Shown: positions 1 through 38,002 of the stretch, piece after piece
How positions within the stretch are numbered: the stretch's first letter is position 1
Layout: the number at the start of each line of letters is the position of its first letter
Source of the DNA: a virus
Virus record (IMG/VR): IMGVR_UViG_3300046516_000889
Span: 1-38,002 of that record
Reading direction: 5' to 3' (one strand)
DNA length: 38,002 nucleotides
Notes under the pieces: generated by a model
What the model was told of the DNA's origin: nothing
Seen by the model: only the letters and a program-made list of their open reading frames with translations
Database searches by the model: none
Program-made: the position numbers and the translations under genes

Positions 1-76
1 TTTGGAAAATGCGCAGAAACGTACGCCGGCTCAGGCTTCGCGTGATAGGGCGCTCGGTATGGAGGGCGGCGCGCCT
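1..76 (-). repeat. 76-base inverted copy of part of the VRR-NUC gene
   Basis: Bases 1-76 are the exact reverse complement of 29916-29991, with no mismatch; identity stops at base 77, the last base of the stop codon of the ATPase gene. Read on the plus strand the copy keeps the VRR-NUC reading frame for about 25 codons and then runs into unrelated sequence. The copy has no start or end of its own, so it is not a functional gene. It abuts the window edge, so its true length is unknown. A chimeric join from assembly or amplification is the simplest explanation; a real inversion junction is possible. Confidence 0.95.
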
Positions 77-2692
77 TTAGCCAAATCCAAAACCGTTTTG
101 CGCATGTTTATCATGCCCGTTGCTGGGGCCAATCTCTTCTAGATCCAGGCCGGCCGACGACAACAATGATAGCGGGATCTTGTAGCACGAGCCACGATCG
201 CCACCTACGAGCCGCGCCTTTGCGCGATACCCATCCTGCTGTTTTTCGATCACGCCTGATTCACACCACTGGCGCACAATAGAGTTAGGTGCATAGCCAA
301 GCTGCTCAAGAATTCTCTTGAGCGGATCGATGAACACTCCCAACGATCCGTCTGTGTCAATCCCTTTTGGCAGGCGAGCGAGCCAACCTGTTGCCGGTGG
401 TTTATCAATGCTCGACTGAGACGAACCAAGGATCTGCGACTGTCGAGCGCCGAGATAGTCGGCGAGATCTTCGAGCGCCTTGCGCGGCCTTGAAATTTGG
501 CTGATCTCGCGCGCGAAATATTCGACGCATCGTTGCACGCTTGAAAATTCGTCGATGCCCCATGGAAGATCCAGCGCATCAATCGCCAGCTCTGCAGCAA
601 TGCCGAGCACCGCCATGCACGCGGCCATCCTGCCAACCACATTTTGATCGGGCAGGTCGCTCATTTGCGCGGCATATTCGTCCTGTAGTTCGGCGTGCCT
701 TTGACGCCATTTTGGCCAGTCGGCTTTGTGCTCGAGGATGAACGTCACCCACGCTTCGCCTGCATGGCCGCAGTTTGCGGCCATCTGCGATTTGAGCCGC
801 GCAACTTCCGCTCCTGTCATGCCGTCCGTTGGAGATCCCCAAACACTGAGCACGCGAGCTGCGGCGCCGCCGCCTTGCATTAGATCGGAAAGCTTTTGCT
901 CACCAGTCGTAAGAAGAACCGTTCGCCATTTTGCCGTGGCGCGTGAGCCGGTCTTTGCGCCGCGCATTTTGCCTTGGCCGGTGATGCTGTAGATCGTGCT
1001 TTCTAGGATCGGTCGTTTTCCGAATCGCACTTCCGCCGACTGCGTTTCGTCTATCAGCGTTGGAAGATCCGTCATGGTCGCCATGTAGCGTTCAATGCCG
1101 GTCTGCGTGGCGCTCCAGTTTTGCAATAGAGACGAGTCCTCGCTTTCGCTGTTTTCTCCCCACACACTTGCAGCCAAACGCAGCGCCGTTGTTTTTCCTC
1201 CGCTCGTCTTGCCGGCCCACTCCACTGCAAAATTCGACGCGCCAAGCGGCTTGAGAAGCGGTGCCGCGAGAGACGCATACAATGCGAGCTCGAGCCGCGG
1301 GAATGCGTGTATAGACCGCAGCATGTTCCGCCATTCGCCCATTGTCCCCGACTTTTTGCTGAGACCTTCGACCAGTTGCAATTCGCCATCTCCTGACGCT
1401 GCGAAGTCGACGCGCTTCTCTTCATCGCCGATGAAGTTTTGACCGAGCACGAAACCGCCATCTTTCTGATACCCGCAAGTTTCGCTCACCTGCCGATGAT
1501 CGATTTGATGCTCATTGGTCCGCATGTACGAATCAATCCAGCGCACGAGCTCGCGCCGATTTTCCGATGTGACAGGGAACCCATACGCGCAAAGGATCGG
1601 CATTTTTGATGCGTCAAGACCTTGCTCAGCTGGCACGGCGCGTTTGGCCCATCCAGAGCCACGGCGCGATGGCCACGCAAGCTCTATCTCTTGCGTTCCG
1701 TTACGGTGATGCAGGATCGCCGAAACGATCGGAACGCGATCACACACCGCAACGTGGCGGGCAATTGGGCCGTCTTTCGTTTCTCTGATGTCGACACGAA
1801 ACAACCTGATTGCACCAAGAGGCACCTTTCCGTGTAGCACGTAGTCGCTCGGAAGTTGTGGATCGCCACTGACCGGAAATGCGCCGAATGTCGCGAGCGC
1901 ATCTCGCATTGTAACGTCGGCATCTGCGTTGTGTTGGTCAATCGCCACTCGACGATCGTGTTCTTTGATCGCTGATTCCACGTCGCGCTTGAGCTTTTTC
2001 CGTCGCAACAAATCCAGAATGCCTAGCCACTCGGCGCGTTGATCTCGCGCGGCAAGTAGTCGACCAAACACGCCAGGCAAGAGCGGCGATCGACGATCGT
2101 TGTCTATCAGACGCTCTAGCTCTTCAGCGGTGAGCCTTTCAGGGGTCTCCGGCGGCGCGTCTCTGTCGTCTGGCATCGGCGCGTTGACAGAAGGTTGCCC
2201 ATTGATGCGCTCGAGCCCTTCATTGAGCTCGACCCACTTGCTTGGACTCGGCTTGTGCATCGGCTCGCGCACGGCTCCGAATCCTTTGGCGCGCAGCTCG
2301 CGCGCTGCGACCGAGAAATCACCGCCGCAATTCAGCAAGCCGTAGGCGCTGAACTTGTTGTAGGCGCGCTCGGCATCGAACGGTTGCGCGTTGCTTGAGA
2401 ACACGTAGAGTTTTGATCCGCAGTGGCCAGTCGTCGCGCTGATTCCTCCGTCTTTCTTGCCGGGTCGACGCCAATAGGTCTTGTCGCCGATTGTGCGCAG
2501 CGCCTCCCATCCGTGCGGCTCGAGCACTTCAAACCATGACGTGCGCGTGTCGAAGTCTTCGCCGGGCTTGGCGCCTTCGTTCGGCTTGCTCGGTTTCGGC
2601 GCGTGGTGTTCCTCCTTGGCCGTAATAGCCTTTTCATTGAACGCGCGCGCCGAATTGATAATAAGATCTGTCTGTTCGGCCGTGAGAATCAT
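77..2692 (-). CDS. DUF927-type replicative ATPase/helicase with primase-associated N-terminal part
   Basis: An 871-residue protein. Residues about 50-140 resemble the region that follows Prim-Pol domains in phage primases (RRPG, YVFSSNA and GGDFSVAARELRAKGFG stretches). The centre and C-terminal half look like a DUF927 P-loop ATPase: Walker A GKTSGGKT lies near residue 494-501 and a Walker B-like LIDE about 55 residues later. It likely unwinds DNA at the phage fork with the Prim-Pol encoded just upstream. I start it at the ATG at 2692, which overlaps the Prim-Pol stop as ATGA; an in-frame ATG at 2707 is less likely. The split of primase and helicase into two coupled reading frames suggests a stoichiometric pair. 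The stop codon directly abuts the 76-base inverted copy at the window edge. The DUF927 assignment is from motif memory, without a search. Confidence 0.85.
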   Translation of the reverse strand: MILTAEQTDLIINSARAFNEKAITAKEEHHAPKPSKPNEGAKPGEDFDTRTSWFEVLEPHGWEALRTIGDKTYWRRPGKKDGGISATTGHCGSKLYVFSSNAQPFDAERAYNKFSAYGLLNCGGDFSVAARELRAKGFGAVREPMHKPSPSKWVELNEGLERINGQPSVNAPMPDDRDAPPETPERLTAEELERLIDNDRRSPLLPGVFGRLLAARDQRAEWLGILDLLRRKKLKRDVESAIKEHDRRVAIDQHNADADVTMRDALATFGAFPVSGDPQLPSDYVLHGKVPLGAIRLFRVDIRETKDGPIARHVAVCDRVPIVSAILHHRNGTQEIELAWPSRRGSGWAKRAVPAEQGLDASKMPILCAYGFPVTSENRRELVRWIDSYMRTNEHQIDHRQVSETCGYQKDGGFVLGQNFIGDEEKRVDFAASGDGELQLVEGLSKKSGTMGEWRNMLRSIHAFPRLELALYASLAAPLLKPLGASNFAVEWAGKTSGGKTTALRLAASVWGENSESEDSSLLQNWSATQTGIERYMATMTDLPTLIDETQSAEVRFGKRPILESTIYSITGQGKMRGAKTGSRATAKWRTVLLTTGEQKLSDLMQGGGAAARVLSVWGSPTDGMTGAEVARLKSQMAANCGHAGEAWVTFILEHKADWPKWRQRHAELQDEYAAQMSDLPDQNVVGRMAACMAVLGIAAELAIDALDLPWGIDEFSSVQRCVEYFAREISQISRPRKALEDLADYLGARQSQILGSSQSSIDKPPATGWLARLPKGIDTDGSLGVFIDPLKRILEQLGYAPNSIVRQWCESGVIEKQQDGYRAKARLVGGDRGSCYKIPLSLLSSAGLDLEEIGPSNGHDKHAQNGFGFG

Positions 2693-3192
2693 TGAACACC
2701 AAGCCAACCGCCAGCGATCAATTCGTATCCGGCGGAAGGAGGCGCAACGACGTAGCCCCCTTCTCCTCGAGTCTCGATTATGACATTCGATTTTTTGCCG
2801 TTCTTTTCATATGGCACGCTGGCCGTCGCCAGCTTTTGATTTCTGGCCGGCTGAGCCGATCGCATGTACACGTGATGACCGCCAGGAGTTTTGACCAAAG
2901 GTAAACGCTCAAGCAATCCGGGCGACACACTTTCAACCAATTCCCGCCACGCATCGAAAGACCCAGGGCGATCAAAGTCGATCACCGTGAGTCCTCCACT
3001 TACGGCACCACAAACAATGCCGATCGCAACGTAGTTTTTTGCGAACAACTCGCACACGTCGTCGCGCGTTTGCCGTTTGTCGATCCATTGGCGCCACGTT
3101 TTGATCGCTGGGGCTTTTGAACCATCGGCTCTCACTGGTAGGACCTGCAATCCAGAATCGAAATATTGAAGCGCTGTTTCGAGCATGGTCAT
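2689..3192 (-). CDS. Prim-Pol (bifunctional DNA primase/polymerase, N-terminal domain type)
   Basis: A 167-residue protein matching the archaeo-eukaryotic Prim-Pol catalytic domain. The metal-binding acidic pair is in VIDFDRP, the nucleotide-binding histidine motif is TPGGHHVYM, and a third conserved block reads IIETRGEGGYVVAPPS. It would synthesise primers, and possibly extend them, at phage replication forks. Its length is about that of the catalytic domain alone; in many phages this domain is fused to the helicase, whereas here the helicase part is the next gene. The start ATG at 3192 overlaps the stop of the SF2 helicase (ATGA), and its own stop overlaps the ATG of the ATPase, so three replication genes are translationally coupled. 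Confidence 0.9.
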   Translation of the reverse strand: MTMLETALQYFDSGLQVLPVRADGSKAPAIKTWRQWIDKRQTRDDVCELFAKNYVAIGIVCGAVSGGLTVIDFDRPGSFDAWRELVESVSPGLLERLPLVKTPGGHHVYMRSAQPARNQKLATASVPYEKNGKKSNVIIETRGEGGYVVAPPSAGYELIAGGWLGVQ

Positions 3193-4877
3193 TGTGCGTT
3201 TGTCTTTCTGTAGCGGGCTTTGACGATTAAGCCCTGTGCTTCACGCTTGGTCAGGCCAGGCGGAAGCTCTCTATACATGCGCCTAAGGTAGCCCAGTTGT
3301 GCAGGCGTCGCTGTTTCGGTCGCATGCTTCGCCTTCACTTGCAGCTCGAGGTCAGCCGCCGTGCCCTTGCTGATTCCTTCGGTGACCTTAACTCCGGCCT
3401 TGCGTAAAAATTCGAGCTGCGTTTTCGCTGCCGCGTCGCCGCGCCACGATGCATCGGCCAACGCCTTGTTCACTGCGTTGACGCGTCGAACATAGTCCTC
3501 CGCATAGGCTTGAGCGATGTCCATCGTCACAGGACAATCGGTCAGTGATTCACGCTTGCGGTCTCCGATGCGAATGCCCACGGCATCGACGGTCCATTCT
3601 TCGCCGTTCGGCAACATGCGCACCGTGCCGAACGCGCCAGCGTCGAGCAGCCACGCGCCGCCCTCGGCTGGCACCCAGCGAAGCTTGGAGCGAGGCGCCC
3701 CGCCGACGCCTTCGATCTGCGTAAGTAGGCGCATCTTCCAGTATTGCTCTGGGTCATAGAGAGGATCGATCCCTATCGGCTTCGGACGCTCGGATGGATC
3801 GGGCCGAATCCCGAACAGCACCGCCGCCTGAACGAGCGTGTTGCGCTTCGATGTTCCGACCATGTCTATGACCAGGCAATCGCTCTTGGCCGGATGCAGA
3901 CGCAGCCCGCGGCCAACGCACTGGATCATGAGCGGCTTACTCTGTGTCGGGCGCGCGAGCACGATCGCGTCGACGCTCGGCTCGTCGAAGCCCTCGGTCA
4001 GAACCATGCAATTGACCACGCATCGCAGCTCGCCCGATTGCAGCTTGCGCAAAATGCGGCGGCGCTCATCGCTTGGCGTTTCGCCAGAGAGCGCGGCGAC
4101 GGCATGACCGCGCTCGCGTAAGTTTGCGGCGACCGCTTCGGCTTGAGCGACAGAGACGACGAAGATCAGCGCCTTGCGGGCCAAGCAGTGTTCTTCGTAT
4201 GCCGCGGCGATCTCGCCGACGATCCCGGCCTGAAGCAATGCCAGGTCTAGTTGCTTGGCGCCGTAGTCGCCGCGCGCCGACGTGATGGCATCGAGGTCGA
4301 GCTTGATCGCGCGCTCGATCACGGTGGGCGCAACCAGGTAGCCTTGCGCGATCGCCGTCGTGATCCCAACCTGGAAAACGATTCCTTCAAACACATCGCT
4401 CAGCGCGCCGTTGTCGCTGCGCTCTGGTGTCGCCGTGAGGCCGAGCAACCGCGGGCCTCCGGCGCTCATGCACCCGAGCTCGTCCAACAACGCGCGATAG
4501 CCAGGGCTAAGCGCGTGGTGCGCTTCGTCGACCACAACAAGACCGAAGCCTTGGTCCGCAAGTTGGGCAAGGCGCCGCGGTTGCTGCGCTGACTGAATCG
4601 ACGCGAAGACGACGTCGCGCATGTATTGATTCGATTCGGCTTTGACGATCCCACTCGAGGCCTCGGGCCACACGAGCTTGAGTGCTTGCGCCGGTTGGCT
4701 GATCAGCTCCTCGCGGTGCGCGAGCCACAGCGTGCGCGTCTTCATCGCACGCGCGAGAGCAAGGCCGGTGATCGTTTTGCCCATACCCGTGCTGAGCACG
4801 ATGAGCTGACGCTGCATTGGTGAAGCGATGGACGCTGCGATTGCTAGTTCTTGATACGGACGAAGCGCGATCGGCAT
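3189..4877 (-). CDS. SF2 DEAH-box helicase
   Basis: A 562-residue superfamily 2 helicase. An RPYQ Q-motif-like start is followed by Walker A STGMGKT (29-35), DEAH in VVVDEAHH (117-120), motif III LTATPERSD (about 148-156), and a C-terminal RecA-like lobe with TEGFDEPSVDAIVLARPT and arginine-finger motif VI QCVGRGLR. It is similar in plan to phage helicases that remodel DNA at origins or during recombination. I place the start at the ATG at 4877 because AGGGGAC sits just upstream on the minus strand and the RPYQ motif follows at once; an in-frame ATG at 4925 would add 16 low-complexity residues. It leads the helicase, Prim-Pol and ATPase trio, after a 145-base gap that holds a small hairpin. 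Confidence 0.92.
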   Translation of the reverse strand: MPIALRPYQELAIAASIASPMQRQLIVLSTGMGKTITGLALARAMKTRTLWLAHREELISQPAQALKLVWPEASSGIVKAESNQYMRDVVFASIQSAQQPRRLAQLADQGFGLVVVDEAHHALSPGYRALLDELGCMSAGGPRLLGLTATPERSDNGALSDVFEGIVFQVGITTAIAQGYLVAPTVIERAIKLDLDAITSARGDYGAKQLDLALLQAGIVGEIAAAYEEHCLARKALIFVVSVAQAEAVAANLRERGHAVAALSGETPSDERRRILRKLQSGELRCVVNCMVLTEGFDEPSVDAIVLARPTQSKPLMIQCVGRGLRLHPAKSDCLVIDMVGTSKRNTLVQAAVLFGIRPDPSERPKPIGIDPLYDPEQYWKMRLLTQIEGVGGAPRSKLRWVPAEGGAWLLDAGAFGTVRMLPNGEEWTVDAVGIRIGDRKRESLTDCPVTMDIAQAYAEDYVRRVNAVNKALADASWRGDAAAKTQLEFLRKAGVKVTEGISKGTAADLELQVKAKHATETATPAQLGYLRRMYRELPPGLTKREAQGLIVKARYRKTNAQ

Positions 4878-5000
4878 TGGGTCCCCTGGCGTAGAGAAGC
4901 TCGTGCGGCGAGGAACGCCATCCACGCCGCACGAGCCAAGGACTTCCTATCTACGATGTTGGATTATCGCGCAAGCCTGCCGCAGTCAGAAAGCGACAGG

Positions 5001-5017
5001 CGCGGCGTTTTGCCGCG
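5001..5017. repeat. short hairpin between the G-tract gene and the helicase
   Basis: CGCGGC (5001-5006) pairs with GCCGCG (5012-5017) around a GTTTT/AAAAC loop. It lies just downstream of the stop at 5023-5025 and 124 bases upstream of the helicase start. No U-tract follows on the minus strand, so it is not a textbook terminator. It could be a processing or attenuation element, or chance in GC-rich DNA. Confidence 0.3.
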
Positions 5018-5022
5018 GGGCG

Positions 5023-5663
5023 TTATGGCGCGACGGAGCGCGCGATTGACAAGAGCATGTCTCGGAAGGCGGGCGGCGTGGCTGCGGCGACCTTCTGCTT
5101 GAGCCGTGGTCTGTCGTTCGGCCTGCCGCGTAGGTGGTTGCCGCACCACGAGACGAGCGCCTTGCTCTCGGCGTCGAGCGACGTGCGCCAGTCGAGCGAC
5201 GGGAGCGACGTGGCGCCGTGCGCATAAAGCCACGTCGCTTTCTTCGCCGGGTGTCCGTAGCGTCCCTGCTCGACGTGGGCGACCCAGCCGCCGCAGATCG
5301 TTCGCTGCCATCCGCCGGGGTTCGGCGCCGGCAGCCCGAACGCTGCGAATGCGTCGCTGTAGGCCGGATGCTCTAGCACCCCCCCCCCCATCGACGCACA
5401 GCGTTAAGCGCGGCCTTGAAGCATCCGCCGTCCTCGCCTCGCTTGCAGCTTGCGGTGCGCCGACGCTTGCCTTTGCCGACGACCTTTCCGTGCCAACGCT
5501 TCTCAACCAGGCCGGCGAGGCGACACCAGCGCGCGCACGGCGGATGCGCCACCACGGCGTATGGCCCAGCGTATAGCCGAGCGTCGCGTGCTTCGTCCCA
5601 TAGATCCACATCAGGCAATCCCGCGTAGATGCCGCGCGGGTCGACAAACAACGCAGCAATCAA
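5023..5663 (-). CDS. conserved phage protein disrupted by a frameshift in an 11-G tract
   Basis: Two adjacent frames together encode one protein of about 213 residues. The N-terminal frame, from a TTG at 5663, contains FVDPRG, LPDVDLWDEARDA and AHPPCARW. It runs into the G tract (5379-5389) and stops at once after RRWGGGC. The C-terminal frame resumes with GGGVLEHPAYSDAF, GGW and HVEQGRYGHPAKKATWLY. I recall this arrangement (VVAHPPC..., then RWGGVLEHPA...) as a single phage protein of unknown function. Nine or twelve Gs would restore one frame; eleven do not. The TTG start overlaps the upstream stop as TTGA. It is either a homopolymer sequencing error or a slippage-switched gene. The downstream frame also has an in-frame ATG at the tract, so a 122-residue fragment could be made. 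Confidence 0.8.
5379..5389 (-). repeat. 11-base G homopolymer (C on plus strand) inside a coding region
   Basis: Eleven C on the plus strand form an unbroken G run in the coding strand, located where the two halves of the conserved phage protein change frame. It is long enough for slipped-strand mispairing and also a known weak point for sequencing. Runs of 9 or 12 would fuse the halves as WGGV or WGGGV. Confidence 0.9.
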
Positions 5664-5884
5664 GCGCTTCTCAGAACAGCGAGCGGAAACATTCCACGGT
5701 GCGTGCTGCGCCGACAACCCGGCGCTGGCGGCAATGGCCGACCAGTGCCGCGATCGAAGCGCACGATCGCGCCTTCGATCTCTTCGCGGATGAGACCGAA
5801 TGCAACGATCTCGCCGCGCAGCTCGAGGCACGCGCGCTTGTGGCGTACTGGCACGATTACGCGATCGCCGCGGTGCCAGATCAT
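5660..5884 (-). CDS. small hypothetical protein, possible SH3-like barrel
   Basis: A 74-residue protein. The segment RGDRVIVPVR followed by GEIVAFG and GAIVRFDRGTG has the alternating beta-strand and glycine-turn look of a small SH3-like barrel, a fold often used to bind nucleic acid; this is inference from pattern only. The start ATG at 5884 overlaps the upstream stop (ATGA), and its stop overlaps the TTG of the next gene (TTGA), which fixes both ends. No specific function can be assigned. Confidence 0.65.
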   Translation of the reverse strand: MIWHRGDRVIVPVRHKRACLELRGEIVAFGLIREEIEGAIVRFDRGTGRPLPPAPGCRRSTHRGMFPLAVLRSA

Positions 5885-6063
5885 AGCGCGACATCTCGCG
5901 ACAATTGCAGAACAGCCTGGTCGCGTTCCTGGCGCAATCGAGCGATGACACGCTCGTTCGCCTCAAGCGCGTCCAGGCATTCTCCAACCAGCAAATGCCA
6001 ACTTTGTGTCAGCGCTTTCGACTCGCAAAGTACGCGGATCGCAGCGATGCGAGCAGCGTTCAT
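5881..6063 (-). CDS. small alpha-helical hypothetical protein
   Basis: A 60-residue protein. The second half (LDALEANERVIARLRQERDQ) is strongly helical with a coiled-coil-like heptad pattern. It is coupled by ATGA overlaps to the HTH gene upstream (6063-6060) and to the next small gene (5884-5881). Second in the leftward early operon, so it may act with the HTH regulator or with replication proteins; nothing in the sequence decides this. Confidence 0.65.
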   Translation of the reverse strand: MNAARIAAIRVLCESKALTQSWHLLVGECLDALEANERVIARLRQERDQAVLQLSRDVAL

Positions 6064-6260
6064 CGTCCGGCCTTCAAATCATAGAAGTCGTTCGGCTGAA
6101 CCTTGCCATGTGTCACTTTGTAGATCGCGGCGAATTCGCAAGGACCCGGATAGCGCGTGCCGTTCAGGTAGCGCTGTAGCGTGTAGTAGCCGACGCCGAT
6201 TTGCACGGCAAAATCCGTCAGCGTTAGATTGTGTTTGTCGATGTAGTCGCGCAACTTCAT
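6060..6260 (-). CDS. Cro/XRE-like helix-turn-helix DNA-binding protein
   Basis: A 66-residue protein starting MKLRDYIDKHNLTLTDFAVQ. TLTDFAVQIGVGYYTLQRYLNGT fits a lambda-repressor-like HTH: a first helix, a turn at the glycine, then a recognition helix and the conserved RYLNG. The tail VQPNDFYDL is typical of short Cro-like phage regulators. I start it at 6260; the longer frame to 6338 would read through the divergent control region. No clear Shine-Dalgarno site precedes the ATG, and a candidate promoter would begin the transcript at or near the ATG, as in leaderless lambda cI mRNA. It heads the leftward replication operon and probably regulates both divergent operons by binding the repeats at 6275-6306. 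Confidence 0.85.
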   Translation of the reverse strand: MKLRDYIDKHNLTLTDFAVQIGVGYYTLQRYLNGTRYPGPCEFAAIYKVTHGKVQPNDFYDLKAGR

Positions 6261-6320
6261 TTCCGATCGATAGCACCACACGGCTTGCGCAGTCAACCAC
6301 ACTGGTGATACCCATGCAGC
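6261..6320. promoter_or_regulatory. divergent control region with candidate promoter and operators
   Basis: This 60-bp gap separates the HTH gene (leftward) from the recombination operon (rightward). On the minus strand TTGACT (6296-6291), an 18-base spacer and TATCGA (6272-6267) form a plausible sigma-70 promoter whose start point would fall about at the HTH ATG. ACCACAC occurs twice in direct orientation, at 6275-6281 and 6296-6302, 21 bp or two helical turns apart. The second copy extends to the palindrome ACCA-CAC-TGGT (6296-6306) and overlaps the -35 box. These are the natural operator candidates for the adjacent HTH protein. Confidence 0.5.
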
Positions 6321-7436
6321 ATGACTGAAACAGCACAACTAAAGAACGCCATTACAGAATACTCATCCACGGAAGCGGCGCTCGCCGAGCTACGCAAAAA
6401 ATATGGAAGCGCCAAATACGATGTCACGACGTCAGCTGGCATGACCGAGGCAAAAAAAGCACGCGCCGAGTTGCGCAAATGCCGCACGACACTCGAGGAT
6501 AAGCGCGTCGAGATCAAGGCGCCAGCATTGGAGCGCTGTAAGCTCATCGACGCAGAAGCCAAGCGCATCACAGCCGAGATCGAAGCGCTCGAAAATCCGA
6601 TCAACGAAAAGATCAAAGCCGAGGAGGACAGGAAGGAGCAAGAGAAAGAAGCGGCCGAGCGCGCGCGCCAAGCGCTCATCGCCGAAGCTCAGCGGCAATG
6701 CAACGAATTGCGCAACGTGGTCGTGCAGTCGGTCGGTCAAAGCGTCGAGGCCGTGGCCAAGCTCATTGGCCAGGTCAAAGCGTACAACGTGCCAGAGAAC
6801 GAGCACTCCGGCGACGTCGAGACGGTGCGCGAGCAGACGCTCCGACAGTTGGAAGGGATGCACCAACGCGCCGTCGAACAAGCGGCCGATGCCAAGCGGC
6901 TTGAGGCGGATCGCGCCGAGCTTGACCGTTTGCGGGCCGAAGCTGCCAAGCAGCAAGCAACGGCCGACGCAGCCGCCGCGGCCGAGCGCAAAAAGATCGA
7001 AGCCGAGGCCCAGGCGGCACGCGACAAGATCGCGGTCGAGCAGCGCAAGGCCGAGCAAGAGCGCCAAGCGGCCGACGCCGCTGCCGCCAAGGCGAGAGCC
7101 GAACAGGACCGCCTAGCCGCGGCCGAACGTGCCAAGGAAGAGGCAAAGATCCGAGCCGAGCGCGCCAAGATCGACGCCGAGCGCGACGCGGCCGAAGCGC
7201 TCGCTCGCCGCAAGCAGGACGAGCTCGCGGCAAAGGAGCGCGCCGCAAAGGAAACAGCCGAAGCCGAGCGCGTCAAAAAGCTTGGAGCTCGCGCGCTGCT
7301 CGAGCAATTCGTTGCCACCTATGGCGGCATGCCGGAGTTTCAGACGATCGCCGACGTGATCGCGACATGGCTCAAAACCGAGTCGGTCGACGCGACTCCG
7401 GCGAAGGCGAAGAAACAGGCGCGGGGTGCGGCATGA
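6321..7436 (+). CDS. long coiled-coil protein at the head of the recombination operon
   Basis: A 371-residue, highly charged protein. Residues about 10-110 form an E/K-rich helical domain with the block ALENPINEKIKAEEDRK, which recalls phage proteins of the DUF1351 kind found beside recombination nucleases. Residues about 195-325 are an almost uninterrupted Ala/Glu/Lys/Arg coiled coil. A compact C-terminal segment (GGMPEFQTIADVIATWL) may be a small helical domain. Its stop overlaps the nuclease start (ATGA), so it is probably made with it and may scaffold or regulate it; function unknown. The ATG at 6321 lies directly beside the operator region and has only a weak ribosome-binding site (GGTGAT). 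Confidence 0.8.
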   Translation: MTETAQLKNAITEYSSTEAALAELRKKYGSAKYDVTTSAGMTEAKKARAELRKCRTTLEDKRVEIKAPALERCKLIDAEAKRITAEIEALENPINEKIKAEEDRKEQEKEAAERARQALIAEAQRQCNELRNVVVQSVGQSVEAVAKLIGQVKAYNVPENEHSGDVETVREQTLRQLEGMHQRAVEQAADAKRLEADRAELDRLRAEAAKQQATADAAAAAERKKIEAEAQAARDKIAVEQRKAEQERQAADAAAAKARAEQDRLAAAERAKEEAKIRAERAKIDAERDAAEALARRKQDELAAKERAAKETAEAERVKKLGARALLEQFVATYGGMPEFQTIADVIATWLKTESVDATPAKAKKQARGAA

Positions 7437-8311
7437 GCATGATCACCACGCCAGGCTATTACGACATCTCTCTCGCCGACTATCTTGCCGACCCTTGTCC
7501 AACCCCTGCCCTATCAACCGACGTCGTGCACACGCTGTTCTACGAAACGGCGAAGCATGCACAGTTGCGCCATCCGCGTTTGAAAGGCGAGCGCGGCGAT
7601 GCCACGCCGCGTGCTGACATCGGTTCGGCCGTGCACGAACTCACGCGCGGCCACACCGAACTAGTCGTCTACGCGCCGCCTGAATTCGAGGATTGGAAAA
7701 AGAAAGCGGCGCAAGAGTTTCGCGATACGGCGCGCAGTGAGGGCAAGATCCCGCTGCTCTCCTGGCAACAGATGCAGGTAGAATGCGCCGCCGGCAACGC
7801 GGCGGCAGCGTTCGCGGCGCTCGGCTCGGGCACCTTTGAGCGCACGATGATCTGGGAGGTCAACGGCGTGTGGCGCAAGGGCCGCGCCGATTGGCTCAGC
7901 AACGGGCCAGTGCAGCTCGGAGACGACTACTTTGCCGCCGGGGTAGATGGAGATCTCAAAACAGTCATGAGCGCCGAGCGCTTGGCATGGCTGCGCACGA
8001 ACGTCTTGCCGACCGCGCAACGGCTCGACATCCAAATGGGCTTGCGCGACGAGGGGCACAAGGTGCTCACCGGCCATCAGCGCGGCATGCTGTGGCTCCT
8101 GCAGGAGATTGAAGCGCCGTACGAAGCCAGTTGGCTAATCGTCTCGCAAGCGATGCTCATGCAGGCGCAGCTTAAGATCGCGTACGCGGAAAAAATATGG
8201 AAGCGCTGCCTCGAAACCAACACGTGGCCAGGCTACGGCGCCAAGGCGATGCGAGCCGAACCGGGCGCGTGGGCCGAAATGGACATCATGTCTCGCATCG
8301 GTGCGGCATGA
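7433..8311 (+). CDS. PD-(D/E)XK exonuclease (phage recombination nuclease)
   Basis: A 292-residue protein with the RecB/lambda-exonuclease-like plan. A helical GSAVHELTRGH motif holds His68, the region WEVNGVWRKGRADWL holds Asp153, and VDGDLKTV gives the D-x-K catalytic pair (Asp174, Lys176). The conserved glutamine-like position lies in the helix with QRLDIQMG. It probably resects double-strand ends to make single strands for the Sak4-like ATPase encoded two genes downstream. The ATG at 7433 overlaps the stop of the coiled-coil gene (ATGA); the upstream in-frame extension to 7367 is out-of-frame sequence of that gene. Confidence 0.85.
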   Translation: MSMITTPGYYDISLADYLADPCPTPALSTDVVHTLFYETAKHAQLRHPRLKGERGDATPRADIGSAVHELTRGHTELVVYAPPEFEDWKKKAAQEFRDTARSEGKIPLLSWQQMQVECAAGNAAAAFAALGSGTFERTMIWEVNGVWRKGRADWLSNGPVQLGDDYFAAGVDGDLKTVMSAERLAWLRTNVLPTAQRLDIQMGLRDEGHKVLTGHQRGMLWLLQEIEAPYEASWLIVSQAMLMQAQLKIAYAEKIWKRCLETNTWPGYGAKAMRAEPGAWAEMDIMSRIGAA

Positions 8312-8502
8312 GTCGCGCGAAGAAAGCGAAGGCGTTCACTGTTCCGAAAGAGCCGTTTGTGGTCGTCTCTGTCGAAGATGAGCGCCCGGCCGATCGCTGC
8401 GTGTGCACGCACCTACGCCGGACACACAGGGGCTCATGCATGGCAACATTGTTCGGCGATGCCACGTGCGATTGCACTGAGTTTCGTAAGGCGGTGACGT
8501 GA
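8308..8502 (+). CDS. small Cys/His-rich protein, probable zinc binder
   Basis: A 64-residue protein with the pattern C-x-C-x-H followed by H-x(3)-C and C-x-C in its second half (RCVCTHLRRTHRGSC, then CDCTEF). The spacing suggests one zinc site. It sits between the exonuclease and the Sak4-like ATPase with an ATGA overlap upstream and a 1- to 4-base overlap downstream, which supports expression as part of the recombination module. Small Cys-rich proteins of this shape are frequent in such modules, but no activity is established. Confidence 0.75.
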   Translation: MSRAKKAKAFTVPKEPFVVVSVEDERPADRCVCTHLRRTHRGSCMATLFGDATCDCTEFRKAVT

Positions 8503-9548
8503 TGGAAGATTCCGAGATTAAACGCGGCGTGCGCAGCGGCGTGCACGTGATGATCGGCCTGGCCGGTGGCACGGGCAGTGGCAAGACGTGGTCTGCAATG
8601 GAACTGGCCACGGGCATGGCCGAAGGCAAGCGCTTCATCGTGATCGACACGGAGCGCGGTCGATCGCTGCATTACGCCCCGCGCGAAGGCGAAGCGGCTG
8701 TCCCCGGTGAAACGTTCGACTTCGATCACCTTTTGCTGATCGCGCCGTTCCGACCGGCCGCGTATCTGGCAAAGATCCGCCAGGCCGAAGCGGCTGGCTA
8801 TCCGGTGATCGTGATCGACTCCATGTCACACGAGCACGCCGGCGAGGGCGGATTACTCGACTGGCACGAAGAGATCCTAGATCGCATGGCCGGAGACGAT
8901 TGGAAAAAGCGCGACTCCAACACCATGCGTGCGTGGATCGAGCCAAAAATGGCGCACAAGCAGATGATGCAGCACTTGCTACAGGTGCGCGCGCATCTGA
9001 TCTTTTGCTTCCGTGCCGAGGAAAAGATCGAGATCAAGCGAGAGAATGGCAAGACAGTGATCGCGCCGAAAGAGGGACCGACCGGCGCGCAAGGATGGAT
9101 GCCTGTCTGTGAGAAAAATTTACCGTTCGAGCTTACGGCAAGCTTCCTCCTGAAAGCTGATCGTCCGGGCTATCCGATCCCGATCAAGCTCGAGGCACAG
9201 CATCGCATGCTGTTTCACATCTCGACTCCGGCCGGTTCATTGCCTGACCGGCCGATTGGTCGCGTCACTGGCGAGGCAATCGCCAGGTGGGCCTCAGGCG
9301 GGCCGGCTTCCGCGGCCAAGGCAGCGGCGGCGCCGTCACCGCAAGACGCGCCAGCACTCAGCCTAGGCGCTGTAGTGATGGCCTTCAAACGGGCGCAGAC
9401 GATCGCAGAGCTACAGTCAGCCGGCGCAACATTGGCCAAACAGTTGTCGGAAGCCGACCGCGCGGCGGCGATGGTCAGCTACAAAGAAGAATTGGAACGA
9501 ATCAAAGCCGCGGCGCCGGCCGAACGCGAGCCGGGTAGCGAAGGCTAG
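8502..9548 (+). CDS. Sak4-like RecA-fold ATPase (AAA_24 type)
   Basis: A 348-residue protein with Walker A GGTGSGKT (22-29), Walker B PVIVIDS (101-107), and the long central block LDWHEEILDRM...WIEPKMAHKQMMQ that I recall from phage AAA_24/Sak4-type ATPases. These act in single-strand annealing or exchange in place of a RecT/Beta protein. The C-terminal tail (residues about 260-348) is Ala-rich and probably flexible, a usual place for SSB interaction. The ATG at 8502 overlaps the previous stop (TGATG); a GTG at 8499 is the alternative. AAGGCGG provides the ribosome-binding site. The stop meets the opposing gene at 9549 with no gap. Confidence 0.85.
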   Translation: MEDSEIKRGVRSGVHVMIGLAGGTGSGKTWSAMELATGMAEGKRFIVIDTERGRSLHYAPREGEAAVPGETFDFDHLLLIAPFRPAAYLAKIRQAEAAGYPVIVIDSMSHEHAGEGGLLDWHEEILDRMAGDDWKKRDSNTMRAWIEPKMAHKQMMQHLLQVRAHLIFCFRAEEKIEIKRENGKTVIAPKEGPTGAQGWMPVCEKNLPFELTASFLLKADRPGYPIPIKLEAQHRMLFHISTPAGSLPDRPIGRVTGEAIARWASGGPASAAKAAAAPSPQDAPALSLGAVVMAFKRAQTIAELQSAGATLAKQLSEADRAAAMVSYKEELERIKAAAPAEREPGSEG

Positions 9549-9737
9549 TCACTCTGTCGTCCACACGGATGATACGATGCGTGTCGCTAAGCGTGCGCTG
9601 CTCTCCTTAATTCTATTTGCGGCCAACGTCGCCTCAGGGAGACTGATGTAGTGTGACACCGGGGTACCGCAACGCCATGCCAAGCCATCCTCTGACGTCA
9701 GGATGATGTAGAGAGTGATGCGCGGCAGATCGACCAT
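9549..9737 (-). CDS. small hypothetical protein after the tail spike
   Basis: A 62-residue frame. Its ATG at 9737-9735 follows the spike stop codon directly (TGAATG), and its stop ends against the convergent Sak4-like gene. The sequence mixes hydrophobic strands (ITLYIILTSEDGLAW) with an amphipathic helix. As the last gene of the late operon it could be a tail-fibre assembly factor or a small accessory protein. Support is only its position and tight junction; it could be spurious. Confidence 0.45.
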   Translation of the reverse strand: MVDLPRITLYIILTSEDGLAWRCGTPVSHYISLPEATLAANRIKESSARLATRIVSSVWTTE

Positions 9738-12593
9738 TCACCGACTCCAAGCTGAGATACATCCATATCCTAATGCCGTGCCAGCGGCGATCGTCGTCTG
9801 TTCAACTAGATAATATGTCGTGCTTGTTGTCGGCAAAAACTGAACGCCAGGGATTGTCAGAGTAATGTCTGCCGTCGCACTTGAAACAGTTGGACTTTCG
9901 ACTTGTGTCAATCCTTTGCTCGTACCTGAAAATGATCCTGACGTTCCAGAGATCCCGACTAGGAAGTCCGTACCTGTCAAGCTTCCGTCGAGGCCGCCGA
10001 CTGCGCTAATCTCCCAATTTCCAGCACCAAGCGTCAGCGATGCGATGTTGGTCGGAGTGTTGTTGCTTAGCGTCAAACCGCTCGGAGCCGTGACGCAACT
10101 TCGCACATTGTGCCCAGTGATACCGGTTGCTGGATTGGCCCCAACTGCATTTGCCACGATAGCTACAGTGGTGTGTGTTCCTATCGTTCCGATGCGAATG
10201 ACCCCGGCATCCCCGGATACGCCAGCGTTAGAGATACAAATATTGTCGTGATCTGAGGTCGTCAGGCTAGCGCCTGCACCATAACCGAGCGCGAGATTTA
10301 GGCTTCCAGATAGAGGTCCTCCGACACCAAGCGCTTGCTGACCAACCGCAGTATTGAGGGTGCCAACAGAAATAGCTGCGCCAGCGGCCAAGCCAACAGC
10401 GGTATTGCCGCCGCCTGTAATACTGAACAGGGCCGAAGTGCCGATCGCCGTGTTGTTGTTCCCGTCGCCCGACGCCATTGCTCCGTGACCGACAGCTACA
10501 TTGCTGTCGCCAGTCATGGTCAGGTTTAGACCAGCGCGAGACCCGATGAACGTACCATTGGTCATCGTGGTTGCTCCGTCACAAGCACGCCATCCAACAC
10601 ATGTGTTCTCCGCCCCAGTAGTCGTCAATTCGCCAGCATTTGAACCGAGCAAAGTATTTCGATCGGACGTCGTCTGCACGGAACCTGCGAGATACCCAAG
10701 CATGGTGTTTTCGGCGCCAGCGGTCAGTAAATTGGCGGCATGGTAACCGATCATCGTGTTGTTAATGCCGGTTGGCGCTGAAATTCCAATGCCAAAACTA
10801 GTTGTGAATGGACTACTACCACGCACGACGATCGCAGTGCCTGGTATGCCGCTGTCACTCAGCCTCGTTCCTCCTGTGCCGGAGAATGCCACTAAATCGC
10901 CGCTGGTTGACGACGTCGGACCAGATAGGCTCGCACTTAGCGTCACGTCTGACGTCAGAGCGCCGCCGCCGGTGAGGCCTGTGCCTGCGATGATGTTGCG
11001 TGACACCAGCACTACGTTTGCGCTTGGGATGCCGCTGTCTGTTAGGGTCGTTCCGCCTGTGCCAGAAAAAGCGCACAAGTCGGTGTTCACCGAGCTTGTC
11101 GGCCCAACGACAAGACGTGAGCTGTTCGTGAATGCATCACCAAAAGAAAAGCCGTTCGGAAACCGGATCTGACCAGGGCCCTCAGCAGCAGTGGCTCCAC
11201 TCCACTGCATGAATCTGCGTGCATCACCATTCCCGTGTCTCCATGTCCACCATCCTGCATTGCCTGACGATCCGCTCTGAAGTGTAAATCCTGCACCACC
11301 AATACCACCATTGGCGGTGTCTGAAATATTGATCACGTAGTCATTAGAAAATGGCATCTGAACGAAGCTTCCCGACGGTGCATTCAGATCTCGAAACGTG
11401 AACTGTCCCCCGTTGGTCTGAACACCGTTAAAGATGCGCGAGCCAGTGGAGTCAGACGTAAAGATGAGTCCGGCTCCACCTATCACCTGACTCGGCGCGA
11501 GCACACGACTCAAGTGATCTGATTCGCTGTAACAACCGATCAACTGATTAGGGGCAGAAGCCCCAAGCATCGCATAGGCCCCCGCAAGATTGCTGGCGAC
11601 CTCGCATCCTACGTAGTTGTTGCCAAGAAATGAATTATCATAAATGCCCCACAGCCGGTTGGAGTCGGCGTTGATTGATGTTCCAAGACCGGCGTTTGAA
11701 TCGTTGCCCTGAACGTACACCCCATTGAGTCCAGATGACTGGAGCAGGGCGTAATCAACCAACCATCCGTTGCAATTGCTGTCAGGGACACCGCACTGAA
11801 TGTGAAGCGCGTTTCCTGGCGCATGGTTGATATACACGTTTGAAATACGCGCTCCGGCTTTGAGCCGGATTCCAGCTGCGACGATTGCTTGCCACGTAAC
11901 GCCACCGTCGGTGACGAATGATCCCTCCGCCGTTGAAGACCATGACGGTTCGCTGCCAGCGCTTGTTCCAGCCGTGGTGACCTGAAACACGACTGTGACA
12001 TTTGTGTTTGTGGGACCGTACACTACAGTTCCGAGGGAATAAGCATGCGTTGCCTGCCATGCGACTGGCGCGGCTAAGTATTGTACACTGACATGATCGA
12101 TGCTGCTGAAGTCGCCTCGACCGAGATCGCAATTTGGTGAGTGTCCGTTTTCGCATGGGTAATGCACGATGATTCCGCTCACTCCGGCATCGGGAAGGAA
12201 GATCGTGCTATGGGGACCATCACCTGTCAGGCGAACGCGTCGAACAAGATCGATCGGGGTTCTTAGTTTGTAGACTCCCTTGGGAACATAAAGCGTCCGG
12301 CCAGCGGATAGCCCTTCAATGTTCGACGAGTAGCCAGCCGGGTTTCCAGTCACGCCCATCGCCACGATGCATGCATTGAGCGCGTCATCTGCGTAGGTAG
12401 CGCCAGTGTTGTCTGCGCCACAATCCAGTGCGTTGCGCTCACCAAGCGACCAACGCAAACCACTTGCACCGATCGCCAAGATTTTGCCCAGATCGGCGAC
12501 GTGATCCCAACCTGGCGGAGAGCCAGAACGGTCGATAGCGGCAGTCAACAAGGACGCGCTCAGCAGTACGGCAGAAACGATCAAAACGCGCAT
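9738..12593 (-). CDS. tail spike: signal peptide, pectate-lyase-like beta-helix, YadA-head-like repeats
   Basis: A 951-residue protein. Residues 1-20 form a textbook Sec signal peptide (MR, then VLIVSAVLLSASLL, then TAA). Residues about 55-130 match the start of pectate-lyase-like beta-helices (CGADNTGATYADDALNA, YVPKGVYKL, LTGDG). Near residue 180-245 lies a carbohydrate-binding-like insert (W-x-A, AGTSAGSEPSW, GGVTWQAI). A duplicated AFSGTGGT-x-L-x-DSGIP segment follows near 510-590. From about 600 to 800 there are tandem N-T-A-x-G-x-x-AG repeats like the head of trimeric autotransporters. It likely binds or degrades host surface sugar. AGGAG at 7 bases supports the ATG at 12593, so the signal peptide is probably real, which is unusual for a virion protein. 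Confidence 0.85.
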   Translation of the reverse strand: MRVLIVSAVLLSASLLTAAIDRSGSPPGWDHVADLGKILAIGASGLRWSLGERNALDCGADNTGATYADDALNACIVAMGVTGNPAGYSSNIEGLSAGRTLYVPKGVYKLRTPIDLVRRVRLTGDGPHSTIFLPDAGVSGIIVHYPCENGHSPNCDLGRGDFSSIDHVSVQYLAAPVAWQATHAYSLGTVVYGPTNTNVTVVFQVTTAGTSAGSEPSWSSTAEGSFVTDGGVTWQAIVAAGIRLKAGARISNVYINHAPGNALHIQCGVPDSNCNGWLVDYALLQSSGLNGVYVQGNDSNAGLGTSINADSNRLWGIYDNSFLGNNYVGCEVASNLAGAYAMLGASAPNQLIGCYSESDHLSRVLAPSQVIGGAGLIFTSDSTGSRIFNGVQTNGGQFTFRDLNAPSGSFVQMPFSNDYVINISDTANGGIGGAGFTLQSGSSGNAGWWTWRHGNGDARRFMQWSGATAAEGPGQIRFPNGFSFGDAFTNSSRLVVGPTSSVNTDLCAFSGTGGTTLTDSGIPSANVVLVSRNIIAGTGLTGGGALTSDVTLSASLSGPTSSTSGDLVAFSGTGGTRLSDSGIPGTAIVVRGSSPFTTSFGIGISAPTGINNTMIGYHAANLLTAGAENTMLGYLAGSVQTTSDRNTLLGSNAGELTTTGAENTCVGWRACDGATTMTNGTFIGSRAGLNLTMTGDSNVAVGHGAMASGDGNNNTAIGTSALFSITGGGNTAVGLAAGAAISVGTLNTAVGQQALGVGGPLSGSLNLALGYGAGASLTTSDHDNICISNAGVSGDAGVIRIGTIGTHTTVAIVANAVGANPATGITGHNVRSCVTAPSGLTLSNNTPTNIASLTLGAGNWEISAVGGLDGSLTGTDFLVGISGTSGSFSGTSKGLTQVESPTVSSATADITLTIPGVQFLPTTSTTYYLVEQTTIAAGTALGYGCISAWSR

Positions 12594-12605
12594 GGTGTTC
12601 TCCTG

Positions 12606-13082
12606 TTACGCCGCTGCCCAAGAGCCGGCCGGTTGTCCTACTGCGATCCACTTCGAGCCGACGGCGCGAATGCGCACGCTTGCATAGAGGTCCGTCGTTG
12701 ATTGTGTACCGCCGGCAGAACTTGCGGCGCTGCCAAACTCGATTACGTCCGAGCCATTGGCCCTCAATGTTGCACCACCGGCGTGCATGTTGATGAGCTC
12801 GAATCCGAGCCCGCTGGCCGCGGCGGGAAGATTCCATGTCACGGCGCCGCCGGTGTTGACGAGCGTCTTTCCACTATCGAGGGCGGTGAGCGTTGCCGTT
12901 CCAGTCGCATCGTCGACACCAGTGGTAGCCGTTCCGCTGATAGTGACGTCGGTGGATTCAGTCGCCGGATTGTCCTCGACTAGGACCGAGGCGGCTGGCT
13001 TGAAATTGAGGAGCTTACGATCGGGCACCGGCGTTCCGTCGACCATGATCGTCTTGCCTAAGATGTCTGCGACCCACGCCAT
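12606..13082 (-). CDS. tail fibre-associated protein
   Basis: A 158-residue protein rich in Gly, Ala and Thr. The segment LNFKPAASVLVEDNPATESTDV resembles short linkers common in phage fibre tips, and the rest (TWNLPAAASGLGFELINMHAGG...GSDVIEFG...KWIAVGQ) reads as regular beta-strands with a conserved Trp near the end, as in small receptor-binding or fibre-cap domains. A GAGAGGTG-like site precedes the ATG at 13082. It lies between two fibre-like genes in the distal tail cluster. A virion tail-tip part is the best guess. Confidence 0.65.
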   Translation of the reverse strand: MAWVADILGKTIMVDGTPVPDRKLLNFKPAASVLVEDNPATESTDVTISGTATTGVDDATGTATLTALDSGKTLVNTGGAVTWNLPAAASGLGFELINMHAGGATLRANGSDVIEFGSAASSAGGTQSTTDLYASVRIRAVGSKWIAVGQPAGSWAAA

Positions 13083-13092
13083 TTTTCACCTC

Positions 13093-13866
13093 TCAGGTTT
13101 GCGAACCGACCGAGACCCATGTGCCAGGTGTTCCGGCCACTGTGCAAATCTTGAGAACGCCGGCGGTTGTCACGTACATATCACCGATCAGATTCGGACC
13201 AGTCGGATCAGCATTGTTCGGCTGAATGTATAGTCGCGCATACTTGAGGCCTGACGTTCGTCCCTGCAGCTGCGCTGTTCTTCCGTTCGTAGCAGTCGAA
13301 TCGGCGATCAATGCAGTTGCCTCGTCGCCAGCACTAGAACCGACTTCAGCGTAGACGCCAATTCCGGCGCCATTTGTGTTGTGTCGCCCATGGACTCCGA
13401 TACCCGTAGCAAGCGTTGTTTCTCCGATCACCCCTTCGCCGTTGCCGCCTGCACCACCGCCTACACCACGCACGCCACAACCCTCACCGGAGTTTCCACC
13501 AGTGCCGTGCACGCCGTCTCCTGACCCAACACCCTGGCCAGCAACACCATTGCCATTGGTCGGTCCACCGGTACCCTTTACGCCAGCGGCTGTTGTACCG
13601 CCCGTGCCGGATATCCCCTCGTGACCATTTCCGCCTGCCGCAGTGATCGCTGGACGCGTGGCCGATGAATCAGCGGCAACCGATGCTGTTTTGTGCGCAT
13701 CAAAGCCAAGATCGGTCTCAAGAGTTGCGAGCCTCGTGTTTACGTTCTCTGTTCTATTGGTGAGTTGCTGTGCCGTTGGCTGCCAGGATGATTGCGCTCC
13801 TGGATCGCCATCTTCGCAAACGGTTACTGGATCGGTGAAAACGTTGACCGGCGTTACATCTCTCAT
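13093..13866 (-). CDS. glycine-rich repeat tail fibre protein
   Basis: A 257-residue protein in three parts. An N-terminal helical attachment region (residues 1-60, with NRTENVNTRLATLETDLG) probably makes a trimeric coiled coil. A Gly-rich central region (about 75-170) has repeated GxGVxGxGG-type units. A C-terminal domain ends DMYVTTAGVLKICTVAGTPGTWVSVG. The ATG at 13866 has AGGA six bases upstream and follows the gpI-like stop by 7 bases; a further in-frame ATG at 13899 would overlap that gene. The Gly-rich part could form a polyglycine or triple-stranded fold such as those found at adhesin tips. Confidence 0.7.
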   Translation of the reverse strand: MRDVTPVNVFTDPVTVCEDGDPGAQSSWQPTAQQLTNRTENVNTRLATLETDLGFDAHKTASVAADSSATRPAITAAGGNGHEGISGTGGTTAAGVKGTGGPTNGNGVAGQGVGSGDGVHGTGGNSGEGCGVRGVGGGAGGNGEGVIGETTLATGIGVHGRHNTNGAGIGVYAEVGSSAGDEATALIADSTATNGRTAQLQGRTSGLKYARLYIQPNNADPTGPNLIGDMYVTTAGVLKICTVAGTPGTWVSVGSQT

Positions 13867-13873
13867 GCGTTCC

Positions 13874-14527
13874 TCATACCGTGAATGATACAAAACCACT
13901 GACCGAGTAATAGACCGACACGTGCACCTTTGACGCCGATCGCTTCCATTTTCGGGCCAAATACAAAAGCCAAGCGATGTCGGTGCTCGGTCCTATTCCG
14001 ATGTACAACCCTGGCTCTCCTATGATCTCGCCTCCACCGATGAGCCATGGTAGCCATGGCGGATCGATCGCGCCGAAGCCGATCGTCAAGGTGTCTGTCC
14101 AAACAGCCGGATCGCCGGACTCGACGAACGTAACTAGCCCTGTGTCCCATGTCGCCGGCCATCCAGCCGCGCCCCACTGGTTGATGACTCGCAACAACTG
14201 GATCCCGGTACCTTGCTGCGCGTAGTCGTCCCATGCTGCGAAAAGTCGCGAGACGTAATTGGCCTTCGTCTCGCCTCTGAAGCGAAACAGATCGCGCGTG
14301 ACTCCTGATTGCGCAAGCGAGTCCGGTGCTTGCTGCGGATGGCCAGGCAGGCGCGCGTAGAAAGCCTGGTTGGCGTACTCGCTGATCGCATCGGCGATGA
14401 GCCCGATCGCACCGCCAAGCAAGCGCCGTCCCCAAAATGCCCTAGCCCAAACGACACCGGAGATCGTCTCCCATACGAACCGACGGAACGTGTTTCGTGG
14501 TGGTGGTGTGTCTTGCTCAATAGGCAT
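13874..14527 (-). CDS. tail protein, gpI-like baseplate component by position
   Basis: A 217-residue protein directly after the gpJ-like gene (overlap TAATG at 14527), the place of gpI/gp48 in P2- and Mu-like phages, where the product links the baseplate wedge to the tail fibres. RLPGHPQQAPDSLAQ, DLFRFRGETKANYVSRL and GTGIQLLRVINQWG form a helical N-terminal half. The C-terminal half is aromatic-rich (DPPWLPWLIGGG, YIGIGPSTDIAWLLYLARKWK), likely a beta domain. I recognise the position more than the sequence. Confidence 0.7.
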   Translation of the reverse strand: MPIEQDTPPPRNTFRRFVWETISGVVWARAFWGRRLLGGAIGLIADAISEYANQAFYARLPGHPQQAPDSLAQSGVTRDLFRFRGETKANYVSRLFAAWDDYAQQGTGIQLLRVINQWGAAGWPATWDTGLVTFVESGDPAVWTDTLTIGFGAIDPPWLPWLIGGGEIIGEPGLYIGIGPSTDIAWLLYLARKWKRSASKVHVSVYYSVSGFVSFTV

Positions 14528-15738
14528 TAGGCACCGGGCGCCACGGGGAGCACATTGACGGTGATGGCCGGTAGATAGATCTGACCATCGCTCAAGAGCA
14601 CATCGGAGCTGATTGACAACGTCACGCTCCTCGTCCCTTTCTTCGCCGTCTTCGCCGTCTCAAGCAAATCGTCGAACAGGATTCTTCCTTGCGTTCCCTG
14701 CAGCTTGACGCCACCGATTGGCTGCTTGCCGATGAACGTGAGCAGCGCCGCGCTGATCGCGCTCTTGGTGCTGTTGAAGCTTCCGTCCATGTCGGCGAGC
14801 GATGCGAGGCAATAGGCGGTGACCGTGAGCGCCGGAGTCGTGACCGTGGCGGCGCCGTCTGCGTCGAAGATGTCGTTCATCGGTCGACGTCCAATGCCGT
14901 CGTTGACACCATTCACAAAGTTTTCGATCGTCGTTATTTGACCGGCATCGATCGGCCCGAGGTCCGTTGCACCGATGAGCGTCACTGTGCCGTCGCCAGG
15001 CGCGCTTGCTATCTGAACACGCGTCAAAGCGGGCAACGCCTCGAGCGCCCACCCTTTGTAGGCCCCGTCAGTGTTGCTGTAACCAAGACGTGACCAACGG
15101 CCAGTGCAGCGATCCAGAAGCCTCGAATCCGATTCCTCGTCTTGACCTGGTGTCGTGACCCATGTGTTTGAATCAGGCACCAGCGCCGGATTCGTCGGCG
15201 TAACGCCGACAAGCGGCGTCCACAGATAGAGCGTGGTCGCTGGAGCAATGTTGCCGTTCGCGCCTGCGATGTCCGCCTTGAACTCGACCGACAACGTTGC
15301 ATTAGGGCCGAGCGTTCCGCCCTCTGTGCATGTGTACGTTCGCGCGCCAGCAGTGCCGCTCGGACTATCCGATGCGATCAGATCACCGGCCGACCAGGTG
15401 TTGACCGGCGCGCCGGCCGAGCTCGTGAACAGGATCTGACCGATCGTCGACTGGGCCTCGAGACGCGTGATGCTGAAAAAATACTTCGCGAGCAGTGTCA
15501 AAAACGGAGAACCGCCCGACGTCGTCGCAGCTAGCCCAGGGAAACCGCCGGCAGCGACGAGCGAGATCGTGGCACTGAGCTTCGACCACACGCGAGCAAA
15601 TAGCCGGATCGTGGTCAACTGCATGCCGCCGCTTTGCCAACTGGTGGTCTGCAAGCCAAGCTGCTGTAGGATCGCCAAGCTCTGAGCGAGCGCCTCGTCT
15701 TCAGTCAGAGGCGTAACCAGTTGTTGTAGTGTCAGCAT
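14527..15738 (-). CDS. baseplate wedge protein, gpJ/gp47-like
   Basis: A 403-residue protein. The central motif GQDEESDSRLLDRC followed by RWSRLGYSNTDGAYKGWA and VQIASAPGDGTVTL is the hallmark of the Baseplate_J family (Mu gp47, P2 gpJ). An N-terminal segment has the expected DEALAQSLAILQQLGL helix. A 1-base gap follows the gp25-like stop. The product forms the periphery of the baseplate with gp25 and gpI-like proteins. Confidence 0.88.
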   Translation of the reverse strand: MLTLQQLVTPLTEDEALAQSLAILQQLGLQTTSWQSGGMQLTTIRLFARVWSKLSATISLVAAGGFPGLAATTSGGSPFLTLLAKYFFSITRLEAQSTIGQILFTSSAGAPVNTWSAGDLIASDSPSGTAGARTYTCTEGGTLGPNATLSVEFKADIAGANGNIAPATTLYLWTPLVGVTPTNPALVPDSNTWVTTPGQDEESDSRLLDRCTGRWSRLGYSNTDGAYKGWALEALPALTRVQIASAPGDGTVTLIGATDLGPIDAGQITTIENFVNGVNDGIGRRPMNDIFDADGAATVTTPALTVTAYCLASLADMDGSFNSTKSAISAALLTFIGKQPIGGVKLQGTQGRILFDDLLETAKTAKKGTRSVTLSISSDVLLSDGQIYLPAITVNVLPVAPGA

Positions 15739-15739
15739 G

Positions 15740-16123
15740 TCATGTCCCGCCGTTGAGAAGCGTCACAGAAACGTCGGACACCTGTAGCGTCAATGCGAAC
15801 GGCTGACCAGTGACTCCGGTCCCAGAAATGCCAATCAGCGTCTTTCCGTCGTCTCCCTGGGTCACCGATGACTGCATGCTTTGCACGCGCTCGTCCTTCT
15901 TCCCCTCCGCGTCGATCGCGCGCTGAGAGAAGCTCGTATCAACCACGTCGGCGGCCATGTCACGCACATCATAGCCGTACCCTTGATCATAGAAGAGGCC
16001 TCCTGGCGGGCAGATGTAGCGACGCGCAAGGGATTGCTGCATCGCTTTTGTTTCGTCGCTCTCTTCGCTCCATGCTGCGTCGATGTCTTCGATCCCGCGA
16101 AAGTCTGTGCCCAACGTTGTCAT
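15740..16123 (-). CDS. baseplate protein, gp25/gpW-like lysozyme-fold wedge
   Basis: A 127-residue protein, the usual length of gp25/Mu gp46-like proteins. CPPGGLFYDQGYGYDVRDM and the later SFSQRAIDAEGKKDERVQSMQSSV match the family pattern, in which a short N-terminal strand completes the sheath handshake and the conserved E-R-V stretch lies in the core. The start ATG at 16123 overlaps the hub stop (ATGA). It probably connects baseplate to sheath and triggers contraction. Confidence 0.85.
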   Translation of the reverse strand: MTTLGTDFRGIEDIDAAWSEESDETKAMQQSLARRYICPPGGLFYDQGYGYDVRDMAADVVDTSFSQRAIDAEGKKDERVQSMQSSVTQGDDGKTLIGISGTGVTGQPFALTLQVSDVSVTLLNGGT

Positions 16124-17157
16124 GCATCACCGATGAGCAAGCGCGAGCTGCCACTTGTGATCATTCCGTCCACCGTGACTGGGGCGCCAGCCGTAACCGG
16201 TCCAGCGCTTGACGTGAGCGCCATTGTCAGAACGTTTGCCGGCGTGATCGTGATCTGTACTGAGTCACCATTGCGGGCCGTTTTCTTTGTAGGAGACACG
16301 TTTGTGTCTTGAGCCATTGCAACGCAAAACGGCTTTTGCGGATCATTGCCAAAGAAGCCGAGCGTCACTTGTTCGCCAGGGAGCATCTTGACCTTGCTGC
16401 CTGGAACGCCGCAAAACAATGGGACCTTGGTCACGCCGAATCGAGCGTCAGCGATCACGTTCAAAGTGCCATCGCCATTATCCGAGTCCACGCGCGCGTT
16501 GTAGAGCGCGGCGTATTTGTTTTGCGTCGGCGGCCGAAAGATGAACGGAACGAAGAACACGCGAGCCGAGAAGCGATCGGGGGACATACGCCAGCGAATG
16601 TGTCGGATTGTCTGCGGTGTGGTTTGCCCGTACAACGCGCCGAGCACCACGCCTTGCGGATTTAGAAGTTCTACCGAGCCGTCCACATCGGCGCTATTGA
16701 TGTCCTGCACGCCGGTTGCGGTCGCCGCCGGTGGCCGCGCGGCGCGCAGCTGTAATTGACCGTCGCGCCCGATCCACCAGATAGCCGTAAACGCATCCGC
16801 AATCGCGTTGAGCGCTTCGGCCGCAGTACCAAGAATGCGAACGTAGGTGCTCAAAAACTCACCAGGTTGAGCGCCACCGAAGATCTCGCCGACCGATGTG
16901 CAGATCTGTTGCACGGCCGCTTGGATGCTCACGCGTCCGCTGTAATACTGATCGGCGACCTTCTTTCCGAGCCCGTTGGCGCCGCCGACTACCAGCGTGA
17001 AATAGCGACCACGATCCACAGACTCCGACACTTTTGCACCGATCCACGTCGTTCCGTCCTGCAAGGTGAACGTGCCAGAGAACGGATCGGTCGTGACCAG
17101 GTTGGCGACCCATGCACCTTGCTCGAACTCTTCGATCGTGGCCTCGAGCATGGTCAT
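16120..17157 (-). CDS. baseplate hub protein with a C-terminal spike-like OB-fold
   Basis: A 345-residue protein. Residues about 15-200 look like a gpD/gp44-type hub (TTWIGAKVSESVDRGRYFTLVVGG, YYSGRVSIQAAVQQICTSVG, IADAFTAIWWIGRDGQL). Residues about 210-345 read as an OB-fold followed by a beta tail (YNARVDSDNGDGTLNVI, GVPGSKVKMLPGEQVTLGFFGNDPQKP), the design of gpV/gp45 spikes. Mu has these as separate proteins, and no other spike gene lies nearby, so a fused hub-spike is the reading I prefer. ATGA overlaps tie it to both neighbours. An alternative start at the second Met (17151) would change little. Confidence 0.75.
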   Translation of the reverse strand: MTMLEATIEEFEQGAWVANLVTTDPFSGTFTLQDGTTWIGAKVSESVDRGRYFTLVVGGANGLGKKVADQYYSGRVSIQAAVQQICTSVGEIFGGAQPGEFLSTYVRILGTAAEALNAIADAFTAIWWIGRDGQLQLRAARPPAATATGVQDINSADVDGSVELLNPQGVVLGALYGQTTPQTIRHIRWRMSPDRFSARVFFVPFIFRPPTQNKYAALYNARVDSDNGDGTLNVIADARFGVTKVPLFCGVPGSKVKMLPGEQVTLGFFGNDPQKPFCVAMAQDTNVSPTKKTARNGDSVQITITPANVLTMALTSSAGPVTAGAPVTVDGMITSGSSRLLIGDA

Positions 17158-17720
17158 GGTGAAAGGTTGGCTCCTGGATTAGGCGATGCCGCGGCGACTG
17201 CGCCGGCGCCTTGGCGCACTACCTTGGTGACCAGGTACGGAAACCACTGCGTCATGAGAATGTCCACATACAGCGTTTGATCTTCCGGCGGACGTATTAC
17301 CACACTGTCGACGATCACTTGGTTGATCCCAAGCAAGTCAGTGGCCGGGTGACTGATGAAGTAGGATGGTCGCAGCTTGTTCGTCGTCTTGGGTGTGACG
17401 TTAGACAGATAGACCTTGAGCTGATTCCATTGAATAAACGTCCACACCATGATCGTGGCGCGCACCTTCGCCGGCTCATAGCCTTTGTCGACGATGTAGA
17501 CTTTTTGCGATTGGTTGATCGGTGGCAAGTGATAGGTTTGCGGCTCGGTGTAGTGCACCACATCGGTATTGAGAGCGACCGAAGCCTCGACCTGGCACAG
17601 GCCCGGCCACGTCGTGGGCAAGTCGCCGAGCCACAGCTTGTCCCAGTCGGTGACGTCAATCGACGTCGGCAACTGAGGGGCCGCGAGCTCGTTGACCCAA
17701 AAATCGCCGAACAGGCCCAT
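17154..17720 (-). CDS. tail protein between tape measure and hub
   Basis: A 188-residue protein occupying the slot of the Mu gp43 (gpN-like) protein, which joins tape measure and hub. Visible features are a tryptophan-rich N-terminal part (DVTDWDKLWLGDLPTTWPG) and beta-rich segments (YIVDKGYEPAKVRATIMVWT, SVVIRPPEDQTLYVDILM), plus a disordered GA-rich tail. Such proteins often carry a peptidoglycan-binding LysM domain, but I cannot see one clearly. The ATG at 17720 shares its first base with the tape-measure stop (TAATG). Confidence 0.65.
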   Translation of the reverse strand: MGLFGDFWVNELAAPQLPTSIDVTDWDKLWLGDLPTTWPGLCQVEASVALNTDVVHYTEPQTYHLPPINQSQKVYIVDKGYEPAKVRATIMVWTFIQWNQLKVYLSNVTPKTTNKLRPSYFISHPATDLLGINQVIVDSVVIRPPEDQTLYVDILMTQWFPYLVTKVVRQGAGAVAAASPNPGANLSP

Positions 17721-19111
17721 TACCCCAACCCTTGCGACAAATCGCCGGCGCGCAAGAGAAGCTGCAGCTCTTGGCGCACGGCGCGTGCATTCTCTTGTGC
17801 TGATCCACCACCTTGCACGTTGATGTTTTCGATCACGATGCTCGCTAGCTGAGTCCCTGCATTGCGCTGCAACGCGCCCTGTTTGCCTGGCGCTGGCGCC
17901 GGCGTAGACGGCGGCATGATCGTAGCCGGGCCTGGGACGATTCTGTCCATGGCCCTTTTCCACTCGTCAGGAGAACCGAATACGTCTTTGAAAAGCTTTC
18001 TCGCCGGCTCGGTAAAAGAGTCGAACGTATCCTTGGTGTAGCGCTTCACATCCTGGCTGGTCAGGTCTTTCATCCCGACCCAGGCTTCGGCAAACTTTTT
18101 GATCCAGTCGATAACAGCCGGGATCCCTTTCTCGGCGAGCCACTTGAAAGAATCAGTGATGTCTTTAAGGATGACAGCAAACTCTTTGCTGTTCTGAAAC
18201 TTTCCGATGAAGTCGCCGAGCTTGTTTGCGGCATCACCGATCGTCGGTCCGATCTTCTCCCAAAACTTCAAGCCGATTCCCTTGACCGCGTCCTCGATCT
18301 TTTTCTTTCCAGCATCAACAGACTTTGGTGACAGCGCCTCGGCAATCGCACCGCTTCCAATTTCGCCGAACTTCTTGAATGACTCTGGTGTTTTGCGTAG
18401 CTGTGCCTCGAACTTGGCGAATGCGGCCGGTTGATTTACGAGAGAGAGCAGGCGATCCATCTCTTCGTCGGCTACGCGCGTCGACTTGGAGACCGCTGCA
18501 ATGTCAGCGCGCAGCTTAACTAGGCGCATGGCGTCGGCGTTGTTGATCACAAAGAGCGGCTCATCGCTTGCCTTGCGAAACTTCAGAAACTGGCCGCGCG
18601 CTTCCTCGAGCGTCATCCCAAGCTTATGTGCAATGTGGTCCACTGCGGCCATTTGCTTCGCGCCCTGGTTGTCGCCGGCCCACTGGTTGAACTCGTAGAG
18701 CGATGCTGTCTGCGCGTCGAGCGCTTCTTTGCCGAGGCCCATGAGGTCGACGGTCAATTTTTTGATCGTGCCAAATGCCAGCTTGGCTGCGTCACGCACG
18801 AAGAGATACTCGCGGGTGATCGACTTGACCCATCCAAGCTGTTTCTTGTCCTCGACGTTTTTCTTCTTGCCCTCGACCAATTCGGTCGCCTGCTTTTTGA
18901 TGAGCGACGTTTTTTTAGCCGAGATCTGTTTGTGGAATTCGTTCACCAGCTTGGTGCTTGCACCGTACTTGTGCATGAGCGAATCGATCTTTTTTTCTTT
19001 GGTCTCGAGCGCGCTGATCTGTTTGGTGAGATCTTCGCTGGCTTTGGCGACAGAACGGACGGCCTGTGTTTGGCCTGGCTTGAAGATCTCTAGGTCGAAC
19101 GACAAGCCCAT
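17720..19111 (-). CDS. tail tape measure protein (short)
   Basis: A 463-residue, mostly helical protein. Long Lys/Glu-rich coiled coil occupies residues about 15-110, a hydrophobic helix near 120-135 (FGTIKKLTVDLMGLG), a central globular helical part, and a Pro/Ala-rich linker (IMPPSTPAPAPGK) before a C-terminal helix. Gene position after the frameshifted chaperone and before the hub is the conserved tape-measure slot. At roughly 1.5 angstroms per residue the length predicts a tail tube of about 70 nm, short for a myovirus. AGGATG 8 bases upstream supports the start. Confidence 0.85.
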   Translation of the reverse strand: MGLSFDLEIFKPGQTQAVRSVAKASEDLTKQISALETKEKKIDSLMHKYGASTKLVNEFHKQISAKKTSLIKKQATELVEGKKKNVEDKKQLGWVKSITREYLFVRDAAKLAFGTIKKLTVDLMGLGKEALDAQTASLYEFNQWAGDNQGAKQMAAVDHIAHKLGMTLEEARGQFLKFRKASDEPLFVINNADAMRLVKLRADIAAVSKSTRVADEEMDRLLSLVNQPAAFAKFEAQLRKTPESFKKFGEIGSGAIAEALSPKSVDAGKKKIEDAVKGIGLKFWEKIGPTIGDAANKLGDFIGKFQNSKEFAVILKDITDSFKWLAEKGIPAVIDWIKKFAEAWVGMKDLTSQDVKRYTKDTFDSFTEPARKLFKDVFGSPDEWKRAMDRIVPGPATIMPPSTPAPAPGKQGALQRNAGTQLASIVIENINVQGGGSAQENARAVRQELQLLLRAGDLSQGLG

Positions 19112-19114
19112 GAG

Positions 19115-19270
19115 TCACATCCTACCACGTCCGTCGCGTATGTCCCTCAGCGCGTGTAGACCCTCTGCGAGAAGGATCTCGCCCACGTATGCTTCGTCAC
19201 TTTCGGCGCCGTGGAACAAGGCCAACAAACAGCGAGCAGCACGGCCGGCGTCGCCGTGCGCCTCGCTCAT
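19115..19270 (-). CDS. tail assembly chaperone, downstream (-1) frame
   Basis: A 51-residue frame from ATG 19270, overlapping the upstream chaperone stop (ATGA). More likely it is translated mainly as the C-terminal extension of that protein: slipping back one base on the A7 run gives KK followed by IMSEAHGDAGRA and continues to 19115. It contains SDEAYVGEILLAEGLHALRDI, an amphipathic helix of the sort that binds tape measure in gpGT-like fusions. Ends 3 bases before the tape-measure start. Confidence 0.8.
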   Translation of the reverse strand: MSEAHGDAGRAARCLLALFHGAESDEAYVGEILLAEGLHALRDIRDGRGRM

Positions 19271-19581
19271 AATTTTTTTGCGGTCACGCCACCATCGGCA
19301 CCGGCGAGATCGGTGATCACGTCGATGAAGCCGTCTTTGCCTTGCAGGACGTAGGGATAACGGTCGAGCACTGCCGCCATCGCCGCGCGGTCGGGGTATA
19401 CCAAGCATGATTGGGCCAACTGTCGCGCCGGCGCCGATCCATCGTTTCGCTTGTCGTACCACTGATCGTATTCGAGTCGTTGCGGCGGACGGAACACTAC
19501 CTCGGTACCGTCCGGCGCCGTGACCATGATCAGATCGTTTCCGTGCTTCTGTTTCAGTTCTGCAATCTTCGCGTCTTCCAT
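19267..19581 (-). CDS. tail assembly chaperone, upstream frame (gpG/gp41-like)
   Basis: A 104-residue protein with KHGNDLIMVTAPDGTEVVFRPPQRLEYDQWYDKR, the typical beta-hairpin plus Y-x-x-W start of phage tail chaperones, followed by helices. It would coat the tape measure during tail assembly and be absent from the virion. It ends within the A7 slippery run and by -1 slippage yields a 154-residue fusion. AAGGAA about ten bases upstream supports the ATG at 19581. Confidence 0.85.
   Translation of the reverse strand: MEDAKIAELKQKHGNDLIMVTAPDGTEVVFRPPQRLEYDQWYDKRNDGSAPARQLAQSCLVYPDRAAMAAVLDRYPYVLQGKDGFIDVITDLAGADGGVTAKKL
19273..19279 (-). promoter_or_regulatory. programmed -1 ribosomal frameshift site
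   Basis: On the minus strand the zero frame reads GCA AAA AAA TTA TGA, so A-AAA-AAA is a perfect X-XXY-YYZ slippery heptamer, placed 3 bases before the stop of the first chaperone frame. The -1 frame is open for the next 51 codons and the gene pair lies between tube and tape measure, where phages of this type conserve such a shift. Confidence 0.85.
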
Positions 19582-19599
19582 TGGCGTTTTCCTTGTCGG

Positions 19600-20052
19600 T
19601 TAGAGGACGCTCAGCACTCCGTTTCGGACGATCGGGATGACGGGCATGAACTTGATAACCTGTTTCAATGCCTCAGGGCCAGTGGCGTGCGTATCTTCTG
19701 GACCTTTGAGCCGCACCGTCAAAGCATCGGTGCACAGTGGCTCGCCTTCGTCCTGAAACGCGATCAGGATCAAGAGGTTGATCCCTAGCCATCCTGGCCC
19801 AAGCTGCGCCAGGAATTGACTGGCGGTTGACTTGCCCATGGACATGGAACCCTCTTGTGGCGTCCACACGCCCGACGTCGAACCGAGCGGGATCTTGCTC
19901 GTTCCACGCCTGAACTCGAACTCGAGATCTTCGCTGTAGCTGATCTCATCGATGTCAGCGAAGACCTCGGGACCGGTCGGACCGGTCAAGGTGATTTCGA
20001 TCGACGCGAACGAGAACCGTCGACCGTTGATCAGTGGTGCTGGCGAAGCCAT
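19600..20052 (-). CDS. tail tube protein (Mu gpM-like)
   Basis: A 150-residue protein directly downstream of the sheath gene. RRFSFASIEITLTG, FADIDEISYSEDLEFEFRRGTSKIPLG and the later GWLGINLLILIAFQDEG followed by TVRLKGPEDTHATGPEALKQVIKFMPV are the ordered beta-strands of Mu-type tube subunits. It forms the inner channel of the contractile tail. AAGGAG precedes the ATG. Confidence 0.85.
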   Translation of the reverse strand: MASPAPLINGRRFSFASIEITLTGPTGPEVFADIDEISYSEDLEFEFRRGTSKIPLGSTSGVWTPQEGSMSMGKSTASQFLAQLGPGWLGINLLILIAFQDEGEPLCTDALTVRLKGPEDTHATGPEALKQVIKFMPVIPIVRNGVLSVL

Positions 20053-20064
20053 GCGGATCTCCTT

Positions 20065-21513
20065 TTACAGCTTGAGCGCGTAGAACAACGTGGTTTCGAT
20101 GTCTTTGGCGTACGCAAGAGGCGTGATGCCAACCTTGCTGACCAGCTGGCCGCTGGTGATCATGTTGATCGTGCGATCGATCGTGTACTTGAAGCCGGAC
20201 ACATGACCACCGGTGCCGCGCGCGTTTGGTTGCCGCGTGAGATCGTTGGCTAGCTCGTCGGTGATCCCTTGCTCGATTACCACCGCGTCACGTTCATCGA
20301 TCTGACCACTGCCATCGGTCTTAGTTCTGAACGAATCAGAGGACAGCGGCAATTGACCGAGGTACGTCGTTTTGCATGCGACGTCCATGATCCGTCCGTA
20401 TTGAACGTCGGTGAAGTTGGACCCAAACGGCGCCTTGAGTTTGCCGCCGGCAATGTAGAATCCATCGGCGCCAGGCCACGTGCGCATGGTGGAAACGCCA
20501 TCGGCATCGAGGCGTTGATCCAGCAAGCCGTCAAAGTAGACCTTTAACACGCCTTCGTCCGGACCATCGGCAAAGCGGGCAAGGTCGTTCGAGATCTTGA
20601 CGCTCATCGCACGGATCGCAATGCCGGAAACGCACGACACCTTGCGGTTGCTGAAACCCTCGTAAGGCAGCGCGCTGGAACGCAGCACGAAGCCGTAAGC
20701 CGGACACACACGCGTGTTGGTCCACGTGCTGTCTTCGCCGTGGATATTGTCGGCCGTGTCGACGCTGCCAATGTCGCAGAACGTTCGCACGTAGCGATAG
20801 GTTGTCGTCAGCGCGGCGCCATCCGAGCCAAGAGCAACCGCCACAGCGGCGGCAGTGACCTTGTCCGGCTGTGACCCGCTGAGCAACCACAGGTGAAAGT
20901 CCTGCTTCGGGGCTGCCTCGAGCAAGGTTGCAACGGTGCCGAGATCGGTTGTCGTCGGCTCGGGCGGAGTGCATGCCAGCGAGTAGGTATCGCCGGCAAC
21001 GTACGTTCCAGCCGGGAACGTGAGCGTGAGTCCGCTGTTCGGGATCACGTACGTGGCAGCCGTCGCGCGCACGGCCGAGATCGTGAATGGAGCGGCGTCG
21101 GCGTCGTGCGCGTCGAGAGAAAAAGTAAATGTCGACGTCGCAACCGCGCCGCCAGCGACAATCGTAACGAGCAGCTTGAAGCGATCGGTTGGCGTACCGC
21201 TCACCGTCACCGCCGGAGGACTGACGCTGCCAACCTCCGTGAGCACGACCCCGCTTAGTACGGCCGAGGCCGGCGTGTGCTTCACGCACAGGATCGGGCC
21301 TCCGCGTTTGTCGAGAGCAAGCGCGACGTCTTCTGCGAGCGGTCCATAGCCCAAGATCGTGCGCACGTCGGTCTTGCGGTTGATGGACAGGATCGTGTTG
21401 GCCGCACCGCTACCACCGATGGCGATGCCAGTGATCACTGGCGTCGTTGCCGCTGGCGGTACGATCGGAATGCCAGGATCCTGAATCGTCAAATTTTGCT
21501 GTGGAAACGTCAT
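20065..21513 (-). CDS. tail sheath protein (Mu gpL/DUF2586-like)
   Basis: A 482-residue protein. The C-terminal part contains WPGADGFYIAGGKLKAPFGS, DVQYGRIMDVACKTTY and DELANDLTRQPNA, which I recognise from Mu-type sheath proteins. The N-terminal half has Ala/Thr/Val-rich surface domains with repeats of VTVSGTPTDRFKLLV and YVIPNSGLTLTFPAGTYVAGDTY. It builds the contractile outer layer that drives tube penetration. The ATG overlaps the stop of the upstream small gene (ATGA). Confidence 0.9.
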   Translation of the reverse strand: MTFPQQNLTIQDPGIPIVPPAATTPVITGIAIGGSGAANTILSINRKTDVRTILGYGPLAEDVALALDKRGGPILCVKHTPASAVLSGVVLTEVGSVSPPAVTVSGTPTDRFKLLVTIVAGGAVATSTFTFSLDAHDADAAPFTISAVRATAATYVIPNSGLTLTFPAGTYVAGDTYSLACTPPEPTTTDLGTVATLLEAAPKQDFHLWLLSGSQPDKVTAAAVAVALGSDGAALTTTYRYVRTFCDIGSVDTADNIHGEDSTWTNTRVCPAYGFVLRSSALPYEGFSNRKVSCVSGIAIRAMSVKISNDLARFADGPDEGVLKVYFDGLLDQRLDADGVSTMRTWPGADGFYIAGGKLKAPFGSNFTDVQYGRIMDVACKTTYLGQLPLSSDSFRTKTDGSGQIDERDAVVIEQGITDELANDLTRQPNARGTGGHVSGFKYTIDRTINMITSGQLVSKVGITPLAYAKDIETTLFYALKL

Positions 21514-21833
21514 TGTGCTTGCTCCTCTCGCATGTTCGCTGGCCCGTGCGTTTGGCCCTTCGCTGCAGCCGAGATCGCCGCGGCGTAGTCAGCACCTGAC
21601 AGCCGGACAGGCTGATGAACACGCCGCTCGTGTTTCGTCCAACCGTGCAGCACATCGGCGATCGCGTGCGCGCGCTTGAAGATCGAATCGTGTCCCGGGA
21701 CGGTCGGATACATTTTGCCGTCCTTGCCTCGACGGTGAAACGTGTGGCCATGCTTCATTGCGAGCTCAGCCACCGTCATGTTTTGCAACACATCGCTTGG
21801 CTGCTCGGCGGGTTGCATGTTGTCCTTGCTCAT
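21510..21833 (-). CDS. small protein upstream of the sheath (Mu gp38 position)
   Basis: A 107-residue protein. I start it at 21833 because GGGGAG sits 5 bases upstream and the previous stop is 1 base away; an in-frame ATG at 21851 adds six residues. The sequence is helical with basic patches (MTVAELAMKHGHTFHRR, HDSIFKRAHAIADVLHGW). It takes the place of Mu gp38, a small tail-region protein of uncertain role, but is larger. Not recognised otherwise. Confidence 0.65.
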   Translation of the reverse strand: MSKDNMQPAEQPSDVLQNMTVAELAMKHGHTFHRRGKDGKMYPTVPGHDSIFKRAHAIADVLHGWTKHERRVHQPVRLSGADYAAAISAAAKGQTHGPANMREEQAQ

Positions 21834-21834
21834 C

Positions 21835-22413
21835 TTACTCCCCGTTCTCATTGATCGTTACAGTCTCACCACTTCCGTCGTCGGGCAACTGCACTGTGGT
21901 TTGAATCTGCGGGTCATTGGTCAACGTGACTCGCGTCGGCGCCGCTTCGTAAATTGGCAGGCCGATGGTGCTCACGAAAGTGACCACAGAACCGTAGCGC
22001 TCTAGACTGTCCTGTCCCACTTGTTGATCTGACCAAACTTCTCTCGAAAACTGCACAGCGGCATGCGCGACAAATCGGATTGAGCGCAAGGTATCGAGAT
22101 AGATCCCTTCGGCCTGGGCAAAGTCGGCCGCGTCGCCCCCATTGCGGACCCCGTGACAGTGCCACTCAAGATCGAATTCTCGCACGTACAAAATACGCCC
22201 GACATCGTCCCACGCTGGCGCGCCATTCTTCTTTGGCACTCCGACACGGTCAGCCTCCTTGATGACTGGCGCGCCGAGCGGCACGGCTACCACGCGGTTG
22301 GCCGCCGCGTTCTTCTCGAGCTCGCGCCGGCCGAAAGCGGTTGCCACCATGCGCACCAAGGCGAGCTTGGCGAAGACCTGGTCTGCAATCTGCTCGGCGA
22401 CGCACTTAGCCAC
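21835..22413 (-). CDS. head-tail joining/tail terminator-like protein (Mu gp37 position)
   Basis: A 192-residue protein with a GTG start at 22413 that overlaps the previous stop by 8 bases; GGGTGACGC lies just upstream. Between virion-morphogenesis protein and sheath this slot holds a tail terminator or tail-completion protein. Segments such as IADQVFAKLALVRMVATAFG and GRILYVREFDLEWHCHG fit the alpha/beta fold of such proteins, and the conserved-looking Y-x-x-E-x-x-x-E pair is not obvious. Assigned from position mainly. Confidence 0.6.
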   Translation of the reverse strand: MAKCVAEQIADQVFAKLALVRMVATAFGRRELEKNAAANRVVAVPLGAPVIKEADRVGVPKKNGAPAWDDVGRILYVREFDLEWHCHGVRNGGDAADFAQAEGIYLDTLRSIRFVAHAAVQFSREVWSDQQVGQDSLERYGSVVTFVSTIGLPIYEAAPTRVTLTNDPQIQTTVQLPDDGSGETVTINENGE

Positions 22414-22918
22414 GCGTCACCCGACGTTTCAGGATCTCGCTCATCCTGTGTTGCACGATCTCTCGCCAGCGCGCCGGTATGCGATCGAAAGGCAAGAACG
22501 AGCGTTTGGGCGGGCGCTCGCGTCCTCTGCTACGATCCCTGTCTCGGCCAAAGTGTTTGTTCCGATGACGCAGCCGATAGCTGCCGCCAGGCCCGCGTAG
22601 ATGAGAGGCGCCGCCGAACTGGTGATAGATCATGTACAGCGCGCCGACGACGATACGAACTCCAGCACCGGCCAGGGCGCGCACTGTGATGGATTCTCGC
22701 CCGTGTCGCGTGTCTGTGAGGGCAGGCTCATGACGGCCGCGCTCGAGAGTCGAATCGGCAAGCTCTCTCCAGTGCCGACCGTAGGGATCCACTCCTCGAT
22801 CAAAGTTGCTTTGGATTTCATCGCTTATGTCTTCGGCGATCTTCGTGGCCGCTTGCGATGGAACGCGCTCCAAGTCGCGCATGATCTTGGAAAATCGTTT
22901 TGCATCGATGTGGCTCAT
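22406..22918 (-). CDS. virion morphogenesis/tail completion protein (Mu gpG, P2 gpS-like)
   Basis: A 170-residue basic protein. NFDRGVDPYGRHWRELADSTL early on and PKRSFLPFD near the C-terminus are the signature pair of the phage virion morphogenesis family, which completes the neck between head and tail. In Mu the gene precedes the protease; here it lies after the gp36-like gene, a shuffled order. Between residues 115 and 140 is a run rich in Arg/His. ATGA overlap with the upstream gp36-like gene. Confidence 0.8.
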   Translation of the reverse strand: MSHIDAKRFSKIMRDLERVPSQAATKIAEDISDEIQSNFDRGVDPYGRHWRELADSTLERGRHEPALTDTRHGRESITVRALAGAGVRIVVGALYMIYHQFGGASHLRGPGGSYRLRHRNKHFGRDRDRSRGRERPPKRSFLPFDRIPARWREIVQHRMSEILKRRVTRG

Positions 22919-23373
22919 AGACCGTCACCGTCATCGTTGCGATCGTCCGTTCGACCGCCCGTGTTGATGCTCCAGTTGTTCTTTTTCTGCTCGCTGATTG
23001 CCAATGAGCCTTCTTCGTCGACGTCAGGCGTCGAGTCGAGGCAACCAAGTCGCACGAGCCCTTTCGACAACAACGTGAGCCAGTCGATCGCATCCTTGTA
23101 TGAGATCTCGATCGTTTCGTTGTTGCCCGATCCCGGACGAAAGCCGAGGCGCTTGCTCAGGCGCCAAGCAGCGATGTCAGCGACCTTGGCTTTGAGTGAT
23201 TCATCATAGGGCGCGACGAGCGGCAAGGTGTAGCGGTTGCGTATGTAGCTGTCAGCTTCGGACGAAGCCCACACTAAAGCTTCGGTAATCTGGTCGGCCG
23301 TTAGATCGGCGAACGCGTCAGGCGGGATCGTCTGATCGAAAAACTCCGCGTTGCTGGTGTACTGCACCGACAA
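22915..23373 (-). CDS. head completion protein (Mu gp36/DUF1320-like)
   Basis: A 152-residue protein. ADQITEALVWASSEADSYIRNRYTLPL and the following ADIAAWRLSKRLGF are the familiar helices of Mu gp36-type connector proteins, which close the portal and join the neck. The C-terminal part is acidic and disordered (about 120-152). The gene follows the major capsid gene with a 10-base gap and overlaps the next gene by ATGA. Confidence 0.85.
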   Translation of the reverse strand: MSVQYTSNAEFFDQTIPPDAFADLTADQITEALVWASSEADSYIRNRYTLPLVAPYDESLKAKVADIAAWRLSKRLGFRPGSGNNETIEISYKDAIDWLTLLSKGLVRLGCLDSTPDVDEEGSLAISEQKKNNWSINTGGRTDDRNDDGDGL

Positions 23374-23383
23374 GCATGCTCCG

Positions 23384-24313
23384 TTACGCGCGGGTGATGC
23401 GAGTGATCAGGTGCGGCAAGGTCACGCCCATGTTGCGGCGAACGCGCACGCCCCAGGTGAACGTGTCCAGGTCGAAGACCTTGGGGTCTTCGAGATTGAT
23501 GCGCGACACCAGCTGCGGTGCGTCGCGCAACTGGTGAACGAACGGGCGGATCGGCCGGCTGACGTCCATCAGGTAAGAGATCGTCGGCGCCGTCGCGAGC
23601 TCGGGAACCATGAGCACGTCGAACCAGCCCTTGAGCACGTTGTCGACGGTCGCGGCCGTGGTGGTCGCCGTTTTCGGGATCGCGTAGGTGGTCGACTGAG
23701 CGATCACCAGTGCTTCACGGTACTGCTGAGGAGGCACGACCCACAGGCGCGGGTTGACGGCGAGCGGCCGGCCGTTCTCACCGATGCGCGAGGTCATCGC
23801 CTCCCACACTCCGGCAATGCCGTCGCCGGTGATTGCCGCCGTCTTGTCGTTGTCGAACGTCGTCGCGCCGGCGCCGGTCGCGTTGTAGTTCGGGTGGTCG
23901 GTGGCAAAAAACGCCTTGCCATCGTACCCGGTCGGATTGGCGACGAGCAGATCGGCGAGCAGGCGATCGGGGTGCTTGCGCGTCGCCTCTGCCAAGTCCG
24001 GGATCGTCATGGCGTAGAACACGCCGAGCTTGTCGTCCTCGACCTTCACACGCGGCAGTTCGACCGCGGCTTGGTAGAGCTTGTTCTTGAGCTCGTACTC
24101 GTGTTCGAGCAAGTTGCTCAGCGTGCGCGGCCCAAGCCACTCTTCCAGCGATGTGCTTTGCGCCTTGAAGCCGTAGACGACCGTGTCGCTGTCGCTCGGT
24201 ACGTCGGTGCACAGCTTATCGAACCAAGTCGGCGTGCCTTCGAAGGCTTGCGCGAACTTGAGATCGACCGTGGTCCGCAAAGCATCGAGGCGCGCATTTG
24301 TGATGACTGCCAT
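23384..24313 (-). CDS. major capsid protein (Mu gpT-like)
   Basis: A 309-residue protein of the HK97 fold as found in Mu gpT. The N-terminal LRTTVDLKFAQAFEGTPTWFDKLC, then YGFKAQSTSLEEWLG, ELPRVKVEDDKLGVFYAMTIPD and FFATDHPNYN match that family in order. ARLWVVPPQQYREALV-like and VLMVPELATAP segments are the A-domain. No long N-terminal delta domain is seen, consistent with a separate scaffold. AGAGGG precedes the ATG at 24313. Confidence 0.9.
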   Translation of the reverse strand: MAVITNARLDALRTTVDLKFAQAFEGTPTWFDKLCTDVPSDSDTVVYGFKAQSTSLEEWLGPRTLSNLLEHEYELKNKLYQAAVELPRVKVEDDKLGVFYAMTIPDLAEATRKHPDRLLADLLVANPTGYDGKAFFATDHPNYNATGAGATTFDNDKTAAITGDGIAGVWEAMTSRIGENGRPLAVNPRLWVVPPQQYREALVIAQSTTYAIPKTATTTAATVDNVLKGWFDVLMVPELATAPTISYLMDVSRPIRPFVHQLRDAPQLVSRINLEDPKVFDLDTFTWGVRVRRNMGVTLPHLITRITRA

Positions 24314-24364
24314 TTTCTATCCCTCTGTTTCGTGAATGTGATTTTGCGCGATTGCTTCGCGGTT

Positions 24365-25318
24365 TTACGCTTCCGAGGCCCAGACGCCTTGACCGCTGAT
24401 GATCCACCACACATCGACACCGTCGGAGACGACCGTGGTGTGGTCGCCTTGTTTGGCCGTCGCCTTGGTGTTCCACCAGCCCTTGCTCGACGCCCCGGCC
24501 GATTCGACCGAGCCAACCTGGCCCTTGATCTTGTTCGTGCCGGTCGGGTTGATCTTGATGAGCGCCGCGCCGTCTGCGCCAGTGTTTTGGAATGTGACCT
24601 TTTGGCCGAGATTGCCGGCGGCACATGCCGGCAAGGTGAATATCTGACCATCGGTGAGCGACTGTAGAACGGCGCCGCTGTCGACCCCGTTGACCACGGG
24701 GTACGTGGTCGTCTTGACGGCGAACTTGAACAGGTGACTCACGATCCCGGTGAGCGCCGCAGTAACGCCGGTCAGGGCGCCGGTCAGCGTCAGCCCGGTG
24801 AACGTCGGCGAATCGGCCGTACCAAGCCCGAGGCTGTGTGCCGAGGCCGACGCGCTCGAGACGTCGTTCAAATTGTTCGCGGCGAGTAGCGCGCCAACGC
24901 TCGCGGCGCTGACCAAGCAGGGCCCCATGATGACCCACACACCGCCAGCGTCGACGTCGTACACGACGCCGGCGAGCAGCTTGCTCGAGTCCGTGCCGAC
25001 CGTTTGGTCATCGGTCCAGTAGCAAGGACCGAGGCGGTTGGCGATCGTGAGTAGATGTCCCGCGTCGTTCGCCAAGCGAAAGATGCCCTGGCGCGTCTTG
25101 ATCGTAGTGCCAGCGGCGACGCTCAGCTTTGTCTCTTGCGCGATACCGAGCGTATATAGCGCGCCAGACTGGCTCGCGTGAACCAAGGTGCCAGCCGAGC
25201 CAACGGCGACGCCGGTGCCCTGATAGATGCTGGCGCTGGTCGCCATGCCCATCTCATCGTTTTGATCGAACTTTGTCGCCTTGGCGAGCGTGGAAATTGC
25301 GGCTTGTGCGTCTGCCAT
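24365..25318 (-). CDS. capsid cement/decoration protein with a tail-fibre-like C-terminal part
   Basis: A 317-residue protein between protease and major capsid gene. Residues about 25-140 resemble the DUF2190/Mu gp35-type cement fold (GVAVGSAGTLVHASQSGALYT, AAGTTIKTRQGIFRLAND). Near 145-190 the sequence reads LLAANNLNDVSSASASAHSL then GLGTADSPTFTGLTLTGAL, a hallmark of phage tail fibres. The last 120 residues (ending VWWIISGQGVWASEA) look like a compact beta domain. AGGAGATC 6-11 bases upstream fixes the ATG at 25318; a further in-frame ATG at 25357 lies out of place. If real, the head carries fibre-like projections. Confidence 0.7.
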   Translation of the reverse strand: MADAQAAISTLAKATKFDQNDEMGMATSASIYQGTGVAVGSAGTLVHASQSGALYTLGIAQETKLSVAAGTTIKTRQGIFRLANDAGHLLTIANRLGPCYWTDDQTVGTDSSKLLAGVVYDVDAGGVWVIMGPCLVSAASVGALLAANNLNDVSSASASAHSLGLGTADSPTFTGLTLTGALTGVTAALTGIVSHLFKFAVKTTTYPVVNGVDSGAVLQSLTDGQIFTLPACAAGNLGQKVTFQNTGADGAALIKINPTGTNKIKGQVGSVESAGASSKGWWNTKATAKQGDHTTVVSDGVDVWWIISGQGVWASEA

Positions 25319-25389
25319 GATCGTGATCTCCTGACGTTGATCGTCCAGAAAAATCACGCGTGGCGTCGCGTGCTTGGTTTACTTCGGTC

Positions 25390-25977
25390 TTACCCGCGGC
25401 GAATGCGTTCCTGTTCGAGGCGCTCGTCATGCATTTTTTTCTTGTGCGCCAAAACTTGCTCGGGTGTGAAACCGGCGAGCTTCGCGCTGACGCGATCGGC
25501 GTCGGTGAGCGCGACCGTTTCGGTGGTCGTTTGTTCTTTCGGCGTCTTGGGCGCCGAGGTCTCCGGCGCGTTTTTCAGGAACGCGGTGAGCACCTCGACC
25601 GTGGTTCCGAGCGCCCATTGTTCGAGCGCCTTGGGAATTTTGGTCGTATTGGCTGCGACCAACTGCTCGATCTCCGACTTGGATTGCTTCGCGCGGATGG
25701 CCGCGATCTCTTTGGTCAGCGTCGGCACAGCGGCCAGCGCCGCCATAACCTTGCCCTGCAACGCGGGCGGAAGCTTGGCGATCGCGCTCATCTCTTCTTT
25801 GTCTTTGTCCTTCGGCGGATCGTCCGCGGCCTCTTCCTCGTCGCCGTCCTTTTTCTTCGGCGGATCATCGGCCGCTTCTTCCTCTTCGGACAGAGCCTTG
25901 ATCGCCGCCAAGACTTCCTCAAGCGTTGCATCTTCCTTCAACCCAAGAGCGACCGCGATCTTTTTCAGCTCTTCCAT
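25390..25977 (-). CDS. nested scaffold protein made from an internal start (Mu gpZ-like)
   Basis: In-frame ATG at 25977 within the protease gene, preceded by GAGGTC seven bases upstream through an A6 run, a much better ribosome-binding site than chance. It would give a 195-residue scaffold identical to the C-terminal part of the protease. Mu uses the same nested I/Z arrangement. No independent stop or frame is needed. Confidence 0.7.
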   Translation of the reverse strand: MEELKKIAVALGLKEDATLEEVLAAIKALSEEEEAADDPPKKKDGDEEEAADDPPKDKDKEEMSAIAKLPPALQGKVMAALAAVPTLTKEIAAIRAKQSKSEIEQLVAANTTKIPKALEQWALGTTVEVLTAFLKNAPETSAPKTPKEQTTTETVALTDADRVSAKLAGFTPEQVLAHKKKMHDERLEQERIRRG

Positions 25978-26469
25978 TTTTTTGACCTCGATTGAGAGCG
26001 TACCATATTTTTTTCCCGCGTGCTGAGACGCAGCAACAAGAGCCGGTGTCTCATGGGTCGCGGGTACAGCGCAAATGGCAATGTTGTAAAGGGCCGTGAT
26101 CCGGCTCGTCTCTTTGTCGAATTCAAAGACAGGCGAAATGTAACGCTGCTTCTTCGTGCGCAATCGTTCGTCGCCGTCTTCTGTCCACGCAACGTTGACG
26201 GCCCAGAGCTCGCCGTTGCGCAGCTCGAGCTTGCACCAACCACGCGAGTCAGGATCGTAGGACGCCGATTCCTTGTTCAGGGACAAGTGCTCGAGATCGA
26301 TCGAGCGATCGATGCCCTGCTCTTGGTACGCACCCATGACAAGCTTGGCGGCTTTGTCGTCGAACAGGTATCGGCCCTTGGTCGTGTCGTTCCAGCCGGC
26401 GGTGAAGATCCGAAACTCGCGGGGAGGAGTGTCGCCGGCAGAAAGTGCGATGCGTGCTCGGTTTCTCAT
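25390..26469 (-). CDS. prohead protease fused to scaffold (Mu gpI-like)
   Basis: A 359-residue protein. Residues 1-155 match Mu gpI-like prohead protease: IFTAGWNDTTKGRYLFD, DRSIDLEHLSL with the conserved His near 61, KQRYISPVFEFDK, and the ALYNIAICAVPATHETPAL block. Residues about 165-359 are the scaffolding part: acidic, with a duplicated EEEAADDPPK unit near 195-225, followed by coiled helices. As in Mu I/Z, the C-terminal part appears to be made separately from an internal start at 25977. ATGA overlap with portal upstream. It cuts the scaffold during head maturation. Confidence 0.85.
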   Translation of the reverse strand: MRNRARIALSAGDTPPREFRIFTAGWNDTTKGRYLFDDKAAKLVMGAYQEQGIDRSIDLEHLSLNKESASYDPDSRGWCKLELRNGELWAVNVAWTEDGDERLRTKKQRYISPVFEFDKETSRITALYNIAICAVPATHETPALVAASQHAGKKYGTLSIEVKKMEELKKIAVALGLKEDATLEEVLAAIKALSEEEEAADDPPKKKDGDEEEAADDPPKDKDKEEMSAIAKLPPALQGKVMAALAAVPTLTKEIAAIRAKQSKSEIEQLVAANTTKIPKALEQWALGTTVEVLTAFLKNAPETSAPKTPKEQTTTETVALTDADRVSAKLAGFTPEQVLAHKKKMHDERLEQERIRRG

Positions 26470-27746
26470 ACTGCCGGATCCACTACACCAGTGAGAACTG
26501 GAATGCCCATTTCTGCCATGATTTTTTTTGCGTCAGCTTGCAGGCCATGCGCCTTTAGCGCCGCATCGAGCTTTGCGATCGCGTCGCCAACCTTGGCGAT
26601 CCCGTCCGCTTTCTCGCTCGCGTCTTCCGGCTTCTTCGTCTGCCATAGCGGCCACGGCGCCGCCGAGTATGAACCGTAATTCTGCATCGCCCACGGCTCG
26701 AGCGATTGCTCGCGCAAGCACGATGACAGGCGTTGCGCATCGAAGCGGATCAAGTCTTGCTTGATCGCGTCGTGGATGTTGCCCGAGGAAAACCCGGGCG
26801 TGCCTTCAGTCGTGACCAATTGGCCAGCGAGCGCGATCGTGATTGCCTCGTTAGCGTCTTTGATCTGCTCGCTGAATACGTCGCCTGATTTGCCGGTGCC
26901 GCTCGCCTCGACTAGCTTCAGGTCCCAACCCTCTGGCAACACGAGCTTGCCGTTCTTTCCCATGTTTCGCAGCTGCGACTTGAAGCGGTTGCGCTGCTTT
27001 TCGGTTCCGCCCTTGGCCGTCGTGCCGACCCAAATCGGCGAGCCGAGCGTCTCGGAAAAGTTGGCGCGGTCCTCGAGCGAAAAGTGTTTGAGCAACCACG
27101 GCAATGCGGTTGCAACCCACGCGCCCTCTGCCCACGGTCGTCGCGCGCCGTAGGGCAGGAATAGGATCCATTCGCCATCACCGGCAACAACCGGGTGTTG
27201 TCCTTGCTCAGTGATCACGCGCCAGTGTGATCCGTTCACTGGTTGATTGTAGTAGGTCAGCCAGCGCGGCGACCACGTTTGCAGACGGTAGCGATGCGGT
27301 TGTCCAAGCACGCGCGGCAGTTCAATGCGCTGCGCCAGCCCTACCCCGCCGAACAAGCCCCAAGCCAAGAGCTTGGCGACCTCCGACTCGTCATGCATTG
27401 CCGACCACTCGCCATTTCCTTCGCCAGGTTCACCAGCGAGAGCAGCGATCGCGTCGTCGTTCTTGCCGCTGAATTCCAGCGGCAAACCCAAAAGCCCATG
27501 CGTGCGCGTAGACAGCACGCCCTTGATCCGATCGTCGCGCATCATGGTCTCGACGAAGTCGGAAAGCTCGAGCAGCAAGCCAGCATCCGCGGCCTGGCGC
27601 GCTTGTTCGACGCGTTCAGGAGTCCACCCAGTGATCGTTGGCCGGTGCCAGAGCTCGCGGTGCGTGCTCGTCGGGCGAATGATGCGTTTTTTTGTTTTCG
27701 GCTCAGGGGCGGCCGGCGTCAACGTGACTTTGCGTCTCGGGGCCAT
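26466..27746 (-). CDS. portal protein (Mu gp29/DUF935-like)
   Basis: A 426-residue protein. DFVETMMRDDRIKGVLSTRTHGLLGLPLEFSG, RLQTWSPRWLTYYNQP, WILFLPYGARRPWAEG, WLLKHFSLEDRANFSETLGSP and AITIALAGQLVTTEG are the blocks of the DUF935 portals of Mu-like phages in the right order. It forms the dodecameric DNA gate in the head. Upstream of its ATG (27746) there is only GAGTGA, a weak site, and a gap of about 310 bases to terL filled by a gene on the other strand. Confidence 0.9.
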   Translation of the reverse strand: MAPRRKVTLTPAAPEPKTKKRIIRPTSTHRELWHRPTITGWTPERVEQARQAADAGLLLELSDFVETMMRDDRIKGVLSTRTHGLLGLPLEFSGKNDDAIAALAGEPGEGNGEWSAMHDESEVAKLLAWGLFGGVGLAQRIELPRVLGQPHRYRLQTWSPRWLTYYNQPVNGSHWRVITEQGQHPVVAGDGEWILFLPYGARRPWAEGAWVATALPWLLKHFSLEDRANFSETLGSPIWVGTTAKGGTEKQRNRFKSQLRNMGKNGKLVLPEGWDLKLVEASGTGKSGDVFSEQIKDANEAITIALAGQLVTTEGTPGFSSGNIHDAIKQDLIRFDAQRLSSCLREQSLEPWAMQNYGSYSAAPWPLWQTKKPEDASEKADGIAKVGDAIAKLDAALKAHGLQADAKKIMAEMGIPVLTGVVDPAV

Positions 27747-27806
27747 TCACTCATGCATACACTCACGCGCGCTGGCGTGCTAGGGCGACATCAGGAGGCC
27801 ACCACC

Positions 27807-28061
27807 ATGGCACGTAGAACATTCACTGAAGAGACCGATCCGCCGCCGAGCATCGAAGTCAAAGAAGAAGCGCCGATGCCACCGGCGTCGCCGGAGATCA
27901 CGCCCGAGTTTCCGATCGGAACTTACGCCGCTGACAGTCGCGCGGCGCAGATTGCCGCCGGAGAGCTTGCGCGTGGTCTGCAATGGTTCGGCTGGAAAAC
28001 GACGATCGCAGACGGCGCGACCGCTGGCGTGAAGCAAATCACGATTCAAAAAGTGCGTTAG
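27807..28061 (+). CDS. small rightward gene inserted between terL and portal
   Basis: An 84-residue protein on the strand opposite to the whole late operon. AGGAGG at 27793-27798 stands 8 bases before the ATG, the strongest ribosome-binding site in the window. The N-terminal half is acidic and Pro-rich (PPPSIEVKEEAPMPPASPEI), probably disordered; the C-terminal half has a helix (SRAAQIAAGELARGLQWFGWK) and two strands. Its stop overlaps the terL stop by 3 bases. It may be a moron-like independent unit, but no promoter is obvious. Unknown function. Confidence 0.7.
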   Translation: MARRTFTEETDPPPSIEVKEEAPMPPASPEITPEFPIGTYAADSRAAQIAAGELARGLQWFGWKTTIADGATAGVKQITIQKVR

Positions 28062-29485
28062 GGCCAGTCGGGCATTTCTGGCCCGTCCCAGTCATCGCCC
28101 TTCGTCGCGGCGCGCGCGTAGCGGCGATTGCCGCCAGTCATCGGATCGCCGAACGTTTGATCCATCAACCACACCGCGCAGACCAGCGCCGACACTAAAT
28201 CGCCGTGCGCGCCGTCGACCATCTTGTTTTTGATCGATAACTTGCCGCCCTCGAGCGGCTTGCTTGTCGTCTCTCGTAGCTGCTCGAGCAGTTTTGTCGG
28301 CGCCATCGATAGATCAATCAGGCGCTCGGACAAGAGCACGCGCAGCATGACGTAGGACGTTGCGTTGTCGTCGCTGGGGTACTCGAGCAGCGGCAGCTCT
28401 ATCGCATCGACGGTCTCTCTCACGGTTTCGATGTAGTGCAGATCGCAGGCGATGCCATCGGCGCCGCGCTGCACTGCGATGCCTGCGAGATCCTTGATCG
28501 TTGTCGAAGGCACAAGCGCCTTTTGTCCAGGGATCCGTTCCTCGCACGCCGTGAGTTTGATCTGCGCCTCTTGCTTGTCGAGCACGACGAGCGCCGAACT
28601 GTTCCGACGAAAAGCGAAGTCGGCGCCGGCGCCGGTGCGATCGATGAGCTTGAAACGAAACTTTTGCTGTGCCGCGGCTTGAATGAACTCCCAGGAGAAA
28701 AACTTCGACTCGTCTGAGCGCATCGGCTTGGCCGCGTACGCGCGCAGCCAGGAGATCTCGTCCTTCTCGAGCAGTCGCGTTTGCGCTTCGCTCAGCGTCG
28801 GATTCATGTCCCACGTTGAACCGTGAAACACGCGTTGCGTCTCGTCGTTGCCGGCTTGCGACATCTCGTAATGCAAACCCAGCTCTGCCCACGGCGCCGA
28901 GACGTACCAGGCACGCGCCCAAGGCATAGTTGCGATCGTGGGTTTGAGCGACGCCACAACTTGCTCGGCCGGGTTGGCGTCAAGCTCGCCGTCGCGCCAC
29001 AGTGCCATCTCGTCGCAGAGAAATCCGATGCACGTGAACGACACGACGCCCGATAGCGACGCGGTCACCGCCATCACACCTAGGCGTGTGCCCTTGATCG
29101 TGATCTCCTCGGTTGTGTCCTTGGCGAGCTCGAACCCGAGCGCGAGCAGCGCTTTCTTGCACGTCGCAACGCGCGCCTTGGCTTGCGGCTTCTCCGCCGA
29201 GACCATCCCAAAATATCCGATGTCTCCGGGTGGAACATCATGCAGAGATCGAGCTTCGCCGATCTCGTTGGTTACCGTTGTGAGCAAGTCGGCGATCGCA
29301 ACCTTTGCTGCGATCGTCGCGCTCTTTCCTCCTCGGCGACCGCCGGTGATCACGCAACCGAGTACGCCGCTCGAGTAGAATTCCGTGATGACTCGCCACC
29401 ACCACGGCGAGATCTTCGGCCAATCTTTTTCGGCCAACGCGTCGTCGATCTCTCGGAGCTTTGCGAGGCGCGGGTCTTCGCTCAT
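28058..29485 (-). CDS. terminase large subunit (Mu gp28-like)
   Basis: A 475-residue DNA-packaging motor. Walker A GGRRGGKS is at 48-55, Walker B with catalytic Glu is GFLCDEMALW (157-159 CDE), and the coupling motif region SAPWAELG follows. The RNase H-like nuclease has Asp at GADF (289), at GIACD (348) and at HGDL (429). I start it at 29485, where ATGA overlaps the DUF3310 stop; a Met at 29524 lies inside that gene. It cuts and pumps DNA into the prohead through the portal encoded next. Confidence 0.92.
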   Translation of the reverse strand: MSEDPRLAKLREIDDALAEKDWPKISPWWWRVITEFYSSGVLGCVITGGRRGGKSATIAAKVAIADLLTTVTNEIGEARSLHDVPPGDIGYFGMVSAEKPQAKARVATCKKALLALGFELAKDTTEEITIKGTRLGVMAVTASLSGVVSFTCIGFLCDEMALWRDGELDANPAEQVVASLKPTIATMPWARAWYVSAPWAELGLHYEMSQAGNDETQRVFHGSTWDMNPTLSEAQTRLLEKDEISWLRAYAAKPMRSDESKFFSWEFIQAAAQQKFRFKLIDRTGAGADFAFRRNSSALVVLDKQEAQIKLTACEERIPGQKALVPSTTIKDLAGIAVQRGADGIACDLHYIETVRETVDAIELPLLEYPSDDNATSYVMLRVLLSERLIDLSMAPTKLLEQLRETTSKPLEGGKLSIKNKMVDGAHGDLVSALVCAVWLMDQTFGDPMTGGNRRYARAATKGDDWDGPEMPDWP

Positions 29486-29700
29486 TTGAGCGCCAATTGC
29501 GAGATTTCGCGGTCGAGATACCAACGCGCCTTTTCGAGATCTTCGATCGTCTTCGATGGATCCTTGTGACCAGCGCGGGCGATGTATTTGACCGCATTGC
29601 CAAGACAGAAACCGAGACCCCAGGCCTCAATTACTTTGATCGCTTCGTATGGATTGTCGGCGCTGCCATAGTGCTGTGGGTGATTGACCGGGTTGCTCAT
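29482..29700 (-). CDS. DUF3310 family protein
   Basis: A 72-residue protein. VNHPQHYG at the start, then ALIKVIEAWGLGF-like and NAVKYIARAGHKD...EDLEKARWYLDREI are the signature of DUF3310, found across phages and related in sequence to the C-terminal part of T7 gp1.7, which has been linked to nucleotide phosphorylation. Complete at typical family length. ATGA overlaps on both sides join it to VRR-NUC and terL, an unusual place for a nucleotide-metabolism protein. Confidence 0.9.
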   Translation of the reverse strand: MSNPVNHPQHYGSADNPYEAIKVIEAWGLGFCLGNAVKYIARAGHKDPSKTIEDLEKARWYLDREISQLALK

Positions 29701-30152
29701 TCAGCGATCATGCCTAGTGGCCAGCCAGAATCAATCAGCCCGGCCACGCGCTCGAGCTTCGCGATCGCGTCCTCTTCGCCGTGACCGATCAGGATGATTT
29801 GCCCGCGCGCGCGCAGCTGCACGTGAACCGCTTCTTGCGCCGGCTTCACCGCGCCGCGCACGCCATCCTTCATCTCGAGAAAAATCACCACGCGTTTGTA
29901 CATGAGCACGAGGTCAGGCGCGCCGCCCTCCATACCGAGCGCCCTATCACGCGAAGCCTGAGCCGGCGTACGTTTCTGCGCATTTTCCAAACGCATCACC
30001 ATCCAATCGCTTCGAGCACGAAGCCACTTGACCACAGCCGCTTGGCTCCCACTCTCGCGATATTTTCTTCCCAGTTTCAAGCGCACGGTGCCATCTGGTT
30101 TGCTGTCCTCGGTAGCGACGCCGAGCACGTGCTTGCGGCGCGCGCTCAGCAT
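29697..30152 (-). CDS. VRR-NUC nuclease (PD-(D/E)XK superfamily)
   Basis: A 151-residue protein. GAPDLVLMYKRVVIFLEMKDG supplies Asp and the E-x-K catalytic residues, and GAVKPAQEAVHVQLRARGQ is the conserved helix with Gln and His of stand-alone phage VRR-NUC proteins, which act as structure-specific nucleases, perhaps resolving branches before packaging. Its N-terminal 50 residues are basic. AAGGGGAC before the ATG at 30152 and a 7-base overlap with the previous gene support the start. A 76-base internal segment (29916-29991) is duplicated in inverse at the left window edge. Confidence 0.9.
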   Translation of the reverse strand: MLSARRKHVLGVATEDSKPDGTVRLKLGRKYRESGSQAAVVKWLRARSDWMVMRLENAQKRTPAQASRDRALGMEGGAPDLVLMYKRVVIFLEMKDGVRGAVKPAQEAVHVQLRARGQIILIGHGEEDAIAKLERVAGLIDSGWPLGMIAE

Positions 30153-30664
30153 GTCCCCTTGCCTCGCACGCCACTATTGGCCGTTTCCCGGTCAATCGGC
30201 TTCTGCGCCTCGGCGCGTGCCGCCGCGAGCATGTCGTCTTGCAGGCCAGCCTGTACGAGCTCGGCGACGCTCCAGGCCTCGTAAGCCAGGCTCACCGCCT
30301 TGGCGACCCTAGCCATGCGCACCGCCACTCTCACGACATTCCCGGCCAAAACCTTGGCGGCAACCAGCGCCTCGGCCTCGCCACCGGACATTGCCCGCCC
30401 GAGCGCCGCGCCGCACGCCTGTACTTCCACGTGCGCAGCCCGCCACTCGGCCGCCAGAGCCTCAGGCACGCGTGATAGCACGCCCTCTATGGTCAGGCCA
30501 GCTTGTGCGTCTGTAGGGCTATTCTGTTCGTTTGGCGTCATGCCTGCACCGTGCCTTGCCGGCCACGACGGCGTCAACGTCCCCGGCCTCTCCACACCGG
30601 GGACATCTGCGGGGACGTCAGCGGGGACACGATCGGTGCGAGAAAACACGAGAGATAATGACAT
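30146..30664 (-). CDS. hypothetical helical protein, possible small terminase subunit
   Basis: Up to 172 residues; start uncertain. The ATG at 30664 has no ribosome-binding site, and its first 40 residues come from a 12-base GGGGAC repeat (giving VPADVPADV). The ATG at 30541 would give 131 residues, almost all helix (EALAAEWRAAHVEVQACG, LAGNVVRVAVRMARVAKAV, AEAQKPIDRE). A short helical protein ahead of terL in the packaging operon would suit a small terminase subunit, but I see no recognisable HTH, and two genes intervene. First gene of the late operon, 7-base overlap with VRR-NUC. Confidence 0.5.
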   Translation of the reverse strand: MSLSLVFSRTDRVPADVPADVPGVERPGTLTPSWPARHGAGMTPNEQNSPTDAQAGLTIEGVLSRVPEALAAEWRAAHVEVQACGAALGRAMSGGEAEALVAAKVLAGNVVRVAVRMARVAKAVSLAYEAWSVAELVQAGLQDDMLAAARAEAQKPIDRETANSGVRGKGTC

Positions 30665-30893
30665 AAATGTAGGGTGTCCCCATTGTCCCCACTATTATTA
30701 GGCTCCGTCTATTCACATTCGGTGCTTTTTTTCTTTTCCCTCTCCGACAACGTCGATCCTTCAGATCGCTGATCTCCCCGCCTAGTACTATCCAATTTCT
30801 ACGGTGACACCCGGGACACTGGGGACAAATGCACTTTCACGTTATTTTACCGACACTTACGCGTCCCCAGTGGTGCTGCCGGCCAGTGTCCCC
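30579..30893. repeat. cluster of nine GGGGAC/GTCCCC motifs
   Basis: Exact GGGGAC cores occur at 30599, 30611, 30623 and 30821, and the inverse GTCCCC at 30579, 30676, 30685, 30863 and 30888 (first base given). Six are followed or preceded by the matching A or T (GGGGACA/TGTCCCC). Three lie in direct repeat at a strict 12-base spacing, two at 9 bases. CACTGGGGAC (30817-30826) and GTCCCCAGTG (30863-30872) form a 10-base inverted pair. Chance alone would give fewer than one copy in this length. The cluster straddles the start of the late operon. Protein binding, as operator, packaging site or iteron, is inferred. Confidence 0.75.
30694..30699 (-). promoter_or_regulatory. -10-like element of a candidate leftward late promoter
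   Basis: On the minus strand AATAAT (30699-30694, 5 of 6 to TATAAT) is followed at once by two GGGGACA motifs that would cover positions about +1 to +12. An A-rich block (30725-30740) lies where an UP element would. No -35 box is found at 16-18 bases, as in promoters that need an activator. Confidence 0.4.
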
Positions 30894-30913
30894 GGCCGCT
30901 TGTAGGCCGCCCC

Positions 30914-30977
30914 GGTGACTCCGCGGTGACCGCGCGCGCAGCTCGAGGGTCCGATCGCGGTCACTCACGGAGTCACC
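30914..30977. repeat. long imperfect inverted repeat, arms of 21 and 22 bases
   Basis: Arm one (30914-30934) starts GGTGACTCCG and ends TGACCGCG; arm two (30956-30977) is its inverse with a small internal difference (CGCGGTCA...CGGAGTCACC). The spacer of 21 bases holds a CTCGAG palindrome. Within each arm GGTGA recurs, so several smaller palindromes are nested. No T-tract follows in either direction and no gene ends here, so a terminator is unlikely; a binding or cutting site or an origin structure is more plausible. Confidence 0.85.
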
Positions 30978-31180
30978 GACTTGCGCTCACCGCGCCGCCG
31001 GTGCACGCTCCCTGACGGTGTTCCAGCGCACGGCGCCGGCGTAATTCCGCGCCGGCGTCAGGCGCGCGACCGTGGTAGCCTAGCCGCGGCGCCCCGCTGC
31101 GCTCACCGTGCGCCCGGGCACGTATGGACCGGCGGGGCGTCACGCTCGCCTTACAGCGCCGCCTGTGGCAATCTCGCCCC

Positions 31181-31582
31181 ATGCTCCACCTACTCGCGCT
31201 GTTTACCGTACTGCTCGTGCCCGCCGTCGCGCTCGCGCAAGCCTCTCTCCCCTCCGACCCCAGCGCGCTGCTCACGTGGTTCGCGGAAACGCACGCCGCC
31301 GGCCACTGGTCGCTGCTCATCGGCGGCGCGCTCACGCTCTTTTTGCGCTTCGCCCCGCTGGTCAAGCCGCTGCTCGACAAGCTCCCCGCCGAGACCACGA
31401 AGTGGGTAGCGATGGGCGTCGCCATGGTCGGCTCGATTGCGACCGGGCTCATGGCCGGCGTGCCTCTCTACAAGGTGATGATCACCGGCGCGCAAGTCGG
31501 TGCCGCGGCTATCGGCGGCTGGGAGCTGATCTTGAAGCCGCTCCTCACGCGCTTCGGCATGCAGAAAGCGGCCGGGGCGTAG
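31181..31582 (+). CDS. holin-like membrane protein
   Basis: A 133-residue protein. MLHLLALFTVLLVPAVALAQ is a signal peptide or first membrane helix; two more hydrophobic segments follow near 40-55 (WSLLIGGALTLFLRF) and 70-90 (WVAMGVAMVGSIATGLMAG), with a final weakly hydrophobic stretch and a basic tail. First gene of the operon that ends with endolysin and contains a spanin, so a holin is the natural call; a membrane tail-less phage protein of other role is possible. No clear ribosome-binding site before 31181; an in-frame ATG at 31124 has none either. Confidence 0.55.
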   Translation: MLHLLALFTVLLVPAVALAQASLPSDPSALLTWFAETHAAGHWSLLIGGALTLFLRFAPLVKPLLDKLPAETTKWVAMGVAMVGSIATGLMAGVPLYKVMITGAQVGAAAIGGWELILKPLLTRFGMQKAAGA

Positions 31583-31584
31583 TC

Positions 31585-31704
31585 GTGCCCGGCGAGCATT
31601 TGAGCTACCCGGAAATACACGCGGTGTGGGGTACGGCGATCCTGGTCTACGACACCATTCTTTGGCCGTGGCAATTCGGCGCCGCCGAGATGTGGCGCCC
31701 GTGA
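31585..31704 (+). CDS. tiny hypothetical protein with GTG start
   Basis: A 39-residue frame between two lysis-cluster genes: it begins 2 bases after the holin stop and its stop overlaps the next GTG (GTGA at 31701). HAVWGTAILVYDTILWPWQFG is a hydrophobic, Trp-rich stretch that could lie at the membrane. The close packing is the main evidence. Confidence 0.45.
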   Translation: MPGEHLSYPEIHAVWGTAILVYDTILWPWQFGAAEMWRP

Positions 31705-31940
31705 AGCGCGCGGACAAAGACCGAGCGATGGCTGCGAAAATCGTGGTCCACGCGAAGACGCTGCCACCTGGCACCGTTGCCGCGGTGATTGGCAATGATG
31801 CTGTGCACGCCGAGCGCCTGGTAACGCTGGTCCAACAACTGGCGAAGCAAAGCGGATTCAACATTTCGCATGTCACGCTCAAGCCGGTCGGTAGCGATGA
31901 TCTCGCAGCCGCAGACAAGGCGCGCGGGGTGACACATTGA
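31701..31940 (+). CDS. small hypothetical protein in the lysis operon
   Basis: A 79-residue protein from GTG 31701, overlapping the previous stop (GTGA) and the following TTG (TTGA). It reads as a soluble alpha/beta mini-domain (AAKIVVHAKTLPPGTVAAVIGND, then ERLVTLVQQLAKQSGFNISHVTLKPVG): strand, helix, strand. No family recognised. An ATG at codon 10 is an alternative start. Confidence 0.65.
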   Translation: MKRADKDRAMAAKIVVHAKTLPPGTVAAVIGNDAVHAERLVTLVQQLAKQSGFNISHVTLKPVGSDDLAAADKARGVTH

Positions 31941-32209
31941 GCACCGACGCCATCGCCATCCTTGCCGGCGTGTGCTTCGCCACCGGCGGCGCGCTCGGGG
32001 CGTGGCTGACCTGGCTCGCGCTGCGCCAGCCGCCGCTCGCCGCCGCGGGCTCGCCGACTGACTCAGCCGTGGTCGACGCCGTAGCAACTGCCGGCGCCCC
32101 GGCCGAAAACGCGGCGCGCGCGGCCGCACAGGAGATTGAGCATGCGCCTGACCCCGTTGTTGATGCTCGTGTTGCTGAGCTGCTCGAGCGCGGCCGCGCC
32201 GGCAAGTAG
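31937..32209 (+). CDS. single-pass membrane protein in the lysis operon
   Basis: A 90-residue protein from TTG 31937. Residues about 5-29 are a membrane helix (AILAGVCFATGGALGAWLTW), and the rest is Ala-rich and acidic. It overlaps the next gene, a lipoprotein, by 68 bases in another frame, which recalls Rz/Rz1 spanin pairs; however its periplasmic part is short and not coiled coil, and the downstream protein by itself has both anchors of a one-piece spanin. It may be a holin, antiholin or inner-membrane partner. Confidence 0.6.
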   Translation: MSTDAIAILAGVCFATGGALGAWLTWLALRQPPLAAAGSPTDSAVVDAVATAGAPAENAARAAAQEIEHAPDPVVDARVAELLERGRAGK

Positions 32210-32567
32210 GCCCGTCGCGGCTAGCCAGGCGACGGCGCCGGCGCCGGCGTCGCAGCCCGCGAGCGCCCCGGCGCTGCCATTCGCGCCGGCGTCGCACCCC
32301 GCCGTCTACCCGTCGTTGTCCGGCGAGCAAGTGCGCCTCTTGTTGGCCGGCGTCGAGCTGGAAAAAGGCGACCTCGCGTCCGACCGCGATCGCTGGAAGG
32401 AGCGCGCCAAGCTCGCTGAGTCCTACGGCGCGCGTGAGGCGCAAGAGCTGCGCACGTCGCGCGTGGTCGCGTGGTGCGTCGGTGGCGTGCTCACGGCCGC
32501 CGCGGCGATCGCTGGCTTCTTCGCGGGCGAAGCTGCGGCCGGCAAGTTTGCGCCGGTGCCGCGATGA
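32142..32567 (+). CDS. candidate unimolecular spanin (u-spanin)
   Basis: A 141-residue protein. The first 13 residues are a lipoprotein signal peptide ending LLS before Cys14, with Ser at +2, which favours sorting to the outer membrane. Residues about 20-58 are Pro/Ala-rich, about 60-105 a helical coiled coil (ELEKGDLASDRDRWKERAKLA), and about 107-128 a membrane helix (VVAWCVGGVLTAAAAIAGFF) with a short tail. An outer-membrane lipid anchor plus a C-terminal inner-membrane anchor is the u-spanin plan known from phage T1 gp11, of similar length. AGGAG 7 bases upstream fixes the ATG at 32142. It would fuse the membranes in the last step of lysis. Confidence 0.7.
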   Translation: MRLTPLLMLVLLSCSSAAAPASRPVAASQATAPAPASQPASAPALPFAPASHPAVYPSLSGEQVRLLLAGVELEKGDLASDRDRWKERAKLAESYGAREAQELRTSRVVAWCVGGVLTAAAAIAGFFAGEAAAGKFAPVPR

Positions 32568-33106
32568 TCCCGGGCAAGCGCTGGCGTTTCCCAGCGCTCG
32601 CGGCCGTCGCGGTCGGTCCGTTCATCGCTGCCGCCGAGGGCACAGGACAGCTCGAGTTGCCAATCAAATCGCTCGTCGTGTACGTGCTCGCCGGCGGTCT
32701 CACGGTGATCTCGGCGATGTTCACCGCGATCTTGTACTTTTTGAAAAAGGAACACGCGACGATCGTCAACGGCATCGCCGAGAACAAGGCGGCGCTGGCG
32801 CTGACCTCGTCGTCTGCTGAGACAGCGCTCGACCAGGCATCGCACGCGATCCGCGAAGACGTGCACCGGCTGCGCAATTCGGTCGCGGCGCTGTCGCTGA
32901 CCATGGAGCACAACGCTGGAGAATTTCGCGCCGATCTCGCCAAGCGTGTGACCGTCACCGAAAACGCAGCGTCGCTTAATCGGCTGCACGAAAAGGTAAA
33001 TGGCGTCGATCGCGCGATCGCGTTCATGCGCGCCAAGATGGGCTTGGACGAAACGCCGCGCGTGGTCGTGAGACGCTCCGATGACAGCGGTGACGGTGAC
33101 ACGTGA
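32564..33106 (+). CDS. membrane-anchored coiled-coil protein
   Basis: A 180-residue protein. Two hydrophobic segments lie near 10-25 (ALAAVAVGPFIAAA) and 37-62 (LVVYVLAGGLTVISAMFTAILYF), followed by KK and a long helical, heptad-like region (residues 70-155) facing the cytoplasm or periplasm. ATGA overlaps the spanin stop. In this operon it may be a second holin, an antiholin or a lysis regulator. Not recognised. Confidence 0.65.
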   Translation: MIPGKRWRFPALAAVAVGPFIAAAEGTGQLELPIKSLVVYVLAGGLTVISAMFTAILYFLKKEHATIVNGIAENKAALALTSSSAETALDQASHAIREDVHRLRNSVAALSLTMEHNAGEFRADLAKRVTVTENAASLNRLHEKVNGVDRAIAFMRAKMGLDETPRVVVRRSDDSGDGDT

Positions 33107-33246
33107 AGAAGGCGCTGTGCCCGCTCTGCCACGGCTGGGCTCCGAGCGGCGTTTGTCCGCTCTGTCGCGCTGACGCGTGGCAGTGGTTCGACGTGGCGAT
33201 CGCCGTCGCTGCGCTGATCATCCTGCTCGCCATGGTGATCGTGTGA
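33103..33246 (+). CDS. 47-residue zinc-ribbon membrane protein
   Basis: A short protein with two CPLC knuckles (CPLCHGWAPSGVCPLCR) that could bind one zinc, directly followed by a hydrophobic helix (VAIAVAALIILLAMVIV) that ends the protein. GTG start and GTGA overlaps on both sides (33103-33106, 33243-33246). A soluble zinc ribbon tethered to the inner membrane is unusual; it may regulate lysis or exclude other phages. Confidence 0.7.
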   Translation: MKKALCPLCHGWAPSGVCPLCRADAWQWFDVAIAVAALIILLAMVIV

Positions 33247-33557
33247 GGCCGAGCGAATGGTATGCGTTGGTGCGCGAACATCCGCCGGAACAAAAGCCGC
33301 GCTACAGGCGCAGACTCACGGTCGACGGCGTTGTTGCTGTGCGGCCACGCGCGCCGCGTCCCAGGTCTGGACGACCAGCGTCGCGCGTCGCAGCGCTCAC
33401 CCCGCGAGAGCTTGACACCGTGCCTGGCGAGTGGCTGGACGATCAGGGCTTCGTGTACCCGGCGTTTCGCGAGCGCGCAGCGGAGATTCGCCGACGCAAA
33501 GGCGTGGACCGCGCGCCCGAGCACGTGCTGTTTGAGGCGTCGACGGCGCGGCGATGA
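33243..33557 (+). CDS. small basic hypothetical protein
   Basis: A 104-residue protein from GTG 33243. The middle is very Arg/Pro-rich (RPRAPRPRSGRPASR); the flanks are helical, with SEWYALVREHPP at the start and FRERAAEIRRRKG later. Possibly nucleic-acid binding. ATGA or GTGA overlaps on both sides show it belongs to the operon. No family recognised. Confidence 0.6.
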   Translation: MRPSEWYALVREHPPEQKPRYRRRLTVDGVVAVRPRAPRPRSGRPASRVAALTPRELDTVPGEWLDDQGFVYPAFRERAAEIRRRKGVDRAPEHVLFEASTARR

Positions 33558-33763
33558 GCGACTGTCCGCATCCTGGCTACTGTGCCAAGCGCGCCGGCGG
33601 CTGCGCTGGTCGCTGCAGCGGACAAACCGCCGGCGGTGGCACAGTGAGCATGAGCGCGAACGATGCCGAGCCCGAAGCGCAGCGAGAGCAGCCGAACCGC
33701 GCCGAGCGCCGCCGCGATGCGGTCTTGCGTGGAGCGCGCCGGCGAGGCAAAGGACGGAGATGA
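33554..33763 (+). CDS. small Cys-rich basic protein
   Basis: A 69-residue protein. The first 25 residues hold CPHPGYC and GGCAGRC, four cysteines and a histidine suited to one zinc site; the C-terminal 30 residues are Arg-rich (NRAERRRDAVLRGARRRGKG). Coupled by ATGA on both sides. Possibly a small DNA- or RNA-binding protein. Confidence 0.65.
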   Translation: MSDCPHPGYCAKRAGGCAGRCSGQTAGGGTVSMSANDAEPEAQREQPNRAERRRDAVLRGARRRGKGRR

Positions 33764-34002
33764 GCAATCCCAATGACGAAGCGACCGATCCGCGCGCCAG
33801 CGTCTTGCCCGAAGCCGCACACGAAGCCGCGCCGCCTGTGACCTCGCCGATCGACGAAGTCCCGCCAGCCAAGGCCCGCGTCACCGCCGCGCTGTCCTCG
33901 GCGCTGTTCTATTGCAACGCGCTCACCGCCAGTCGCGAGGCAGCTCTCGTGCGCACCAAGATCGACGAAGCCATGCTGTGGCTGTCGCGGTGCGCGGAAT
34001 GA
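33760..34002 (+). CDS. small hypothetical protein before the endolysin
   Basis: An 80-residue protein with an acidic, Pro-rich N-terminal half (TDPRASVLPEAAHEAAPP) and a helical C-terminal half (ARVTAALSSALFYCNALTASREAALVRTKIDEAMLWLSRC). AGGACGGAG supports the ATG at 33760, which also overlaps the upstream stop. The helix could be a coiled-coil dimer. No function visible. Confidence 0.65.
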   Translation: MSNPNDEATDPRASVLPEAAHEAAPPVTSPIDEVPPAKARVTAALSSALFYCNALTASREAALVRTKIDEAMLWLSRCAE

Positions 34003-34565
34003 TTCTGACCAACGTGCAGCACCTAGCGCAGCTCGAGGGCGACGCGCGCGCCGTCGGCGAAGACCTGGTCAGGCGCTGGCCGACCGCCGTCATCGTCTCG
34101 AGCCGGCGCGACGTCGAGCACCAGGCCGCGGCAATGGCCGGCAATTGCATCCGCCAGCGCGATTGGATCCTTGGCAACGACCACACCGTCGGTACGTATC
34201 GTTGGAGCAAGGCAGCGCAGCTCTGCCACGACTGGAGCTTGTCGCACGTCGATGCGAACGGCTACGAGCTCGCCGCGGCGTTTGCGCATCTACTGAACGC
34301 ATTGCCGGTCTCCGAGCTCGTGAAGCTCTCGCGGCACCTAGCGCCAGTCACAGCCGGTGCGCACGCGCTTGACGTGCGCCCCATGCTCACCGCGCTCGGC
34401 GAGAGCCAGGCGGCAACCTGGCGCCATGGGCAACCCTATCCCGAGATGAGCGATGTCGGTCGCGAGGTTCACGCGTTCTTGCAGGCCGAGGCTGTGGCGC
34501 GCGGCGGGCTGTTTCTGGAGAGCGAGGGCAATGTGGTCGTGTGGCATTGGCAGGCGAAGGACTAG
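33999..34565 (+). CDS. putative endolysin, M15-like D,D-carboxypeptidase fold
   Basis: A 188-residue protein. SSRRDVEHQAAAMAGNCIRQRDWI at 34-57 resembles the Arg/Gln helix of phage M15-type endolysins; SRH (111-113) and the block AHALDVRP (121-128, Asp125) would supply the first zinc ligands of the S-x-H...G-x-A-x-D motif; VVWHW near the end offers the last His. The spacing between SRH and ALD is a few residues longer than in the classical motif, so activity is not certain. Last gene of the lysis operon, ATGA overlap, and its stop TAG lies inside an inverted repeat. It would cut peptide cross-links of peptidoglycan. Confidence 0.6.
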   Translation: MILTNVQHLAQLEGDARAVGEDLVRRWPTAVIVSSRRDVEHQAAAMAGNCIRQRDWILGNDHTVGTYRWSKAAQLCHDWSLSHVDANGYELAAAFAHLLNALPVSELVKLSRHLAPVTAGAHALDVRPMLTALGESQAATWRHGQPYPEMSDVGREVHAFLQAEAVARGGLFLESEGNVVVWHWQAKD

Positions 34566-34585
34566 GTAGGCACTACCTAGTGCCT
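34561..34585. repeat. two overlapping, mutually exclusive inverted repeats
   Basis: ACTAGGTAG (34561-34569) pairs with CTACCTAGT (34573-34581) around GCA. AGGCACTA (34568-34575) pairs with TAGTGCCT (34578-34585) around CC. They share 14 bases and cannot form together. The first contains the endolysin stop TAG. A transcript could switch between two hairpins; as DNA both are short palindromes. Confidence 0.9.
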
Positions 34586-34771
34586 GTGGACAGCGCGTGC
34601 ATGGGCGCGCGCAACGCCACGTGAGCGCTGTAGAAAAAGTTTCCACAGGGCGAGTGGTTTCGGCCAAACGCCGATATAGAAGCCGGTAGCGGCTAGAACA
34701 GAATGCAGTCGCCGCATATCGGCGCGCTCTAATTCACACGAGCCAACGACCCGAGCAATTGCATTCCTCAT
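34577..34771 (-). CDS. doubtful small frame at the end of the small-gene operon
   Basis: A 64-residue frame from ATG 34771 overlapping the preceding Cys-rich gene by 38 bases. The translation (with MRRLHSVLAATGFYIGVWPKPL) looks protein-like, but the third codon positions are less GC-rich than in neighbours, the ribosome-binding site is poor, and the frame covers the inverted repeats here. I list it as an alternative reading of the gap. Confidence 0.3.
   Translation of the reverse strand: MRNAIARVVGSCELERADMRRLHSVLAATGFYIGVWPKPLALWKLFLQRSRGVARAHARAVHRH
34669..34724. repeat. nested inverted repeats, probable two-way terminator region
   Basis: CGCCGATAT (34669-34677) pairs with ATATCGGCG (34716-34724), enclosing the hairpin AGCCG-GTAG-CGGCT (34681-34694). 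CCTGTGGA (34583-34590) and TCCACAGG (34642-34649) form another inverted pair nearby. The convergent lysis (rightward) and small-gene (leftward) operons end on either side, so a bidirectional terminator is the first thought; there is no strong T-tract. Confidence 0.6.
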
Positions 34772-35057
34772 GAGAGCCGCAAATGCCGCAAGAGGCAGGA
34801 CATATGGAACCGGCATCCGAAATCGTAGCTTTGCACACAGGACACGCGGCTGGGTTGCCGTCAGTGGCCGGCGTAAAGCGAATGGCCATGCCGGCAGGCA
34901 ATGTGCGGTTGATCATTTCTGCGAGTCGAGTTCTCGCTCGAGCGATATACGCCTCTCGGCACTCATGGATCATCGCACTCAGCTGTTGATAGTGCTTCAG
35001 CTGTTGGCGCTCCGCTCGCCGCCCCCGGTATCTTCGTTTCGCATCGGGCTTGCTCAT
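34734..35057 (-). CDS. small zinc-finger-like protein
   Basis: A 107-residue protein. The N-terminal half is basic and helical (DAKRRYRGRRAERQQLKHYQQL). The C-terminal third has CPVCK, then CPASCGICG and HEECNC, up to eight Cys/His positions that could bind two zinc ions. ATGA overlaps with the upstream gene. It closes the small-gene operon. No family named. Confidence 0.65.
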   Translation of the reverse strand: MSKPDAKRRYRGRRAERQQLKHYQQLSAMIHECREAYIARARTRLAEMINRTLPAGMAIRFTPATDGNPAACPVCKATISDAGSICPASCGICGSHEECNCSGRWLV

Positions 35058-35302
35058 GGCCAAGCCGCCCCGCAAGTCGGACACACAAGCACGTCGGGCA
35101 ATCGCCACGGACCAGGGCAGAGACAGCGCCACACGCCGTTGCGCATGAGCGATGATTCTTGCGACAACACGACGATCAAGCGCTCGACGTTCGCTATGTT
35201 TTTTGTCGTGACTTCGTTTTCATCTTTCGATCGAAGCATGGCCAGCGTCGAGCGCGCCGCCCGCAATGCCGTGTCTCGTTCGTCGTCGGCGAGAGTGATC
35301 AT
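35054..35302 (-). CDS. small hypothetical protein with C-terminal CxxC
   Basis: An 82-residue protein. The helical N-terminal part (DDERDTALRAARSTLAMLRSKDENEV) is followed by RCLCPGPW and VCPTCGAAW, a zinc-ribbon-like pair of Cys sites. ATGA overlaps both neighbours. Probably a small regulator or host-takeover factor. Confidence 0.65.
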   Translation of the reverse strand: MITLADDERDTALRAARSTLAMLRSKDENEVTTKNIANVERLIVVLSQESSLMRNGVWRCLCPGPWRLPDVLVCPTCGAAWP

Positions 35303-35484
35303 CGTGCTTGCTCCTGACACGCCGCGCACACCTTCGCTCGTATGCGCTCGCCGCTATCGAGCGCCACCACGATCCATTTGCTCTCGAGGCTCGAATGCAC
35401 GGTCTTGCAAAAATGGCAGATGACGAAGCACTCTGATGCTTGGCCGGGTGATCCTCCGACTGGCGCGCGCTGTTTACGGCTCAT
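35299..35484 (-). CDS. small zinc-ribbon protein
   Basis: A 61-residue protein with CHFCKTVH and CAACQEQ separated by about 30 residues, a good single zinc ribbon with strands between (SKWIVVALDSGERIRAKV). ATGA overlaps both neighbours. Role unknown. Confidence 0.7.
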   Translation of the reverse strand: MSRKQRAPVGGSPGQASECFVICHFCKTVHSSLESKWIVVALDSGERIRAKVCAACQEQAR

Positions 35485-35681
35485 CGGCCCACCATGGCGC
35501 GCTTCGCTGAGCCAAGAGGCGCGATGCAATCGAGGCAAACAAATCGGCGCATGTTGCCGTCTTGCTCTGGCCCGGGCTTGCCACAGTACCAGCACTGCAC
35601 GCGTGCTGTGGTCGCAGCCGGCGCTGCCCCACCACCATGCTGCTCGAGCTTGGCGATCGTCTCAGGTGACAGCACGGTCAT
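35481..35681 (-). CDS. small zinc-ribbon protein
   Basis: A 66-residue protein with CWYCGKPG and FVCLDCIAPLG, another single zinc ribbon, after a helical start (SPETIAKLEQHGGGAA). It resembles the preceding small gene in plan but not closely in sequence. ATGA overlaps both neighbours. Confidence 0.7.
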   Translation of the reverse strand: MTVLSPETIAKLEQHGGGAAPAATTARVQCWYCGKPGPEQDGNMRRFVCLDCIAPLGSAKRAMVGR

Positions 35682-35965
35682 CGCCCAACCGCCGCGCATG
35701 CAACGTCGATCCGGTCAAGCGCCATCCGCCACAGACGCATGAGCGGCACCTTGAGCCGGCGATCGCCATCGCAATCGCCAAGGCGCTGCAAGAGCTGGCG
35801 TAGCTCGGCGCGGCGCGCTTCAATGACCGCGGCCGAATCGCCGATCGCGATCATCGCTTTTGCGCCTGCATCGCAGAGCGCATTGAAGTCGGGAGACGAC
35901 TCCGTTTTGTTGTTGAGCGCAATCTCTAGTCCGGTTTCGATCATCTGCTTCGTTTGCTCGTCCAT
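35678..35965 (-). CDS. small helical hypothetical protein
   Basis: A 95-residue protein from ATG 35965, helical and amphipathic (DEQTKQMIETGLEIALNNK, AGAKAMIAIGDSAAVIEARRAELRQLLQRLGD). I prefer 35965 to the upstream in-frame TTG at 35983; GAGAGGGAC lies about 7 bases ahead. It follows a hairpin at 35988-36007. ATGA overlap downstream. Confidence 0.65.
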   Translation of the reverse strand: MDEQTKQMIETGLEIALNNKTESSPDFNALCDAGAKAMIAIGDSAAVIEARRAELRQLLQRLGDCDGDRRLKVPLMRLWRMALDRIDVACAAVGR

Positions 35966-35987
35966 GGGTGGCGTCCCTCTCAAAGCG

Positions 35988-36007
35988 GTGTAGCGAAATT
36001 GCTACAC
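35988..36007. repeat. intercistronic hairpin over a stop codon
   Basis: GTGTAGC (35988-35994) pairs with GCTACAC (36001-36007) around GAAATT. On the minus strand the downstream stop TAG of the 28-residue membrane peptide (36004-36002) is part of the stem, and the next gene starts 22 bases further on. It may tune passage of ribosomes or of polymerase to the distal genes. Confidence 0.75.
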
Positions 36008-36088
36008 GGCGAAAAACCAAATCAACGCCGTGGCAAGTGCGGCCACGGCAAGTAGTGTCAAAAGAAAAGCGACAAGAGCAGATCTCAC
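36002..36088 (-). CDS. 28-residue transmembrane peptide
   Basis: A GTG-started frame (36088) overlapping the upstream stop (GTGA). Nearly the whole product is one hydrophobic helix (ALVAFLLTLLAVAALATALI) with an Arg near the N-terminus and WFFAV at the end, a clean single-pass membrane microprotein. Phage peptides of this kind often act on host membrane targets, but none is identifiable here. Confidence 0.7.
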   Translation of the reverse strand: MRSALVAFLLTLLAVAALATALIWFFAV

Positions 36089-36498
36089 TCTGGCATTCCC
36101 TCGGCGATCAACAGCTTGCGCACGAGCTTCGGCACCGTCGTCTCGCGTCGCTCGGCGATGCCTGCGATCGCATCCCATTGCGTGTCTGTCACCTTGCAGA
36201 CCACGCGCTTGGTCGCAGCCGTTGAGCTCGCGGCCGGTCGACCACGGCGCAGAGTCGGCCTCGCAGCGCGCGCCTCGCGGTGGGCGCGGCCCTTGTCGGT
36301 TGCCCATGGCAGATCGTCGCCCGTGACGTACGCTGCCCATGCGCCGAGCACTTTGGCGAAAAAGTGCAGATCGCCGTCGACCACGCGCACCGACTTGATC
36401 TCTGTGCCGATCGGCAGCGCGACGGGCAGGCGCGGCGATGTCGAACTGCGCGCCGGCAATGCCGTGACCGGCAAGATCAAGCGGGCGTAGTGGCTCAT
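36085..36498 (-). CDS. putative ribbon-helix-helix-like DNA-binding protein
   Basis: A 137-residue protein. The last 40 residues (KRVVCKVTDTQWDAIAGIAER then TTVPKLVRKLLIAEG) have the strand, helix, turn and helix layout of a ribbon-helix-helix domain. The N-terminal half has strands (SVRVVDGDLHFFAKVLGAWAAYV), the middle a basic linker (RAARPTLRRGRPA). A transcription regulator of the operon is plausible; palindromes at 37756 and 36001 are possible targets. ATGA overlap with the upstream gene. Confidence 0.65.
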   Translation of the reverse strand: MSHYARLILPVTALPARSSTSPRLPVALPIGTEIKSVRVVDGDLHFFAKVLGAWAAYVTGDDLPWATDKGRAHREARAARPTLRRGRPAASSTAATKRVVCKVTDTQWDAIAGIAERRETTVPKLVRKLLIAEGMPE

Positions 36499-36722
36499 CG
36501 AAGCAATCTCCCTCTTCCGGAGTCGATCATGTCGCGCCGGTAGCTCTGTTCGTCGCCATCCAAGTAGTCTTCTGGCTCGCAACTTGGCTCGCTATCGATC
36601 GTGCCTGTACCGCCGCAGTCGGTGCACGTGTGCTCGTCTGCGTCGCAGATGCCGCACGTGCTACCGGTGCCGTCGCACGTCTTGCAATCTTCCGGCTCGC
36701 GCTTCGTTGCTTCGAGGCTCAT
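36495..36722 (-). CDS. DnaJ-type zinc-finger-like small protein
   Basis: A 75-residue protein. CKTCDGTG, CGICDADEH and CTDCGGTG are CxxCxGxG-type knuckles like those of the DnaJ Cys-rich domain, followed by an acidic tail. Such phage proteins are common and of unknown role. ATGA overlaps on both sides. Confidence 0.75.
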   Translation of the reverse strand: MSLEATKREPEDCKTCDGTGSTCGICDADEHTCTDCGGTGTIDSEPSCEPEDYLDGDEQSYRRDMIDSGRGRLLR

Positions 36723-37063
36723 GACGCGACCTCGACGCAAAGCCTAGCACTGCGCTTCGCTGGATTGAGCCGAGCACCGTACAGGCACCACGCCGCACCG
36801 CTGAGCGCAGATGCAAGCCACGTGTTGCGGTCACGCACGAGCTGCGCGCGCTCGGCATCGGTGAGCACCTTTGAGCGGAGACGAGCGGCCGAGATCTCAA
36901 GCACGCGACCACTCGACAAGTTGCGCGCTCGCCAGAGCTTGCGCACGCCACCACGCGCTAGAGAGTCCGGCCGATGATACTCACTCATGATCGTGACCTC
37001 GACCAATCGCGCGCTGACTTTCGCGGTGTACGTTGCACCGATCTCGATGTCGCGCGATTTCAT
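36719..37063 (-). CDS. small hypothetical protein
   Basis: A 114-residue protein. Segments DIEIGATYTAKVSARLVEVTIM and KLWRARNLSSGRVLEISAARL form a small beta-barrel-like layout; a helix (TDAERAQLVRDRNTWLASA) follows, then a tail. ATGA overlap with the upstream gene at 37063-37060 with a GGTGCAATC leader shared by two other junctions of this operon. Confidence 0.65.
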   Translation of the reverse strand: MKSRDIEIGATYTAKVSARLVEVTIMSEYHRPDSLARGGVRKLWRARNLSSGRVLEISAARLRSKVLTDAERAQLVRDRNTWLASALSGAAWCLYGARLNPAKRSARLCVEVAS

Positions 37064-37350
37064 GATTGCACCATGCATTCGAGCCCGATTGACGCCGGTT
37101 CGCTCGCCAGCATGATCAATCGCAACCCGCATGTCTCTAGGTGCTCACGACGCCAACGAGCAAGAGCTTTAGGCATCGGCCAGCGAGCGCACATGCTACG
37201 CGAGCTGCCGCAAACAGCACAGTTGCATACGCGCTTGATAGAGCCATTCCGCACGATCCCTGTTACGCTATTGCGGCGCATCCACGGATATAGCTTACGG
37301 AGCGCAGCGTAGACGGTTGTGACGATCGCTTCGTGCTTTCGCGCGCTCAT
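37060..37350 (-). CDS. small hypothetical protein with CNC-AVC knuckle
   Basis: A 96-residue protein from ATG 37350, with AAGGTG just upstream. A helix (KHEAIVTTVYAALRKLYPWMRRN) leads to VCNCAVCGSSRSMC, a compact Cys cluster, then a basic helix (KALARWRREHLETC). It could bind zinc or an Fe-S cluster. ATGA overlaps both neighbours. Confidence 0.65.
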   Translation of the reverse strand: MSARKHEAIVTTVYAALRKLYPWMRRNSVTGIVRNGSIKRVCNCAVCGSSRSMCARWPMPKALARWRREHLETCGLRLIMLASEPASIGLECMVQS

Positions 37351-37511
37351 GATTGCACCTTGCAACAACTGCAATTCACAACGTGTTTGCCGCACATGAT
37401 GCGTGACGCAGGCAGCAACTTGTGCAGGCAGATCGCTTCTGTAAGCATGTCGGTAGCCAGATAGACATTGCCATCAACAACGACAGTGTAGCGCGTCTTC
37501 TTCGTGCTCAT
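37347..37511 (-). CDS. 54-residue hypothetical protein
   Basis: A short protein with a strand start (TRYTVVVDGNVYLATDML), a helix (TEAICLHKLLP) and a Cys-rich end (MCGKHVVNCSCCKV), which suggests metal binding. ATGA overlaps at 37350-37347 and 37511-37508 fix both ends. Leader sequence GGTGCA(A/G)TC recurs at its junctions. Confidence 0.7.
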   Translation of the reverse strand: MSTKKTRYTVVVDGNVYLATDMLTEAICLHKLLPASRIMCGKHVVNCSCCKVQS

Positions 37512-37735
37512 GACTGCACCGCCGCGCGATAGGCTGCGCTGAACATGCCAACCGAGTACGCCAGGCTACGAACCGCCCACATGCGCGCAGCGTCGAAGTC
37601 GCCACGATTGAGCGCTTCGCGCGCGTCACACAGGCAGCAATGAGCAGATGAGACCATCGCGCCTTTTCCAAGGTGCGATCGGGCAAGTTTGATGACATCG
37701 ATTGTACCGAGCGGCTTTTTCATGGTGGCGTCCAT
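37508..37735 (-). CDS. first gene of the small-gene operon
   Basis: A 75-residue protein if begun at ATG 37735; an ATG at 37723 (71 residues) has GGACGCCACC ahead and an ATG at 37753 none. The helix GTIDVIKLARSHLGKGAM is followed by HCCLCDAREALNRGDFDAARMWAVRSLAY. The HCCLC cluster may bind metal. Ends with ATGA into the next gene. Confidence 0.6.
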   Translation of the reverse strand: MDATMKKPLGTIDVIKLARSHLGKGAMVSSAHCCLCDAREALNRGDFDAARMWAVRSLAYSVGMFSAAYRAAVQS

Positions 37736-37755
37736 TGAGAAAGTATGCCTCATCT

Positions 37756-37780
37756 GCGATTTAAGTGCACCTTAAATCGC
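37756..37780. promoter_or_regulatory. 25-bp palindrome upstream of the small-gene operon
   Basis: GCGATTTAAG (37756-37765) is the exact inverse of CTTAAATCGC (37771-37780) around TGCAC. It lies between the TATAAT at 37825 and the first gene, so it would be in the 5' leader. Ten-base perfect arms suit a dimeric repressor; as RNA it would fold into a hairpin before the first start. Confidence 0.75.
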
Positions 37781-37824
37781 CTAGCTACGCACGATTTTTC
37801 GGACAGGTGTTCAGTGGTGTAGAG

Positions 37825-37830
37825 ATTATA
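37825..37830 (-). promoter_or_regulatory. TATAAT -10 element of the small-gene operon
   Basis: A perfect TATAAT on the minus strand (37830-37825); -35 at 17 bases is CTGCAA (37853-37848), a poor match. Transcription would start near 37818 and give a leader of about 80 bases holding the palindrome. Likely an early or regulated promoter. Confidence 0.5.
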
Positions 37831-37881
37831 GTGTCTGAATCTACGGCTTGCAGTGGTCGGCAAGTCTGGCATACAGCGATG

Positions 37882-38002
37882 ATGAGCAAGAAACGCCTTC
37901 GCCGCATCATCAGCAAGTGGAAGCATACCAACGATTACGATCCGAAGCGCAATCGCTTCGCGCCGCGCGGCAACTCAGACCCAACTAGCATGGAGTCGCG
38001 GT
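37882..38002 (+). CDS. partial rightward gene at the window edge
   Basis: An open frame from ATG 37882 (or the ATG at 37879 in the same frame) that runs off the right edge, 40 codons seen. The N-terminus is very basic (SKKRLRRIISKWKHT) followed by NDYDPKRNRFAPRGN. It is divergent from the small-gene operon and could be nucleic-acid binding. No stop is seen; product unknown. Confidence 0.5.
   Translation, partial: MSKKRLRRIISKWKHTNDYDPKRNRFAPRGNSDPTSMESR

Follow-up and report, generated by a model that had tools for sequence, protein, structure and literature searches.

Does a run of eleven G residues in the middle of a phage gene mark a gene that is switched on and off, a gene that has been lost, or an error of assembly? 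The question was raised by a C11 run on the plus strand at 5379-5389 of the window (the whole stretch of DNA analysed, 38,002 bases), which reads as G11 on the coding minus strand. The longest of the other G or C runs in the window is 5, so the 11-run is an extreme outlier for this DNA and far from chance.

The split gene in the window

The features of the region are as follows.
3189..4925, minus strand: DNA helicase (phrog_16), the intact downstream neighbour, on the same strand as the split gene
5023..5391, minus strand: downstream part of the split gene, in a different frame, with the VLEHP (ENV-like) motif and the C-terminal half; phrog_12600 positions 76-194
5373..5663, minus strand: upstream part as sequenced, with a TTG start, 96 codons and the PPC-like motif VVAHPPCARW; phrog_12600 positions 2-77
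5379..5389, minus strand: G11 homopolymer (C11 on the plus strand) at the W-G-G-V codons of the phrog_12600 family
5660..5884, minus strand: small upstream ORF of 74 aa with no Pfam match; its TGA stop overlaps the TTG start of the phrog_12600 gene (TTGA)

The upstream frame is open over 5373..5987 (minus strand), with TTG 5663 as the likely start, and is terminated by TAG 5375-5373 directly past the G run. From TTG 5663 to 5023 the full gene spans 641 nt, which is not a multiple of three. Membership in phrog_12600 was assigned from significant profile matches of both halves to adjacent stretches of the profile, 2-77 for the upstream frame (E 7.6e-25) and 76-194 of 203 for the downstream frame (E 3.8e-28). 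A long homopolymer thus lies within a coding region at a frame-breaking length, as in a contingency locus. The original prediction had placed a gene-splitting G11 here and had read the two frames as one conserved family with both halves intact. Its coordinates were exact, the frames do differ across the run, and the reading of the halves was borne out by the adjacent phrog_12600 matches and by the near-invariant positions described below. It had also allowed a C-terminal product from an ATG at the tract. ATG 5391-5389 does abut the G run, formed where a codon ending in A overlaps the TGG codon, and it shares the downstream frame only at run length 8 or 11; the ATG itself is real, but no recognisable ribosome-binding site was found for it, and a C-terminal product is no more than a possibility.

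Between the PPC-like region and GEDGG, the window protein carries about 16 extra, mostly basic residues, HGKVVGKGKRRRTAS, at 5455-5500 (minus strand), which the aligned relatives lack. A split of the primase at window 2689-2707, considered as a second frameshift, was rejected as an ordinary ATGA overlap of two genes, and the other window genes that were checked showed no further frameshift. A search for relatives of the adjacent helicase, meant to locate close relatives of the window phage, gave none. Gene-neighbourhood comparison gave no conserved helicase or regulator partner of the phrog_12600 gene.

The phrog_12600 family

Sequence searches of the family in Pfam, NCBIfam and PDB gave no match, and phrog_757 (DNA methyltransferase) was weakly matched by 7 of 19 family members. 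An intact relative, L002, was modelled with AlphaFold (53 sequences; mean pLDDT 93, pTM 0.90). The leading PDB fold matches of this model were the cytosine-5 DNA methyltransferases ZMET2, DNMT1, M.HaeIII and DNMT3, all weak (best E 5e-3, TM 0.3-0.45), and its viral structure matches include annotated cytosine-specific methyltransferases. HPPC and LEHP, both conserved in the family, succeed one another as PPC and ENV do in C5 methyltransferases. The HPPC Cys does not vary across alignment A2 (53 sequences) but is Tyr in L137, and EHP replaces ENV. We regard the phrog_12600 protein as resembling a DNA methyltransferase; it is not a proven one. The G run sits after the PPC-like motif and just before the ENV-like motif (VLEHP), so off products keep the PPC-like part, lose the rest and should be inactive.

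The family was found in no plasmids, and among 385 genomes of the class of L032 it was found in L032 alone, apart from one weak match with stops. Pseudomonas phage Persinger (L377:1264-1920) carries an intact phrog_12600 gene that is unannotated, the annotation covering only a 48-aa fragment, gp40. In Xanthomonas phage fSU1 (L380; 10,956 bases, circular) the family gene lies directly upstream of the replication gene.

Tract length and reading frame in relatives

Protein queries and DNA patterns yielded 196 distinct relatives (duplicates collapsed), which were compared with the family profile in three frames. All sequences compared were consensus assemblies. The site reads W/F/Y-G-G-V-L-E-H-P in the relatives; TGG GGG GGG GTN writes W-G-G-V as G9, and the run is 7 if TTY or TAY precedes. 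A pattern scan of the viral collection (at least 7 Gs, then VLEHP codons) gave 28 stretches, mostly of the phrog_12600 family. Portal-protein matches of the GGVLEHP patterns (L037/L041) were left out of the counts. One tract gene, L045, begins inside the gene, and its upstream half lies outside the frame comparison. A codon-model control of frame state at other G/C runs in all loci was dropped, with many uncertain calls and about one quarter false OFF at 6-runs.

A run of G7 or longer stands at the site in 25 of the 196 relatives, and 7 of the 25 are out of frame there: the window (G11), L010 (G8), L031 (G9, where 8 would be in frame), L035 and L036 (both G7), and L053 and L364 (both G10). Among the 171 relatives without a tract, no breakage was found at this position. 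Counted anywhere in the gene, frameshifts were present in 7/25 tract genes versus 5/171 tract-free ones (p ~1e-4); the latter five lie at ordinary sequence (L020, L084), at C10 runs (L307, L262) and at a G10 run (L317). When the sample was restricted to relatives found through the N-terminal half only, 3 of 6 tract genes were off, and every other gene whose site could be read was in frame. None of the 5 runs with an in-frame length of 7 was off, and those with longer in-frame lengths were off in 7 of 20 cases (p 0.27, small numbers); the lower rate at length 7 fits slippage. By codon arithmetic, a shift of -1 is required in the window and L010, and of +1 in L031, L035, L036, L053 and L364. Tract length in related phages was a check named with the prediction; the off alleles, that of the window included, have lengths 7, 7, 8, 9, 10, 10 and 11, with both wrong frames represented. 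The contig of L031 is named k127, in the style of the short-read assembler MEGAHIT, which speaks for a switch, and L036 has an isolate-style IMG number. Tracts found in two to three contigs each (L012-L014, L038/L049, L047/L052) were G9 every time.

To assess decay of the flanks, each half was fitted to 53 aligned intact genes and scored at the positions conserved in at least 95%. All 49 of 49 such positions are kept in the window, L010, L031 and L053, so that flanks are fully intact in 4/7 off alleles, the window included. L035 has a second frameshift, and L036 has a lower count because it belongs to a divergent subfamily. The window gene thus lacks the decayed flanks that the prediction had named, together with a fixed length of 11, as the sign of a pseudogene. 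Since related genes of unrelated phages are broken at this run with other lengths, it appears to hold an on/off site prone to slippage and not to be dead. Variation of tract length around the in-frame value with intact flanks, a further mark of a contingency locus, was found among distant relatives only, and no near-identical phages differing in tract length were found in the collections examined. The predicted switching by slippage accordingly held as far as the relatives go, with lengths varying around the in-frame value and alleles off in both directions; reversible switching within one population stays a prediction. Around 9014 (minus strand) in L050, an in-frame deletion of ~30 residues fuses HPPCERW to GGVLEHP at a G9 run.

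Most relatives have mixed Gly codons and no tract; the cultured phages examined (Persinger, Jess A, Meltemi and fSU1) are among them, each with an intact gene. The nearest relatives of the tract genes are ~70-75% identical and mostly without a tract; the tract is therefore sporadic, having arisen many times, and is not kept as a conserved switch. This sporadic occurrence and the position of the tract, at mid-gene and not at the 5' end, count against a switch. In the protein-similarity loci, 7 G/C runs of at least 9 fall within 65 kb of the gene, compared with 8 across 618 kb of flanking DNA (p 2e-4, uncorrected for base and amino-acid composition); long G/C runs are ~8 times denser in the phrog_12600 gene than in flanking phage DNA, an excess that rises with run length. 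GGG is a common Gly codon in these genes (~23%). GGG-GGG was used at the tract Gly pair in 7/80 in-frame genes versus 3/195 other Gly pairs of the same genes, ~6 times more commonly (p 0.008). The evidence for selection on the tract is mixed.

Long runs were also seen at other places. The frame of the family gene in L317 is also broken close to its N-terminus, away from the GGV site, by a second G10 run (L317:1264-1273), and C10 runs at Pro-Pro codons shift the family gene out of frame in L262:13447-13456 and L307:551-560. At L159:468-477 a gene with a ParB-like and then a DPPY-type methylase-like part is split at G10, a Pfam match being obtained for the ParB part only. L048 has G9 in two genes, an N6/N4 methylase and phrog_12600 (4830-4838 and 4111-4119), both in frame, and PF01555 was matched on both sides of the in-frame G9 in the methylase. 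The L159 and L048 genes hint that DNA-modification-like phage genes may collect such runs. It is doubtful that environmental phages repeatedly evolve polyG switches in their own DNA-modification genes (the phrog_12600 site, L317, L048 and L159); if they do, modified and unmodified genomes would exist side by side in one phage population, as a hedge against restriction by the host.

Explanations of the run and known systems

On balance we favour a slippage-prone, contingency-like (phase-variable) site, of which the window would carry an OFF allele, in an accessory phage gene that resembles a minimal cytosine-5 DNA methyltransferase. The polymerase would slip, during replication, on the G tract that the W-G-G-V codons make when written TGG GGG GGG GTN. 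Tracts of in-frame length would give the full protein of ~210 aa; other lengths would lead to a stop just before the ENV-like motif, in the window to a dead 96-aa fragment. The tract would in this way switch a DNA-modification-like activity on or off in different progeny. We infer real length variation, reversible in one population and under selection, and an action of the protein on DNA.

The main rival, which we consider unlikely, is a miscount of the long homopolymer in the consensus or assembly; the phage would then carry an in-frame run and the gene would always be on. Every relative is itself an assembly, the off cases gather on the longest runs, which are also misread by sequencing, and the family and other genes are broken at further G/C10 runs (L262, L307, L317, L159), as an error process would give; the second frameshift of L035 points the same way. 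Set against this, three relatives are off at shorter runs, G7 twice and G8 once, which short reads usually get right. The isolate-style numbering of L036, the agreement in length of tracts present in several contigs, and the checked genes in the rest of the window, which have no other frameshift, also argue against error. A consensus error confined to the window contig would still leave room for genuine slippage in the relatives.

Simple loss of function is rather improbable. By this account a recent frameshift has been fixed in a dispensable accessory gene and the run is a mere mutational hot spot, which is consistent with a sporadic tract, a family present in few phages, unproven reversion, the two frameshifts in L035 and the in-frame deletion of L050 that ends at the tract. 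It does not sit well with flanks fully conserved in 4/7 off alleles, nor with the over-representation of long runs in the gene and at the Gly pair, which is unexpected for a neutral hot spot, though the counts are small.

Very improbably, the G11 allele yields full-length protein through frameshifting, programmed or leaky, either by a ribosomal -1 shift on the Gs or by slippage in the transcript: the window needs -1, after which a run made wholly of G pairs perfectly again, and homopolymer slippage rescues frameshifted genes elsewhere, such as at poly(A) in Buchnera (cited in PMC2831843), but RNA downstream of the run shows no more structure than its shuffled versions (z -1.3) and most relatives require no shift. 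The relatives need both -1 and +1 shifts, so there is no conserved frameshifting programme, and programmed -1 frameshifting was rejected on these two grounds, the unremarkable downstream structure and the opposite shifts.

The favoured reading, a slippage-prone site in a methyltransferase-like gene, was compared with known enzymes and switches. With the C5 DNA methyltransferases (the Dcm, M.HaeIII and DNMT1 fold) the phrog_12600 protein would share a PPC-like motif, the ENV-like strand VLEHP and the leading, though weak, fold matches; unlike them, it is ~200 aa long, has EHP for ENV and gave no Pfam or PDB sequence match. No separate target-recognition domain was identified in the phrog_12600 protein. 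For this uncharacterised phage family a testable function is proposed.

Bacteria have phase-variable DNA methyltransferase genes of the mod/hsd type (phasevarions). In these, and putatively in the window, a slippage tract inside a DNA-modification-like gene sets it on or off at random; unlike the bacterial mod/hsd genes, the window gene is phage-borne and its putative enzyme resembles the C5 fold only. Homopolymer slippage as a reversible switch is well established in bacteria (PMC2831843).

PolyG phase variation is also already known in phages: in Campylobacter phages it affects the receptor-binding proteins (Sorensen et al. 2021, Cell Rep 35:109214; as cited in PMC11868660, PMC10579305 and PMC10877375). 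The gene type and the phages described here would be new, and the loci are listed for read-level testing of tract length in public data. If the variation is real, phage polyG phase variation would be extended from Campylobacter phage receptor-binding proteins to a methyltransferase-like gene of unrelated environmental phages. The Campylobacter systems share with the window a G homopolymer lying within a gene of the phage, whose length changes set the on or off frame; there the genes encode receptor-binding proteins and switching was shown experimentally, whereas in the window the gene is methyltransferase-like, the phage is unrelated, and switching is inferred from consensus sequences.
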